Part shown: positions 1 to 52,234 of the stretch, one piece after another | Layout: every line of letters begins with the position of its first letter | Position numbering within the stretch: the stretch's first letter is position 1 | DNA from: Saprospiraceae bacterium | GTDB taxonomy: Bacteria > Bacteroidota > Bacteroidia > Chitinophagales > Saprospiraceae | Direction: 5' to 3' | Length of the DNA stretch: 52,234 nt | Assembly: GCA_027488855.1 (NCBI GenBank) | Contig: JAIYAV010000335.1 | Coordinates: 1 to 52,234 of the forward strand | Notes under the pieces: generated by a model | What the model saw: only the letters and a program-made list of their open reading frames with translations | Told to the model about the DNA's origin: nothing | Databases searched by the model: none | Position numbers and translations under genes: made by a program

Positions 1-1638
1 ATCATCGCGACCTTCAAGGCAATTCCGCAATACACCATTACTGCGAGTGCCAGTGCAAACGGTACAATCAGCCCAAGCGGCAACATATTGGTCTATATCG
101 GCGAAAGCCAGAGTTTTACGATTACACCAGACAGCGGATATCAGGTGGATTCAGTAACGGTGAACGGCGTGAACCAAGGTGAGATCACCGCTTACACGTT
201 CAACAATGTAACGGCCGATCAAACCATCAACGCGACCTTTAAAATCCTACCGCAATATACGATAACAGCGAGCGCAGGAGCCAATGGCACGATCAGCCCA
301 AGTGGCAACGTGTTGGTCAATAGCGGCGCAAGTCAGGGCTTTGCCATTGCGCCAGCCAGCGGTTTTCAGGTGGATGTGGTAACCGTGAATGGTGCAAGCC
401 AGGGTGCGATCACCGCCTACACATTCAACAATGTAACGGCCAATCAAAGCATCAATGCGACCTTTAAGCCAATTACTTACACGATTATGGCGAGTGCTGG
501 CGCAAACGGTACGATCAGCCCGAGTGGCAACGTATTGGTCAACAGCGGCGCAAGTCAGGGCTTTACCATTGCACCAGCCAGCGGTTTTCAGGTGGATGTG
601 GTAACCGTGAATGGTGCAAGCCAGGGTGCCATCACCGCTTACACATTCAACAATGTAACGGCCAATCAAACCATCAACGCGACTTTTAAATCGATCGTTG
701 TCCCGAATGTCACCGCGCTCACAGGCTGGGTTTCGGGGACAACAAACAATAAGGTGAGCGGCAACAACCGGCTTATGGTGGTTATGGTCATGGGTGAGAG
801 CACAACAAGTTTTTCGGCTACCAGTGTAACGTATGGAGGTCAGTCAATGACCAAGCAGACGGAGCGATTATATTTTGTTGGCGGTAACCGCACCTATGCA
901 GCCATATTCACACTCAAAGAGACAGGGGTGAATGCAGCCATATCCGGAACAATTGCTGTCAACTGGAGTGCGACGCCTTCCGTCGGTAACGCCATTTACA
1001 GTGTTTTGCTAGGTAACGTTGACCAAGTCGCAACATTCGCCACTGCAAACAATGCATTGACCGGCACCACGGTTTCAACAAGTGCACTTACAGCCGGCAG
1101 CGGAGACATGGTTGTTTTATGCGGTGCTACCGAAAACAATACAACGCTTACCTTTAATAACGGCTTTACGAAACAGTTTGAATCAAATACCGCTTGGGGA
1201 GATGGCACTGGTGGCAATAAGTTGGGTGCCGGTGCGAGTGAAACACCAAGTTTCACCCAATCGGCAAGTGGTCGTATGGTATTATGCGCTATCGTTGCAA
1301 AGAAATATAGTTTGAACCTAGTGAGTAGCGAAACATCGTCAGCGATAAAACCTTTTGTCATGGTTGAAAATCCACTTGCAGTGGGAAAAGAGCCTTCATT
1401 TAGTAATGTGGTAAAGGTGTATCCGAATCCTGTTACAAACCATATCCTGCACATAGATCACCCTGAAAATGTCACGATTCGAATCTTTAGCGCTCAAGGG
1501 CAACTCCTATCCAATACACGTGGTTCTGGTGTTCAGTCCAATATTGATGTTGCAAAATTAAAAGCAAACGGAATGATTCTTGTTGAGGTTTCATCAGGGG
1601 CAAATACGATCATGTATAAGGTTGTAGTTGTCAATTAA
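1..1638 (+). CDS. InlB-type repeat protein with T9SS sorting domain (5' truncated by window)
   Basis: The reading frame is open from base 1, so the true start lies upstream of the window. The visible part begins with tandem modules of about 72 residues (motifs GTISPSGN, SGFQVDVVTVNG, YTFNNVTANQTINATFK) that match the divergent InlB B-repeat family common in surface and adhesive proteins. A beta-rich domain of about 210 residues follows and I do not recognise a function for it. The last 75 residues (KVYPNPVTNHILHI, then IFSAQGQLLSN, then the terminal strand) form a type A T9SS C-terminal sorting domain, so the product is probably exported through the outer membrane and attached or released there. 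An adhesin or structural role is inferred from the repeats only. Confidence 0.85.
   Translation: MIATFKAIPQYTITASASANGTISPSGNILVYIGESQSFTITPDSGYQVDSVTVNGVNQGEITAYTFNNVTADQTINATFKILPQYTITASAGANGTISPSGNVLVNSGASQGFAIAPASGFQVDVVTVNGASQGAITAYTFNNVTANQSINATFKPITYTIMASAGANGTISPSGNVLVNSGASQGFTIAPASGFQVDVVTVNGASQGAITAYTFNNVTANQTINATFKSIVVPNVTALTGWVSGTTNNKVSGNNRLMVVMVMGESTTSFSATSVTYGGQSMTKQTERLYFVGGNRTYAAIFTLKETGVNAAISGTIAVNWSATPSVGNAIYSVLLGNVDQVATFATANNALTGTTVSTSALTAGSGDMVVLCGATENNTTLTFNNGFTKQFESNTAWGDGTGGNKLGAGASETPSFTQSASGRMVLCAIVAKKYSLNLVSSETSSAIKPFVMVENPLAVGKEPSFSNVVKVYPNPVTNHILHIDHPENVTIRIFSAQGQLLSNTRGSGVQSNIDVAKLKANGMILVEVSSGANTIMYKVVVVN
28..690 (+). repeat. three in-frame tandem repeats encoding InlB-type modules
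   Basis: Units lie at about 28-243, 253-468 and 475-690, spaced 222-225 bases apart, and a partial unit ends at base 18. The second and third units are nearly identical in DNA, including long identical stretches, while the first has diverged. This suggests recent duplication or gene conversion between modules. Confidence 0.85.
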
Positions 1639-1656
1639 GGCGTTTTGTAAAAACTC

Positions 1657-1810
1657 AGGAATGGGAATGAAATAAAGTAAACAAGTTGACTTAGCTATTT
1701 TTTTGATTTGGCAAGGCACGACGAAGGCGCATAGAAAGCCCACGCAACTGAGGAGTAACGCAGTAAAATCAAAAAAGAGTAGGTCAAGTGTTTACTTTAT
1801 TTCCATTCCT
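1657..1810. repeat. MITE-like imperfect palindrome (about 154 bp)
   Basis: The left arm (1657-1709) and right arm (1766-1810) are inverted copies with small gaps. Both carry the core AAATAAAGTAAAC and an AAATCAAAAAA-type inner block. The central 56 bases are not self-complementary. There is no plausible gene in 1639-1975. The element begins 19 bases after the stop of the upstream gene, so it may also end transcription. Its mobility is inferred from shape only. Confidence 0.55.
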
Positions 1811-1975
1811 AAATCGAAACTTTTGCGACCACACTGTGATGGTGGTGCAGTAATTTTTTACGATGAGTCAACAAAAAATTGGATGCACAATGACAAAAAC
1901 TTTTGAGACCTTGCACCCATATTAGGAACGGGTTCCTTACTGGCCCGTTGGACGAAATTCAGATTACATAGGCGC

Positions 1976-3436
1976 ATGTTCAAAAGAATCTACCTCGAAA
2001 TCTCCAACATCTGCAATGTGCAGTGCTCTTTTTGCCCGGTGGTCGAGAAGGACAAAAAGCTAATGGATCCTGCTGAATTTGAGGCCATTCTGAAACAAGT
2101 AGCGCCCTTGACTGAAATTGTCTGTTTGCACCTGATGGGGGAGCCCCTGGCCCACCCTAAGTTTTTACAAATTCTGGAGATTTGTGAACAGTACAATACC
2201 CAAATCGACCTGACCACCAATGGCATTTTGATCAAGAAGTACAAGGATCAGCTCATCAACTCCAAGTGCATCCGGCAAGTCAACTTCTCCCTGCAGGCGT
2301 TCAAAGACAATTTTCCGACACGGGACATTGAGCCTTATCTTTTGCCCATCTTTGAATTTGTTCAAGCCGCTAATGAGGTAAAACCTGAATTGTACACCAA
2401 CCTCAGATTGTGGAATCAGGAAAGCAACGATGCAGACAATGAGGACATCTACACAAAAATCGAAGCCTACTTCAACATAGAGATCAACCGAAACCTCGAA
2501 CTAGGTTTGATCAAATCCAAAAAGATCTGGAACCGGCTTTACTTGCATTTTGATTCCCGGTTTGAATGGCCCTCTTTTTTATTGCCTCACCAGGGTACCC
2601 AAGGGCGCTGTCATGGCGCAGTCAATCACATCGGCATCCATGCGGATGGTTCAGTGGTTCCTTGTTGTTTGGACAAAAATGCGGTGATCAATCTGGGTAA
2701 TGTCAAAGAACAGGCATTGGGTGATATTCTCAATAGCGAGCGCTTTACCAAGATGCGCGATGGGTTTTTGAACGGGGTATTGGTTGAAGATTTTTGCCAA
2801 CATTGTACGTTTATCAATCGGTTCAGTAAAGGAGCGAAGAAGACCAATCCGATAGATAAAATGAAGGCTTTGGTAAAAAATACCGCCCTGCTTTTGATTG
2901 CCCTTTTATGTTTGATTATACCGCTTAAAACCACCGCACAATCCGTCAAAAAAATGCCGGATAAACAATTGTGGACTTTGTCGAATTTGAGCCTCGAAAT
3001 CCCTGGTTCTTATTGCTACAATGATTCGATCCTGCATTGCCAAAAACATGGCCGGCTTTATACTTGGGAGGCGGCTCAACAAGGGTGCAGCAGCTTGGGC
3101 GAAGGCTGGCATTTGCCCTCAAGCGCAGAATGGAAAAACCTATTGAAACACTTTGGTGGCGTATTTGAGGAATCCATCAGTGATGGTAAAACCGCTTTTG
3201 AAAAATTGTTGCGAACCAAAAAGCCAACTTTTGGTGCTACGCTGGGCGGCAATAAAAACATTGATGGGACTTATTCCCGCATTGAAGCGCATGGTTTTTA
3301 TTGGACCTCTACTGCATTTGATGAGAATAATGCTGGATTCCTCAATTTTGCAAATGGCAAAAAGGTACTTTTTTTACAACCTGACATGGAAAAAAGCCGG
3401 GCGATTTCTGTGCGGTGTATTAAAAATACCCGTTGA
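1976..3436 (+). CDS. radical SAM/SPASM protein fused to a secreted FISUMP domain
   Basis: Residues 1-285 form a radical SAM protein. The 4Fe-4S motif is CNVQCSFC (C13, C17, C20), and a SPASM-like cysteine cluster (RCHGAVNHIGIHADGSVVPC, then FCQHC) lies at about 215-280. Residue 296 is a Met that starts a complete signal peptide (MKALVKNTALLLIALL...TAQS). A FISUMP domain (Fibrobacter succinogenes major paralogous domain) follows, with WHLPSSAEW, FYWTST and SVRCIKN. A cytosolic Fe-S enzyme joined to an exported domain makes little sense as one chain. Either two genes have merged by loss of a stop, or translation restarts at the ATG at 2861. No Shine-Dalgarno sequence is evident there. The enzyme's substrate cannot be told. 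Confidence 0.8.
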   Translation: MFKRIYLEISNICNVQCSFCPVVEKDKKLMDPAEFEAILKQVAPLTEIVCLHLMGEPLAHPKFLQILEICEQYNTQIDLTTNGILIKKYKDQLINSKCIRQVNFSLQAFKDNFPTRDIEPYLLPIFEFVQAANEVKPELYTNLRLWNQESNDADNEDIYTKIEAYFNIEINRNLELGLIKSKKIWNRLYLHFDSRFEWPSFLLPHQGTQGRCHGAVNHIGIHADGSVVPCCLDKNAVINLGNVKEQALGDILNSERFTKMRDGFLNGVLVEDFCQHCTFINRFSKGAKKTNPIDKMKALVKNTALLLIALLCLIIPLKTTAQSVKKMPDKQLWTLSNLSLEIPGSYCYNDSILHCQKHGRLYTWEAAQQGCSSLGEGWHLPSSAEWKNLLKHFGGVFEESISDGKTAFEKLLRTKKPTFGATLGGNKNIDGTYSRIEAHGFYWTSTAFDENNAGFLNFANGKKVLFLQPDMEKSRAISVRCIKNTR

Positions 3437-3488
3437 ATTTAAGCGATGAGTCGATCTTGAAACTCAAATAGCCTCTAAGTCTAAAAAA

Positions 3489-3815
3489 ATGGATAACTTA
3501 TTCGTATACGGGAGTTTAGGGCCAGGGAGGCCAAACGAGTACATGATAAAAAAAATAGGCGGAAGCTGGAAGAGAGGGTATGTCTGGGGGCAGTTGTTTG
3601 AAGAGGGTTGGGGTGCTCAAATGGGCTTTCCGGGGATAAGGTTGGATGAACCGAAAGAAAAAATAGCTGGATATGTGTTTTGTTCCGAAAATCTGGAAGC
3701 ATATTGGGAAGAGTTGGACACCTTTGAAGGAAATGCCTATCAAAGGATCAAAACAGTGGTAAACTTAGAAGATTCAGAGGAACAAATAGAAGCCTACCTT
3801 TATGCACTAAGGTGA
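3489..3815 (+). CDS. gamma-glutamylcyclotransferase-like (AIG2/GGCT) family protein
   Basis: A 108-residue protein with the family's N-terminal substrate loop VYGSLGPGRPN (residues 6-16) and the EELDTFEGNAYQR segment, in which Glu80 sits at the position of the catalytic acid. The length is normal for the small bacterial YtfP-like branch. Members of this fold release 5-oxoproline from gamma-glutamyl compounds, or act on other gamma-glutamylamines, so the actual substrate is uncertain. The start is the ATG after an A-rich stretch, 52 bases beyond the preceding stop. It is cytosolic, with no signal peptide. Confidence 0.8.
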   Translation: MDNLFVYGSLGPGRPNEYMIKKIGGSWKRGYVWGQLFEEGWGAQMGFPGIRLDEPKEKIAGYVFCSENLEAYWEELDTFEGNAYQRIKTVVNLEDSEEQIEAYLYALR

Positions 3816-3839
3816 TGATTTTAAACAAGGGTACATTTA

Positions 3840-3869
3840 TTTGGCTTCAGGAATAAATTGATACCTTTA
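3840..3869 (+). promoter_or_regulatory. Bacteroidota-type promoter before the sulfatase gene
   Basis: TTTG at 3840-3843 and TACCTTTA at 3862-3869 are separated by 18 bases. This fits the TTTG-N19-TAnnTTTG consensus with one mismatch in the -7 box. The predicted transcript begins just upstream of the ATG at 3890. Confidence 0.45.
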
Positions 3870-3889
3870 CTACAACCAACACCTTCAAT

Positions 3890-5860
3890 ATGTACGCCCA
3901 CAAGTTCAAGTATTTGGGGATAGTCCTTATCCTGCTTACCATTTTGCCTCCTGTTTTTTCCCAAAACAAACCCAATGTTGTATTGATCTTTCCGGATAAC
4001 CTTGGGGTAGGAGAGGTGAATGTCTATGGCGGAGTTCGCGGAGTTCCTACCCCCAATATCGATAAAATCGGGAATGAAGGTATCCGCCTGACCAATTTCA
4101 ATGTTGAGTATTCTTGCACACCCTCACGCATTGCCATCCTGACCGGGAGGTATGCTGCCCGTGCGGGGGATGATTATTACGCTGGTACCACTTTGTGGGA
4201 AACCACCCTGGCGGAGCAGCTCAAAACAGCTGGGTATGCCACTGCGCTGTTCGGTAAATGGGACCTTGGTGCCGAAAACTGGTGGGGAAAACGCGAGCCT
4301 ACGGATCAAGGTTTTGATGAATGGTACGGGATTCCTGGGACGAGCCATTTCGCCCAATTTACGTCAATGAAAGGTTTTCCCAAAGACCAGGAAATTCCCT
4401 ACATCTGGGAAGGTGTAGCGGGCCAGGATTCCAGAAAAGTCAAAACTTTTGATCTGGAAACCAGGCGTACCATTGACCGTGAAGCGGCCGAAAAAAGTGT
4501 CACCTTTATCCGGAAAAGTGCAGCAAAAAAGCAGCCTTTCTTTTTGTATTACCCCATGACTCAACTCCATTTTCCAGCTTTGCCACACCCGGATAAAACA
4601 GGCACGACGGGGGCAGGCGATATGGGGGATGCAATGGCGGATGTTGATTACAACGTAGGCTTGATTTTGAAAGAATTGGAAAAATTGGGCATTGAAAAAA
4701 ACACCTTGGTCATTTGGTGCTCCGACAATGGCGCTGAAATGCGGCGACCCTGGCGCGGCTCCTCGGGGCCCTGGCGTGGCTTTTACAATTCGGCCATGGA
4801 AGGTGGGGTTCGCACCCCTTGTGTGATTCGTTGGCCCGGGCGCATCAAAAGCGGCCAGGTTTCCAATGAGGTAGTGCATGAGGTTGATTTGTTTCCCACC
4901 ATTGCAGCAGCAGCGGGTGTGCCTTATGCTCCGAGTGATCGCAAAATAGATGGAGTCAATCAGTTGCCCTTTTTTGAAGGCCATCAAAAACAGTCCAATC
5001 GAGAAAGCGCCATTTTTATGAGCCGTAGCGGCAGTGTAATGGCGGTAAAATGGCGCGACTGGAAATTTTGGTACAATTTCAGGACCGAAATGCCCGATGC
5101 TGACCCCGACAATCTGGTCCGTTTATTTGACCTCCGGGTTGATCCACAAGAAGAAATAGACGTAAAAGACCACTACCCCTGGGTCATTGGGATCATGGAT
5201 TCCATTGTAAAAGAATACGAACTTTCACTGGTGCAATTTCCCAGGGTTTCGGCCCAGGCCAATGCGGCTGATCCTTACTTTCCGCCGCCACCAGGGTCTG
5301 GTAAACGCACATCGACCTATAACCGGACCGATAGAGCCGCTCTCGGAAATCGTTCAGCAGCATTGCCCAATCCTGACTTCACCGGCAGCTGGTCAACCGC
5401 TGAATTGAGCACGGTTTCGGTCATCAATCGTACCGATGGAGCCAAGGTAGCCTCCCTGGGTAGTGGCTGGGGTGAAAAAATAGCCATTTTGCAGCGTTCG
5501 GATTTTCTGGAGATAGAACGGGTGCTGTTTGCCCCCAGAGAACTACAGCCTTTGGTCACGTACCGCTATGGGCTGAATGGTGCGCCAAGCGAAAACAGCA
5601 TCAACGTAGGCCGAAGTATGAAACCCCTTGTCTCAACTACAAAATGGCAGGAGAACCGCCTGGTGATTACCACTCTCTTGCCCTATCAAGACCCTAGAAC
5701 TGGGCTGTGGCGAGAATGCAAAATGACCCAAACCCTATGGCTGGAAGCGGCTGGAAACCCACCCTGGGAGCCGAGGTTAATTGTAGAAACCTACCGCGAG
5801 GGGGTATTGGGCGGTTTAAGCAGCACCAATCGCACTGCTTATTCGAAAGGGTATCGTTGA
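3890..5860 (+). CDS. secreted sulfatase (arylsulfatase family, type I)
   Basis: A signal peptide covers residues 1-25. The sulfatase domain carries the formylglycine motif CTPSR (Cys76) followed by ILTGR, the metal-binding SDNGA (Asp279, Asn280), QLHFP (His227) and EGGVRTP. It would hydrolyse sulfate esters, probably of polysaccharides, in the periplasm or at the surface, after maturation of Cys76. The N-terminal metal loop reads PDNLG instead of the usual DDLG, which I recall from a sulfatase subfamily. The usual GKWHLG reads GKWDLG (Asp125), which I do not recall. After about residue 470 there is an extra domain of about 185 residues, starting NPDFTGSWS, of unknown function. It has its own promoter. 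Confidence 0.88.
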   Translation: MYAHKFKYLGIVLILLTILPPVFSQNKPNVVLIFPDNLGVGEVNVYGGVRGVPTPNIDKIGNEGIRLTNFNVEYSCTPSRIAILTGRYAARAGDDYYAGTTLWETTLAEQLKTAGYATALFGKWDLGAENWWGKREPTDQGFDEWYGIPGTSHFAQFTSMKGFPKDQEIPYIWEGVAGQDSRKVKTFDLETRRTIDREAAEKSVTFIRKSAAKKQPFFLYYPMTQLHFPALPHPDKTGTTGAGDMGDAMADVDYNVGLILKELEKLGIEKNTLVIWCSDNGAEMRRPWRGSSGPWRGFYNSAMEGGVRTPCVIRWPGRIKSGQVSNEVVHEVDLFPTIAAAAGVPYAPSDRKIDGVNQLPFFEGHQKQSNRESAIFMSRSGSVMAVKWRDWKFWYNFRTEMPDADPDNLVRLFDLRVDPQEEIDVKDHYPWVIGIMDSIVKEYELSLVQFPRVSAQANAADPYFPPPPGSGKRTSTYNRTDRAALGNRSAALPNPDFTGSWSTAELSTVSVINRTDGAKVASLGSGWGEKIAILQRSDFLEIERVLFAPRELQPLVTYRYGLNGAPSENSINVGRSMKPLVSTTKWQENRLVITTLLPYQDPRTGLWRECKMTQTLWLEAAGNPPWEPRLIVETYREGVLGGLSSTNRTAYSKGYR

Positions 5861-6024
5861 GCGCTGGTCCTAATTGATGGGAATAGGAGCGGCTAAAAGT
5901 GGTAGAACTTTCAACCACTTATACGCGCATGAACAAAAACATTGTAGCTCTTATTGCCATAATTTTTGTTTCTTAGCTATGGCATTACTGCTTTTTAAAC
6001 ACCTACAAATTACCTGAACGAATA

Positions 6025-6582
6025 ATGACCACACAGGCCTTTACCATTACCATCCACATGGTTTCCAGTCTCGATGGCAAGATTGCCAAACCCGACAACA
6101 GCATTGAGTGGTTTGAAACAACGGATCACTACGAGAAGGGCGTTACTGGGCAAGACCCCGAAGCATTCCTCAAAACCATCGATTGCTACGTGATGGGCGC
6201 ACGTACCTATGAACTCGCGCTTGAGCTTTCCAAAAATTACGGCTGGGCTTATGGTGATACCCCGACCATTGTGGTATCCACCCGGAACCTTCCCATTGAA
6301 AGACCGAATATTGAGCTGTATTCGGGCGATTTGAACAAACTCGTGGAGGAACGGCTAAAGCCACATTATCGAAACGTTTGGGTAGTGGGTGGGGCTTTGC
6401 TGGTCAAAACATTCCTTCAGTTAAAATTAGCAAATGAAATACGGCAGACCATTTTGCCCATCTTTTTAGGCGAAGGGAAACCATTTTTTGAGGAATTCGG
6501 ACAGGAGCAAGCTCTGCACCTGAAAGATGTAACTGCGTATCAAAATGGTACGGTGGAGCTGTGTTATGAGATAAAAATTTAA
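6025..6582 (+). CDS. dihydrofolate reductase family (RibD C-terminal-like) protein
   Basis: A 185-residue single-domain protein. The N-terminal strand and SSLDGKIAKPD loop, the MGARTYE helix start and the VWVVGGALLVKTFLQ nucleotide-binding glycine motif place it in the RibD_C/DHFR-like reductase superfamily. These proteins use NAD(P)H to reduce small substrates. The YyaP/YwjB-type members have no assigned substrate and usually do not replace true DHFR. It is cytosolic and monocistronic, with 164 bases upstream holding only a short imperfect hairpin (AAGTGGT/ACCACTT). Confidence 0.82.
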   Translation: MTTQAFTITIHMVSSLDGKIAKPDNSIEWFETTDHYEKGVTGQDPEAFLKTIDCYVMGARTYELALELSKNYGWAYGDTPTIVVSTRNLPIERPNIELYSGDLNKLVEERLKPHYRNVWVVGGALLVKTFLQLKLANEIRQTILPIFLGEGKPFFEEFGQEQALHLKDVTAYQNGTVELCYEIKI

Positions 6583-6724
6583 ATATTTTTAACCCACAAT
6601 CAGATTGATTTGGATGTGGAGAGGATGAGGGTAGTGTGAGGGACGACCAAAAAGGATGGATTAAAACAAGACGTAAGCTTAATTTTTTAATTCAACTACA
6701 CCGTACTATGAATTTAAATTGTTG

Positions 6725-6732
6725 TAGCTTTG
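6725..6732 (+). promoter_or_regulatory. -7 promoter element before the ELWxxDGT gene
   Basis: TAGCTTTG fits TAnnTTTG exactly and lies 43 bases before the ATG at 6776. I do not see a clear -33 TTTG at the right distance, so the site is only moderately supported. Confidence 0.35.
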
Positions 6733-6775
6733 CATAACAAACTCGACTAACTGAAACCAAACTCTTAGAATAATT

Positions 6776-8368
6776 ATGAAAACTTTTCCTACCCTTCTCT
6801 TTGCGCTTTTATTGCGTGTACAATTTACTTTGGCTCAAACTCCTGTCCTGGTAGCAGATCTTAACCCTGGTGCTACTGATGCTTTTGACCCATCGAATTA
6901 TAGGGGAGCCTATGTTGGGAATAATATTGTTTTTCCTGCGAATGATGGCACCAGCGGTTTGGAGTTGTATATTTTAAAAGCAGGGAAAATATCGCTGCTT
7001 AAAGACATCAACCCCGGCCAAAATGGTTCTTCTCCAATCGGATTTACTGCCTTGAATGGCAAATTGTATTTTACAGCCTTTGATTCCGGTAATGGGGCAG
7101 CTTTATGGGTGACAGATGGTACCACTGAAGGCACCCGAATGGTTGCGGATGTTTCTCCCTCCACCTCTAATGTACACCCAACCGGGCTAACCCTGGCTAA
7201 GTCAGGCTTCTTGTATTTTTCCGTGGATCAAAAGTTATACAGATCAGATGGTACAACCCAAGGTACAAGCGAAGTGCCTGGAGCCTCAAACGTTGGACTA
7301 GCCCCTAACCGGGAATACACGGGGCGCATCGTATGTCCCTACAACAACGGTATCGCTTTTTTGACCAAAGACAACCAAACCCTGAAACTTTGGAAAGCCG
7401 ACGACAAAGCGGTATTGCTGGGTGAAATCAAATCAAGTTCCTTTTTTTTCGACTTTTACGGTCTGACTCAAGTGAAGGCAGGTCTTGCTTTTGGTGCCAA
7501 TTCTTCCTTTGACGCCAACTTTTCGGGCTTATACGTCTTTCAGGCTCAGAACGACACCTTAATAAAATTGCCCATCAATAATAAAGTCAATGCGAATATC
7601 GGCAGAACCATGGTTTTTAATGACACTTTGCTGGTCGGCCTGGAAAGGGCAACCGGATATTTCAGCACAGATGGTACACCTGAGGGCACACAAATTTTGA
7701 GCGGTTCTACTCCCTCTTTCTTGGTTCAGCGAGAACCAATCCCCCACATTAAGTCTGGAAAATATTTGTTTTTCCGGGAATCAGAAGCGTCCTTTTCCCA
7801 AGCATTTTCAATTACCGATGGAACAAAGGCTGGTACCAAACCAATGGCGAGCCCACAGGAATCCTTTACTTCTGAAATAATCAGCATTGGTGGGTATGTA
7901 TTTTGGGCAGTTGGTACCTCGAATAACTTTTCTCCAGAAATTTGGCAAGGTAGACCTGCTACCCGTACTGCTACTAAACTCTATAAGTTTACCGGGGGCT
8001 CCCCGATCAATTCCATTGTTCCGTTGGGGGTTCAAGACAATAAATTGTATTTCATCAGCAGGATGAATTCGGCTGTAGGCGCAGAGCTACATTCACTAAG
8101 CTTAAATGTTGTCATAACGAGTACCAAGGAGCCAACTAACCAGAGCACTTATTCCTTGAAGAACTTTGGAAACCAACTCACTATCACCTCTGCTGAAGGT
8201 GTGGAAAAAGTACAGGTTAACATTTATGATTTGCTTGGCCGGAAAATAAAGGCGTTTAAAACTGAAACCAGCAGTACGCTAGAAGTAAACCTTCCGAAAA
8301 ACATCTATTTAGTAGAAGCAGTAGGAGAGCTGGGGCGTTTTTGCCAAAAAGCATGGATAGGGCAATAG
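6776..8368 (+). CDS. ELWxxDGT-repeat protein with T9SS sorting domain
   Basis: A signal peptide (residues 1-20, ending LAQ) is followed by beta-propeller-like repeats with the ELWxxDGT signature: ALWVTDGTTEGT, KLYRSDGTTQGT, GYFSTDGTPEGTQ and AFSITDGTKAGT. The final 75 residues (VNIYDLLGRKIKAF, ending KAWIGQ) are a type A T9SS C-terminal domain, so the protein is probably exported to the cell surface. The biochemical role of ELWxxDGT proteins is unknown. The length of 530 residues is typical. Confidence 0.85.
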   Translation: MKTFPTLLFALLLRVQFTLAQTPVLVADLNPGATDAFDPSNYRGAYVGNNIVFPANDGTSGLELYILKAGKISLLKDINPGQNGSSPIGFTALNGKLYFTAFDSGNGAALWVTDGTTEGTRMVADVSPSTSNVHPTGLTLAKSGFLYFSVDQKLYRSDGTTQGTSEVPGASNVGLAPNREYTGRIVCPYNNGIAFLTKDNQTLKLWKADDKAVLLGEIKSSSFFFDFYGLTQVKAGLAFGANSSFDANFSGLYVFQAQNDTLIKLPINNKVNANIGRTMVFNDTLLVGLERATGYFSTDGTPEGTQILSGSTPSFLVQREPIPHIKSGKYLFFRESEASFSQAFSITDGTKAGTKPMASPQESFTSEIISIGGYVFWAVGTSNNFSPEIWQGRPATRTATKLYKFTGGSPINSIVPLGVQDNKLYFISRMNSAVGAELHSLSLNVVITSTKEPTNQSTYSLKNFGNQLTITSAEGVEKVQVNIYDLLGRKIKAFKTETSSTLEVNLPKNIYLVEAVGELGRFCQKAWIGQ

Positions 8369-8383
8369 TTTGTCACTTTTTTA

Positions 8384-8439
8384 ACCCAAAATACGGAAGA
8401 GTTTTGTGGAAAGCAGTTGCAAGCCTCCGTATTTTGGGT
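8384..8439. terminator. inverted repeat after the ELWxxDGT gene
   Basis: A perfect 14-bp stem (ACCCAAAATACGGA at 8384-8397 and its complement at 8426-8439) with a 28-base loop, 15 bases after the stop codon. There is no U-tract, so it may be a processed 3' stem or an imperfect terminator. Confidence 0.45.
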
Positions 8440-8537
8440 CAAAAATACGACTCAGCTGATCAAAGATGGGCAATACATTCGGGTAAATGGAACGGAAGGG
8501 TAGGTGGAAACACTATAACATCTGTAAAACCACCATC

Positions 8538-10157
8538 ATGAAACACCAAAACATCAATACTACCTTACTGAACGAAGGCATTTCCATGTCTTTTAAAGCA
8601 GCCATAGATCGGTATGATCTGGGACATTTTCCTGATTACATTCTGGAAAAATACGCGGATGAATTGGTTTACGTGTTTGAAAATGAGGTATCTACTTCCA
8701 GTTTGGAAATGGATACCACCTTTATGGCCGAACCTTACTACGGCGCTATTTTCCTAAAAAACCTGCATGCTGAGGAGTACATCATTCAGGAAGAAACCGA
8801 TTATGGCCCACTGATCATCGTGCAGGGCGATATTGAGGCAAAGAACATCTTTGTGAGCGGTGGGGATTGCTACTTCAGGGGCAATGTGAAGGTGGCTCAA
8901 ACCTTAGTAGCGGGCGTGTACAACCACGGTGAACTGACCATAAACGGGCAAATAGAAGCCGATTTGATCCTGTCTTTTGATCACTCGTTTACCTATGCCC
9001 CTGCGCACATAAAAAGGGGCATCGTGGTGGGCTTACAGCCATCGTTTGAACATCCCGAGTTTCAAGTCTACCATTTCCGCGATGTCTTGGAGAAAAAGTA
9101 CTACCTACCCGGCGAAGAGATGCTCGCTACAGACCGGGCAATAAAGGCGATGAGAAATGGGCAGACTTTATTAAAAAACACGCCCTTGTTGACCCCCTTA
9201 GAACGGCAAATTCTCAAAGCCAGTCAATCCAATACAGCAAAAGCAAACCTGTGCGGAATGGGGCTGAAAGACATTCCCAAAGCCTTGTTTGAACTAGCCG
9301 AGTTAAAAGCACTTGATTTATCCTGTAATTACCTTGATCGCCTTCCTGCGGAGTTTTTAGGGTTTAAACACTTGACCAAAATCAACCTTTTTGATTGTGA
9401 ATTTGAGGTATTCCCGGAGGTATTGCTACAAATGCCGAGCCTTCAGGACATCAATTTGGGAAAAAATGCCCTGACTCATTTGCCTGATGATTTGGCGAAA
9501 CTGTCTGGCTTGAAAAAAATAGGGCTACACAAATGCCATTTAAACGAATTTCCAGCGCAGTTTTACCACCTGGCCAAGCTGGAAGAAATAGACATTTCGT
9601 ATCAGGAAGAACAACCCGCTTTGACCATCAAGCAGTCTTTGCCTGCCTTAAAAACCCTGCACCTCAATGCTAATTTTGGTGCTAGCATCCAGGCCGTTTT
9701 ACCAAATTTACAGGACCTGAGCATGCGGAATTGCTCGTTAAAAGAATTTCCTGAATCGATTCTCAGCAGTAAAAAATTAAAAAAATTAGACCTCAGTTTC
9801 AACCGGAACCTGCTTGATTTTCCGGCAGAAATAGAAAATCTCCAACAGCTGCGGGAGTTTCGTTTTACCATGACCGACTACAAACCCGCCAACTTTGAGC
9901 AATTGAACAAGCTGCCAAAACTGTACAAATTATGGATTCAGTTGCCATTTAACCCGCCCTCCTGGTTTTTGGATATTCTACAATTAGAGCACTGGACCGA
10001 ATTGTTCATCGAAGGGAAGCTCGACAATCCGGCGATTTGGAGAGAAATCCTGAAACGAAAACAGCTCACTAAATTGGCAAAAGTCAGCCAATTTGGCGAG
10101 GAAGTTCTGAACATTGAACAGGGCCGAAAGAAGTTGAAAGTTTCTCCAGATGCTTGA
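8538..10157 (+). CDS. leucine-rich repeat protein with N-terminal polymer-forming-like domain
   Basis: From the ATG at 8538 the product has 539 residues. An in-frame ATG at 8487 and another at 8586 are also possible. I prefer 8538 because conserved-looking sequence begins after it and an A-rich stretch precedes it. Residues of about 80-170 ([20 protein letters not shown], then [13 protein letters not shown]) have the short-strand pattern of a bactofilin-like beta-helix. Residues of about 230-480 are leucine-rich repeats of the bacterial LPxxL type ([35 protein letters not shown]). There is no signal peptide, so it is probably cytosolic. Its partner is unknown. Its 3' end abuts a gmd remnant on the other strand. 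Confidence 0.8.
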
Positions 10158-10256
10158 TTTTAATCCCATGTACTTCGTACCCTTTTGCCAACAACTCACT
10201 GAGATAGGCACCATCCTGGCCGGTCACCCCGGTGATCAAGGCTCTTTTTTAGGCAT
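10158..10256 (-). pseudogene. gmd: remnant of GDP-mannose 4,6-dehydratase gene (5' end only)
   Basis: Read on the minus strand, ATG at 10256 gives MPKK. After a missing base in an A-run the sequence reads [18 protein letters not shown], then [10 protein letters not shown], which is the Rossmann-fold N-terminus of GDP-mannose 4,6-dehydratase. The run has six A; a seventh would join the frames as MPKKRALITG. Similarity stops after about 32 codons, where the stop of the leucine-rich-repeat gene lies. Gmd makes the precursor of GDP-fucose and related sugars, so this is a decayed piece of nucleotide-sugar machinery beside the polysaccharide locus. Confidence 0.75.
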
Positions 10257-10453
10257 TTTTATGTGATTTATTTTATTTACACAAAATTTCAGGTTTAAGC
10301 GTATTTGTTGGGATTCTTTGAATATTTTTCAAAAAAAACCAGTAAAAAAACCTTATATTTATCTTTAGACAAGTTCTTAGACTTTGTGGGTAAAGTGGCA
10401 CGAATGAGTGCCTCGCCAAGATTGGTGTTTTTATTGTTAAATTTACAGTTCAC

Positions 10454-11185
10454 ATGAGAAAATTGATCCAAAAAATACTCAGGAAGAATGGCTTTCAAAT
10501 CAGCCAATTTCCTGACGAAGATTCAGCAATACGCATGAAAATGATGGAGCACTTTAATATCGATACTTTGTTGGATATTGGTGCCAATACCGGGCAATAC
10601 GCTTTCAAGATGAGGACGGTAGGATACCAGAATAAAATCATCTCATTTGAACCGTTAAAAAGTGCTTTCGAGGGTTTAAAAATGGCCGCTTTTAATGACC
10701 ACAATTGGCTGACAAACAATTACGCTTTGGGCGACGAAGACACCACCAGCACCATCAATATTGCCAATAATTCTTACAGTAGCTCGATTTTAAATATGCT
10801 GCCCGCGCACCTCAGCAGCGCTCCAGAATCCAAATATGTTGCAACAGAGGAAATAGAAATTAAAAAAATCGACTCGATCTTCAGTACTTTTTGTACCAAG
10901 GAAGAAAGTGTGATGATGAAAATTGATACCCAGGGGTATGAAAAAAACGTATTGGAGGGTGCAACTGAATCTTTGGATAAAATTAAAATCATTCAACTGG
11001 AAATGTCCATTGCTCCACTGTATGAAAATGAAATGACCTACCTTGAAATGATTGAATACCTCGACAACAAGGGCTATCAGTTGTTCAATTTGGAGAATGG
11101 GTTTACAGATGCCACTACGGGGCAATTGCGGCAAATGGATGGGATATTTGTTCAAAAACACATTTTGCAACCTGCACATTCATAA
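10454..11185 (+). CDS. FkbM family methyltransferase
   Basis: A 243-residue SAM-dependent methyltransferase with motif I DIGANTGQY (41-49), the acidic ribose-binding SFEPLKSAF (Glu66), and the family signature MKIDTQGYEKNVLEGA (155-170). FkbM enzymes O-methylate sugars or polyketides. Here it converges on the exopolysaccharide locus, so sugar methylation of that polymer is the likely role (inference). The stop codon TAA coincides with the first bases of the palindrome that separates it from the convergent beta-helix gene. The 296 bases upstream hold the gmd remnant and an AT-rich stretch with a possible weak -7 box TATCTTTA at 10360. Confidence 0.88.
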   Translation: MRKLIQKILRKNGFQISQFPDEDSAIRMKMMEHFNIDTLLDIGANTGQYAFKMRTVGYQNKIISFEPLKSAFEGLKMAAFNDHNWLTNNYALGDEDTTSTINIANNSYSSSILNMLPAHLSSAPESKYVATEEIEIKKIDSIFSTFCTKEESVMMKIDTQGYEKNVLEGATESLDKIKIIQLEMSIAPLYENEMTYLEMIEYLDNKGYQLFNLENGFTDATTGQLRQMDGIFVQKHILQPAHS

Positions 11186-11460
11186 ACATGAGTCATCCCG
11201 AATTTTTGAAAAGCCAAAATCGGGCATAAACCTAATCGCGGAGCGATTGAATTTAGAATAGCCCCGGTCGTCCGGGGTAAATAATTGGGTCAAATTGGCG
11301 GCAACCACGGCAGTGGTTGAACTCAATTGAGCTAAAAGTTCAACCGCATCCGCGGTTGCGAAACCTTTTGCTACCAAAATGACCCCGGACGACCGGGGCT
11401 ATTCTAAATTCAACCGCATCCGCGGTTTGTTATCCCAAAAATTCGGGATGATTCATGTTT
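11184..11460. repeat. nested palindromic element A between convergent genes
   Basis: The outer arms, 11184-11208 and 11436-11460, match at 24 of 25 positions. The middle arms, 11247-11278 and 11382-11413, are perfectly complementary over 32 bases and contain CCCCGGTCGTCCGGGG. The inner hairpins are AACCACGGCAGTGGTT and CAACCGCATCCGCGGTTG. The outer arms contain or supply the TAA stop codons of both flanking convergent genes. It probably folds into a large cruciform or RNA hairpin that ends transcription from both sides. Confidence 0.85.
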
Positions 11461-14400
11461 AATAGCTAGAGGTGATCACCATAAAAGGCAGAACCTTTTT
11501 CCGTTGACTGTCCGCATGAACCAGGTAATAATTTCCAGAGGTCACATCTGCTGGAAGTTCCCAATTCAGCTTATTCCAACCAGAAACGGTTTGTTCCACT
11601 ATCGTTTTAATGACCCGACCCAATTGATCAACGATGGTAAAAGTGACCGTGGGTTGATCCGTGTAAATTTTGATGCTCAGGGTGCTTTGTCCTTTGCTCA
11701 AAACAGTGGGATAAAGCATCCAGGAGCCATCCGAATCGCAAGCAACTCGTTCTTGAAGTACTTCGCTGCAGGTGAATTTTTTATCCAGGTTTACCGTTTT
11801 TAAACGGTAATAAGTGGTTGCTACCAGTGGGCTATCGATGTACTCAAAGGTTTGGAAGCCGTAATATTCTTCCTTGTTGACGATTGCGAATAGCTCAAAG
11901 TTGGTTCCATCCTCGCTTTTTTCCAATTCAAAATGGCTCAAATTTTCATCTACCACCGAGCCCCAATTCAACGCAATTTTACATTCATTCACCTGGGTTC
12001 GAAAGTTGCTGTTTGCTGTCGATGCCCTCTTTTCTAAGCTCGAAAGAGACTGAGGTTTTTTTAACAAAACAATGGATTCAAAAGGCCTCAAAACCAGTGC
12101 ACCAGCATGCGCTCTTTTTTCAAGATCAAGATAGTTTGCCCCCAATTGGATGGTTTTGTTGACCATGGATGGATTGTATTCAAAGCGGATGTAATCATCT
12201 GGATTGGTCATACTGACGCTACTGGTTTCCAACAGCTGTACATTGTCCAGCCAATAAGAAAAATTCTCACTGGCTGCCTGAAACATGATGCATGCCGCAG
12301 TTTTTGAGGCCGGAAAGGAAAAAAGCACTTCGTATTCTGACCTTGTAGGGGTAATTCTGATGGTTTTGATCGTTGACAAGGCTTTCCAGGGGGAGTTAAT
12401 TTGCCGCAAAAAGACCTCGATATGGGTTTCTACTTGCCCGATTGCGCTGAAGCGGAGGAGGTACTGTTTGGTTTTTGTAATTGCACCGAATTCAAGTGCG
12501 AGCAGGCCTGAGGTTGCGCCGGTAATTTTCATTGCTTTTTGATCCAGTGCGTTGGTCCAGGTCGTACGGCATTCCCCGTCAGCAGACCAACAGTATACAT
12601 TGCTCGGGCTTGATTCAAAGTTACCATTGGCGTATTTATTTGCATTTTCGTCCAATGATACCACAGTATAAGGTTTTATGCTTAGCGGACTCCCGCCAGC
12701 TTCCTGGTTTTGACCCGTTACCATTTGCGGGCTTTTCACGTCGTAGAATGTTTTCTTCCGCTTGCCTTGGTAGTTGTCATATTCGGAAATGATGGCCAAA
12801 TCATCATCAAACGGACGAGCATAATAATTTCCTGAAAAATTGCCAAGGTTCATGAAATCATTGTCCAAAGACTTATAAGAAGCAGCGACTTGTTCCTGCT
12901 TTTTGGAAAAAAACTGGTTGTCGGTCACCGTTAAATCCGAAACTGGGCCAGCCAAATGGTCGTGAACGGACAAAAGCTGAATGCCATTGTTGAATAGCAA
13001 ATTGTTTTGAATTTGGATGCTTCTGGAATTGTGAATGAATATTCCATTGTTCTTACAATTGGCAACCGTGTTGTCAAAAATTGCTACATTGGTCGTATTG
13101 TCATCCAGGTAGATCCCTTCGGCTGGAAAAAAGTTGAGCTCGTTGGTACCTTCTGGGGCAGCTAAACCATTGATCACGATATTGCCGACAATGCTTCGTT
13201 TGAAAAAAGGAATGTCTTTGCCCCCAGTCCAGGTATAAATTCCAGCGCCATCGTCCAGGATGGTACAAGATGTATCGATGAAATTGTTTTTGACGAGGTT
13301 GGAGTCACCAAAAAAACGTATTCCTACATACCCGGTATTGATGATGGTATTGTTTTGCGCCACCATACCTTTGGCATAGTTGACGATGCCATAAGCTTGA
13401 CCAACAATCATGCCGGGATGAATTCCAGAATTGCGGATGCTGTTGTTTTTTACAATGGCATACGGGTTATTGTAATTCAGGTTAACCGCTTTGCTATTCG
13501 AGAAGTTGATGCTGCAATTTTCCAGTACAAAATTGGAACGCCCCGACAATTGAATGGCGTCAATTCCGGAATACAAAATCTGGGAATTTGTAATTTTTAA
13601 ATTTTGCAGGTTTGACCAATCACAAAATACACCATATTGGTTGGCACCTTTGATGGTTAAATTGTCAATCACCAGGTTGTTAGCTCTGGGTTCAATCAAG
13701 ACATCCAGCGTTCCGACTTGTACCTTGAAACTGGACACCTTGCTGTTGCCCAAAAAAAACATAGAGCTTTCTGGTAGAAGAATTGTAATACCACTCACCG
13801 AATTGATCCAGGGTTTTTAAGTGATTTTGTACAAAATAACCATACCCATCCATCAAACCATTGGGAATCTCTGTCCCAAAGTTGATTTGTTTTTGGGAGT
13901 GGAAACTTATTTTCACCTTGTCGATCGTATACCTGGTGCTCCGAACCACCAAGTCTGCATTGCTCCAATTGGTGGCAGAAGTAAGTTGTTCATCCACAAT
14001 AAAGTTAGCTCCATGAGATTCAAAATTCAGGTAGCCTTTATTGCCTGCACTGGCATTGGGATATCGGCCCATGGCATGATTGATCCCGTTGATGACGACC
14101 AAATTTACCGCTGACTGGTTGATTAAAAAAGGACTTTCGTAGATTCCTCCTCCAACGGATTTCCAGTTCGAAACGGTAGTAAATCCGCTGATCACTGGCC
14201 GTTCGCCCTGGCCATAAGCCCCTAAAACGATGGGCGACAGGGGAGATCCTGACTTGGATGCCTGAATGGATCCAAAAAACACTTCCCCCCGCTTGAACAG
14301 AATGGAATCTCCGGGTTGAAGCGCTCCAAAAAAAGCATTTAATTTAGCGGTGGTTTGCCAGGGCGTTTGTGGATTCTTCGCCAATAAAGGGCTTCTGGAA

Positions 14401-14495
14401 TCGTTGCCACGGGTGGTAGAAAAATAATAAGTAGTTGCTAGGCACTGCCACGGACACCATAGCAGTAGCAATGAAGAAAGGGTGAACTGTCTCAT
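11459..14495 (-). CDS. right-handed beta-helix protein with T9SS sorting domain, frameshifted
   Basis: Two overlapping frames make one protein of about 1,010 residues. The 5' part (14495 to about 13755) carries a signal peptide (residues 1-20) and the start of a parallel beta-helix. The 3' part continues the helix (LKNNSIRNSGIH-like rungs), then has a carbohydrate-binding-like beta-sandwich, an FN3-like segment and a T9SS C-terminal domain (FTIVDQLGRVIKTIVEQ). The frames meet at a run of eight T on the coding strand (A-run 13752-13759). Seven T would give LYVFLGNSKVSS and restore the frame. This could be a real slippage mutation, phase variation or a sequencing error. Beta-helix proteins in such loci are often polysaccharide lyases or epimerases, but no catalytic residues were identified. 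Confidence 0.8.
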
Positions 14496-14638
14496 AAATC
14501 GGCTTGTTTGTTCTTGTTACTCGGGACAGAAACGAGCAAGGCCGACCTTTAGTATTTAGTCTATTTTTTTAACTAATAGACAATCAGTGATTTATGTAAT
14601 TTTCAATATCGACTAAACCAATACTTCAACTTTTTCAA

Positions 14639-15382
14639 CTATCTAGAATGGAGTTTAACCCTCTTTATTTTTTCTTTTAGCATGTAGCCAATGAAGACAG
14701 GGCCGTAAAATAAGTATCGTTTCCACAAGCGTTTGGGCTCGCTAATTAGGCGTCCTAACCATTCTAGTCCCAGATTGATCCATACCTGACCAGGTCGATT
14801 GACGGTGCCCGCATAAAAGTCAAAAACCGCGCCAATACAGCAGGTTAACCTTGTTTCCAAGACGGAATGAAATGCGTGAGCCCATTTTTCTTGCTTGGGT
14901 GCGGTCATTCCGATGAACAAAACCTCGGGTTGAAAAGCATTTACCATTTTTACCATCATTTCGTTGTCGGCTGTTGAGAATGAAGCTTTATATGGGGGTG
15001 AAAAAAAACCAGCTTCGATGGAAGGATATTCTTTGGTGAGGCGACTTTGAATTTTTTTTAAAATTTCTGCCGATGAACCCAAGTAGAAGCATTTTCCTGC
15101 TTTTTGGTTCAGGTACTCCAAGAGGTGTTGGTGCACATCCGCTCCTGCAATCTTCCGGATGTGTTTGCCTGTCAGAAACTGCGTGGAAGCGGTGATGGCT
15201 ACCCCGTCTGGAAGCAGAATTTCGGCATCCAATAAGGCGCGTTTAAACCCTGCATCTTTTTCGGCAATGCAGTAAGAATATTGATTGATGGTATCGATCA
15301 GTAGTTTTTCACTTGAGTCTAGCTCTTGCAGCGCACCTGTAAAGAGCTTATATTCCAGGAAAGGGGTGAGGGTGTAGGTCAT
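14639..15382 (-). CDS. WecG/TagA/CpsF family glycosyltransferase
   Basis: A 247-residue member of glycosyltransferase family 26. The family marks are LPDGVAI (Asp59), RKIAGADV (76-83), GMTAPKQEKWA (158-168) and GAVFDFYAGTVNRP (184-197), plus a basic C-terminal amphipathic tail for membrane attachment. Family members transfer an N-acetylmannosamine-type sugar from UDP to a lipid-linked acceptor on the cytoplasmic face. It lies in the minus-strand polysaccharide locus between palindrome B and the beta-helix gene. The 143 bases to the beta-helix start hold a short AT-rich inverted repeat (TCTATT/AATAGA). Confidence 0.88.
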   Translation of the reverse strand: MTYTLTPFLEYKLFTGALQELDSSEKLLIDTINQYSYCIAEKDAGFKRALLDAEILLPDGVAITASTQFLTGKHIRKIAGADVHQHLLEYLNQKAGKCFYLGSSAEILKKIQSRLTKEYPSIEAGFFSPPYKASFSTADNEMMVKMVNAFQPEVLFIGMTAPKQEKWAHAFHSVLETRLTCCIGAVFDFYAGTVNRPGQVWINLGLEWLGRLISEPKRLWKRYLFYGPVFIGYMLKEKIKRVKLHSR

Positions 15383-15395
15383 GAATCTTTTTTTT

Positions 15396-15605
15396 AACAG
15401 TTCGTTATCCCGAATTTTAATGCCCTAACCGCGGCAGCGGTTTAATCTTGCATAGCCGCGGTCGTCCGCAGACTTGAGGGTTTTTGGAGGCTTAGCAACC
15501 GCGGTAGCGGTTGAATTTTGTCTCAATTTGTTCAACCGCTGCCGCGGTTGTGAAACATTCCCCTAACCATTTTACCGCGGACGACCGCAGCTATGCAAGA
15601 TTGAA
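15396..15605. repeat. nested palindromic element B
   Basis: The main arms at about 15442-15470 and 15575-15603 share CTTGCATAGC and CGGTCGTCCGC in inverted order with few mismatches. The inner hairpins are CAACCGCGGTAGCGGTTGAA (15496-15515) and TTCAACCGCTGCCGCGGTTG (15531-15550). The design, the GGTCGTCCG core, the AACCGC hairpins and a TATCCCGAATTTTA segment at its left edge are shared with element A, so both belong to one family. Its right end abuts the stop codon of the neighbouring glycosyltransferase. Confidence 0.8.
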
Positions 15606-16811
15606 TCACTCCGTGATTTTGATGGCTTTTTTTAACTGAAATTTGGAATGACGAACTGTTACCGCCGTATAAATGGATTCAAGGGTTTTAAAATTAACTG
15701 CGGGCGTGTAATACTTTTCATAGCTTGCTCTTGCCCTTAGTGCGTATTGCGTTTGTTCTCTTTCGGACTTAGCTTTCCAGTCCTTTAGTTTTTGGGCCAA
15801 ATCGACACTGTTTCCCGCTTCAAAGTGCAAACCATTGTAATGGTCTTCAACCATGCTTGACATGGCACCTATATTGCTGGCAATAACCGGTGTACCCGTT
15901 GAAAATGCCTCAAGTATGGTCAGGGGCATTCCTTCAAAACAAGTGGAAGGAAAGACCAAAGCAGTACAACGCCTCAATTCTTCAGATACCCTATCCGGGC
16001 GTAAAGGGCCATTAAATTGTATGTTTGGATAAATATCTGCATGCGCTTGGACCAATTGTTCCATCGGCCCGTATCCATAAATCTTTAGCTCCTGGCCCGT
16101 TTCGGAAAAGGCCTTTAACAGGACGTCTAGGCCTTTTTCAGTCGACAATCGGCCGATAAAAACAAAATGATTTTTTCTTTTGATTCGTTCATCAAAGAGC
16201 AGGTCTGCAATTGAATTCCCCTTGATGACCAGTTTGTTTTCGGGAATCCCCAGCGGAGACTGTAGAAAAATGTTCTTCATAAATCCGGAAAAAACCAGGT
16301 AGCGATCGACCTTTTGCCAGGTCATTAATTTTTTGTGCAGAAAAACGGTAAAAGCCAGGTAGAAGGATTGAAGGGTGGAGCTTCTATAAACTCCTTTGCT
16401 CACTGCTATCCAGGGAAATGGCTGCTTCAAACTTTCCAGATGAATGTTTCCTCGATAAAATAGCGTCGCGGAAGGGCAAATGAGCCGGAAGTTGTGCAGG
16501 GACAATACGATGGGAACTTTTAGGTATTGGCAGGCAACTACCACCGCCGGAGATGCGGCAAAATGCCAATTGTGCAGGTGTACTACATCCGGTTGGAAGC
16601 TGCGTATTTTACGGATGGTTTTGATGAAAGAAAAAACGTTGAATGGCGAAATCAGCAAAGTCAAAAACGCACTCAGAGGCTGGTGCGGATTTTGAAAACT
16701 CAACAGTTCTACCTCCAATCCAGCCTCCTTCAACAAGGCCATTTCCGCAATAATCACGGCATCTTCGCCGCCCTTATCGCGGTAAAAGGTATGAACAATC
16801 AGGGTTTTCAT
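15606..16811 (-). CDS. GT4 family glycosyltransferase
   Basis: A 401-residue GT-B-fold enzyme. The N-terminal half binds the acceptor (VHTFYRDKGGEDAV, DVVHLHNWHF). The C-terminal half has GRLSTEKG (220-227) and the E-x7-E motif FEGMPLTILEA (Glu293, Glu301), which contacts the nucleotide sugar. It should add one sugar to the lipid-linked repeat unit in the cytoplasm; donor and linkage cannot be read. Its last codons run into the edge of palindrome B. It lies 41 bases after the next GT4 gene, in the same transcription direction. Confidence 0.88.
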   Translation of the reverse strand: MKTLIVHTFYRDKGGEDAVIIAEMALLKEAGLEVELLSFQNPHQPLSAFLTLLISPFNVFSFIKTIRKIRSFQPDVVHLHNWHFAASPAVVVACQYLKVPIVLSLHNFRLICPSATLFYRGNIHLESLKQPFPWIAVSKGVYRSSTLQSFYLAFTVFLHKKLMTWQKVDRYLVFSGFMKNIFLQSPLGIPENKLVIKGNSIADLLFDERIKRKNHFVFIGRLSTEKGLDVLLKAFSETGQELKIYGYGPMEQLVQAHADIYPNIQFNGPLRPDRVSEELRRCTALVFPSTCFEGMPLTILEAFSTGTPVIASNIGAMSSMVEDHYNGLHFEAGNSVDLAQKLKDWKAKSEREQTQYALRARASYEKYYTPAVNFKTLESIYTAVTVRHSKFQLKKAIKITE

Positions 16812-16852
16812 GACTGGGGTTTGTTATAAGAAGCTGTTTGAATGGCTAAAAA

Positions 16853-17989
16853 TCAACGAATGGCGTGGAGGATCCCGGTTTTAAAGTTCTCCACCATGTT
16901 TTCAACGGTATACTTTTTTGCACTGTGCTTGCAATATTCCCACATCAGTTGGTACAGTTCGCTCCGCAATAAGTCTATGACCGCAGTGGCATATTCGGCT
17001 ACGGTATTGCCAACCACCAGTCCATTTTTACCCTGCTCCAGGTATTCGATTTCGGGGCTGTGAAATTCATAATCGGTTGTGACCATTGGTGTTTCCAGCG
17101 CGAAGGAGTCCAATACACCCAATCCAACCAGTCCGGGCATGAGAAACAGGGCAGAAATTTTGAAGTATTTAACTCGATCCTTCCCGAATTTTGGGCCTAA
17201 GTAGTGGATCCACTCGAATTGCTCCGCTGCGGCAATGACTTTGGGGGCATCGATACCCGAGCCAATGAAAATCAGGTGAAAATCAGGGATTTCGGCTTTG
17301 ATTTGTATACAGCTGGCCAATAAAAAATCGATGCGTTTTTCCGGGTACATGCCTCCACAAAATATCCCGACCTGATTGCCCTCGATGCCGAGTTCAGCTT
17401 TTAGTTCGGCTGCTTCAGCCGCACTGATTTTGGCGTATTGTTCCACCAGCAAATTCGTATTGATTGCATTTTGAACTGCGGTGATTTGCTTTTCGGGATA
17501 ACCTAAATCAGCTAGGTTATTTTTCACTCCTGCGGTATAGGCAAACCACCAATCACAGTGTTTGACCAGCAAGTTTTTCAGCTTGTTGCCCCAGCTCTTG
17601 GGCGCATCTTGCAGGTTGCGACCATGCCCCCAAAACCCCAGTTTTAAGTTTGAAAAATGTCGGCGGGTCATCAAAAGGTAATTCAAAATCAATCGATTGG
17701 CCGATTCTACGATGATTAAGTCCTGGTGTTTTATGGCGTGGATACAGGGCTGCCAGAGGAGGTTGAGGCGGCCTAGTTTGATGGTTTTATTGGGGATGTA
17801 TTGGCTCCATTCCAGGTCAATTTCGTCATTTTTAAGTCCCTCCTCATTTTTAAGTCCTTCCTCGTTTTTTTGTTTGCCATAAATCAAACTCAGCTCTACA
17901 TCTTCTTCCGCTAAGGCTTTTCTGAGCAGCTCAAAAAACTCCTGTCGGTATTGTACCAATGACTTCTGAATGATCAACACTTTTTTCAT
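16853..17989 (-). CDS. GT4 family glycosyltransferase
   Basis: I chose the ATG at 17989 (MKKVLIIQKSLVQYRQEFF), not the longer reading frame, because it begins the first beta strand and sits two bases after the asparagine synthetase stop. That gives 378 residues. The GT-B features are FCGGMYPEKRIDFLL and a degenerate acceptor region. The usual E-x7-E position reads DSFALETP, so the first glutamate is replaced by Asp. Residues 42-53 contain a perfect 6-residue duplication (NEEGLK twice) that looks like a recent slippage in a surface loop. Its role is sugar addition in repeat-unit assembly, with unknown donor. Confidence 0.85.
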   Translation of the reverse strand: MKKVLIIQKSLVQYRQEFFELLRKALAEEDVELSLIYGKQKNEEGLKNEEGLKNDEIDLEWSQYIPNKTIKLGRLNLLWQPCIHAIKHQDLIIVESANRLILNYLLMTRRHFSNLKLGFWGHGRNLQDAPKSWGNKLKNLLVKHCDWWFAYTAGVKNNLADLGYPEKQITAVQNAINTNLLVEQYAKISAAEAAELKAELGIEGNQVGIFCGGMYPEKRIDFLLASCIQIKAEIPDFHLIFIGSGIDAPKVIAAAEQFEWIHYLGPKFGKDRVKYFKISALFLMPGLVGLGVLDSFALETPMVTTDYEFHSPEIEYLEQGKNGLVVGNTVAEYATAVIDLLRSELYQLMWEYCKHSAKKYTVENMVENFKTGILHAIR

Positions 17990-17991
17990 GC

Positions 17992-19890
17992 TTACAAATT
18001 GGTTATGTTGTACACCTTTGACCAGGTTTCCAGGTTGATTACCCTCCAAAAAGGAAAATTGGGGCTTTCCATGGGCTTTTTAAATACCTCCCGAATTTTA
18101 TCGGCTTTCCAGATTCTTTTTGTAGAAAAATGGGCAGAGTGGATCAGATCAGAAACATAGCTTTTATAGGCAGGGTCACTGGAAATGTAGTCGAGGAAGG
18201 GAGTTTTGAAGCCAATTTTTTTACGATTTTGGGTAATGGAATCCGGTAGCATGGTTCCGAAAGTTTCCCTTTGGATCAGTTTTGTTACTCCATTTTTGAA
18301 TTTCAGCTCATTCGGGATGGAAAAAGCAAACTCCATCATGCGGTAGTCCATAAAGGGGGAGCGTATTTCAATGGACTGCGACATGGAAGATACATCTTCA
18401 TATTGGAGGATTTGATTGAGCCCCTCGTGATTGATCTGCTTCAAGAGGTAATTGCTTAAGTTATTCCCCTGTAAGGAAAATTGGTAAGCCGGTTGATAGT
18501 GGTGGTAATGGTCTTTTGTAAAATTATTGTTCAAATAAGCCAGGGATTTTTCCTGAAACCTGGCCCTCAGGTAGGCAGAAAAAGATTGATTGATCACCGA
18601 TTTAAACATTTGACCCAGCAGGAATCGCTTGGAATAGTGATTAAAGGTGTTCAAAGCCGAAAATTCTTTCAAAAATTTTCCACTGCGCGACAAAAGTTGG
18701 TCCACCAGATGTACCCCGGAAATGTACCGATCGTATCCGGCATAGGCTTCATCACTACCTTGCCCATTCAACACAACTTTGATGCCTCTTTCCCTGCAGG
18801 CTTTCATGATGTTGTGGTGCGCAATAGCATTAAAAGAAAAGACGGGGTGGTCTAAAGCGTAAATGGTTTTTTCAAAATCATCAATGGTTTGTTGGGTGTC
18901 GATCACCATTTCATGCAAACGAATGTGTTGGCAAGTTTTGATGAATTCCCGCGCAACGGGGGTTTCGTCGTCCTCATAATTGGGAAATGAGGCAATGAAT
19001 GCATGAATCTCATTTTGATTCAATTCTCCTTTTTGGATCAAATTGTCGGTCACTTTGGCAATGGAGGAGGAATCGAGGCCGCCGCTTAGCAATAAAGCCA
19101 CCGGAACATCACTCCGGTACCGCAATTTTACTGCACTTTCAAACAAGGCGACGTATTCTTCATAAAAACTTGCCGTGGGATCATGTTGAAATAAATTTTC
19201 TTTTAACGCCCAATATTTGTGGTGGGAAACGATGCCCTGTTCAACGATGAGGTTGTTGCCGGGTAGCAATTCAAAACAGTCTTCAAAAAATGTCTCCCCA
19301 TCATTGTTCCTATACCCATAAGCCAAATACTCGTATACTTTGCTGAGGTTGGCATTTTCAAATTTATGCACTGCATGTAGCCCTTTCAGTTCGCTGGAAA
19401 AGTACAAGACCTGATCTACGATGCAATAATAAAAAGGTTTGACCCCCATCCGATCGCGGGAGCAAAACAGCCTTTTTTTGCGGAAATCATAAATGGCAAA
19501 AGCCCACATCCCATTGAAGTGGTTGACGCAGTCATCGCCGTATTCTAGGTAACTGTTCAGGATGACTTCCGTATCCGAATCGGTTCTGAATTGGTATCCT
19601 TTGGCAATCAAGACCTGTTTTACCTCGATGTAATTGTAAATTTCTCCGTTAAAGACCAATACAACATCTTCGTTGTCACTCAACATGGGCTGATTGGCGG
19701 AGGTACTCAAATCAATGATGCTCAGTCGCCGAAAGCCCAGCCCTACCGCGTCTTTGACGAATACCCCTTCTGAGTCGGGCCCTCGGTGTGCAATGGTATC
19801 GTTCATCAACTGAAGGGTCGATTGAAATAGGCCATAGTGGCGAAACTCGTTTTTATCCTTCAGCGAAAGCATTCCGTTTATTCCACACAT
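17992..19890 (-). CDS. asnB: asparagine synthase (glutamine-hydrolysing), AsnB type
   Basis: A 632-residue two-domain enzyme. The N-terminal class II glutamine amidotransferase domain has the catalytic Cys2 (MCGINGML), HRGPDSEG and NGEIYNY. The C-terminal ATP-pyrophosphatase synthetase domain has the PP-loop SGGLDSS (269-275) and NGQGSDEAYAGY. AsnB-like enzymes inside polysaccharide clusters often amidate a uronic or amino acid substituent of the polymer and do not make free asparagine; that role is inferred from the neighbours. It begins one base after the GT2 stop and ends two bases before the next start, so it is translationally linked on both sides. Confidence 0.9.
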   Translation of the reverse strand: MCGINGMLSLKDKNEFRHYGLFQSTLQLMNDTIAHRGPDSEGVFVKDAVGLGFRRLSIIDLSTSANQPMLSDNEDVVLVFNGEIYNYIEVKQVLIAKGYQFRTDSDTEVILNSYLEYGDDCVNHFNGMWAFAIYDFRKKRLFCSRDRMGVKPFYYCIVDQVLYFSSELKGLHAVHKFENANLSKVYEYLAYGYRNNDGETFFEDCFELLPGNNLIVEQGIVSHHKYWALKENLFQHDPTASFYEEYVALFESAVKLRYRSDVPVALLLSGGLDSSSIAKVTDNLIQKGELNQNEIHAFIASFPNYEDDETPVAREFIKTCQHIRLHEMVIDTQQTIDDFEKTIYALDHPVFSFNAIAHHNIMKACRERGIKVVLNGQGSDEAYAGYDRYISGVHLVDQLLSRSGKFLKEFSALNTFNHYSKRFLLGQMFKSVINQSFSAYLRARFQEKSLAYLNNNFTKDHYHHYQPAYQFSLQGNNLSNYLLKQINHEGLNQILQYEDVSSMSQSIEIRSPFMDYRMMEFAFSIPNELKFKNGVTKLIQRETFGTMLPDSITQNRKKIGFKTPFLDYISSDPAYKSYVSDLIHSAHFSTKRIWKADKIREVFKKPMESPNFPFWRVINLETWSKVYNITNL

Positions 19891-19891
19891 G

Positions 19892-20812
19892 TTACCTTCC
19901 AGTTGAATATTCGTGAAACTTAATGTTCAATAAGCCAGCAAATCCGCCAAAACTCTCGGCGATTTTTAACACGCCGAAGTATCGATATTTAAAACCGATG
20001 GGGGTCAATACCATGGCTAAAGCGCCAACAATGAGGTAGGCCACATTCACCAGGATTTTTTTGAGCACCCGGGCATAGCGTTTTTCCAGCAGCATGATGT
20101 AGGTATAGGTATTGGCCACTCGAAACCTGCGTTTGATCAGCCATTGCAGGGTGGCTCTTTTGGCAGGAATGGTTTCATACACGGTTGCGTGTGCTGCCCA
20201 AAAAATGTTTGCCCCTTCTTTCAAAACACTGATCCCGAAATAAGTGTCTTCGGCACCCAGGGAATTGAAGCGGTTATCAAATCTAAGCTGGTGATCTTTG
20301 ATAAACTGGGCACGCATTACCAAATTTGCAGTTTCCAAATAGCTCAGTTTTTTTTGATCCTCATTTTTTTGGTAACAGAACCATTGAGCGATTTCCGGGG
20401 AGACAAAGGTTTCAAAGATTGGAATGACTGGTCCAAGCGCAAAATCTCCACGGTTGTTCACTATTGTTGCGATCAATTCATTTAACCAAGTGGGGGTTAC
20501 ATATTGGTCGTCATCTACGCTCACCATGTAGTCTGGTTCTAGGCGCAATGCTTGGTCGATGATTTCATTTCTGACATTGGAGAGCCCCTTGGTTGGGCAG
20601 TTGATATAGTGCACGCAAAAAGGGGCGGCAGCGTTTTTGCTCCACTTGGCTGTGATTGGTTCTCCCGTTTTTTCAACATCATTGTCAACGATGATGAGGT
20701 CAACCTGCTTAATCAATGCGGGATCCAAGTGACAGGCAAAAATGCTTTGTAGGAGTTTGTCCAGCATCGCTGGCCTTTTGTAGGTCGGGATACCAATGGT
20801 TATTTTGTACAT
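19892..20812 (-). CDS. GT2 family glycosyltransferase
   Basis: A 306-residue GT-A enzyme with the N-terminal nucleotide fold TIGIPTYKRP, the metal-binding acidic triad VSVDDDQYVTP (Asp100-102) and a later GAEDTYFG acidic motif for the base catalyst. A C-terminal hydrophobic segment (about 250-275) may tether it to the membrane. It is the first gene of the distal block of the locus, and element C lies between it and the upstream GT4. It probably transfers a sugar to the growing undecaprenyl-linked unit. Confidence 0.88.
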   Translation of the reverse strand: MYKITIGIPTYKRPAMLDKLLQSIFACHLDPALIKQVDLIIVDNDVEKTGEPITAKWSKNAAAPFCVHYINCPTKGLSNVRNEIIDQALRLEPDYMVSVDDDQYVTPTWLNELIATIVNNRGDFALGPVIPIFETFVSPEIAQWFCYQKNEDQKKLSYLETANLVMRAQFIKDHQLRFDNRFNSLGAEDTYFGISVLKEGANIFWAAHATVYETIPAKRATLQWLIKRRFRVANTYTYIMLLEKRYARVLKKILVNVAYLIVGALAMVLTPIGFKYRYFGVLKIAESFGGFAGLLNIKFHEYSTGR

Positions 20813-20866
20813 GTTTTTTGGGGGATGATGGAAGATGATGAATTAGGCTTTACCTCAAACTGGACG

Positions 20867-21092
20867 TTTTGCTCGGAGGACATGAATTGCCTCCAGCTTT
20901 AGCTGGTGGTTCGAAGGTCAGGTCTTGAATGGGCTTTAGCCCAAATCTAAATTTTGCAAATGGGGCTAAAGCCCAGAAACTAGCGTTCACTGCTTATCCA
21001 CCAGCTAAAGCTGGAGGCAATTCATGCGCTTAGAACCTAAGATTTGATAACGGTTATTTCAAAAAATTTCAATTCATGTCCTCCGAGCAAAA
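20867..21092. repeat. nested palindromic element C
   Basis: The outer arms, 20867-20889 and 21070-21092, are perfect inverted copies of 23 bases. The middle arms, 20883-20909 and 20998-21024, are perfect over 27 bases, with core CTCCAGCTTTAGCTGG. The central pair is GGGCTTTAGCCC and GGGCTAAAGCCC. The right arm overlaps the 3' end of the GT4 gene, encoding its last six residues and its TGA. This palindrome splits the polysaccharide locus into two blocks and could attenuate read-through. Confidence 0.88.
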
Positions 21093-22420
21093 GGCCCGGT
21101 AGTATGCAATTCTCTTGCTACAGCCGAACAAATCGTTTCTTTAAATTCTCTGGAGACTATGCTCAAATCGTGGCGCATCGCAGCAATTTCCTGAGCATTT
21201 TGAGCCAGATTTTTCCTTGCGCTTTCATCCAGGATCAATGCTTTGATGGCTCTTGATAAATCCTCCACTTTGTTTTCAGTCACCACCGCTGCCCAGCCAT
21301 AATCCTCGGCGTATTTCACCGCTGCCGTGTCCTTGGGTGCAAAAAGTACAATTGGCGTTCCACTGATCATGTATTCCGAAGCTTTGGTAGGCATGGAATA
21401 CTTGATGTATTGGGTAGCTATGGTAGAAAAATCGTAAGGCAAGATCAGCAGATCAGCTTCGGAAAATACCCTGGGCAGCTCTTTGTAGGGAACAAATTTC
21501 CGGTGCTGCACACAGGAATAAGCGGCAGCCCAGTCTGGAATTTCTGCGGTTTGTAATACGAATGTGATGGAAAACTTTAGCTCCTCATTCAAGGCTTGAA
21601 TTGTTTTTGCAATGGTTTTGAGCGAGTTTTGAATACCCAGGCCGGTTCGGCCGGCATAGAGTAGGGTAGGGGGGGCATTCAGTGCATAGTTTGCGCGTTG
21701 GTATTGTTTCCAAAAATCAGCATCAATCGGATTGTGAAAGGCTGTGAATGTTTTGCCATACCTCCGCTGGTATTCCTCCGACATGTAGTCGGAAATGCTC
21801 AGCAATACCGTGCAGCTTTCCAGTAGCACTCTGAATTCGCGGTCAATTTTCCGCTGCCAATAGTGTTTGAACAGGCCCTCGCTGCTGATGATGGTCGGCC
21901 AATCGTCCATCATGTGGAGGATCATGTTTTTTTGGAGGTAGGCCTGCACTGCAATACAAAAGGCGATTGACCCCCTGTCCGAACATTGAGCATAAATGAC
22001 ATCCGGCTTGAATTCATCTAACCAGTCACAAAATTCTTTTGACAATTGGTGGCTTGAAGCCGCATGAAACAAGCCTAGATATTCCAACAAAGGATAAAAG
22101 ACTTTTGTGATCAGCTGCACCCGAAACTTAGAGACAGGCAGTGTTAAATTTTGAATGGGTTTTTCATCAAAGCTGACCAGTCCTGAAGGGTATTTCCGCT
22201 TGAGTAGGTTAAAAGGAAACACCCATTTGTGCTCTTTTTCTCCCAACTGATAATAGGTGCGACAAATGCTGGTGTCGATGTTGTCCTGGAGCAAATAGCC
22301 ACTGCAAGCAACCGCCAATTTACTGCTGTCCCAACCGGTAAATAAATTAGATAAGGTGATCCCTCCTCCTGTATCGGTGTTAAAGGGCTGGTTGAGAATG
22401 AGTACTTTGGGTGTAGTCAT
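21074..22420 (-). CDS. GT4 family glycosyltransferase
   Basis: A 448-residue GT-B-like protein (PKVLILNQPFNTDTGGGITL at the N-terminus, then DVIYAQCSDRGS, LLYAGRTGLGIQNS, and MPTKASEYMISGTPIV in the C-terminal donor domain). The start ATG overlaps the stop of the polymerase gene by four bases (ATGA), which indicates translational coupling. The final residues PFARRT and the stop come from the arm of palindrome C, so the natural C-terminus may have been changed by insertion of that element. Donor and acceptor are unknown. Confidence 0.85.
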   Translation of the reverse strand: MTTPKVLILNQPFNTDTGGGITLSNLFTGWDSSKLAVACSGYLLQDNIDTSICRTYYQLGEKEHKWVFPFNLLKRKYPSGLVSFDEKPIQNLTLPVSKFRVQLITKVFYPLLEYLGLFHAASSHQLSKEFCDWLDEFKPDVIYAQCSDRGSIAFCIAVQAYLQKNMILHMMDDWPTIISSEGLFKHYWQRKIDREFRVLLESCTVLLSISDYMSEEYQRRYGKTFTAFHNPIDADFWKQYQRANYALNAPPTLLYAGRTGLGIQNSLKTIAKTIQALNEELKFSITFVLQTAEIPDWAAAYSCVQHRKFVPYKELPRVFSEADLLILPYDFSTIATQYIKYSMPTKASEYMISGTPIVLFAPKDTAAVKYAEDYGWAAVVTENKVEDLSRAIKALILDESARKNLAQNAQEIAAMRHDLSIVSREFKETICSAVARELHTTGPFARRT

Positions 22421-23712
22421 GAAGGTGATGGGTTAAAATACAATTTCAATATTTGATCGGGAAGCATTCGAATGGCTTTGGAATAACCGATTCCTACTGC
22501 AATCCAAACCAGCAGATAGTTCAGCGTAAAGGTGTTGACCGTGGATGGATACATGTTGATCAGGGCAAAAATGATCCAGATTCCAGCGGCTTTGGCAAAA
22601 AGATTTTTGGAGGAAAAAATGCTCAGAAAAGCTGCCGGAAGGGCAATCAACAGCAGTAGGCCAAAACTGACCAGGCCTCCTTTTAAGATGATTTGCAAAT
22701 AATCGGTTTCGATGACGTTTCGAAATCCCGTACGATTGTCTGGGTCAATCCCGGGGCAATAATATTCCCCAAACAGGCCTTTTCCAATCAGCCAGTCCGT
22801 GGTCGTCATGTCCTGGTAAAAACAGACTTCTACATTGCTTCTGGTGTCTTCAAGTCCTCGATCTTTGAGATAGGTAAACAAGGTGCCTTCTTGAACAATA
22901 CTCCAGCCATATACAACCAATGCCCCGCAGCAGACCAATGAAAAAACAATCACTAAAACCCTGGCTTTGCTTTTATACAAGTAAATAAAATAAGCCAGCA
23001 ACAAAGGCACACTCGCCATAAAAAGGAGGCCGCGCCGTGCTTTCAGAATGGCCAAAAGGATAATCGTCAACACGATGATTAAAGCAAGAATTTTCCGTTG
23101 CTTGGAATGGTAGATAAATGTCAGCAAGATAAAAGTGGTAGGCATTGCAAGCGTCCTGGTGAAAGTTTCCACGATGGTTCTGCTGACCAAATTCTCACGA
23201 TCCGCAAAAATGATCTCTCTGGCAAAAAGGACACTCAAGCCTAAAAAAACCAGACCCAAGAGCAAAATGACGTCAAATAGTCTTTTGTAAAAAAATAGAT
23301 TTTTGGGAAACAACAACAGCAGCGGGGTGAAATACAAAAAAACGCCAAACCAGGCATCAAAAAGCATCCCCTTAATCAAATCGTAGTCTAAGGTGATCCC
23401 TCGGGCAATTACCCCCATCAACCAAAAAAAATAAAGGACAAAAAGAACCCTGAGGTAAAGGTTGTCAAATGTAAAGCGGAGTTGAGAAAAAAGGCCCACC
23501 CAGAATAGCGCCAAACCTAGGCTCTGGAAAGCCTGGCAAACGATCCAGTTTACATAGGTTGTTTGAGCAACGGTATACCCAATTGTGTACATCAAAAAAC
23601 CCAGCCAAAACAGATCGAGCAGCCTTTGGTCTTTTCGGGGAAGGCTAAGGTGCTTTAAGTAGGCAGCATCACCAATCAGTAAGAGAGTCGGGTTGTTTTT
23701 GCTCACTTCCAT
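22417..23712 (-). CDS. O-antigen polymerase/ligase-like membrane protein (Wzy-type)
   Basis: A 431-residue protein made of about ten hydrophobic segments, with a larger periplasmic loop at about residues 285-345 (RSNVEVCFYQDMTTTDWLIG, then NVIETDYLQIILKGG). The ETDYLQIILKGG segment is typical of Wzy/WaaL-family enzymes. It should polymerise repeat units on the periplasmic side after flipping. Sequence conservation in this family is low, so the call rests on topology, the loop and position between two GT4 genes. The neighbours are fused by a one-base gap upstream and a four-base overlap downstream. Confidence 0.78.
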   Translation of the reverse strand: MEVSKNNPTLLLIGDAAYLKHLSLPRKDQRLLDLFWLGFLMYTIGYTVAQTTYVNWIVCQAFQSLGLALFWVGLFSQLRFTFDNLYLRVLFVLYFFWLMGVIARGITLDYDLIKGMLFDAWFGVFLYFTPLLLLFPKNLFFYKRLFDVILLLGLVFLGLSVLFAREIIFADRENLVSRTIVETFTRTLAMPTTFILLTFIYHSKQRKILALIIVLTIILLAILKARRGLLFMASVPLLLAYFIYLYKSKARVLVIVFSLVCCGALVVYGWSIVQEGTLFTYLKDRGLEDTRSNVEVCFYQDMTTTDWLIGKGLFGEYYCPGIDPDNRTGFRNVIETDYLQIILKGGLVSFGLLLLIALPAAFLSIFSSKNLFAKAAGIWIIFALINMYPSTVNTFTLNYLLVWIAVGIGYSKAIRMLPDQILKLYFNPSPS

Positions 23713-23713
23713 G

Positions 23714-24943
23714 TCAAGCCAGAGGTTTTATGGCTTCCAACAACTCCAGGTGTTTATCTATGCTCAGCCAGTTGTCCATTTCTATCGGAGGGCGTACTTG
23801 CAACTCATGGGTTAAACAAAAATGGATGCCTCTGCTGAGGTCTTCCACATCTTTGTAGGTGGCCAGGTAGCCATTGATCTCATGCTGGATCAAATCAGGG
23901 ATACCGCCAGTATTAAAAGCAACTACGGGGGTTCCACACGCCAGCGATTCAAAAATGGTATAAGGCAGGTTGTCGGCCAGCGAGGGTGCGATGAATACAT
24001 CTGCTGCGTTGTACAGCACGGCCAAAGTATATTCGTCCTTCAGTTGCCCCATGAATCGGGTTGGAAAGGGAATGGCTTCCGAAATTTTGGGATCGTCACC
24101 AGTACCAAAGATCAGGACTGAGGTTTTTCCAGTCTGCCCTCTTTGGTGAAATAACTTTAAAGCTGCCTTCAGATATTCCCAGCCTTTGTAAGGGCTTTGT
24201 ACATGAGCCGCGCCGAATAAAATAACTTGCTCTTCAGGGTCAATATTCAAGATTTCCCTGGCCAGTTTTTTGCTAAAAGGTTTAAATACGGTTCGGTCGA
24301 GTACATTCGGGATGTGAAACAAGGGTTTGTTGCGGGTCAAAGCGGATTGCTGGGCACAGTCGTATAGCCATTTGCTGGGGGAAACGAAGAATAAATTATC
24401 GTATTTGGAATAGAGTTTTAATTTTTTTTCGAACCCTCTGGTCGAAAGATCCCTTTCTTTTGAATCCGGGAAACATTGGCAATTGTGGCACTTTATTTTA
24501 TACTTTTCACAATCAAAACTATAGTGACATCCCCCGGTAAGGTAGCACATGTCGTGCAGGATGACAATGATCGGCTTTCCCAATTTTGCCAATTGTTCAA
24601 TATTGACGAGGCTCAAAAAACCATGATGTACCCAGTGTAGGTAAATGGCATCGGCTTGTTTGACCTGTTCCAACTGGGAAACATTTGACCCGAATGAGGA
24701 ATAAGAAAACAAGCCAAAATCTTTATTGGTCTTGCGCGCTAGATGTTCATTCAATTTGTAACTCAAGGCCGATACCAATGCTTGTTTTTTACCCAATTTG
24801 ACCTGGGTAATGCTATCCGGTACTTCAGAATACAGCGATACGATGCTGGAGCTTATCCCTACCTTAATGAATTCATCGTGAAGTCTTCTGCCAAAATCCC
24901 CTGAAGAGGTGGAACGGTACTGAAATTGTACAATTTTTATCAT
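23714..24943 (-). CDS. GT4 family glycosyltransferase (WcaC-like)
   Basis: A 409-residue GT-B enzyme. It has a cysteine-containing N-terminal region (LHDMCYLTGGCHYSFDC, then CHNCQCFP) that is typical of colanic-acid-type glycosyltransferases. The donor domain reads LFGAAHVQSPYKGWEYL and ends ADNLPYTIFESLACGTPVVAF. The latter contains NLPYTIFES, where the E-x7-E first position is Asp. The cysteine cluster could hold a metal. It lies seven bases after the flippase stop and one base before the polymerase start. Confidence 0.86.
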   Translation of the reverse strand: MIKIVQFQYRSTSSGDFGRRLHDEFIKVGISSSIVSLYSEVPDSITQVKLGKKQALVSALSYKLNEHLARKTNKDFGLFSYSSFGSNVSQLEQVKQADAIYLHWVHHGFLSLVNIEQLAKLGKPIIVILHDMCYLTGGCHYSFDCEKYKIKCHNCQCFPDSKERDLSTRGFEKKLKLYSKYDNLFFVSPSKWLYDCAQQSALTRNKPLFHIPNVLDRTVFKPFSKKLAREILNIDPEEQVILFGAAHVQSPYKGWEYLKAALKLFHQRGQTGKTSVLIFGTGDDPKISEAIPFPTRFMGQLKDEYTLAVLYNAADVFIAPSLADNLPYTIFESLACGTPVVAFNTGGIPDLIQHEINGYLATYKDVEDLSRGIHFCLTHELQVRPPIEMDNWLSIDKHLELLEAIKPLA

Positions 24944-24950
24944 GCATCAA

Positions 24951-26309
24951 TTATTTAGCCCAAATGCCTCGTTTATTTTTTTCGATGATTTGAAAATACT
25001 GGATGGGTGCCAAGATGAAGCCGTTGAAATTTGCTATGATCGCTGCGATAAATACGGCATGAACACCAATGTGAAAGTATTTTATCAATACCAGGCATGA
25101 AAAGATGTACACAAAAGGGCTGATTAGACTGGCAAAAAACTGCAACCTCAGGGCACTAATGCCGTTTAAAAAAGCCACGTAGATGTTGCTAAAAATAGTG
25201 ACATTGAAAAATAAGAACCCCCAAAACGACAACTGAAAATCAATGTGTACCGTACCTTTCCCCAGCCATAAATCATATACATTGCTCGCCAAAAGCAGCA
25301 TGACCATACTCATCCCCACCAACAGCAAATTCAAAACGTTGTAATATTTTATGCTGCTTTTTATCCAGGAAATTTCCCCTTTGAAAAATGCTTCGGTTGA
25401 AGCGGACCAAAATGGAGTGACAAAAATGACCGCGATCATTTCCAATACCCCAAAATATTTATACACCACGTTATACGAAACCACATCTGCAGTACTGAAA
25501 TTTTGAGCAATAATGATGTTCGCCGTCTGGAATTGGATGATGAACGCGATTTGAATCACAAAGAAAAACAGCCCCAGATTGAGCAGGTCTTTGGAGTACG
25601 CCAATTTCACTTTACTCCACCGGGGTCTGTATTGGTGATAGGCACCCCGGAAGAAAAAAACATTCACCACCGTCAAGACCACCAATGGGGAAATACACAG
25701 CGCGAGGCCAAGGCGGGTTAGGGAACCTTCCGTGGTTTTCATCAGCAGAAAGATGAACAGCAAGGACAACAACTGCCCTGAAAAGTCAATCAAGGCTACT
25801 TTCGAGGGATTTTGATCCGCAGTCAAAATGGTAGTGATGATCCTCAACACGAACTGGATGCAGAAGTAGGTAAATACAATCACGGCCAGAATAGACACCT
25901 CCGACCGCATCTCGCTGGAAACCCCCAGCAATTTCGCCCAGTTCAGCAATGGATTGATGGACAAAAAAAGCAGCCAAACCACTAAAAAAGCGGACCCCAG
26001 CAAGGCATAGGCGGTGCTGACGTACACCTGGGCTTTGTCGTCGTCCCCTTCGGCTTTGGCTCCGGCAAACTTGTTGCGCAATCCCTGGGTCAATCCAATG
26101 TCAAAAAAGCTAACCCAGGCTACCATCGAACTGATGGTCAGCCAAATACCGTACCTCGACGGATTGATGTAGTCAATCGTCAATGGAACCATAATCAAGC
26201 TGACCATTACACTGCCTCCTTTGATCAAGATACTCTCAACAATGTTTTTTTTGATTTTGACACTTCTTTGGTGCCCTTTATTGATGATATTCAGGAGTTT
26301 AGAATGCAT
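24951..26309 (-). CDS. polysaccharide flippase, Wzx/MOP superfamily
   Basis: A 452-residue integral membrane protein with about 12 predicted helices. The N-terminal segment KGGSVMVSLIMVPLTIDYIN and RYGIWLTISS are typical of the polysaccharide transporter family. It would move the undecaprenyl-linked repeat unit from the cytoplasmic to the periplasmic face. The start overlaps the end of the priming transferase gene by 11 bases. A basic N-terminal tail (HQRSVKIKKN) precedes the first helix. Confidence 0.86.
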   Translation of the reverse strand: MHSKLLNIINKGHQRSVKIKKNIVESILIKGGSVMVSLIMVPLTIDYINPSRYGIWLTISSMVAWVSFFDIGLTQGLRNKFAGAKAEGDDDKAQVYVSTAYALLGSAFLVVWLLFLSINPLLNWAKLLGVSSEMRSEVSILAVIVFTYFCIQFVLRIITTILTADQNPSKVALIDFSGQLLSLLFIFLLMKTTEGSLTRLGLALCISPLVVLTVVNVFFFRGAYHQYRPRWSKVKLAYSKDLLNLGLFFFVIQIAFIIQFQTANIIIAQNFSTADVVSYNVVYKYFGVLEMIAVIFVTPFWSASTEAFFKGEISWIKSSIKYYNVLNLLLVGMSMVMLLLASNVYDLWLGKGTVHIDFQLSFWGFLFFNVTIFSNIYVAFLNGISALRLQFFASLISPFVYIFSCLVLIKYFHIGVHAVFIAAIIANFNGFILAPIQYFQIIEKNKRGIWAK

Positions 26310-27762
26310 TGTCTTCTCCTTTTGCCATGTTCAATACAGTGAGAAAGATACATTTGCAATCAAACCAAAAACTCCAGTTTTCGATGTAGTTCACATCGTG
26401 TTCTACTCTTTTGTCCATCTGGTACAGCTCTTTGGTTGGGCCTCTCCAGCCACTGACTTGCGCCCAACCCGTGATGCCGGGCTTTACCTCATGCCGAATC
26501 ATGTACTTGTCGATCAGTTTGGAGTAGTCTTCCGTATGCTGGAGCATGTGGGGCCGTGGACCCACTACCGACATATCGCCTTTGAGTACATTAAAAAATT
26601 GAGGCATTTCGTCAATATTGGTTTTTCTGAAAATTGCGCCCATTTGGGTAATGCGGGAATCTCTTCGGGTAGCCTGTTGGCGATCACTTTTCCCGTTGAC
26701 CTCCATTGTTCTGAATTTGATGCAGTTGAAGGGTTTGTTCCAATATCCTGTTCTTTTTTGCAGGAAAAAGACGGGACCCTTTGATTCCATTTTGATCATA
26801 AGGATGATCAGCGGAAAAAGCCAGGGGAAAATCAATACAATCACCAACAAACTGAAAACAATGTCGAAAACCCGTTTGAGAATCTTGTTTTGGAGCAAAC
26901 ACAAAGGCTCCTGTTTCCGGCGAAAAATCGGCAAATGTGCAAATTGTTCCAACTGAATGCCTCGTTCAAAAAGATCGACCTCAAGGGGGACAATTTCAAA
27001 ATCGATGTAACGGTTTCGACACAGCTGGATAATGTTTTTTACACTTTGTTTGGATAAATCACTACAGAAATACAAGAGCTTGCTGATGCTGCTGTTTTTA
27101 TTCAAATAAGCTTCGATGTCTTCAAAATCCCCCAGGTTGCTCACTTCTGGTATTGCTTCAGCCCCGAAGCGGCCCACGCACAAAACGTGGTCTCCATATA
27201 GCGAGGAAAGCACCAATTGGAGGTGTTGGAGATCGGAACCTCCCCCTCCAACCACTGCATAAGTCAACCCAACGGTTCTATTTCTAATGTAATTGCGGAT
27301 TGCAAAATGCGAAATACCAGCAAGCAGCAAAAAGGAAAAAAAGGCGGGTATCAAAAAGTGGGTCTGAAAAACGCTGAAAAAAAACTGGTAATAAACCAAG
27401 CTGATCAATCCAAGATAGATCAACACACTCCAGAATAAGTCCTTGATTTTTAGATTCAATTTAACCCCTTCAAAAACCTGGTAGACATTCGTAAACGTAG
27501 CTGTCAAAAGCCAGATGACATTGATACACAATACCAAATAGGGTAGGGTGTTCATCACAGCTGGCTCAAATCCCTGGTTGTATGAGATTTGTACCAGTAG
27601 AAACCCGAATAAGCACAAGTTTAACCAAACCGCGTCCAATGCGATCGCCAGGTATAAGTAGCGATCGGTATTCCTTTCCATCCTGGTTTTATCGGAAATT
27701 GCTATTTCTCGACGAACAAATGGTTCCTTCAATCCAGGCAATTGTGTTAGAATTTGATTCAT
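26299..27762 (-). CDS. undecaprenyl-phosphate sugar phosphotransferase (priming enzyme)
   Basis: A 487-residue polyprenyl-phosphate hexose-1-phosphate transferase of the WcaJ/WbaP type. The N-terminal half has four to five membrane helices, then a Rossmann-like soluble domain (AVVGGGGSDLQ). The C-terminal catalytic domain reads KRVFDIVFSLLVIVL, GPVFFLQKRTGYWNKPF, KFRTM, DEMPQFFNVLKGDMSVVGPR and VKPGITGWAQVSG. It starts the repeat unit by moving a sugar-1-phosphate, often glucose or galactose, to undecaprenyl phosphate. It lies 45 bases after the tyrosine kinase gene. Confidence 0.92.
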   Translation of the reverse strand: MNQILTQLPGLKEPFVRREIAISDKTRMERNTDRYLYLAIALDAVWLNLCLFGFLLVQISYNQGFEPAVMNTLPYLVLCINVIWLLTATFTNVYQVFEGVKLNLKIKDLFWSVLIYLGLISLVYYQFFFSVFQTHFLIPAFFSFLLLAGISHFAIRNYIRNRTVGLTYAVVGGGGSDLQHLQLVLSSLYGDHVLCVGRFGAEAIPEVSNLGDFEDIEAYLNKNSSISKLLYFCSDLSKQSVKNIIQLCRNRYIDFEIVPLEVDLFERGIQLEQFAHLPIFRRKQEPLCLLQNKILKRVFDIVFSLLVIVLIFPWLFPLIILMIKMESKGPVFFLQKRTGYWNKPFNCIKFRTMEVNGKSDRQQATRRDSRITQMGAIFRKTNIDEMPQFFNVLKGDMSVVGPRPHMLQHTEDYSKLIDKYMIRHEVKPGITGWAQVSGWRGPTKELYQMDKRVEHDVNYIENWSFWFDCKCIFLTVLNMAKGEDNAF

Positions 27763-27807
27763 GGCAAAAATTTAAGCAGGTTGTTTACTCAAATGCTGGT
27801 GATTTTA

Positions 27808-30153
27808 CTATGATGAATAGCTGTATTGTGTGTAGTCGTAACCATAGCCACAACTGTCATTTTGCTTTTTTACCCCATTAAAGATGATCGAGGGATTGAT
27901 CAGTTTATTCTGCTCGAATAGTTCCACGGCTTTTTCCACCATGGTTTTTTTGGTATACCCCGAGCGGACTACGAATAAGGTATTGTCAACATAGTCATTG
28001 AGCATGATGCCATCAGAAATAATCCCAATCGGAGAAGTATCGATGATGATGATGTCGTATCGCTCTTTTACATACAAAAACAGGGCTGCCAGCTGTTGTT
28101 CTGAAATGAATTCTACCAAATTTGGAACAATGGGGCCGGCTAAAATGAAATGCAGATTAGGCAGATCCGCTGAAACTTGGATGACCTCGGCTATGCCCAA
28201 TTCTTCAGCAAAAAAATTGCTTAACCCAATTGCTTCGTTTCCCTTGAAATACCTGGCGATAGAGGGCTTTCTCAAGTCAAAATCGATGACAATCGTCTTC
28301 TTTTTGGCTAACGCAAAACTCATGGCCAGGTTGGAGGCGACAAAAGTTTTGCCTTCGTTAACCGTACTGGAAGTAACCAAAATGCATTTTGTTTTTTCTC
28401 GGTTGTAAAACTGGAGGTTTGTCCTCAAACTGCGGAAACGCTCAGTCATCAAGTTTTGCGGCTGCCCCAACAGCGACTGGTGGTTTTTCCCTTTTTGATG
28501 ATTAATTACCCCCAGTATGATCTTTTTGGTTAAAATTTGTTTGATGTCTTTTTCCGTTTGGATCAATCCCGCAAAGAGGCCAAAAAACAAAACCAGTAAA
28601 AAAGCAAGCACCTGGCTGCCAAAAGCAGCTGCTACGAAGATTTTAGCCTTGCTGGGCGCAATGGGGGCAATGGTGCTGTAAGGTGGGTCGATCAGCATGG
28701 CATTGGTATAGTTGCTCACCAAGGCCAATGCGGTTTCCTCCCGCTTTTGCAATAAATAAACGTAGAGGTTTTCCTTGATCGATTGGATGCGCAATCGATC
28801 GGAGAGGCCTCTTTCTTTCTGCGGCACACTGCGCAAACGACTGAATGATTTGTTGTGTTGATCCTTGACCTTGCTCAACCTTGTATTAAGATCCTCTTGC
28901 ATGTGGTCAACACCAGTGGTGATGGATGAGCGTAAATTGCTCAATTTTTGATTGTTCGCTTGAATAACCGGGTTGGAAGTTTGACCTTTCAGCAAAAGCC
29001 TTTCTCTAACCATCACCAGTTCATTGTAAGGTTGAATCAGGTCTTGGATTTTGCCATTGTATAGTGAAGGATTGATGGGAATCAAACTGTATTGATCCGC
29101 AGTATCCCGCAGGTCAGCTTTCATGGCCTGCAGCATTTTCAGCTGGAGCTCGATGTCTCGTTGTTCAGTAACCAGATAACTAACATCCTCCATGGTGATG
29201 TTCAAATCGGTAGTGGTTTCTGAAATAATGTCGTTGTTCACTTTATAGGACTCCACCGTGCCTTCTGCAGCGACCAAATCGGCACTGATGTCGGCAAGGC
29301 GCCCATCCAGCAGATCCAGCGTTTTAAGGGTGATTTCTGTATTTGCCTGGCTTTTTAGAAGGTCGAATTTTTCAACTAGAATCGACAAGACGGCGATTCC
29401 GCGCTCGGGCACCGCATCCTGCAAGCTCAAAACCAAAACCGAAGATTTGTTTTTTTCGTCCGACAATCCCACTTTTAAGCCATCGAGGTAGTTGCGGGCA
29501 ATAAGGGTTGGATTCAAAAAAGCCACCTCCAATGTTGTATCGGAGCCCGAAGAAAAAGTGAAATATTCCGTTTTACTGATGCGGAATTTTCCGTATTGAT
29601 TGGAGAAAAATTCACCAAATTTATGGACTTCGCTCCGCGAACCTTGTGCAAACCGGAATGACTGATAATCGAGTGGGGTGATTTCAAACCTTGTATTTTC
29701 AATTGGCTTCAATACAAAGGTATCAACCGCAATTGGAAACCCTCGATAGGCTTCGTAGCTGGACAATCCGTGCTTGCGAAAATAACGCTTCTCCAAACCC
29801 AATTCCTTCACTACCGAAGTCATCAATGACAAGGAAGTCAATAGTTCTATTTCGTTGGAAGCCTTTTCTGAGGTACCCGAAAAACTGATGTTGCGTTGGA
29901 GAAAATCCTCCGAAGGACCATAATTTTGGTCGCGTTCCCGAATCAATAGTTTGGCAATGATTCCATAAACGGGTTGCTGTTTTTTGTAAAAATAGTAGGC
30001 CAATCCGAGGCCGATCACGCCAAAAATTAAATAGATGTACCATTTGCTGAGTACCCATTTATTCAAAAGCCCCCAGTAATCGATTTGATGATCGGATGTA
30101 TCTTCTAGGTTGCTGTTCAACAAAATGGCTTTGGGGTATTGAAATTCACTCAT
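27808..30153 (-). CDS. wzc: polysaccharide co-polymerase / bacterial tyrosine kinase (Wzc-like)
   Basis: I use the ATG at 30153 (MSEFQYPKAIL), since the longer frame would need a TTG next to the preceding stop. This gives 781 residues. A Wzz chain-length domain is bracketed by two membrane helices (about 39-56 and 505-530) with a long periplasmic coiled-coil region between them. The cytoplasmic BY-kinase domain has Walker A SSTVNEGKTFVASN, Walker A' VIDFDLRKP and Walker B YDIIIIDTSP. A tyrosine-rich tail (YGYDYTQYSY) is the likely autophosphorylation site. It controls chain length and export with the Wza-like protein encoded just upstream. Confidence 0.93.
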   Translation of the reverse strand: MSEFQYPKAILLNSNLEDTSDHQIDYWGLLNKWVLSKWYIYLIFGVIGLGLAYYFYKKQQPVYGIIAKLLIRERDQNYGPSEDFLQRNISFSGTSEKASNEIELLTSLSLMTSVVKELGLEKRYFRKHGLSSYEAYRGFPIAVDTFVLKPIENTRFEITPLDYQSFRFAQGSRSEVHKFGEFFSNQYGKFRISKTEYFTFSSGSDTTLEVAFLNPTLIARNYLDGLKVGLSDEKNKSSVLVLSLQDAVPERGIAVLSILVEKFDLLKSQANTEITLKTLDLLDGRLADISADLVAAEGTVESYKVNNDIISETTTDLNITMEDVSYLVTEQRDIELQLKMLQAMKADLRDTADQYSLIPINPSLYNGKIQDLIQPYNELVMVRERLLLKGQTSNPVIQANNQKLSNLRSSITTGVDHMQEDLNTRLSKVKDQHNKSFSRLRSVPQKERGLSDRLRIQSIKENLYVYLLQKREETALALVSNYTNAMLIDPPYSTIAPIAPSKAKIFVAAAFGSQVLAFLLVLFFGLFAGLIQTEKDIKQILTKKIILGVINHQKGKNHQSLLGQPQNLMTERFRSLRTNLQFYNREKTKCILVTSSTVNEGKTFVASNLAMSFALAKKKTIVIDFDLRKPSIARYFKGNEAIGLSNFFAEELGIAEVIQVSADLPNLHFILAGPIVPNLVEFISEQQLAALFLYVKERYDIIIIDTSPIGIISDGIMLNDYVDNTLFVVRSGYTKKTMVEKAVELFEQNKLINPSIIFNGVKKQNDSCGYGYDYTQYSYSS

Positions 30154-30171
30154 GGTACTTTTTTTATTCAA

Positions 30172-30951
30172 TTACTTGCTAAACAATGCAATCAACACCG
30201 CAGCGATGGTCGCCACTGCCGTCACAATTGGCACTGTTTTAGAAGTCTGATCCTGAACCGCACCAGCTTTGGCTTTGATCGGTTTTACATAAATCAGGTC
30301 ATTTTGTTTCAAGTAATAATGCTCCGACTGGAAAAATTCAGCCGACTGCAGATTGATTTTATTCAAGGACTGAACGCCGCTGTTTTCTCGCACCAGCAAT
30401 ACATCCCCCCGATCCGCATAGTCGGTCAGGTCGCCTGCCAGGGCCAGCGCGTCCAACAATGAAATGCGCTCGTTGAGGACGTTGAAAGCTCCCGGCTTCC
30501 GAACTTCACCCGACACCGTCACCCTGAAATTCAATAGCCTCAGGTTGACCACCGGATCTTTTAAGTGCTGTTTCAGTTTTGACAGCAAGGATTCCTTTGC
30601 CTCAGAAATACTTAGTCCTTGCCATTCCAGGGTACCCAAAACTGGAAAATCAATCTCCCCTTTCTGGTTGACCAAATAACCATTGAGCTGAATGGCCTCG
30701 ATGCTGATTAAATTTGAATTGAGTTGATCCGAGTTTAGGTTAAAAGGGGCAGCCAGTTCTGGTTCGGTACTGAATACTTTTATCCCCAACACATCATTGG
30801 GCTGTATCCGGATGTCTGGTTTAATGGTTACATCCGTTTGTGGTTTAGCTGGAAAATTTTCCTGATAGTTGACCAATTGTTTATATGAAACACAGCTTGT
30901 AACGGCATTAAGCAGCATGAAAACCCAAATTATGGTAGAAAAAACGCGCAT
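30172..30951 (-). CDS. wza: polysaccharide export lipoprotein (Wza-like)
   Basis: From the ATG at 30951 the product is 259 residues. An upstream in-frame ATG at 30972 would add seven. I prefer 30951 because it gives a basic n-region (MRVFST) and a lipobox ending VTSC at residue 20. The polysaccharide-export domain (IRIQPNDVLGIKVFS, GYLVNQKGEIDFPVLG) is followed by an SLBB domain (VSGEVRKPGAFNV). A C-terminal hydrophobic helix (TVPIVTAVATIAAVLIALF) resembles the Wza outer-membrane helix. It should form the outer-membrane export channel. The gene is 18 bases before the kinase start. Confidence 0.9.
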   Translation of the reverse strand: MRVFSTIIWVFMLLNAVTSCVSYKQLVNYQENFPAKPQTDVTIKPDIRIQPNDVLGIKVFSTEPELAAPFNLNSDQLNSNLISIEAIQLNGYLVNQKGEIDFPVLGTLEWQGLSISEAKESLLSKLKQHLKDPVVNLRLLNFRVTVSGEVRKPGAFNVLNERISLLDALALAGDLTDYADRGDVLLVRENSGVQSLNKINLQSAEFFQSEHYYLKQNDLIYVKPIKAKAGAVQDQTSKTVPIVTAVATIAAVLIALFSK

Positions 30952-31340
30952 TTTTTGAAGGATTAAAAGCATGGTTCAATTTATTGATCGGTCATTTGAG
31001 GACGCGGCTTCGCCCTTGATGAGTCGCATTTTTAGGGCTTGCTAGTTTTTTGGGTTTAAAAGAAACTAGTTAACAAGTACTTAGCATGCAAATCACCCCC
31101 AAGCCTTGGGGCGGTTGCCTCAAAGCAATTTGAAGATCATCTTGTTGATACGCTGTTGTAGAGTGGTAGGGGGGGCAACAGATCACAAAGAATGATGGAT
31201 CTGGTGATTGTGCAAAGGTAGGCCAGCTGTAACTCGGTAGCGTTACAGAATTTATAGAAAAGCTTACATAATTCACTGGTTTGATTGCTTGCTTAATGAA
31301 CTTTCTCTATACCGTTTATGGGGTTATTTCCTATGAATTT
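30952..31340 (-). other. intergenic leader region of the polysaccharide operon
   Basis: No credible gene is seen in these 389 bases. On the minus strand it holds a -7 promoter box (31213-31220) and then an untranslated leader of about 255 bases. The leader includes a 15-base palindrome CCCCAAGSCTTGGGG (31097-31111) and a small stem CTAGTTT/AAACTAG (31042-31069). A leader this long before an export operon suggests regulation of transcription elongation, but no U-rich terminator is present. Confidence 0.4.
31213..31220 (-). promoter_or_regulatory. -7 promoter element of the polysaccharide operon
   Basis: On the minus strand the sequence reads TACCTTTG, an exact match to TAnnTTTG. No clear -33 TTTG lies 19-20 bases upstream, so support is partial. 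It would start transcription about 255 bases before the wza-like gene. Confidence 0.4.
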
Positions 31341-32570
31341 TTACAACCTGCTCATGAACTCATCCATATACCCCGCTCTATTCTTCAGCCACGACTTGAG
31401 TGTGGCCACATCATTTTTAAAATCAAGGTTTCCTCGTTTCCATTTTTGATAATCACGGGCCCTGGCATCCTCAATCAATAAAGCATATTGGTCGACGTAG
31501 GTCAACAATGCGGGTAACTTTTGGACTTTAAAATCGGCCCATTTTTGCTTCATTGCGATTTTTACGGCAGGAATGGTCATCAATCGGGTGAAAAAGCGGG
31601 TGCCCGTGGAGGGTGGGGACCAAAGCATGGATTGATCAAAAGTGCTAAAATGCCTCTGGGTCTTTTCATAGGCGTAGGCCCAGTCAAAATCCCAGATCGG
31701 CCCCATGGTCCATTTGCCCGTTTTGGTTTTGTACAGAAAAGTACTTTTGGGGTGATTGAGCTCCCGATTGTCGCACAGCATGTTCACCAAAAAATAATTG
31801 GCCACCGACTCAGCATCTAAAAAATCCAGAATGGTATTGTTTGGAAAATCCGGGCGGGCCACTAGGGCTTCCATTTGTTCAAATTGGGTGATGATGGGCT
31901 CCAGCTCCTTCGCGTCGGTCAACTCTGGGTGCATGATCATCACCGGCAGGCGATAGGCAGTGGATCTAAATTTCCAATCTTCATCAAAGTATTGCTCCAA
32001 TTGCAGCAAAATGCCATTGTCGCCAATATTGACGCGGTTTTTCTTTACTTCAATTTGTTCAGTCAGCATGTACAAACCCTGGTACTGCCCATTCAGGTAG
32101 ACTTCGACAGGCTCGATATGGTTGGTAAAAGGCAGGTTCATCAATTGCCCTGCTTTCATGGCTACCGCATTCAACAGGTGGGTTCCATCCAGGTAATTGG
32201 CCAACAAAACCCAATCTTTTTCGGAAGCCATATCCAAAAGACTGGCCTTTTCATCCAGTTTAAATTTGTAGGGCTTTTTGGGGAGGTTCCAGGTGGAATT
32301 GCCCCGTCCCCGAATTTGGGCACTGCCTTTGTAATCGTCAAAAGCATCCAAACCATCAATAGAAATGGTGGTAGGAACATAAATATCTGTTGAGTTGATC
32401 GGCGCATTGGCAGTGGTGGCGATATCCAGCCTGGGCAAAAAAGCTTTATCCTTTGGAGGATCGGGCGTTACAACAACATCATCGGCCTTCTTTTTGCAGC
32501 CTGAAAAGCTGATCAGAAAAACAAAGGAATACAGTAGCAACATCCATTTAGGCGCAACGGAATAGGTCAT
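31341..32570 (-). CDS. CotH kinase family lipoprotein
   Basis: A 409-residue protein with a lipoprotein signal peptide (LISFSGC, Cys25). The CotH fold is marked by IRGRGNSTW (86-94), KKPYKFKLD (98-106), GLYMLTEQIEVKKNRV and MGPIWDFDWA (289-298), in which Asp294 and Asp296 are likely metal ligands. CotH proteins are kinase-like; Bacillus CotH phosphorylates spore-coat proteins. Bacteroidota members are exported and their substrates are unknown. It sits 390 bases upstream of the polysaccharide operon with its own -7 box, so a link to that locus is only positional. Confidence 0.88.
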   Translation of the reverse strand: MTYSVAPKWMLLLYSFVFLISFSGCKKKADDVVVTPDPPKDKAFLPRLDIATTANAPINSTDIYVPTTISIDGLDAFDDYKGSAQIRGRGNSTWNLPKKPYKFKLDEKASLLDMASEKDWVLLANYLDGTHLLNAVAMKAGQLMNLPFTNHIEPVEVYLNGQYQGLYMLTEQIEVKKNRVNIGDNGILLQLEQYFDEDWKFRSTAYRLPVMIMHPELTDAKELEPIITQFEQMEALVARPDFPNNTILDFLDAESVANYFLVNMLCDNRELNHPKSTFLYKTKTGKWTMGPIWDFDWAYAYEKTQRHFSTFDQSMLWSPPSTGTRFFTRLMTIPAVKIAMKQKWADFKVQKLPALLTYVDQYALLIEDARARDYQKWKRGNLDFKNDVATLKSWLKNRAGYMDEFMSRL

Positions 32571-32593
32571 ACTTGTTTGTTTTTGGCTTTTGG

Positions 32594-32601
32594 CAAATAT
32601 A
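32594..32601 (-). promoter_or_regulatory. -7 promoter element of the CotH gene
   Basis: On the minus strand this is TATATTTG, matching TAnnTTTG, 24 bases before the ATG at 32570. The only TTG nearby (complement of 32617-32619) is spaced 15 bases away, short of the usual 19. Confidence 0.35.
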
Positions 32602-32670
32602 ATGAAGTTGTTGGATCAAGTTATAGTTCTATGGTTAGACAAAATCTTCTAAAAAATCCTCGCGTTCAGC

Positions 32671-32701
32671 TTGTATTTCAATCGTTTAAATTCTATCTTT
32701 G
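32671..32701 (+). promoter_or_regulatory. Bacteroidota-type promoter upstream of the subtilase gene
   Basis: TTG at 32671-32673 and TATCTTTG at 32694-32701 are separated by 20 bases, a good match to the TTTG-N19-TAnnTTTG pattern. It would give a leader of about 250 bases containing a 32-codon open frame. Confidence 0.45.
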
Positions 32702-32733
32702 TTAAGATCAATTTTTACTAAACCTCAAAACAA

Positions 32734-32832
32734 ATGATTATGGGCAAACTACTCGCTCAAACCAGTGATCGGCAATACCTTTCTGGACTAGCCTGCCGAC
32801 TAGTGTTTTACCATTCAAACCATTTTTCTTAG
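32734..32832 (+). other. possible 32-codon leader open reading frame
   Basis: An ATG at 32734, 32 bases after the putative -7 box, opens a 32-residue frame (MIMGKLLAQTSDRQYL...) with a TAG at 32830-32832. It has no signal peptide or known motif. It may be a leader peptide, a degraded gene start or chance. The rest of 32833-32959 shows nothing. Confidence 0.2.
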
Positions 32833-32959
32833 ACAATTAGGACGAATTTTATTGACCATCAACGGGTTGCATTATTGTTTTGCCATGCCCGTTTGTTTAT
32901 ATATGGTTGGTTATTGATTTGTATACATTCTTAAACCTCAATGTTAAAAGGGAAGTATT

Positions 32960-35701
32960 ATGGAAAAGTATTTTTATCGACTAGGCCAAAAAATCTTGGT
33001 TACAGAGGTCGAAGGTGTACTTGCTGTGCAGATGGAAGGCGGATCACGTGGCCTATTGAGTCTTGATGCACTTGGCGAGCCACTCGAAGTAGCCAGCGGC
33101 ACCCAATTTGCTAAAGATGCCACATCGGAAGAACGCGCAGCCCTCAAGTCAGCAGGTTGGTTCTTTGTACAGCCATCTCCGGCATTTACTGAATCCGTGC
33201 GATCCTTGCAAAGCCAACCTGCAGAAGTACAAAGTTCCGGCCAGGTCTATCAGCAAGAAGATGGACACATTCTAATTGGTAGCCGCAACTTAATTGTACA
33301 ACTATCTCCAGAACTATCAGACTTTGCGGCTCGCCGTCAATTGAAGAAACACAAACTCACCATTGTTCGGCATTTGGCCTTTGGGCGGAATCAATTCCAG
33401 GTGGAGGTGCCTGCGGGAGCAGATGCACTCGGTGTTGCAAACGAGCTGCAAGAAAGTGGAATTGCCGTTGCTGCTGAACCTGAATTCATTGAGTTCATTG
33501 GTCAGCGATTTTCGCCTACCGACCCAAGCTATGCGCTGCAATGGCACCTCAACAACCAGGGAGGAAGTGGCGGTGTCGCAGGCGCCGATATTGCCGCTGA
33601 ACGCGCCTGGAATTTTACTTTAGGACGAGGCGTACGCGTAGCGGTCATCGACAATGGTTTCGATGTCCAACATGCAGATTTGGCCCCGGCAATCGTTGCA
33701 GAATCAGGCTTTTTCGACAACCGAGGAAACTTCCAGCGTACGCTGGTGAATTACCCAGACAGCAATCATGGAACCTTCTGTGCAGGTATGGTTGCCGGTC
33801 GCCACAGCAATCGCCGCGATGGTTGTGGGTCTGCACCAGAATCTGAGTTGATGCTGGTGGCCACATTGGGTGATCAGGTCGGAACCCAGGCGACTTTGGC
33901 GCGGGCAGTAGCTTTTGCTGCTGATCCACGCCTGGAAATTGCTGGTGCCAGTGCTGCCAGTGGCGCAGATGTTATTGTATCGAGCCTGGGGCCTAATGGT
34001 GCCGATTGGGCTCTGACTTCCGTACTTCAAAACGCCATATTGTTTGCTACTCGTCAGGGCCGCCGAGGTCGTGGTACCCCTGTTTTTTGGGCCAGCAGCA
34101 ATGGCAATAACGTGGATATTGCACTCGATCAGGTTGTCTCTCACCCAAGTGTGATCGCGGTTGGGCGATCAACTCGCGGGGATCGCGAAGACAACTCTGC
34201 TCGCGGCCCACAGCTCGATTTCCTCGCACCCGGTGTCAATGTGGTCAGCACAGCGTCAGGGGGTGGGACAAGAATGGATACAGGAACGAGCTTTGCGGCA
34301 CCGCTTGCCGCCGGGGTTGGTGCCCTCGTTCTGAGCATAAACCCCGACTTGCGGGCCGAAGATGTGCGACGCATCCTCTGTGAAACCTGTGATAAAATTG
34401 GGGGCGTAACCTACAGCGCCGGAGGTCACAACAATGATTATGGTTTTGGACGGGTCAACGCATACCGGGCAGTCATGAGGGCCATGCAGTCCATTGCCAT
34501 CAATGGGGTACTCAACACCGACCAGGATGGCGATCGTCTGGCCGAAATCCCGGTCTCCAGTCCTTGGGGCATTGGAACATTGAAAGCGGGAGCTGCGGGT
34601 ATTACCCACCTGGCGATGGCCCCCAATGGCCGACGTTTCGACGGTTGGCTGCTCAACACTGCCGATAACCGCTTTCCTCAACAAGGGGACTTTGATGGCG
34701 ACCGACGTTCGGAACTGTTGGTCACTAGCCCCTGGGGCATTGGGGTACTCAAACGGTTCCGGACTACCTACAGCGCGGTGATGCTCGCCCCCAATGGCAC
34801 CCGTTTTGGCGGCTGGCTGCTCAATACTGCGGACAACTCCTTTGGCCCTGTGGGTGATTTTGATGGCGATGGCCGCAAAGAAATTCTGGTCACTAGCCCC
34901 TGGGGCATCGGGCTACTCAAGTTGACGAATACCCCAGGCCCCGCTTATACTTTCCAGCCACTGATGATGGCCCAGAATGGCACCCGTTTTGGCGGTTGGT
35001 TGCTCAATACTGCCGACAACCAATTTGGTCCCATCGGCGATTTTGATGGCGATGGTCGAGATGAAATCATGATTACCAGCCCTTGGGGAATCGGGATGCT
35101 CAAGTTCAATGGAACCACATTTGATGCCGTGATGATGGCTCCCAACGGTACCCGTTTTGGCGGTTGGTTGCTAAATACAGGGGACAATTGGTTGGGTGCA
35201 GTTGGCGATTTTGACCGGGATGGTCGGGATGAATTGGTGATTTCAAGCCCCTGGGGATTGGGTATGCTCAAGCTCAGTGGAAGCACCCTTACACCCTTGG
35301 CAATGGCCCAGAATGGCACCCGTTTTGGCGGCTGGCTACTCAATACCTTTGACAATCGCATTTGGGCCGCTGCGGACTTTGATGGCGACCGCCGCGACGA
35401 ACTCCTGATCACGAGCCCTTGGGGAATCGGGGTACTCGCCTGGACAACTGCGGGAATCACCAGCCTCATGCTCCAGCCCAACGGTACCCGTTTTGGCGGC
35501 TGGCTGCTCAATACCGCCGACAATCAGTTCCGCAGCTTCCAGGACATGACTGGGACGGGCCGTGCTGGCATTCTGGTTGAAAGCCCTTGGGGCATTGGCA
35601 TCATGAACTTACAAGGAGCCACTTTTCAGGTACCCACGATGGCCCCAAATGGTACCCGGTTGGGGAGTTGGGTATTGAATACACACGATAATATGTTTTG
35701 A
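32960..35701 (+). CDS. subtilisin-family (S8) serine protease with C-terminal SPWGIG tandem repeats
   Basis: A 913-residue protein. Residues of about 100-185 resemble a protease inhibitor I9-like propeptide. The S8 catalytic triad is Asp231 (VAVIDNGFD), His270 (SNHGTFCAG) and Ser444 (TGTSFAAP). From about residue 515 to the end there are seven repeats of about 57 residues, each with GDFDGDGRxE, SPWGIGxLK and NGTRFGGWLLNTADN. These resemble FG-GAP/VCBS calcium-binding beta-propeller blades. I see no signal peptide and no T9SS domain, so export, if any, is by another route. AGGGAA about ten bases before the ATG supports this start. A terminator follows. Confidence 0.88.
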   Translation: MEKYFYRLGQKILVTEVEGVLAVQMEGGSRGLLSLDALGEPLEVASGTQFAKDATSEERAALKSAGWFFVQPSPAFTESVRSLQSQPAEVQSSGQVYQQEDGHILIGSRNLIVQLSPELSDFAARRQLKKHKLTIVRHLAFGRNQFQVEVPAGADALGVANELQESGIAVAAEPEFIEFIGQRFSPTDPSYALQWHLNNQGGSGGVAGADIAAERAWNFTLGRGVRVAVIDNGFDVQHADLAPAIVAESGFFDNRGNFQRTLVNYPDSNHGTFCAGMVAGRHSNRRDGCGSAPESELMLVATLGDQVGTQATLARAVAFAADPRLEIAGASAASGADVIVSSLGPNGADWALTSVLQNAILFATRQGRRGRGTPVFWASSNGNNVDIALDQVVSHPSVIAVGRSTRGDREDNSARGPQLDFLAPGVNVVSTASGGGTRMDTGTSFAAPLAAGVGALVLSINPDLRAEDVRRILCETCDKIGGVTYSAGGHNNDYGFGRVNAYRAVMRAMQSIAINGVLNTDQDGDRLAEIPVSSPWGIGTLKAGAAGITHLAMAPNGRRFDGWLLNTADNRFPQQGDFDGDRRSELLVTSPWGIGVLKRFRTTYSAVMLAPNGTRFGGWLLNTADNSFGPVGDFDGDGRKEILVTSPWGIGLLKLTNTPGPAYTFQPLMMAQNGTRFGGWLLNTADNQFGPIGDFDGDGRDEIMITSPWGIGMLKFNGTTFDAVMMAPNGTRFGGWLLNTGDNWLGAVGDFDRDGRDELVISSPWGLGMLKLSGSTLTPLAMAQNGTRFGGWLLNTFDNRIWAAADFDGDRRDELLITSPWGIGVLAWTTAGITSLMLQPNGTRFGGWLLNTADNQFRSFQDMTGTGRAGILVESPWGIGIMNLQGATFQVPTMAPNGTRLGSWVLNTHDNMF
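34519..35701 (+). repeat. seven tandem in-frame repeats of about 170 bp in the subtilase gene
   Basis: Each unit encodes a DFDGDGR acidic loop, a SPWGIG segment and an NGTRFGGWLLNT segment. DNA identity between units is high in the last block (CCCGTTTTGGCGGCTGG recurs), so recombination between blades is likely. Confidence 0.85.
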
Positions 35702-35727
35702 TTGTAGCATAAAAGCGATTCAATTTG

Positions 35728-35765
35728 ATAGCGGCGGGGCAAGGTTGTGCCGCCGCTATTTTTTT
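35728..35765 (+). terminator. rho-independent terminator after the subtilase gene
   Basis: A perfect 10-bp GC-rich stem (ATAGCGGCGG at 35728-35737 and CCGCCGCTAT at 35750-35759) with a 12-base loop is followed by six T. It lies 27 bases after the stop codon. Confidence 0.85.
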
Positions 35766-35768
35766 AGC

Positions 35769-35990
35769 TCAATCCGAATAATGAAGTAGCGAAGGAGAAG
35801 TTGAAGAGGTTGATGGAGTGAGATTTTCTTTAACTTTGTCGTTATTAATGAAATAATGGGCGATCAAGCTCATCGTTATGGAAAATAACTTGGATTGCTG
35901 AATATAAAAAGCGTTTATAGCATCGTTTAGCCGGGAGTAATTGAGTGTTTGTTCAATCCTTTCAAAATCGTTTGCTGCCGATGTGATCAT
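35769..35990 (-). CDS. hypothetical small protein (73 residues)
   Basis: An ATG at 35990 opens a 73-residue frame (ITSAANDFERIEQTL, then LIAHYFINNDKVKEN, ending LLHYSD). Codon usage looks natural, and the open frame ends just before the subtilase terminator region. I do not recognise the protein. It could be a decayed fragment. The reading frame continues open upstream, but that part is palindrome D and is not credible as coding. Confidence 0.3.
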   Translation of the reverse strand: MITSAANDFERIEQTLNYSRLNDAINAFYIQQSKLFSITMSLIAHYFINNDKVKENLTPSTSSTSPSLLHYSD

Positions 35991-36017
35991 TGATTTATGT
36001 ACTGTTTCACACAACGG

Positions 36018-36195
36018 AAGCCCCGCTAGGGGCGCGATATGGGTAGAAAACAACAGCCCCGAAATTTCCCCGAGTCCCGTCAGGGACGGAATGTGGGTAT
36101 CTGGAGGGGTATAATACCCACATTTTGTCCCTACAGGACTTCGGAAACATCGGAAATCACCGTTTGCTACCCATATTTCGCCCCTAGCGGGGCTT
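36018..36195. repeat. nested palindromic element D
   Basis: The outer arms, 36018-36046 and 36167-36195, are 29 bases long with about two mismatches and contain AGCCCCGCTAGGGGC. The inner arms at 36073-36100 and about 36113-36140 pair CCCGTCAGGGAC...TGTGGGTAT with its inverted form. The repeated TATGGGTAG / TGTGGGTAT ends are a mark of this family. The 580 bases 35736-36315 otherwise hold only the small open frame described separately. Confidence 0.8.
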
Positions 36196-36315
36196 ACATG
36201 CGACCTACCCCCCATTTGTTGGGGTATGGCAAATAACGGGATAAACCACTAATCCAAAAACTTCATTAGTTTGATGGGGCGATTATCTATAAATTGGATC
36301 AATTAAAAAACACTG

Positions 36316-36732
36316 ATGAAACGAGAACATCACAATCCACAAACCTTACCAGATTGGAGCGGCATGTTCTCTCAATTGGTTGTAACCGAGCAGAACGGGT
36401 TGAAATTTGTCCATATTTCCGGTCAGGTAGGGGTAGATCAAACCAAAAAACTGGTCGGGGATGGTAGTCTACGTGCCCAAACTCGACAAGCTTTGGTAAA
36501 TCTGCAAGCGGCCTTAGACAGCGTGGGTGTAAGCGTTCAGGATGTAGTCAAGCTGATCATCTATGTGGTGGATTATGAGTACGAACAAGCTAGGATCATC
36601 CGGGAGGAGCTGAGGGCAGTTTTTCCTCCACAAAAATTACCCGCCTTATCTTTATTGGGCGTAGCGGCACTTGCCGAAAAGCATTTCCTGATTGAAATTG
36701 ACGCGGAAGTCATTGCAGCGGCGAGCGTTTGA
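36316..36732 (+). CDS. RidA family protein (YjgF/YER057c/UK114)
   Basis: A 138-residue protein with the RidA fold marks: FVHISGQVGVD (31-41), QTRQALVNLQAALDSVG, VVKLIIYVVDY and LPALSLLGVAALA. RidA deaminates reactive enamine/imine intermediates such as those made by PLP-dependent dehydratases. The conserved catalytic Arg of strict RidA (usually in a NP.R motif) is not obvious here: the segment reads FPPQKLPALSLLGV, so it may belong to a non-canonical subgroup. It has no clear operon partner. Confidence 0.82.
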   Translation: MKREHHNPQTLPDWSGMFSQLVVTEQNGLKFVHISGQVGVDQTKKLVGDGSLRAQTRQALVNLQAALDSVGVSVQDVVKLIIYVVDYEYEQARIIREELRAVFPPQKLPALSLLGVAALAEKHFLIEIDAEVIAAASV

Positions 36733-36873
36733 AATGCGAGTGGGAAAGTATTATACAGCCCTAAAAAAGGTAGTTGCCTGCCAAAAATCACCCACCACCC
36801 CTACCAAAAATCATTGCCCACCCCGCCACAACGCCCGACCTTTGGAGTACTAAAAAACAAAAAAAGTACAACC

Positions 36874-37062
36874 ATGAGTTTCGAACCAAATCTCACAATT
36901 GGCGAATGTGTCGTAAGTTATTTCCTGATGATGGCCGTAATTCTTGCTGGCGGGTTTATTGGCCAGTGGTGGATTGCAGGTTTTGGCTTGCTCTTCTTCT
37001 TGCGGGGAGTTACCGGTTTTTGTGCCGTTAAGGAGCGATACAGATTAGCAAAAAGCCACTAG
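36874..37062 (+). CDS. small membrane protein, DUF2892/YgaP-like
   Basis: I start at the ATG 36874 (MSFEPNLTIGECVVSYFL), not at the alternative-codon start further upstream, because the transmembrane part and a family-like N-terminus begin here. That gives 62 residues with two hydrophobic helices and a final FCAVKERYRLA segment. Small proteins of this type, with a Cys near the second helix, resemble the DUF2892 membrane domain found with rhodanese proteins. Function unknown. Confidence 0.6.
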   Translation: MSFEPNLTIGECVVSYFLMMAVILAGGFIGQWWIAGFGLLFFLRGVTGFCAVKERYRLAKSH

Positions 37063-37103
37063 ACGACAGTATTAGTTGGCTCTTTTAACAATAGCACTGC
37101 TAA

Positions 37104-37162
37104 AATGGTTATTTTACAAGGGTGACTCCAATTAAACATTTACACACACCCAAATAACCATT
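37104..37162. repeat. inverted repeat upstream of the sugar dehydrogenase gene
   Basis: AATGGTTATTT at 37104-37114 and AAATAACCATT at 37152-37162 are perfect inverted copies, with the right copy ending five bases before the ATG at 37167. It may be an operator or fold over the translation start. Confidence 0.35.
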
Positions 37163-37166
37163 AAAC

Positions 37167-38594
37167 ATGAAAAAGAATCTACAGCTCACTGCTCTCCACA
37201 GCAGCTTTTGGTTCATACTTTTTTGCGCCATTAGCACCCGCACTTTTGCCCAACCCAATATCGCATTAAGCCCAGTACTTAGTTCAGGACTCAGTGCACC
37301 CATGCAATTGGTCAACGCTGGTGACGGCAGCAAGCGAATTTTTATTGTCCAAAAAGCGGGTAGCATCCGAGTCTATGATTCGGCGTTTCAATTTCTGGCC
37401 ACCTTGGTAACCGTGCCCAATATCACCAGCAGCGGCGAAAGGGGCTTATTGAGCATGGCCTTTCATCCCAACTACAAAAGCAATGGCTTTTTTTACGCGT
37501 ATTACACCAACGCAGCAGGCGACTTGGAGATATCCCGCTACCGAATAAGTGCCAATGACGCTAACGTTGCTGATCCCGCTTCACGGGTCATCCTCATCAC
37601 CATCCCACACCCGAATTTCAGCAACCACAATGGTGGGGAGTTGCATTTTGGCAAAGATGGTTTCCTCTATTTGTCTACCGGAGATGGGGGCAGCGGCGGC
37701 GATCCCAATGGCAATGCCCAGCGGACGACATCCTTACTCGGTAAAATTTTGCGCTTCAATGTCAACACCTCCCTTACGCCCCCGTACTACAGCATCCCCG
37801 CCGGAAATCCTTTTGGCAATGAGGTATTCGCCTTGGGTTTGCGCAATCCCTACCGCTGGAGTTTTGATCGCCAAACTGGCGACATGTGGATCGGCGATGT
37901 CGGCCAGGATGCTTTTGAAGAAATCAATTTTCGCGCAGCCAATGCCCTCACTGGTGCCAATTATGGCTGGCGCTGTTACGAAGGCAATGCTACTTTCAAC
38001 ACCAATGGTTGTGCCGCAGCATCCACCTATGTGTTCCCGGCGCATGCCTATGTTGCACAAAACCCTGCGGCCAGCATTACCGGCGGCGTAGTGTACCGGG
38101 GTACAGATTATCCAGCCTTGCAAGGGTGTTACGTCGCTGCCGATTTTTATTCCGCCATTTTTTACAAAATCATCCCCAATGGTGCAAGCGCTTGGACGGT
38201 CGCTACCCAAACCCTCTCGCTTACCGGAGTAGTGGATTTTGGGGAGGATGAGGACGGCGAGGTGTACGTGGTTTCCAATACCCGCAATAGTGTTTCCCGC
38301 CTGACTTCGGTGGGAACTACTTCCAGCAAGAACCCTCAGGAAGCCAAAGCCCTGGCCCGTATTTATCCCTCCCTGGTTAGTGATGGTTTTGTAAAAGTTG
38401 AAATGTACGCCCCGACCTTTTATCAATATTTTGAATTGACCGACATGAATGGGCGACGGTTATTAACAACCGACCTTTCCAAACAAACGGGCACCCGTAC
38501 AATCCCGCTGAACCCGAATTTAGCTACAGGCATGTATGTGGCAAAAGTAAGCAGCAACCTGGGCGTGACGGTGCAGAAAATATACATTCAATAG
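37167..38594 (+). CDS. PQQ-dependent sugar dehydrogenase-like (GSDH) protein with T9SS sorting domain
   Basis: A signal peptide (residues 1-28, ending TFAQ) is followed by a six-bladed beta-propeller of the soluble glucose/sorbosone dehydrogenase family: GERGLLSMAFHPNY, FSNHNGGELHFGKDGFLYLS, GDGGSGGDP, LGLRNPYRWSFD, WIGDVGQDAFEEINF. The last 80 residues (MYAPTFYQYFELTDMNG, ending KIYIQ) are a T9SS type A domain. It would oxidise sugars outside the cell if PQQ is supplied; no PQQ synthesis genes are in the window. Confidence 0.88.
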   Translation: MKKNLQLTALHSSFWFILFCAISTRTFAQPNIALSPVLSSGLSAPMQLVNAGDGSKRIFIVQKAGSIRVYDSAFQFLATLVTVPNITSSGERGLLSMAFHPNYKSNGFFYAYYTNAAGDLEISRYRISANDANVADPASRVILITIPHPNFSNHNGGELHFGKDGFLYLSTGDGGSGGDPNGNAQRTTSLLGKILRFNVNTSLTPPYYSIPAGNPFGNEVFALGLRNPYRWSFDRQTGDMWIGDVGQDAFEEINFRAANALTGANYGWRCYEGNATFNTNGCAAASTYVFPAHAYVAQNPAASITGGVVYRGTDYPALQGCYVAADFYSAIFYKIIPNGASAWTVATQTLSLTGVVDFGEDEDGEVYVVSNTRNSVSRLTSVGTTSSKNPQEAKALARIYPSLVSDGFVKVEMYAPTFYQYFELTDMNGRRLLTTDLSKQTGTRTIPLNPNLATGMYVAKVSSNLGVTVQKIYIQ

Positions 38595-38614
38595 ATTGAA
38601 GGTGCATCTCTTCT

Positions 38615-38695
38615 GAGGTGTCTCTAAGCTGTCTAAGATGGTTCAAAAATGAACATGTTTTATTTGAACCATCTTAGGCACCTTAGAAACAGCTC
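38615..38695. repeat. imperfect palindrome between convergent genes
   Basis: The left arm (38615-38647) and right arm (38663-38695) match over 33 positions with a few mismatches. The inner 14 bases (TAAGATGGTTCAAA) are perfect. It lies between the convergent sugar dehydrogenase and cdaA genes and probably acts as a two-way terminator. Confidence 0.7.
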
Positions 38696-38740
38696 AGGAA
38701 TAATACACCTCGATACTTTGGCGGTGGGTAGCGCAAGGAA

Positions 38741-39541
38741 CTACATATGTTGCACCAACAACTCCTCCAATTCCTCTTCTCCCACATCCTGCGTCAATAC
38801 CCCGTCATAAGCCCAGCTGATCTGCCCAGTTTCTTCGGAAACCACGATCGCAGCTACGTTCAACTGCTCGCTAGCTCCCACGGCTGCCCGGTGGCGCAAA
38901 CCTACTTTGGGCGGAAGATTTGAACTTTCAGAAAGCGGCAACACCCCACCTGCCGACAGGATTTTGCCTTTGCGCAGCATCACTGCTCCATCATGCAAGG
39001 GACTGGTTTTGTTGAAAATACTCTCCAACAATTGTTCACTGATATTCGCATCAATGGGAATGCCTGGATAGGCCAGACTGCTCATATTGATGTCTTTGGC
39101 CAGAATGATCAGTGCCCCGGTTTGGTTGGCGCTGAGGTGCAGCAAGGCGGTTTTGACGGCTTTTAGCTCTTTTGATAGATCCTTCTGCGGCTCTGCGTCA
39201 GTGCGACCCAGCAGGAATTTGACTAAAAAACTGGAACGTTGTTGCAAGGTATTTTTCCCTAACAACAACAAAAAATTGCGCACCTCTTGCTGAAAAATGA
39301 TCACGATCACGATCACCCCTACACTCACAAACTTGTCGAGCACCGCCGAAAGCAATTGCATTTCCAATTGGCGTACCAACCAGTAAAATACGTACAAAGT
39401 GAGCACTCCAATAAAAATATTGAAAGCGATATTGCCACGCAAGAGGCGATAGATGAGGTAGATCAAATACCCTACGATCAAGATATCCAACAAGTCCCAA
39501 ATGCGGATCGGTAAAAAGCCTATTTTAAAAAGTAAGAGCAT
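38741..39541 (-). CDS. cdaA: diadenylate cyclase CdaA
   Basis: A 266-residue membrane-bound enzyme that makes c-di-AMP from two ATP. Three N-terminal helices (residues of about 15-90) are followed by the DAC domain with SPLHDGAVMLRKGKI (DGA 184-186) and GLRHRAAVGASE (RHR 216-218). Length and topology match CdaA/DacA. c-di-AMP controls potassium and osmotic balance. The gene diverges from the coiled-coil protein gene with about 120 bases between starts. No second cyclase or partner (CdaR) lies next to it here. Confidence 0.93.
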   Translation of the reverse strand: MLLLFKIGFLPIRIWDLLDILIVGYLIYLIYRLLRGNIAFNIFIGVLTLYVFYWLVRQLEMQLLSAVLDKFVSVGVIVIVIIFQQEVRNFLLLLGKNTLQQRSSFLVKFLLGRTDAEPQKDLSKELKAVKTALLHLSANQTGALIILAKDINMSSLAYPGIPIDANISEQLLESIFNKTSPLHDGAVMLRKGKILSAGGVLPLSESSNLPPKVGLRHRAAVGASEQLNVAAIVVSEETGQISWAYDGVLTQDVGEEELEELLVQHM

Positions 39542-39611
39542 ATTTTTTGTTGACCATGCAAAAATGATACAAATAGCGCAAGTTGTCCACTTTTTACGGG
39601 TGAATTATCGT

Positions 39612-39619
39612 TATTTTTG
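39612..39619 (+). promoter_or_regulatory. -7 promoter element before the coiled-coil protein gene
   Basis: TATTTTTG matches TAnnTTTG and lies 43 bases before the ATG at 39663. No -33 element is seen at the correct spacing. Confidence 0.3.
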
Positions 39620-39662
39620 TGGTCGTTCATCGTCCCAATTAGTGAAGCTATCAACGCGCAGC

Positions 39663-40814
39663 ATGAAAACACATTTATCACTAGTCATCTCGGTCTGTTT
39701 TGCCTTGACTTATTTGTCGGCACAAGTCATTCGTCAAAATGCACATGGCGAGAAGATTATTGTCTACCCCGACGGTACCTGGAAGTATTTCAACGAGAAA
39801 AAAAGTGGCGGAGGCAGCGACTATCCCGTATACGAAGCCTCAGTAACCCCTTTTGATAACCCCGTGCTCATTACCGAACAGGATGCCCTCAAAATTGCAA
39901 CCCGGCGGGCGCAGCTGGCACGAGAAGCTACCGATATTGCCCTGGATAGAGCCACTAAGGCGACCGAACAGCGCCTGAAATTGGAGCAAGACCTAACTAC
40001 GGCTTCCAGCCGAGAGGCTGCTGATAGCGAAAACCTGCGCCGGCTCAACATCCGCCTCAGTGCGGCCCGCAAAACAGAAGTAGAATCCAAAAATGAAGCC
40101 TCGATTGCCCAACAGGAATTGTCCAAAGCCGATGAGCTGACGAAAAAAGGCAACATCCTGGATGTATTCAAAGCTGCGGAAGCGACCCGCAAAACCCAAA
40201 CCTACTACCCCAAAGCCGATGCGCTGTCGGCCGATTTTTTCTCCTCCATCAATCCCACTACACCGTATTACCAGGATTTTGTCAAAAGCAATCCTTATTA
40301 CGGCCTTGAAAAACAGGTGCAGTGCAAATTCAAATTCAATGGCAAAGACCCCAGCAATGGACGCATCCGCAAAGAATTGGACGCCCAGCACCTCTTCAGT
40401 TTTACCGACGAAAAACTGCGCATCTTCCTCAAAGACAAAGAATACCTGAGCTGTAAAGGTTTTCTGAGCAGCCTGGATGGAGGGTATCGTTTTTTGTTTT
40501 TGTATTTCACTTTTTCTACCCCCAATGCCAAAGAAGCGTATGGTTTTATTGAAAAAGGGAGCATCCTGACCATTCGCCTGATCAATGGCGACTTCATCAA
40601 CCTAAAATCTGGCACCATGGATCGGGGGAGTTACGACACCAAGGAAAACCTGCTGACCTATCGCGTGCACTATGGCATCGCTTCGGATCAGTTGGGCTTT
40701 TTGGAAAAAAGTGAAGTGGATAAAATCCGGGTCTTTTGGAGCAGTGGTTATGAGGAATACGAAGTATACCAACTGGATTTTTTCATGAAACAACTGGCTT
40801 GTTTAGACAAATAA
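39663..40814 (+). CDS. secreted coiled-coil protein of unknown function
   Basis: I start at the ATG 39663 (MKTHLSLVISVCFALTYLSAQ), which begins a signal peptide of about 21 residues. The longer frame would overlap the divergent cdaA start. The 383-residue product has a short GEKIIVYPDGTWKYF motif often seen near the N-terminus of exported Bacteroidota proteins. A charged alanine-rich coiled coil (about 65-155) and a beta-rich C-terminal half follow. I do not recognise a catalytic motif. It is six bases from the nicotinamidase gene, so the two are probably co-transcribed. Confidence 0.7.
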   Translation: MKTHLSLVISVCFALTYLSAQVIRQNAHGEKIIVYPDGTWKYFNEKKSGGGSDYPVYEASVTPFDNPVLITEQDALKIATRRAQLAREATDIALDRATKATEQRLKLEQDLTTASSREAADSENLRRLNIRLSAARKTEVESKNEASIAQQELSKADELTKKGNILDVFKAAEATRKTQTYYPKADALSADFFSSINPTTPYYQDFVKSNPYYGLEKQVQCKFKFNGKDPSNGRIRKELDAQHLFSFTDEKLRIFLKDKEYLSCKGFLSSLDGGYRFLFLYFTFSTPNAKEAYGFIEKGSILTIRLINGDFINLKSGTMDRGSYDTKENLLTYRVHYGIASDQLGFLEKSEVDKIRVFWSSGYEEYEVYQLDFFMKQLACLDK

Positions 40815-40820
40815 CTCGTA

Positions 40821-41435
40821 ATGAAAACCCTTCTACTGATTGATTTACAAAACGACTTTTGCCCCGGCGGTGCCTTAGCCGTTGATGAAGGCAACTTGCT
40901 GATCCCGATTGCCAATGAACTGATGCCCAAATTTGACCTGGTACTGGCAACCCAAGACTGGCACCCCGCTACCCACGGTAGTTTTGCCGCCAACCACCCC
41001 TGGCGCAGGCCCGGACAAGTGATCGACCTCAACGGTTTACCCCAGGTATTGTGGCCGATTCACTGCGTGCAGGAAAGTTTCGGCGCAGAATTTGTCAAAG
41101 ACCTTAATACAAATGGCATTCACAAAGTGTTCATCAAAGGCACCGATCCAGAAATCGATAGCTACAGCGGCTTTTTTGACAATGGCCACCGCAAAGCCAC
41201 CGGCCTGGGTGATTACCTCAAAGCACAAGGCGTGACCGAACTGTGGGTGATGGGCATTGCTACCGATTACTGTGTGAAATTCACTGTACTGGACGCCTTG
41301 GAATTGGGCTTTACCGTCAATTTGATCGAAGATGCCTGCCGTGGCGTTAACCTGCAAGCGGGTGATGTAGCGCAGGCTGTCAACGACATGCAAACCAAAG
41401 GTGCAAACCTTGTGAAGTCGAGCGAAATAAGTTGA
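40821..41435 (+). CDS. pncA: nicotinamidase (PncA-like isochorismatase family)
   Basis: A 204-residue cysteine hydrolase that converts nicotinamide to nicotinate for NAD salvage. The catalytic triad is Asp8 (LIDLQNDFCPGGAL), Lys106 (VFIKGTDP) and Cys151 (IATDYCV). Metal ligands Asp46 and His48 (QDWHP) and His81 (WPIHCV) are present. The length is normal. The stop codon TGA lies inside the first TTGAGGAGTTGAG unit of palindrome E. Confidence 0.92.
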   Translation: MKTLLLIDLQNDFCPGGALAVDEGNLLIPIANELMPKFDLVLATQDWHPATHGSFAANHPWRRPGQVIDLNGLPQVLWPIHCVQESFGAEFVKDLNTNGIHKVFIKGTDPEIDSYSGFFDNGHRKATGLGDYLKAQGVTELWVMGIATDYCVKFTVLDALELGFTVNLIEDACRGVNLQAGDVAQAVNDMQTKGANLVKSSEIS

Positions 41436-41523
41436 GGAGTTGAGCGGTTGAGGAGTTGAGGCTACCGCAGTAACTTAGACAATTCCCTTGTCAAAAACAC
41501 TGCGGCAGCCTCAACTCCTCAAC
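41432..41523. repeat. palindromic element E after pncA
   Basis: The arms 41447-41471 and 41499-41523 match at 24 of 25 positions (GTTGAGGAGTTGAGGCT core). The left arm is preceded by a further TTGAGGAGTTGAG unit that overlaps the pncA stop. The element shares its arm sequence with element F. The rest of the gap to 41694 is AT-rich with one short TTGGAT/ATCCAA inverted repeat at 41597-41613. Confidence 0.8.
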
Positions 41524-41694
41524 TTCTCAACTTTCACAATATGTTAAAATTTTATAAATTTCTCCCTTTATTGGGTTAAAACTGTAGGGTAAAACGTTGG
41601 ATCATGCATCCAATTATTTGGTCTACAAGACATAAGTGCCAGATTCTTAATCATGAGCTGGTACTTGAATCCCTAAACGGATAATCAAACAAAG

Positions 41695-44600
41695 ATGATG
41701 ACCAAAAAGGTTCTTTTGTTGCCTTTACTGCTGTTGTGCTTCCTCTCCCTCCACGCGCAGCAAACAGCGGTGTACACCGAAGCCAACCGAGCTTTCAAAC
41801 GCGGCGTATCGCTGTACGAACAAGGCGTTTTGGCCAAAGCCAAACGTGAATTTCAAAAAGCCATTGACCTGAGCCTGCCCGTCAACGAGACCGTTGCGGA
41901 AGGCTTTCGGACCCGTGCGGCTTTATATATGGCCAAATGTGCCGTAGAATTGCGCCAAAAGGAAGGAGAAATCATGACCATGGATTTCATCCGCTCCTAC
42001 CGTCCCGATCCTGAATACCAGGAAGCCTTGATGGACATGGGCAACTATTACTTCAACGTGGCCGATTACGCCAAGGCATTGGAGTTTTACAATGAAGTCC
42101 CTACGCTGGGGATGCCCAAAAGTACGCTGACCCAGATGCGTTTCCGTCAAGGGTATGCCAATTTTGCCTCCAAGGAATTCAACTTGGCCAAGTCTTTTTT
42201 CCGCGATGTAATTGCAGAGGCAGATGGTGAATACTATGCACCAGCCAATTATTACATGGGCTTGAGCTCTTTTTTTGAAGGCGATTATGCCCAGGCGGCA
42301 ACCTCCTTGCAAATTGTGGAGAACAACCCAACCTATCGGCCCTATATTCCTTTTTATTTGACCCAAATCCTGTTTGCACAGAAAAAATACCAGGACGTAA
42401 TCGCCTACGCTGAGCCCAAGGCCAACGACAAAGGGATCCGCGACCTGAAGGAAATTCAGCAATTGGTGGGCCAGTCTTTTTTCGAATTGGGCAATTACCA
42501 GCGGGCACTGCCTTATTTGGAATATTATCAGGAGAACTCCAAAAAGTTGCGCGAAGAAGAATTGTACCAAATCGGGTACACCCAATACCAAACGGGCAAT
42601 TTCCAAAAGGCGATTCAGACTTTGAAGCCCTTGTCTGGTGCCGAGTCGCCGATTGGCCAAAACGCCATGTTTTATCTGGCCGACTGTTACCTGAAAGTCA
42701 ACCAAAAGAACAACGCTTTGAACGCCCTGGCAGCAGCCAAACGTTTGAATTTTGACCCACTCATCAAAGAAGAAGCGACTTTCAACTACGCCAAGTTGGC
42801 TTATGAGTTGAACCAACCCCGCGAAGCAGTCGCCAACCTTACTGATTTTGCGCCCAATTCACGCTACTACCAGGATGCTCAGCGCCTCCTGGCCGATGTA
42901 TTGCTCAACTACCGCGATTACCAACAAGCATTGGAGATCATCAACGACATTCGCCGCCGCAATGGAGGTGGTTTGCAGCCTCAAATGCAGGCAACTTATC
43001 AAAAAGTGGCCGTAAATCGGGGTTTGCAATTGTTGCAAAACAACGAAAACCAGGCTGCACGGGAGATTTTGCAAAAATCACTGGAGAACCCGATAGACAT
43101 GAGTGTTCAAGCCGTTGCCCTGTTTTGGCTGGGTGACGTTGCCCACCGCGAAAAAAACTACCAGGAAAGTGCCCAGTACCTGGATCGTTTTCTCGGACTT
43201 ACTCGCAGCATCAGCAATTTGCCTGAAGAATCCTCAGTCGCAACTGCCAACTATATCCAGGGTTACAACCTGATCAAACAAGACAACTATGAGCGTGCGC
43301 GCGGCTTCTTCCAGGCTACCGTAGACGGCATCAACCGCAACCGCAGCCAGTACCGCAACGACAAAGTGGCGAACAACGTCCTGGGCGACGCTACCTTGCG
43401 CCTGGGCGACTCATACTTCAAGTTCAATCAATACGACAACGCTTTGCGTTATTACAACGAGGCCATCGACCGCAAATACGGCGGTTTTGATTACGCCATA
43501 TACCAAAAGGCGATCATTGAAGGTTTGCGTGGCCGCAGAACAGAAGAAATTGCTGCGCTGGAGCGCCTGACGCGTGATTTTCCAGGTTCTGAATTTGCCG
43601 ATGACGCCCTCTTGCGCATTGGACAAACCTACCAGGAAATTGGCCGTGCCAATGACGCCATTCCACACCTGCAAAACCTGGTCACCAAGTATCGGGGCAA
43701 ATCGCCGCTGGTCAATCAGGGTTTTCTAGCCCTGGGTTTGATCAACTACAACGCGGGCAACTACGATGGGGCGATCAATTACTACAAACAGGTGTTTAAA
43801 AATAGCCCCGAAGCCAGTGAAGCCAACCTGGCTCGCGCTTCACTCGAAGAAATTTACGTCAAAGACCTGGGTAAACCCGGCGAATATTTTGCCTTCCTCG
43901 AAACCATCCCTGGCTACAAGGTGGACAACCTCAAACGCGACTCGGTCAACTTCCGCGCTGCTGAGATCAAGTACGAAAACGCAGATTATCCCCGCGCCAT
44001 CGAAGGCTTTACGAGTTACATCCGCTCATTCCCACAAGGTTTGTATTTGCCAATGGCTTATTTCCATCGGGGTGATTCTTACGTGGCTACCCAGCAATAC
44101 AGCCTGGCTTTGAAAGATTACGATTGGATCATTCAGCAAGGTGCAGGTAAATTCTACGTAAAAGGTTTGGAAAAAGGTGCGGTAATCGCGTACAACCACG
44201 AGCTGGATTTCAACAAAGCTTTCAAATATTATTCTGATTTGGAAAAGGCAAGCACGGATGAAAACATCATCTTTGAAGCCCAACTCGGTGCCATGCGCAG
44301 CGCATACCGGGCTGGCAACAAACCAGCAGTGGCTGCCCTTGCCCAAAAAGTAGCCAACAACCCTCGCGCCAATACTGCTCAAATTTCTACTGCCAATTTT
44401 TACATTGGTAAGCAGGCTTTTGACAACAACGACTTTACCAACGCTTTGCCCGCCTTGCAAAAAGTGGTGCAAACCAGCGACAACGAACAAACGGCAGAGG
44501 CACGCTACCTCATCGCGTTTATCAATTACAAGCAGCGCAACTTGGACCGCGCGCAACAATTGTGTTTGGAAGCCAACCAAAAAAGCTCCGCTTATCCATT

Positions 44601-44838
44601 TTGGGTAGCCAAGAGTGTACTCCTGTTGGCGGATGTATTTGCGGACAAAGGGGATTTGTACAACGCCAAAGCAGCATTGGAAGCATTGCTGGAAAATTTT
44701 GACGATGACAAGGATTTGGTGAATACCGCTAAAACCCGTTTGGCCCAAATCAACAAACAAATTGAAGCCAGTTCACCGCTGAACAAAACTCCGGAAAGCA
44801 ATGTGTTGGAGTTCCAGAAGAGTGGCGGCGGCAATTGA
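41695..44838 (+). CDS. large tetratricopeptide repeat (TPR) protein, exported
   Basis: A signal peptide (residues 1-22, ending LHAQ) is followed by more than 20 TPR-like helical pairs through the whole 1,047 residues (for example ANRAFKRGVSLYEQGVLAKA, LGLINYNAGNYDGAINYYKQ). It is a periplasmic or outer-membrane scaffold by inference. Large exported TPR proteins of this type accompany outer-membrane barrel proteins in Bacteroidota, as here. The start codon could be either of two adjacent ATGs at 41695 and 41698. The stop TGA is part of the left arm of palindrome G. Confidence 0.82.
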   Translation: MMTKKVLLLPLLLLCFLSLHAQQTAVYTEANRAFKRGVSLYEQGVLAKAKREFQKAIDLSLPVNETVAEGFRTRAALYMAKCAVELRQKEGEIMTMDFIRSYRPDPEYQEALMDMGNYYFNVADYAKALEFYNEVPTLGMPKSTLTQMRFRQGYANFASKEFNLAKSFFRDVIAEADGEYYAPANYYMGLSSFFEGDYAQAATSLQIVENNPTYRPYIPFYLTQILFAQKKYQDVIAYAEPKANDKGIRDLKEIQQLVGQSFFELGNYQRALPYLEYYQENSKKLREEELYQIGYTQYQTGNFQKAIQTLKPLSGAESPIGQNAMFYLADCYLKVNQKNNALNALAAAKRLNFDPLIKEEATFNYAKLAYELNQPREAVANLTDFAPNSRYYQDAQRLLADVLLNYRDYQQALEIINDIRRRNGGGLQPQMQATYQKVAVNRGLQLLQNNENQAAREILQKSLENPIDMSVQAVALFWLGDVAHREKNYQESAQYLDRFLGLTRSISNLPEESSVATANYIQGYNLIKQDNYERARGFFQATVDGINRNRSQYRNDKVANNVLGDATLRLGDSYFKFNQYDNALRYYNEAIDRKYGGFDYAIYQKAIIEGLRGRRTEEIAALERLTRDFPGSEFADDALLRIGQTYQEIGRANDAIPHLQNLVTKYRGKSPLVNQGFLALGLINYNAGNYDGAINYYKQVFKNSPEASEANLARASLEEIYVKDLGKPGEYFAFLETIPGYKVDNLKRDSVNFRAAEIKYENADYPRAIEGFTSYIRSFPQGLYLPMAYFHRGDSYVATQQYSLALKDYDWIIQQGAGKFYVKGLEKGAVIAYNHELDFNKAFKYYSDLEKASTDENIIFEAQLGAMRSAYRAGNKPAVAALAQKVANNPRANTAQISTANFYIGKQAFDNNDFTNALPALQKVVQTSDNEQTAEARYLIAFINYKQRNLDRAQQLCLEANQKSSAYPFWVAKSVLLLADVFADKGDLYNAKAALEALLENFDDDKDLVNTAKTRLAQINKQIEASSPLNKTPESNVLEFQKSGGGN

Positions 44839-44920
44839 TATTTCGGAATTGCGATTTCGGATTTCGGTAGCTTTCAGGCTTGGAACTTTCCGAAATCCAA
44901 AATCTCGAAATCTGCAATTG
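44832..44920. repeat. palindromic element G between the TPR and barrel genes
   Basis: The left arm (44832-44867) and right arm (44890-44920) are imperfect inverted copies containing GATTTCGGATTTCGG-type sequence and both ending in CAATTG. The CAATTGA at the left edge contains the TGA of the TPR gene. Confidence 0.7.
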
Positions 44921-44948
44921 AATGTTCATTTTTAAAGTGTAAACAATC

Positions 44949-46580
44949 ATGTACAAGCAATATATTTTCCTGGCTGCCTTATTCTTTTGCTTCGGCAGCG
45001 CCAGCATGGCTCAAAAAAACTTGCCTACGGAATCGGTCGACGTAATCAAGCAGTTCAATGCACGTTTGATCGACGCGGAGCGTTTTGTGGTACCACCAGT
45101 GTTGCCCCCAATTGATACCGCCAATCGTCGGCAGTTCTACAACATCCTGGCCAAACCCTTGAACGTCAATTACCCCGCGCCAAAAATTCGTCCACTGGAG
45201 TGGCGTACTGATCCTAAAGCGGATTTGTACAAGACCTATTTGCAAGGTGGGATGGGTTTCCCCCGGGCTTTCTACTTTGACGGTTCGCATGACTTTGTCG
45301 CTACGGATAACCTGACGGTGGGCGTCGACCTCAATCACTACTCCGCAGACAACAGCAAGAAAGTTGAAAACCAGCGCTTCAGCACCACTGAAATCAATGG
45401 CAACGCCACGTATAAAACCGACAAAGGCTTCTCCTTGATGGGGGATTTGGGATTTAAAACCAACACCTTGCATTTTTATGGCTACAACGACCTCGACGAT
45501 GATTTCCCAACTCAGTTGAGCTTCGATGCCAAAGATGTCAAGCAGCGTTTTAATACCTTCTATGCCAAGGCTAAAGTGTACAACAGCGAACCAACCGTTG
45601 CGGATTTCAACTACAGTGCAAGCGTGGATTTGTACGCCATGGAAGACAACTATGCAGCGCGGGAAACGGGCTTCGATCTGGCTTTGACTGGCACCAAATG
45701 GTTTGATAAAAAGCACCCGCTGAGCGTTACTTTGCAAACCGACTTTACGGGATATGAGGATACGACCAGCCAAAGTTTGAACAACTTTTTCCTCAAACCC
45801 AATTTTGGATTCCATTCCGATCGGTTCCGCTTCAAAGTGGGGGCCAACATCGCCTCTCACGCCGATGAGTTCTACATCTACCCTGATGTGGAGGCATCGG
45901 TCAATGTAGTGGACAACCTGATCACTGCTTTTGCGGGGATTGAAGGGGGACTACAAAAGAACAACTTCCGCAACATGACCGATTACAACCCATTTTTGTC
46001 TTCCCGGGTGGACATCCGCAACTCCTTTTATTACAACTTCTTCGGGGGGATCAAAGGGGAGTACAAGGGCGTCAAATACCGCGGACAAGTTGGCTATAAA
46101 ACTGTCGATAACCTGGCTTTGTACGTAACCAATGGGGATTCCATTCCACGCTTCAATGTGTTGTACGACACCGCCAACATCGTCACCATCAGCGGCGAAA
46201 TTTCGACTCAGCTGTTCGACAACCTAGGGCTGGTTGCGGCTTTCAGCCAAAATGTATTTAACCTGCAAAGAGAGGATAAACCTTGGCACCTGCCCGCTTT
46301 GACTTTAAATATCGGTGCAGTGATGAGGTTATTGGATGAAAAACTGAAAGTGCGCGCAGATGTATTCCTGCAAAACGGAGTACCCGCCCGCACCACCAAC
46401 AACGAGTCGCGTAGTTTGAATCCGCTATTCGACGTGAGCGCCGGAGCAGAATACCAATTGACCGATAACATTGGCCTTTTTGCCCGCCTCAACAACCTGC
46501 TGGACAACCGCCGCCAACGCTGGCAACATTACCCAGTGCTGGGCATGAATGGCCTGGTGGGCTTGACGGCGCGGTTTTAA
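44949..46580 (+). CDS. outer-membrane beta-barrel protein, TonB-receptor-like without plug
   Basis: A signal peptide (1-22, ending SMAQ) is followed by a short periplasmic segment and about 450 residues of alternating amphipathic strands (for example GFSLMGDLGFKTNTLHFYGY, DNIGLFARLNNLLDNRRQRW). The protein ends in GLTARF, with the terminal Phe recognised by the Bam machinery. No TonB box or plug domain is visible, so it is a barrel-only receptor-like protein. It lies 110 bases after the TPR gene in the same direction and probably works with it in the outer membrane. The ligand is unknown. Confidence 0.8.
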   Translation: MYKQYIFLAALFFCFGSASMAQKNLPTESVDVIKQFNARLIDAERFVVPPVLPPIDTANRRQFYNILAKPLNVNYPAPKIRPLEWRTDPKADLYKTYLQGGMGFPRAFYFDGSHDFVATDNLTVGVDLNHYSADNSKKVENQRFSTTEINGNATYKTDKGFSLMGDLGFKTNTLHFYGYNDLDDDFPTQLSFDAKDVKQRFNTFYAKAKVYNSEPTVADFNYSASVDLYAMEDNYAARETGFDLALTGTKWFDKKHPLSVTLQTDFTGYEDTTSQSLNNFFLKPNFGFHSDRFRFKVGANIASHADEFYIYPDVEASVNVVDNLITAFAGIEGGLQKNNFRNMTDYNPFLSSRVDIRNSFYYNFFGGIKGEYKGVKYRGQVGYKTVDNLALYVTNGDSIPRFNVLYDTANIVTISGEISTQLFDNLGLVAAFSQNVFNLQREDKPWHLPALTLNIGAVMRLLDEKLKVRADVFLQNGVPARTTNNESRSLNPLFDVSAGAEYQLTDNIGLFARLNNLLDNRRQRWQHYPVLGMNGLVGLTARF

Positions 46581-46587
46581 GACAAAA

Positions 46588-46675
46588 TTGAGGAGTTGAG
46601 CGGTTGAGGCTACCGCGAGCGTTTTTGACATTGTCACTGTCTAAGTCGCTAGCGTTAGCCTCAACTCATCAACTT
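46588..46675. repeat. palindromic element F between convergent genes
   Basis: The inner arms 46603-46621 and 46647-46665 pair over 19 positions with two mismatches, and the flanks extend the inverted match (TTGAGGAGTTGAG against CTCAACTCATCAA). It shares a 22-base stretch with element E. Its right end abuts the stop of the DUF1684 gene, and its left end is 7 bases after the barrel gene stop. Confidence 0.78.
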
Positions 46676-47560
46676 TTAATGTCCCTCCCCATATCTTTTC
46701 TCCCCTGCCTGTATTGCCACCTCCAACACATTCTGCGCCGGAGGAAGCGGGCAAGTCGCAAATTCTGTAAAAGCACAAGGCGGATTGTACGCCTTGTTAA
46801 AATCCAAAATGACAGTATTGCTACCCGCCGCAGGCTTTTGGGCGTATAAAAAACGTCCCGATTGGTAGGTATGCTTTGCATTGGTTTTGTCGCCAAATAA
46901 AATGAAAAATTGATCCCCTTCATCAATGGGGTCCAATCGGTAGGTTTTCCCTTTGAGTGTAAAAACCAAAGCTCCCGAGGAGGGCTGCATGCTCGTCTGT
47001 CCCAAGACATCGGTAATCGCAATCTTTTTTTCTTCCGGGAATTTTTCCAATTTGGCTTCGACCCTCCATTTGGCGTCAATGGAGTAAGATTCGATGCCTG
47101 CAAAATGACTCAGGTTGGGATGCTCCAAGTCGCGTAGGCGGATGCCATATTTTTCGCCCCGTTTGATCACAAACCAACGCAAGGAGCCGTGGCGCAATAC
47201 CACTGGTTTAGTTCCACTGCTGAAGATCTTCAACTTTTCCACCCGGTTTTCTCCTTGCCATACTTCGGCTTCTGGCTTACTTTCCACCCAGACTTCACCG
47301 TTTTCCAAAATCAAACGCCCTAACAGAGCTGCACTTTTGCCTTTGGGAAAGACGAGTTGGTTGCTGGCATCGGCTCCGAAACTATTGCTACCCGGCCTCA
47401 ACCAGTACAAGCCCGCTAAATTCAGCCAGCCATCCTCTTTTTTCAAAGATTCAACCCGCGCTTTTTGCCAGTTTTTGATTTCTTCTACATATTTTGGGTC
47501 GGTGCCATAGCTGAAGCTCAGCAAAGCAACAGCAAGAACCCAAAGTCCTGTTTTGTACAT
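46676..47560 (-). CDS. DUF1684 family exported protein
   Basis: I start at the ATG 47560 (MYKTGLWVLAVALLSFSYG), which begins a signal peptide; the longer frame adds 17 residues without sense. The product of 294 residues matches DUF1684: GWLNLAGLYWLRPGSNSFGA, RWFVIKRGEKYGIRLRD, FILFGDKTN, and the strongly conserved C-terminal YNPPCAFTEFATCPLPPAQN. The two conserved Cys could bind a metal or form a disulfide. Biochemical function is unknown. Confidence 0.85.
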   Translation of the reverse strand: MYKTGLWVLAVALLSFSYGTDPKYVEEIKNWQKARVESLKKEDGWLNLAGLYWLRPGSNSFGADASNQLVFPKGKSAALLGRLILENGEVWVESKPEAEVWQGENRVEKLKIFSSGTKPVVLRHGSLRWFVIKRGEKYGIRLRDLEHPNLSHFAGIESYSIDAKWRVEAKLEKFPEEKKIAITDVLGQTSMQPSSGALVFTLKGKTYRLDPIDEGDQFFILFGDKTNAKHTYQSGRFLYAQKPAAGSNTVILDFNKAYNPPCAFTEFATCPLPPAQNVLEVAIQAGEKRYGEGH

Positions 47561-47644
47561 GTTGGATTGAAGCATACCATTTGTCTTTGCGGTAAAAATA
47601 AAAAAATCCATCGATTAAGTAGTGTTTCAACAAAATTGCCACTT

Positions 47645-48916
47645 ATGAAGTTGTTCAACAAACGCCAATTTTTACAAACCATCGCCACGCTCAGCGGGGG
47701 AGCCATACTTCCGACCCAATCTATGGAATCATTTTTTCAGGAAATCGAACACATCCAGCCGCAGGAATTGGCCCAGGATGATGCTTTTTGGCAAAAAATC
47801 CGTGGGGCCTATGGTGTAACCAAGGATTTTATCCAGCTCGAAAACGGCTATTACTCCCTGGCAGCCAAGGAGGTATTGGACAACTACATCGGGCACATTC
47901 AGCGCGTCAACGCCGTTTCGTCCTACTACATGCGCACCCGGCAAGGGGAGGACAAATTGGCTTCTCGGCAAGCCTTAGCGCGTTTGTTGGGCTGCCCCAT
48001 CGAAGAACTCATCATCACCCGCAATACCACCGAATCGCTCGATACCATCATCGCAGGCATCGACTGGAAACCCGGCGACGAAGCTCTGATGGCCGAACAG
48101 GATTACGGTGCCATGCTGGACATGTTCAAACTCCAGGCGCGGCGCTATGGGATTGTGAACAAAATGGTATCGGTGCCACTTCATCCCGCTTCAGATGAAG
48201 AGATTGTGACGCTTTACGAAAAAGCCATCACTCCAAAGACCCGCCTCTTGATGATCTGCCACCTGATCAACATCACTGGACACATTTTGCCCGTGAAAAA
48301 AATTGTGGATATGGCCCATCGCTACGGGGTAGAGGTGATGGTGGATGGGGCGCACGCCTTTGCGCACCTGGACTTTAAAATCAGCGATCTGGGTTGTGAT
48401 TATTACGGCACTAGTTTGCACAAGTGGCTGGGTAACCCACTGGGTGCGGGTATTTTGTACGTGCGCAAAGAGAAAATCGCCAAAATCTGGCAACTCTTCG
48501 GCGACATGGGTTATGCCGACGACGACATCCGCAAACTCAACCACACCGGCACCCACCCCGTTGCCACCGACCTGGCCATTCTGGACGCCATCCGCTTTCA
48601 CGAAATGATTGGCATTCAACGCAAGGAAGCGCGTTTGCGTTACCTGCAACACTACTGGACGGATCAGGTGCGCAATCACCCCAAAATCATGCTCAATACT
48701 CCTGCCGATCCCCAACGTTCTTGTGGCATTGCCAACGTAGGCATCCAGGGCATCAAACCCGCCGACCTGGCGAAGACCTTGATGGAAAAATACAAAATTT
48801 TCACCGTGGCGATCGATTATGCGAATGTACACGGGGTGCGGGTGACGCCGCATTTGTACGTGAGCACGAAGGAGTTGGATGTGTTTGTGGGGGCATTGAA
48901 GGAATTGGCGGGGTGA
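47645..48916 (+). CDS. class V aminotransferase-like PLP enzyme (isopenicillin N epimerase-like)
   Basis: I start at the ATG 47645, giving 423 residues. The longer frame would overlap the divergent DUF1684 start. The N-terminus (FNKRQFLQTIATLSGGAILP) looks like a Tat or Sec signal with a KR pair, so it may be exported. PLP marks are ITRNTTESLDTIIAG, VMVDGAHAFAHLDF (Asp of the pyridine contact) and YYGTSLHKWLG (Lys that forms the aldimine). Related enzymes are cysteine desulfurases, epimerases and aminotransferases; the substrate is unknown. It diverges from the DUF1684 gene with 84 bases between starts. Confidence 0.88.
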   Translation: MKLFNKRQFLQTIATLSGGAILPTQSMESFFQEIEHIQPQELAQDDAFWQKIRGAYGVTKDFIQLENGYYSLAAKEVLDNYIGHIQRVNAVSSYYMRTRQGEDKLASRQALARLLGCPIEELIITRNTTESLDTIIAGIDWKPGDEALMAEQDYGAMLDMFKLQARRYGIVNKMVSVPLHPASDEEIVTLYEKAITPKTRLLMICHLINITGHILPVKKIVDMAHRYGVEVMVDGAHAFAHLDFKISDLGCDYYGTSLHKWLGNPLGAGILYVRKEKIAKIWQLFGDMGYADDDIRKLNHTGTHPVATDLAILDAIRFHEMIGIQRKEARLRYLQHYWTDQVRNHPKIMLNTPADPQRSCGIANVGIQGIKPADLAKTLMEKYKIFTVAIDYANVHGVRVTPHLYVSTKELDVFVGALKELAG

Positions 48917-48932
48917 TAGATTACAACACTAT

Positions 48933-50597
48933 TTATTGTTCATGCTTGAGCAATTCCTGTATACTGGCTTTAAACCATTCAGTTTTGGCTAAATCATGCT
49001 TTGAGATATTTTGCCGCTGGGGTAGTTGAGTACAATAGGTCTTCATAGGGAGCGATTTATAGAAGGTTTCGAACTTATCGCTACTCAAATAAGCGCTTAT
49101 TATTTGGGACTGTGCTTCGTTTTCACCTTTGTTTTTAAATCGATTTTGCAGCGCACTACCATTGTATTCCGGTTCTCCAAAATAAGGAAGTTCAGTTCTT
49201 TTCAGGGCTAATGAGGGGATAATGGCATTGATTTGCTGATTTTTTGAAATTGTAAGTTGCTGGATGTATTCCTCTTTATTAAATGGCTTGCCTACCTTCG
49301 AATTATACTCGGACAAGTTATCTGGATGATATAAGTAGTTTTCAATGCTGTAATAATTTAGCAAATGAAGCTTAGGGTATTTTTTGCGAATTTGCACAAT
49401 ATCATCATCACTCAGAAAATCTCTGTCTACAATTCCACGATAATTACTCGTCCTGGTCTTGTGATAAACACTATTCCGGTTATTCTCAGACACAAAGACA
49501 GTAGAAGGTATCCCTAAATTGGCATAATAATCACGATCTCTATTTTCAACAAAAATGATCTTCATGTGCTGAAATAGCGACGGTAAAAATTCTCTTCCGA
49601 CTGCTATTTCGTAAACATTAGAATTGTTTTTAGGCTCTGGAGTTAGAATGCGTGGATAATCAAAGTCCAAATCATCAAAATCAATAATGACAGCATTATC
49701 GCTTTGATTGGCGTATTCAATGAATCCAAGGGAGTGGCTTGCCGTCCACAATTGGCAGTTTTCTGGTATCCAGTTTTCTGCAATTTCTTTGATTAAATTG
49801 TATTGAATTTTGGTATTGAGATGTAAGTCCATCTCATCCAGGTAGTAGATGGTATCTTGGTAAAGAGTACCTCGGCTCAATAAATTGATAATCAAATTAA
49901 AAACCTCTTTTTCACCCGCGCTCAAATAATTGTAGTGGATTTCCGAAGCACCTTTGCGGAAATTAATCTGTGCCATTTTACCTTCAAGCGGTGGAATGAT
50001 TTCCAATAGCTCCAATTTTGTGCCATTCCCAGTTCCAAAAATATTTTGTAGTGCAGAGTTAATGGGGTCAATGTACTTCTGCCTAATTTGAGTATTAGAT
50101 TGTTGAGATCGAAAAAATTCTTTCAAAATAATTTCTGTTATTTTCTCGATGTCATTTTCAAAGCGATTGTCTCGTTCTATGAAAAATTTTGGTCGATCTG
50201 AGTCTTTTTGAAAGTCAATATTTCCTCCTTGCCCTAAAGAAGTTCTAGTCAAGCGAGGAATTTGTCTAAAACTAGTTCTGCCATAAAAAGTTGTTGGACT
50301 AAGTTCGAGCTTTTGAAATTGGTCATTTGAAATTATCAATTCAAGATTGTTATCAAGTGTTACATTTACACTAACCGCTTTATCCTGCTGCTTCTTAAAG
50401 TAGCTCCAATAACTATCATTTATGCTATTATCTAATTTTATAGCGCTATCAATAAATCCAAAAGCATCAAAAATAGATGACTTGCCAGAGCCATTAGAAC
50501 CAATAAGCAAGACCAATTTTGAATCGCTGGGTATATTGTCAATCAAAAGATCTGTAAATCTTTTGAAATTCGTTACCTGTATCTTTGTTATTCTCAT
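48933..50597 (-). CDS. AAA15-type ATPase fused to DUF4435/TOPRIM-like domain (PARIS-like defence candidate)
   Basis: From the ATG at 50597 (MRITKIQVTNFKRF) the product has 554 residues. Residues 1-335 are an SMC/ABC-like AAA ATPase: Walker A GSNGSGKSS (33-41), signature LSAGEKE (225-231), Walker B IYYLDEMDLHL (Asp254, Glu255) and TASHSL (His288). Residues of about 340-554 match the DUF4435 pattern: IIFVENRDRDYY (Glu351), GIVDRDF (Asp391, Asp393) and YSIENYL (Glu419). AriA (AAA15) and AriB (DUF4435) of the PARIS anti-phage system have this composition, and single-chain forms exist. The gene is visibly richer in A and T than its neighbours, which fits transfer. It could instead be another OLD-like ATPase-nuclease. 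The stop lies 17 bases from the convergent aminotransferase stop. Confidence 0.75.
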   Translation of the reverse strand: MRITKIQVTNFKRFTDLLIDNIPSDSKLVLLIGSNGSGKSSIFDAFGFIDSAIKLDNSINDSYWSYFKKQQDKAVSVNVTLDNNLELIISNDQFQKLELSPTTFYGRTSFRQIPRLTRTSLGQGGNIDFQKDSDRPKFFIERDNRFENDIEKITEIILKEFFRSQQSNTQIRQKYIDPINSALQNIFGTGNGTKLELLEIIPPLEGKMAQINFRKGASEIHYNYLSAGEKEVFNLIINLLSRGTLYQDTIYYLDEMDLHLNTKIQYNLIKEIAENWIPENCQLWTASHSLGFIEYANQSDNAVIIDFDDLDFDYPRILTPEPKNNSNVYEIAVGREFLPSLFQHMKIIFVENRDRDYYANLGIPSTVFVSENNRNSVYHKTRTSNYRGIVDRDFLSDDDIVQIRKKYPKLHLLNYYSIENYLYHPDNLSEYNSKVGKPFNKEEYIQQLTISKNQQINAIIPSLALKRTELPYFGEPEYNGSALQNRFKNKGENEAQSQIISAYLSSDKFETFYKSLPMKTYCTQLPQRQNISKHDLAKTEWFKASIQELLKHEQ

Positions 50598-50614
50598 TTT
50601 GGTTGTATCTCTTG

Positions 50615-50622
50615 CAAATTTA
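50615..50622 (-). promoter_or_regulatory. -7 promoter element before the AAA15-DUF4435 gene
   Basis: On the minus strand this reads TAAATTTG, matching TAnnTTTG, and lies 18 bases before the ATG at 50597. The -33 position is not convincing. The gene may also be read from the MATE gene 41 bases upstream. Confidence 0.35.
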
Positions 50623-50638
50623 TGAATTTTTGGGCAAA

Positions 50639-52027
50639 CTACACCGCAATCTCCTTCCACTTCCCCTTCCGAAAAATCACAATCAAAACCACCGCTAACA
50701 AACTTTCACTAGCAGGCACTGCAATACAAATGCCCAGCACTTCCAAATCCATCGTTATGGCAAGAAAATAGGCCAGCGGGATTTCAACCAACCAAAAGCA
50801 GACGAAATTTGCAATCATCGGCGTTCGGGTGTCCCCGGCACCGTTGAATGCCTGGCTGATCACCATCCCGAAGGAGTACATGACGTTGCCAATACTGAGG
50901 ATGCGCAGGGTCATTACCCCTATCTTGGTAACTTGGGGCAGATCGGTGAAAAAGGTCATAAAAAAGGGCGCAAAAACAATACATATCGCCGAAACGCCCA
51001 GCAAAAAGATCGTATTGAAATACCCGGCGCGCCAGGCCGATGTTTCTGCTCGATCGGGTTGTTTGGCCCCCAGGTTTTGACCTACCAGCGTTGCTGCGGC
51101 ATTCGCCAGACCCCAGGAAGGCAACAATGCAAAAATGATCACCCGAATGCCAATGGTATAGCCCGCCACCGACTCGCTGCCAAAGCGCGAAATGATGCGC
51201 ATCAAAAAAATCCAACTCGCCGAAGCAATGATGAACTGAATCGCCCCTGATCCTGATACCTCCAACAAACGTTTGATGATGCCCCAATCAATTTTCATCA
51301 GTTTGGGTTTAATTTGAATGGCCCCTTTGCCCCAAAACAGGTTGTACAACTGGTAAAGCACCCCAATGCTGCGGCCGGTAGTAGTCGCTATAGCAGCTCC
51401 GGTTACACCCATTGCTGGAATCGGACCCAGGCCAAATATAAAAATCGGATCCAAAATGATGTTCAATCCGTTTGCGATCAAGAGTGTCCGCATGGCTATT
51501 GCAGGATCACCCGCGCCTCGGAACACCCCATTGAGCAAAAACAACAGCAAGATCACCACATTAGAGCCAAACATGATGCGTACAAAGTTGAGGCCTGTTT
51601 TGATTACCTCCGGGCTAGCCCCCATAAAACGCAGGATGTCTTCGGCGAAAATGACGCCAAGAATCCCCATTGCAACACCAAAAATTACTCCGACCATCAA
51701 GGCTTGAAATGCGGTAAAAGAGGCCGCCTCGGGATTTTTTTCACCAATGCGCCGCGCCACCAAGGCCGTAGCTCCAGCACTACAACCAATCGCAACCGAA
51801 TAAATGAGGGTGAGAATCGCTTCGGTGAGCCCAATGGTGGTAACAGCATCTACACTCACCTGAGAGACGAAAAAGATGTCGACCAGTGCAAACAAGGATT
51901 CCATAAACATCTCAATGACCATGGGAATGGCCAAAATGAAGAGGGCTTGGTTTAAATTGCCAGTCGTGTAATCGCGCTCTTTGCCTTTGATCGCGTCGAG
52001 GATAATGGTCAGAGTTGAATCTTGCAT
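50639..52027 (-). CDS. MATE family efflux transporter
   Basis: A 462-residue protein with about 12 transmembrane helices and the two-fold MATE repeat: NQALFILAIPMVIEMFMESL and AIGCSAGATALVARRIGEK in the first half, AAATLVGQNLGAKQPDRAE and SQAFNGAGDTRTP in the second. It should export organic cations or drugs against H+ or Na+. The gene is transcribed toward the AAA15-DUF4435 gene with a 41-base gap, so the two may be co-transcribed. Confidence 0.9.
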   Translation of the reverse strand: MQDSTLTIILDAIKGKERDYTTGNLNQALFILAIPMVIEMFMESLFALVDIFFVSQVSVDAVTTIGLTEAILTLIYSVAIGCSAGATALVARRIGEKNPEAASFTAFQALMVGVIFGVAMGILGVIFAEDILRFMGASPEVIKTGLNFVRIMFGSNVVILLLFLLNGVFRGAGDPAIAMRTLLIANGLNIILDPIFIFGLGPIPAMGVTGAAIATTTGRSIGVLYQLYNLFWGKGAIQIKPKLMKIDWGIIKRLLEVSGSGAIQFIIASASWIFLMRIISRFGSESVAGYTIGIRVIIFALLPSWGLANAAATLVGQNLGAKQPDRAETSAWRAGYFNTIFLLGVSAICIVFAPFFMTFFTDLPQVTKIGVMTLRILSIGNVMYSFGMVISQAFNGAGDTRTPMIANFVCFWLVEIPLAYFLAITMDLEVLGICIAVPASESLLAVVLIVIFRKGKWKEIAV

Positions 52028-52042
52028 GGTTGAATAAGGTTA

Positions 52043-52233
52043 GGGTTCCAAGTTCCTGGGTTCGGGGTTCCAAAGTTCCAGGGTTCGGGGTTTGTCGCCC
52101 GACTCTAAGTTTTAAAAAATTGGCGCGACAAAAAGATATACAATGTGCCCCATTTTGTGTTTACGACCAGCGGCAGAGCCGCCAAACGTCTGTAGCATAT
52201 AGATCGAACAGTGCATTTAAGGTGCGTAGCACC
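52043..52233. repeat. short direct and inverted repeats after the MATE gene start
   Basis: Two near-identical units of about 22 bases (GGGTTCCAAGTTCCTGGGTT at 52043 and its variant at 52065) are followed by a TTTGTCGC/GCGACAAA inverted pair (52091-52098, 52125-52132). Further palindromes are CGGCAGAGCCG and GGTGCGTAGCACC (52221-52233) at the window edge. No gene is seen in 52028-52234. Confidence 0.5.
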
Positions 52234-52234
52234 G

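Follow-up and report, generated by a model that had tools for sequence, protein, structure and literature searches.

In the PARIS system, a hexamer of AriA holds AriB, a trigger releases AriB, and AriB dimers then cut tRNA; AriB is a two-metal TOPRIM ribonuclease, and its E26A mutant is inactive (accessible part of PMC12409363). Fusions of AriA and AriB are already in print (accessible parts of PMC9122126 and PMC12409363), as the first-pass annotation of the DNA analysed here had stated, and the accessible part of PMC10568477 calls it unclear whether fused AriAB acts in the manner of PARIS or of class 1 OLD. The latter is encoded by a single gene, with an N-terminal ABC-type ATPase and a C-terminal TOPRIM domain in one chain. 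Two further systems enter the comparison: the PtuA ATPases of retrons and Septu, which pair with PtuB, a separate nuclease carrying an HNH domain (accessible part of PMC12409363), and Detocs, the best-described form of which has an ATP-cleaving PNP effector (accessible part of PMC11249213). The family of ATPase-TOPRIM proteins described below bears on the question raised in PMC10568477.

The window (the whole stretch of DNA analysed, 52,234 nucleotides from a Saprospiraceae bacterium) carries on its minus strand a real open reading frame for a single chain that combines an ATPase half (residues 1-331) and a TOPRIM-like half (residues 338-554), as had been proposed from the sequence (Table 1). 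According to the list of open reading frames and the translation, the coding part spans 48936-50597, with an ATG at 50597 and the stop codon at 48933-48935, and the plus strand across the region contains many stop codons. A GTG at 50660 opens a longer frame of the same gene; the ATG at 50597 was taken as the start because the homologues agree on it (M1 and I3 are nearly invariant).

Table 1. Position and conservation of the features of the ATPase-TOPRIM gene and of its site, in window coordinates (counts are numbers of aligned proteins or domains)
Feature	Position	Strand	Evidence or conservation
ATPase-TOPRIM gene	48933..50597	minus	554 aa; start as in homologues
Segment missing from the corresponding site of sister genome G151	48917..50638	.	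DNA alignment
ATPase domain, residues 1-331	49605..50597	minus	Pfam; AlphaFold2 model confident apart from loops
Walker A GSNGSGKSS, residues 33-41	50475..50501	minus	G33, N35, G38, K39 invariant in 50
ABC signature LSAGEKE, residues 225-231	49905..49925	minus	L 49, S 45, A 28, G 50, E 49, K 49, E 36 of 50 rows
Walker B D254-E255	49833..49838	minus	invariant in 50
Flexible hinge, residues 332-337	49587..49604	minus	only listed segment with pLDDT < 50
TOPRIM (AriB/DUF4435-like) domain, residues 338-554	48936..49586	minus	model; PADLOC AriB 1e-5; Foldseek
E351, first TOPRIM glutamate	49545..49547	minus	invariant in the 50-row ATPase-type set, the 31-row cross-platform set and the 17-row set that adds distant DUF4435-like proteins
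D391-R392-D393 (DxD)	49419..49427	minus	50, 49 and 49 of 50; all invariant in the 17-row set
E419 of the YSIENYL motif	49341..49343	minus	invariant in the 50-, 31- and 17-row sets

Within the first 293 residues, three Pfam profiles matched above their cut-offs (SMC_N, 2.1e-12; AAA_21, 1.5e-11, 45.3 bits against a cut-off of 27; AAA_15, 4.8e-10, 40 bits against a cut-off of 32.1), so that an ATPase of the AriA type is recognised by Pfam. The Walker A, signature and Walker B motifs named in the first-pass annotation are all present with their key residues, and the positions invariant in the 50 aligned ATPase-type proteins comprise those of Walker A and Walker B (Table 1), G228 of the signature, H288, and E351, D391 and E419 of the TOPRIM half; in the signature, L, S, G, E and K are conserved and A227 and E231 are variable. 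Judged by these profiles and motifs, residues 1-331 are a complete SMC/ABC-type ATPase of the AriA class. The AlphaFold2 model of the full-length protein (50 sequences) reached a mean pLDDT of 88.4 and a pTM of 0.61. Among the best 50 of its 1066 Foldseek matches, retron PtuA defence ATPases ranked first, and Septu PtuA, SMC, cohesin and Rad50 heads were also present. PtuA is likewise the second-best PADLOC match for the ATPase half, but the window ATPase has a fused TOPRIM domain in place of a separate partner nuclease.

The four acidic residues proposed earlier for the TOPRIM candidate (Glu351, Asp391, Asp393 and Glu419) held up in the 50-protein alignment, the one exception at D393 being a tyrosine in L054. 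Across 31 TOPRIM domains from all platforms (see below), no variation is seen at E351, F368, D391, Y416 or E419, and the conservation of D393 is 90% or higher; in an alignment of 17 rows that includes stand-alone and distant DUF4435-like proteins, only E351, D391, R392, D393 and E419 are invariant. E351 would be the counterpart of E26 of AriB.

The AlphaFold2 model of residues 335-554 (31 sequences; pLDDT 93.7, pTM 0.90) starts with alternating strands and helices. Pfam gave no match to this region, DUF4435 (PF14491) included, either in the whole protein or in the isolated domain, and among 4 aligned members the best DUF4435 value was 0.031, in one of them. The lack of a DUF4435 match had been named beforehand as an outcome that would count against the proposal, and for Pfam it is literally the case; in our view it is outweighed by the AriB model of PADLOC, by the relatives and by the fold, on which the DUF4435 label therefore rests. 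The AriB model matched the isolated window domain with an E-value of 1e-5 and was the sole PADLOC model to match it at E <=0.01; of the 31 TOPRIM rows it matched 16 at this threshold and left 15 without a match. Among the relatives, the distant L092, which came from a search with the domain alignment A2, matched DUF4435 at 6.7e-10 over residues 366-559, i.e., at the corresponding place, and reached 256 bits with the AriAB model. The 31-row TOPRIM profile also found two stand-alone proteins, L125 and L126 (277 and 290 residues), of which L126 showed weak OLD-TOPRIM and DUF4435 matches and L125 neither, a bridge to DUF4435 that is not fully independent because L092 is among the 31 rows of the profile.

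The structural comparison suggested by the first-pass annotation placed PARIS at the top for the C-terminal model, at low scores: chain 8ux9_A was the first Foldseek match (E 3.1e-3, probability 0.98), chain 8v46_D the second (0.032, 0.85) and the OLD TOPRIM domain of 6nk8 the third and fourth, with no E-value below 0.001, TM-scores of 0.28-0.37 and an rmsd of 13-15 A for these four. Both PARIS chains were taken as AriB because they are 306 and 305 residues long, the AriA chains in those entries having 464 residues. Sequence profiles of the TOPRIM domain did not reach AriB in the PDB and returned chance-like matches only, e.g., maltose-binding fusions.

The search for merged PARIS models with PADLOC, also suggested earlier, yielded the AriB match given above and, for the whole protein, 62 bits (E 1.1e-17) with the AriAB model PDLC02981; this model fires in 14/14 control genomes and has 26 matches in the host genome, so that the AriAB match is not to be leaned on, and the AriAB score was dropped as proof of PARIS. 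The second model, PDLC02982, gave 20.4 bits for one stretch and fires in 6/14 control genomes. The published thresholds for fused AriAB are 80 or 20 bits (accessible part of PMC9122126), to be set beside 62 for PDLC02981 and 20.4 for PDLC02982, and the pairing of these thresholds with the PADLOC models is ambiguous. Single stretches of other ATPases outscore single stretches of the gene with AriAB, which is not comparable to the 62 bits of the whole protein. In the genome search, one stretch of a 646-aa ATPase of the same genome (L132:1201-3138, G000:C145), OLD-like by eye (WVEGPTE, FDKEG), beats any single stretch of the window gene with this model.

We consider it probable that the gene encodes a divergent single-polypeptide PARIS-like protein of abortive-infection defence with a portable nuclease effector and, by analogy, the protein likely works like PARIS. 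As originally proposed, one chain joins the two activities: its ATPase belongs to the AAA_15/AAA_21 class, and its TOPRIM domain is AriB-like and has the E-DxD-E residues. The differences from PARIS are that the window TOPRIM domain is too divergent for a Pfam match to DUF4435, that the protein has the lower score with the non-specific AriAB model when compared with L092, that its TOPRIM domain has about 217 residues as against 305-306 in the PDB chains taken as AriB, that a module of the window type is also found on non-ATPase sensors, and that release of AriB is impossible in a single chain. That the gene is instead a class 1 OLD-like single-gene ATPase-TOPRIM nuclease, directed at DNA and not RNA and working through an ATPase dimer with nicking or exonuclease activity, appears unlikely: although the domain order is identical, the OLD TOPRIM domain of 6nk8 is near the top of the C-terminal fold list, and single genes away from other candidate defence genes are the rule for class 1 OLD (accessible part of PMC10568477), PARIS chains stand above OLD in the Foldseek ranking, no other PADLOC model than AriB matches the isolated domain at E <=0.01, and OLD-like_TOPRIM (PF20469) did not match the window protein in Pfam.

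The domain make-up, the conservation of the active-site residues, the mobility and the exchange of modules are seen in the sequences themselves; for nuclease activity, substrate, trigger, oligomer and defence, we infer the following scheme under the PARIS-like reading. The SMC/ABC-type ATPase half would be sensor and lock, binding ATP, forming an oligomer and keeping the TOPRIM half inactive. During phage infection, a phage-made trigger would alter the ATPase half, and the TOPRIM half would then become an active metal-dependent nuclease by means of E351, D391, D393 and E419, most likely cutting RNA (tRNA, as AriB does), with the consequence that growth would stop and the phage could not multiply. 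Because the two halves are in one chain, which precludes release in the manner of AriB, activation would be a rearrangement within the oligomer, and the flexible hinge between the halves (Table 1) fits such an internal rearrangement. The TOPRIM half would be a portable effector, moved between ATPases and onto other sensor platforms.

Sixty-five loci were sorted by the N-terminal part that precedes the TOPRIM module (ATPase fusions being assigned by alignment or reading, not each by Pfam). ATPase fusions make up 51/65 loci (L048, L055 and L057 are broken) and LRR-Roc-COR fusions 7/65 (L073, L076, L077, L078, L079, L084 and L089), and an N-terminal platform of about 700 residues with a coiled-coil-like part is present in 4/65 (L071, L072, L082 and L088; L124 is a fifth case). 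The remaining loci are one receiver-domain fusion (L083), one long AAA_15 protein whose middle part resembles a coiled coil (L090, for which the Pfam result comes from L027, taken as its counterpart) and one with an N-terminus of unrecognised kind (L080).

LRR-Roc-COR (Roco) GTPases are bacterial relatives of LRRK2, and to our knowledge their functions in bacteria are mostly open. In L079:8057-10585, L073, L076 and L077, the TOPRIM module forms the C-terminal end of such a GTPase, and in L084 and L089 the module is in a different frame from the Roco part, which shares 57% and 67% identity, respectively, with L079; L026, taken as the counterpart of L078/L079, matched Roc, COR-A, COR-B and LRR above the Pfam cut-offs. 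The Roco parts of L078 and L079 are identical and carry the labels Thermodesulfobacteriota and Saprospiraceae, respectively, so one of the two is probably misbinned. The platform of about 700 residues gave no meaningful match in Pfam (L071, L082, L088) or PADLOC (L071, L088); in L124 there is a weak PIN match (E 0.0096, below the cut-off), which is only a hint. In Mucilaginibacter sp. OK268 (L083:5612-10624), two genes matching PDC-M60A (8.9e-82) and PDC-M60B (8e-35) in PADLOC precede a protein whose receiver half matches PDC-M60C (1.5e-17) and is fused to the TOPRIM module. PDC-M60 of PADLOC we take to be Detocs. As the receiver half is of the PDC-M60C type and stands beside PDC-M60A and PDC-M60B, the module takes the position of the effector in a candidate defence operon, which differs in this respect from the best-described Detocs with its PNP effector.

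The presence of the module on several different sensors suggests an interchangeable immune weapon. More specifically, the C-terminal domain may be a portable immune nuclease on SMC-like ATPases, LRR-Roc-COR GTPases, Detocs-like phosphorelay regulators and a PIN-like coiled-coil protein, a reading of these fusions that we put forward tentatively, as a serious possibility. If it is true, some bacterial Roco GTPases, tied by the module to a defence-type nuclease, would be immune sensors with a TOPRIM effector to set off, one that perhaps cuts tRNA, and the direct prediction is that one effector makes the same cleavage whatever sensor it is fused to. No description of the module on Roco or response-regulator platforms was found among the open-licence papers listed, which speaks only weakly for its absence from the literature. 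The fusion in PARIS is itself known; the family shows an AriB-type effector exchanged between sensors, and the breadth of sensor platforms sharing this effector, together with the swapping of halves, looks new as far as these papers go.

A tree of the module was built from 64 sequences (L055, L078, L089 and L092 left out; the window, L123 and L124 added). It unites all rows with other platforms and four ATPase fusions in one supported set of 17 rows (100/97), within the same tree the PIN-like row L082 groups with three Roco rows (97/94), and the six platform labels require 6 changes, the minimum possible being 5, which speaks against frequent platform jumps; no more than one case of a jump is well supported. 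Two gammaproteobacterial assemblies, B20_G6 (L053/L058) and Parabeggiatoa HSG14 (L059/L061), have two ATPase-TOPRIM copies each, and on the module tree these copies are placed beside Emticicia among otherwise mostly Bacteroidota sequences.

Two Caenarcaniphilales assemblies contain tandem ATPase-TOPRIM genes (L074:32-3558 and L086:1-2807), the halves of which are reshuffled mutually and with respect to L087. L087 shares 80% identity in the ATPase and 36% in the TOPRIM half with the second gene of L074, and 46% and 90%, respectively, with the first; the first genes of L074 and L086 share 93% in the ATPase (over 177 residues, the part covered in L086) and 35% in the TOPRIM half, and their second genes 62% and 94%. 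For comparison, TOPRIM-minus-ATPase identity has a mean of -5.2 and an SD of 7.8 over 1225 pairs. L065 and L066 (Bacteroidota assemblies, 4.4-12.5 kb, with a run of common neighbours) share 52% in the ATPase and 76% in the TOPRIM half, and L065 and L052 62% and 36.5%. In the ATPase tree, L065 groups with four rows from Chitinophagaceae (100/99). An AU test on the ATPase half rejected the grouping of L065 with L066 at p 0.016, a value weakened by the choice of this pair after the identities had been seen. From these sequence comparisons, the ATPase and TOPRIM halves seem to recombine, apparently even between tandem neighbours, which would imply a generic coupling of sensor and effector; if true, ATPase-TOPRIM genes evolve by swaps of sensor and effector halves at the hinge. 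The clearest chimaeras, those of L074, L086, L087, L065 and L066, all come from records titled as metagenome assemblies, and assembly error may therefore be a source of them.

The horizontal mobility of the gene is supported by its composition, site and distribution. No other stretch of the window is as AT-rich, in agreement with the earlier impression (GC 0.353 and GC3 0.34; MATE transporter gene, 0.493 and 0.58; aminotransferase gene, 0.525 and 0.66), since the eight lowest-GC stretches of 1662 bp listed all overlap it and the lowest value elsewhere in the window is 0.398; the GC content of the gene is likewise below that of the flanks in 63/64 loci (L078, a duplicate, left out). The DNA alignment with the sister genome G151 (89-90% identity) reaches window position 48912 and resumes at 50639, with six bases between in G151, where the aminotransferase and MATE genes nearly touch; the gene is accessory because this site is empty, and the idea that it occupies the same locus in all relatives, which would have spoken against a defence role, is clearly contradicted. 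Relatives at E<=1e-10 occur in 14/398 genomes of the family sample, which led us to reject housekeeping orthology; the TOPRIM module is found in 3/5 genomes of the genus (one of the five, G150, is 86% complete), and 10/395 genomes of a phylum sample have relatives at E 1e-5, 4 of them strong (own genome included). No relative was present among phage records at 1e-5 or among the 31 and 61 pattern matches in viral contigs. Eight plasmid records matched, all at <60% identity and all from plasmids called non-mobilisable; one of these records aligns over 80% or more of the query, with 29% identity.

Recent acquisition followed by decay and loss of function is improbable for the window gene. Broken relatives do exist: in the G018 copy (L022; 73% identity), codon 26, just before Walker A, is an in-frame TAA, and frame breaks are seen in L055, L057, L084 and L089. 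The window copy, however, has a full open frame, every catalytic residue and the conserved start. Still less probable is an ordinary cellular role as an SMC/RecF-like protein in DNA repair or the maintenance of the chromosome, for although SMC_N and RecF-type matches lie at the N-terminus, the distribution in the family is patchy and the gene was not found in 2/5 of the genus (G150 among the five being incomplete), the site in G151 is empty, the base composition is foreign and the TOPRIM module is exchanged between sensors.

The 64 loci have no constant partner gene, and most of the recurrent neighbours reflect either same-locus cases (L056/L062/L063/L064; L065/L066) or families that are widespread, named by eye (short-chain dehydrogenase in 5 loci, SulP-like transporter in 4). 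At <=5 kb there are DNA methylase (L058, L092), NB-ARC (L046), TIR-NB-ARC (L066) and Fic (L053, L075, L088) genes; these seven loci were picked by eye from the list of recurrent neighbours and thus do not amount to a test of enrichment. No defence gene was seen adjoining the window gene itself. A functional unit with the neighbouring MATE transporter, which the first-pass annotation had considered and which would serve export-linked toxin or immunity, has a negligible probability and was discarded, since, common strand and a distance of 41 bp notwithstanding, G151 has the MATE and aminotransferase genes adjacent without the ATPase-TOPRIM gene, another gene occupies the site in G125, and, for the window MATE protein, neither the 478 neighbour ORFs of the 64 related loci nor the ORFs flanking another six loci gave a match. 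The gene between MATE and aminotransferase in G125 is a Na+/H+ exchanger (L118:3486-5117), and the ATPase-TOPRIM homologue of that genome sits elsewhere. The window aminotransferase has a weak match to four of the 478 neighbour ORFs.
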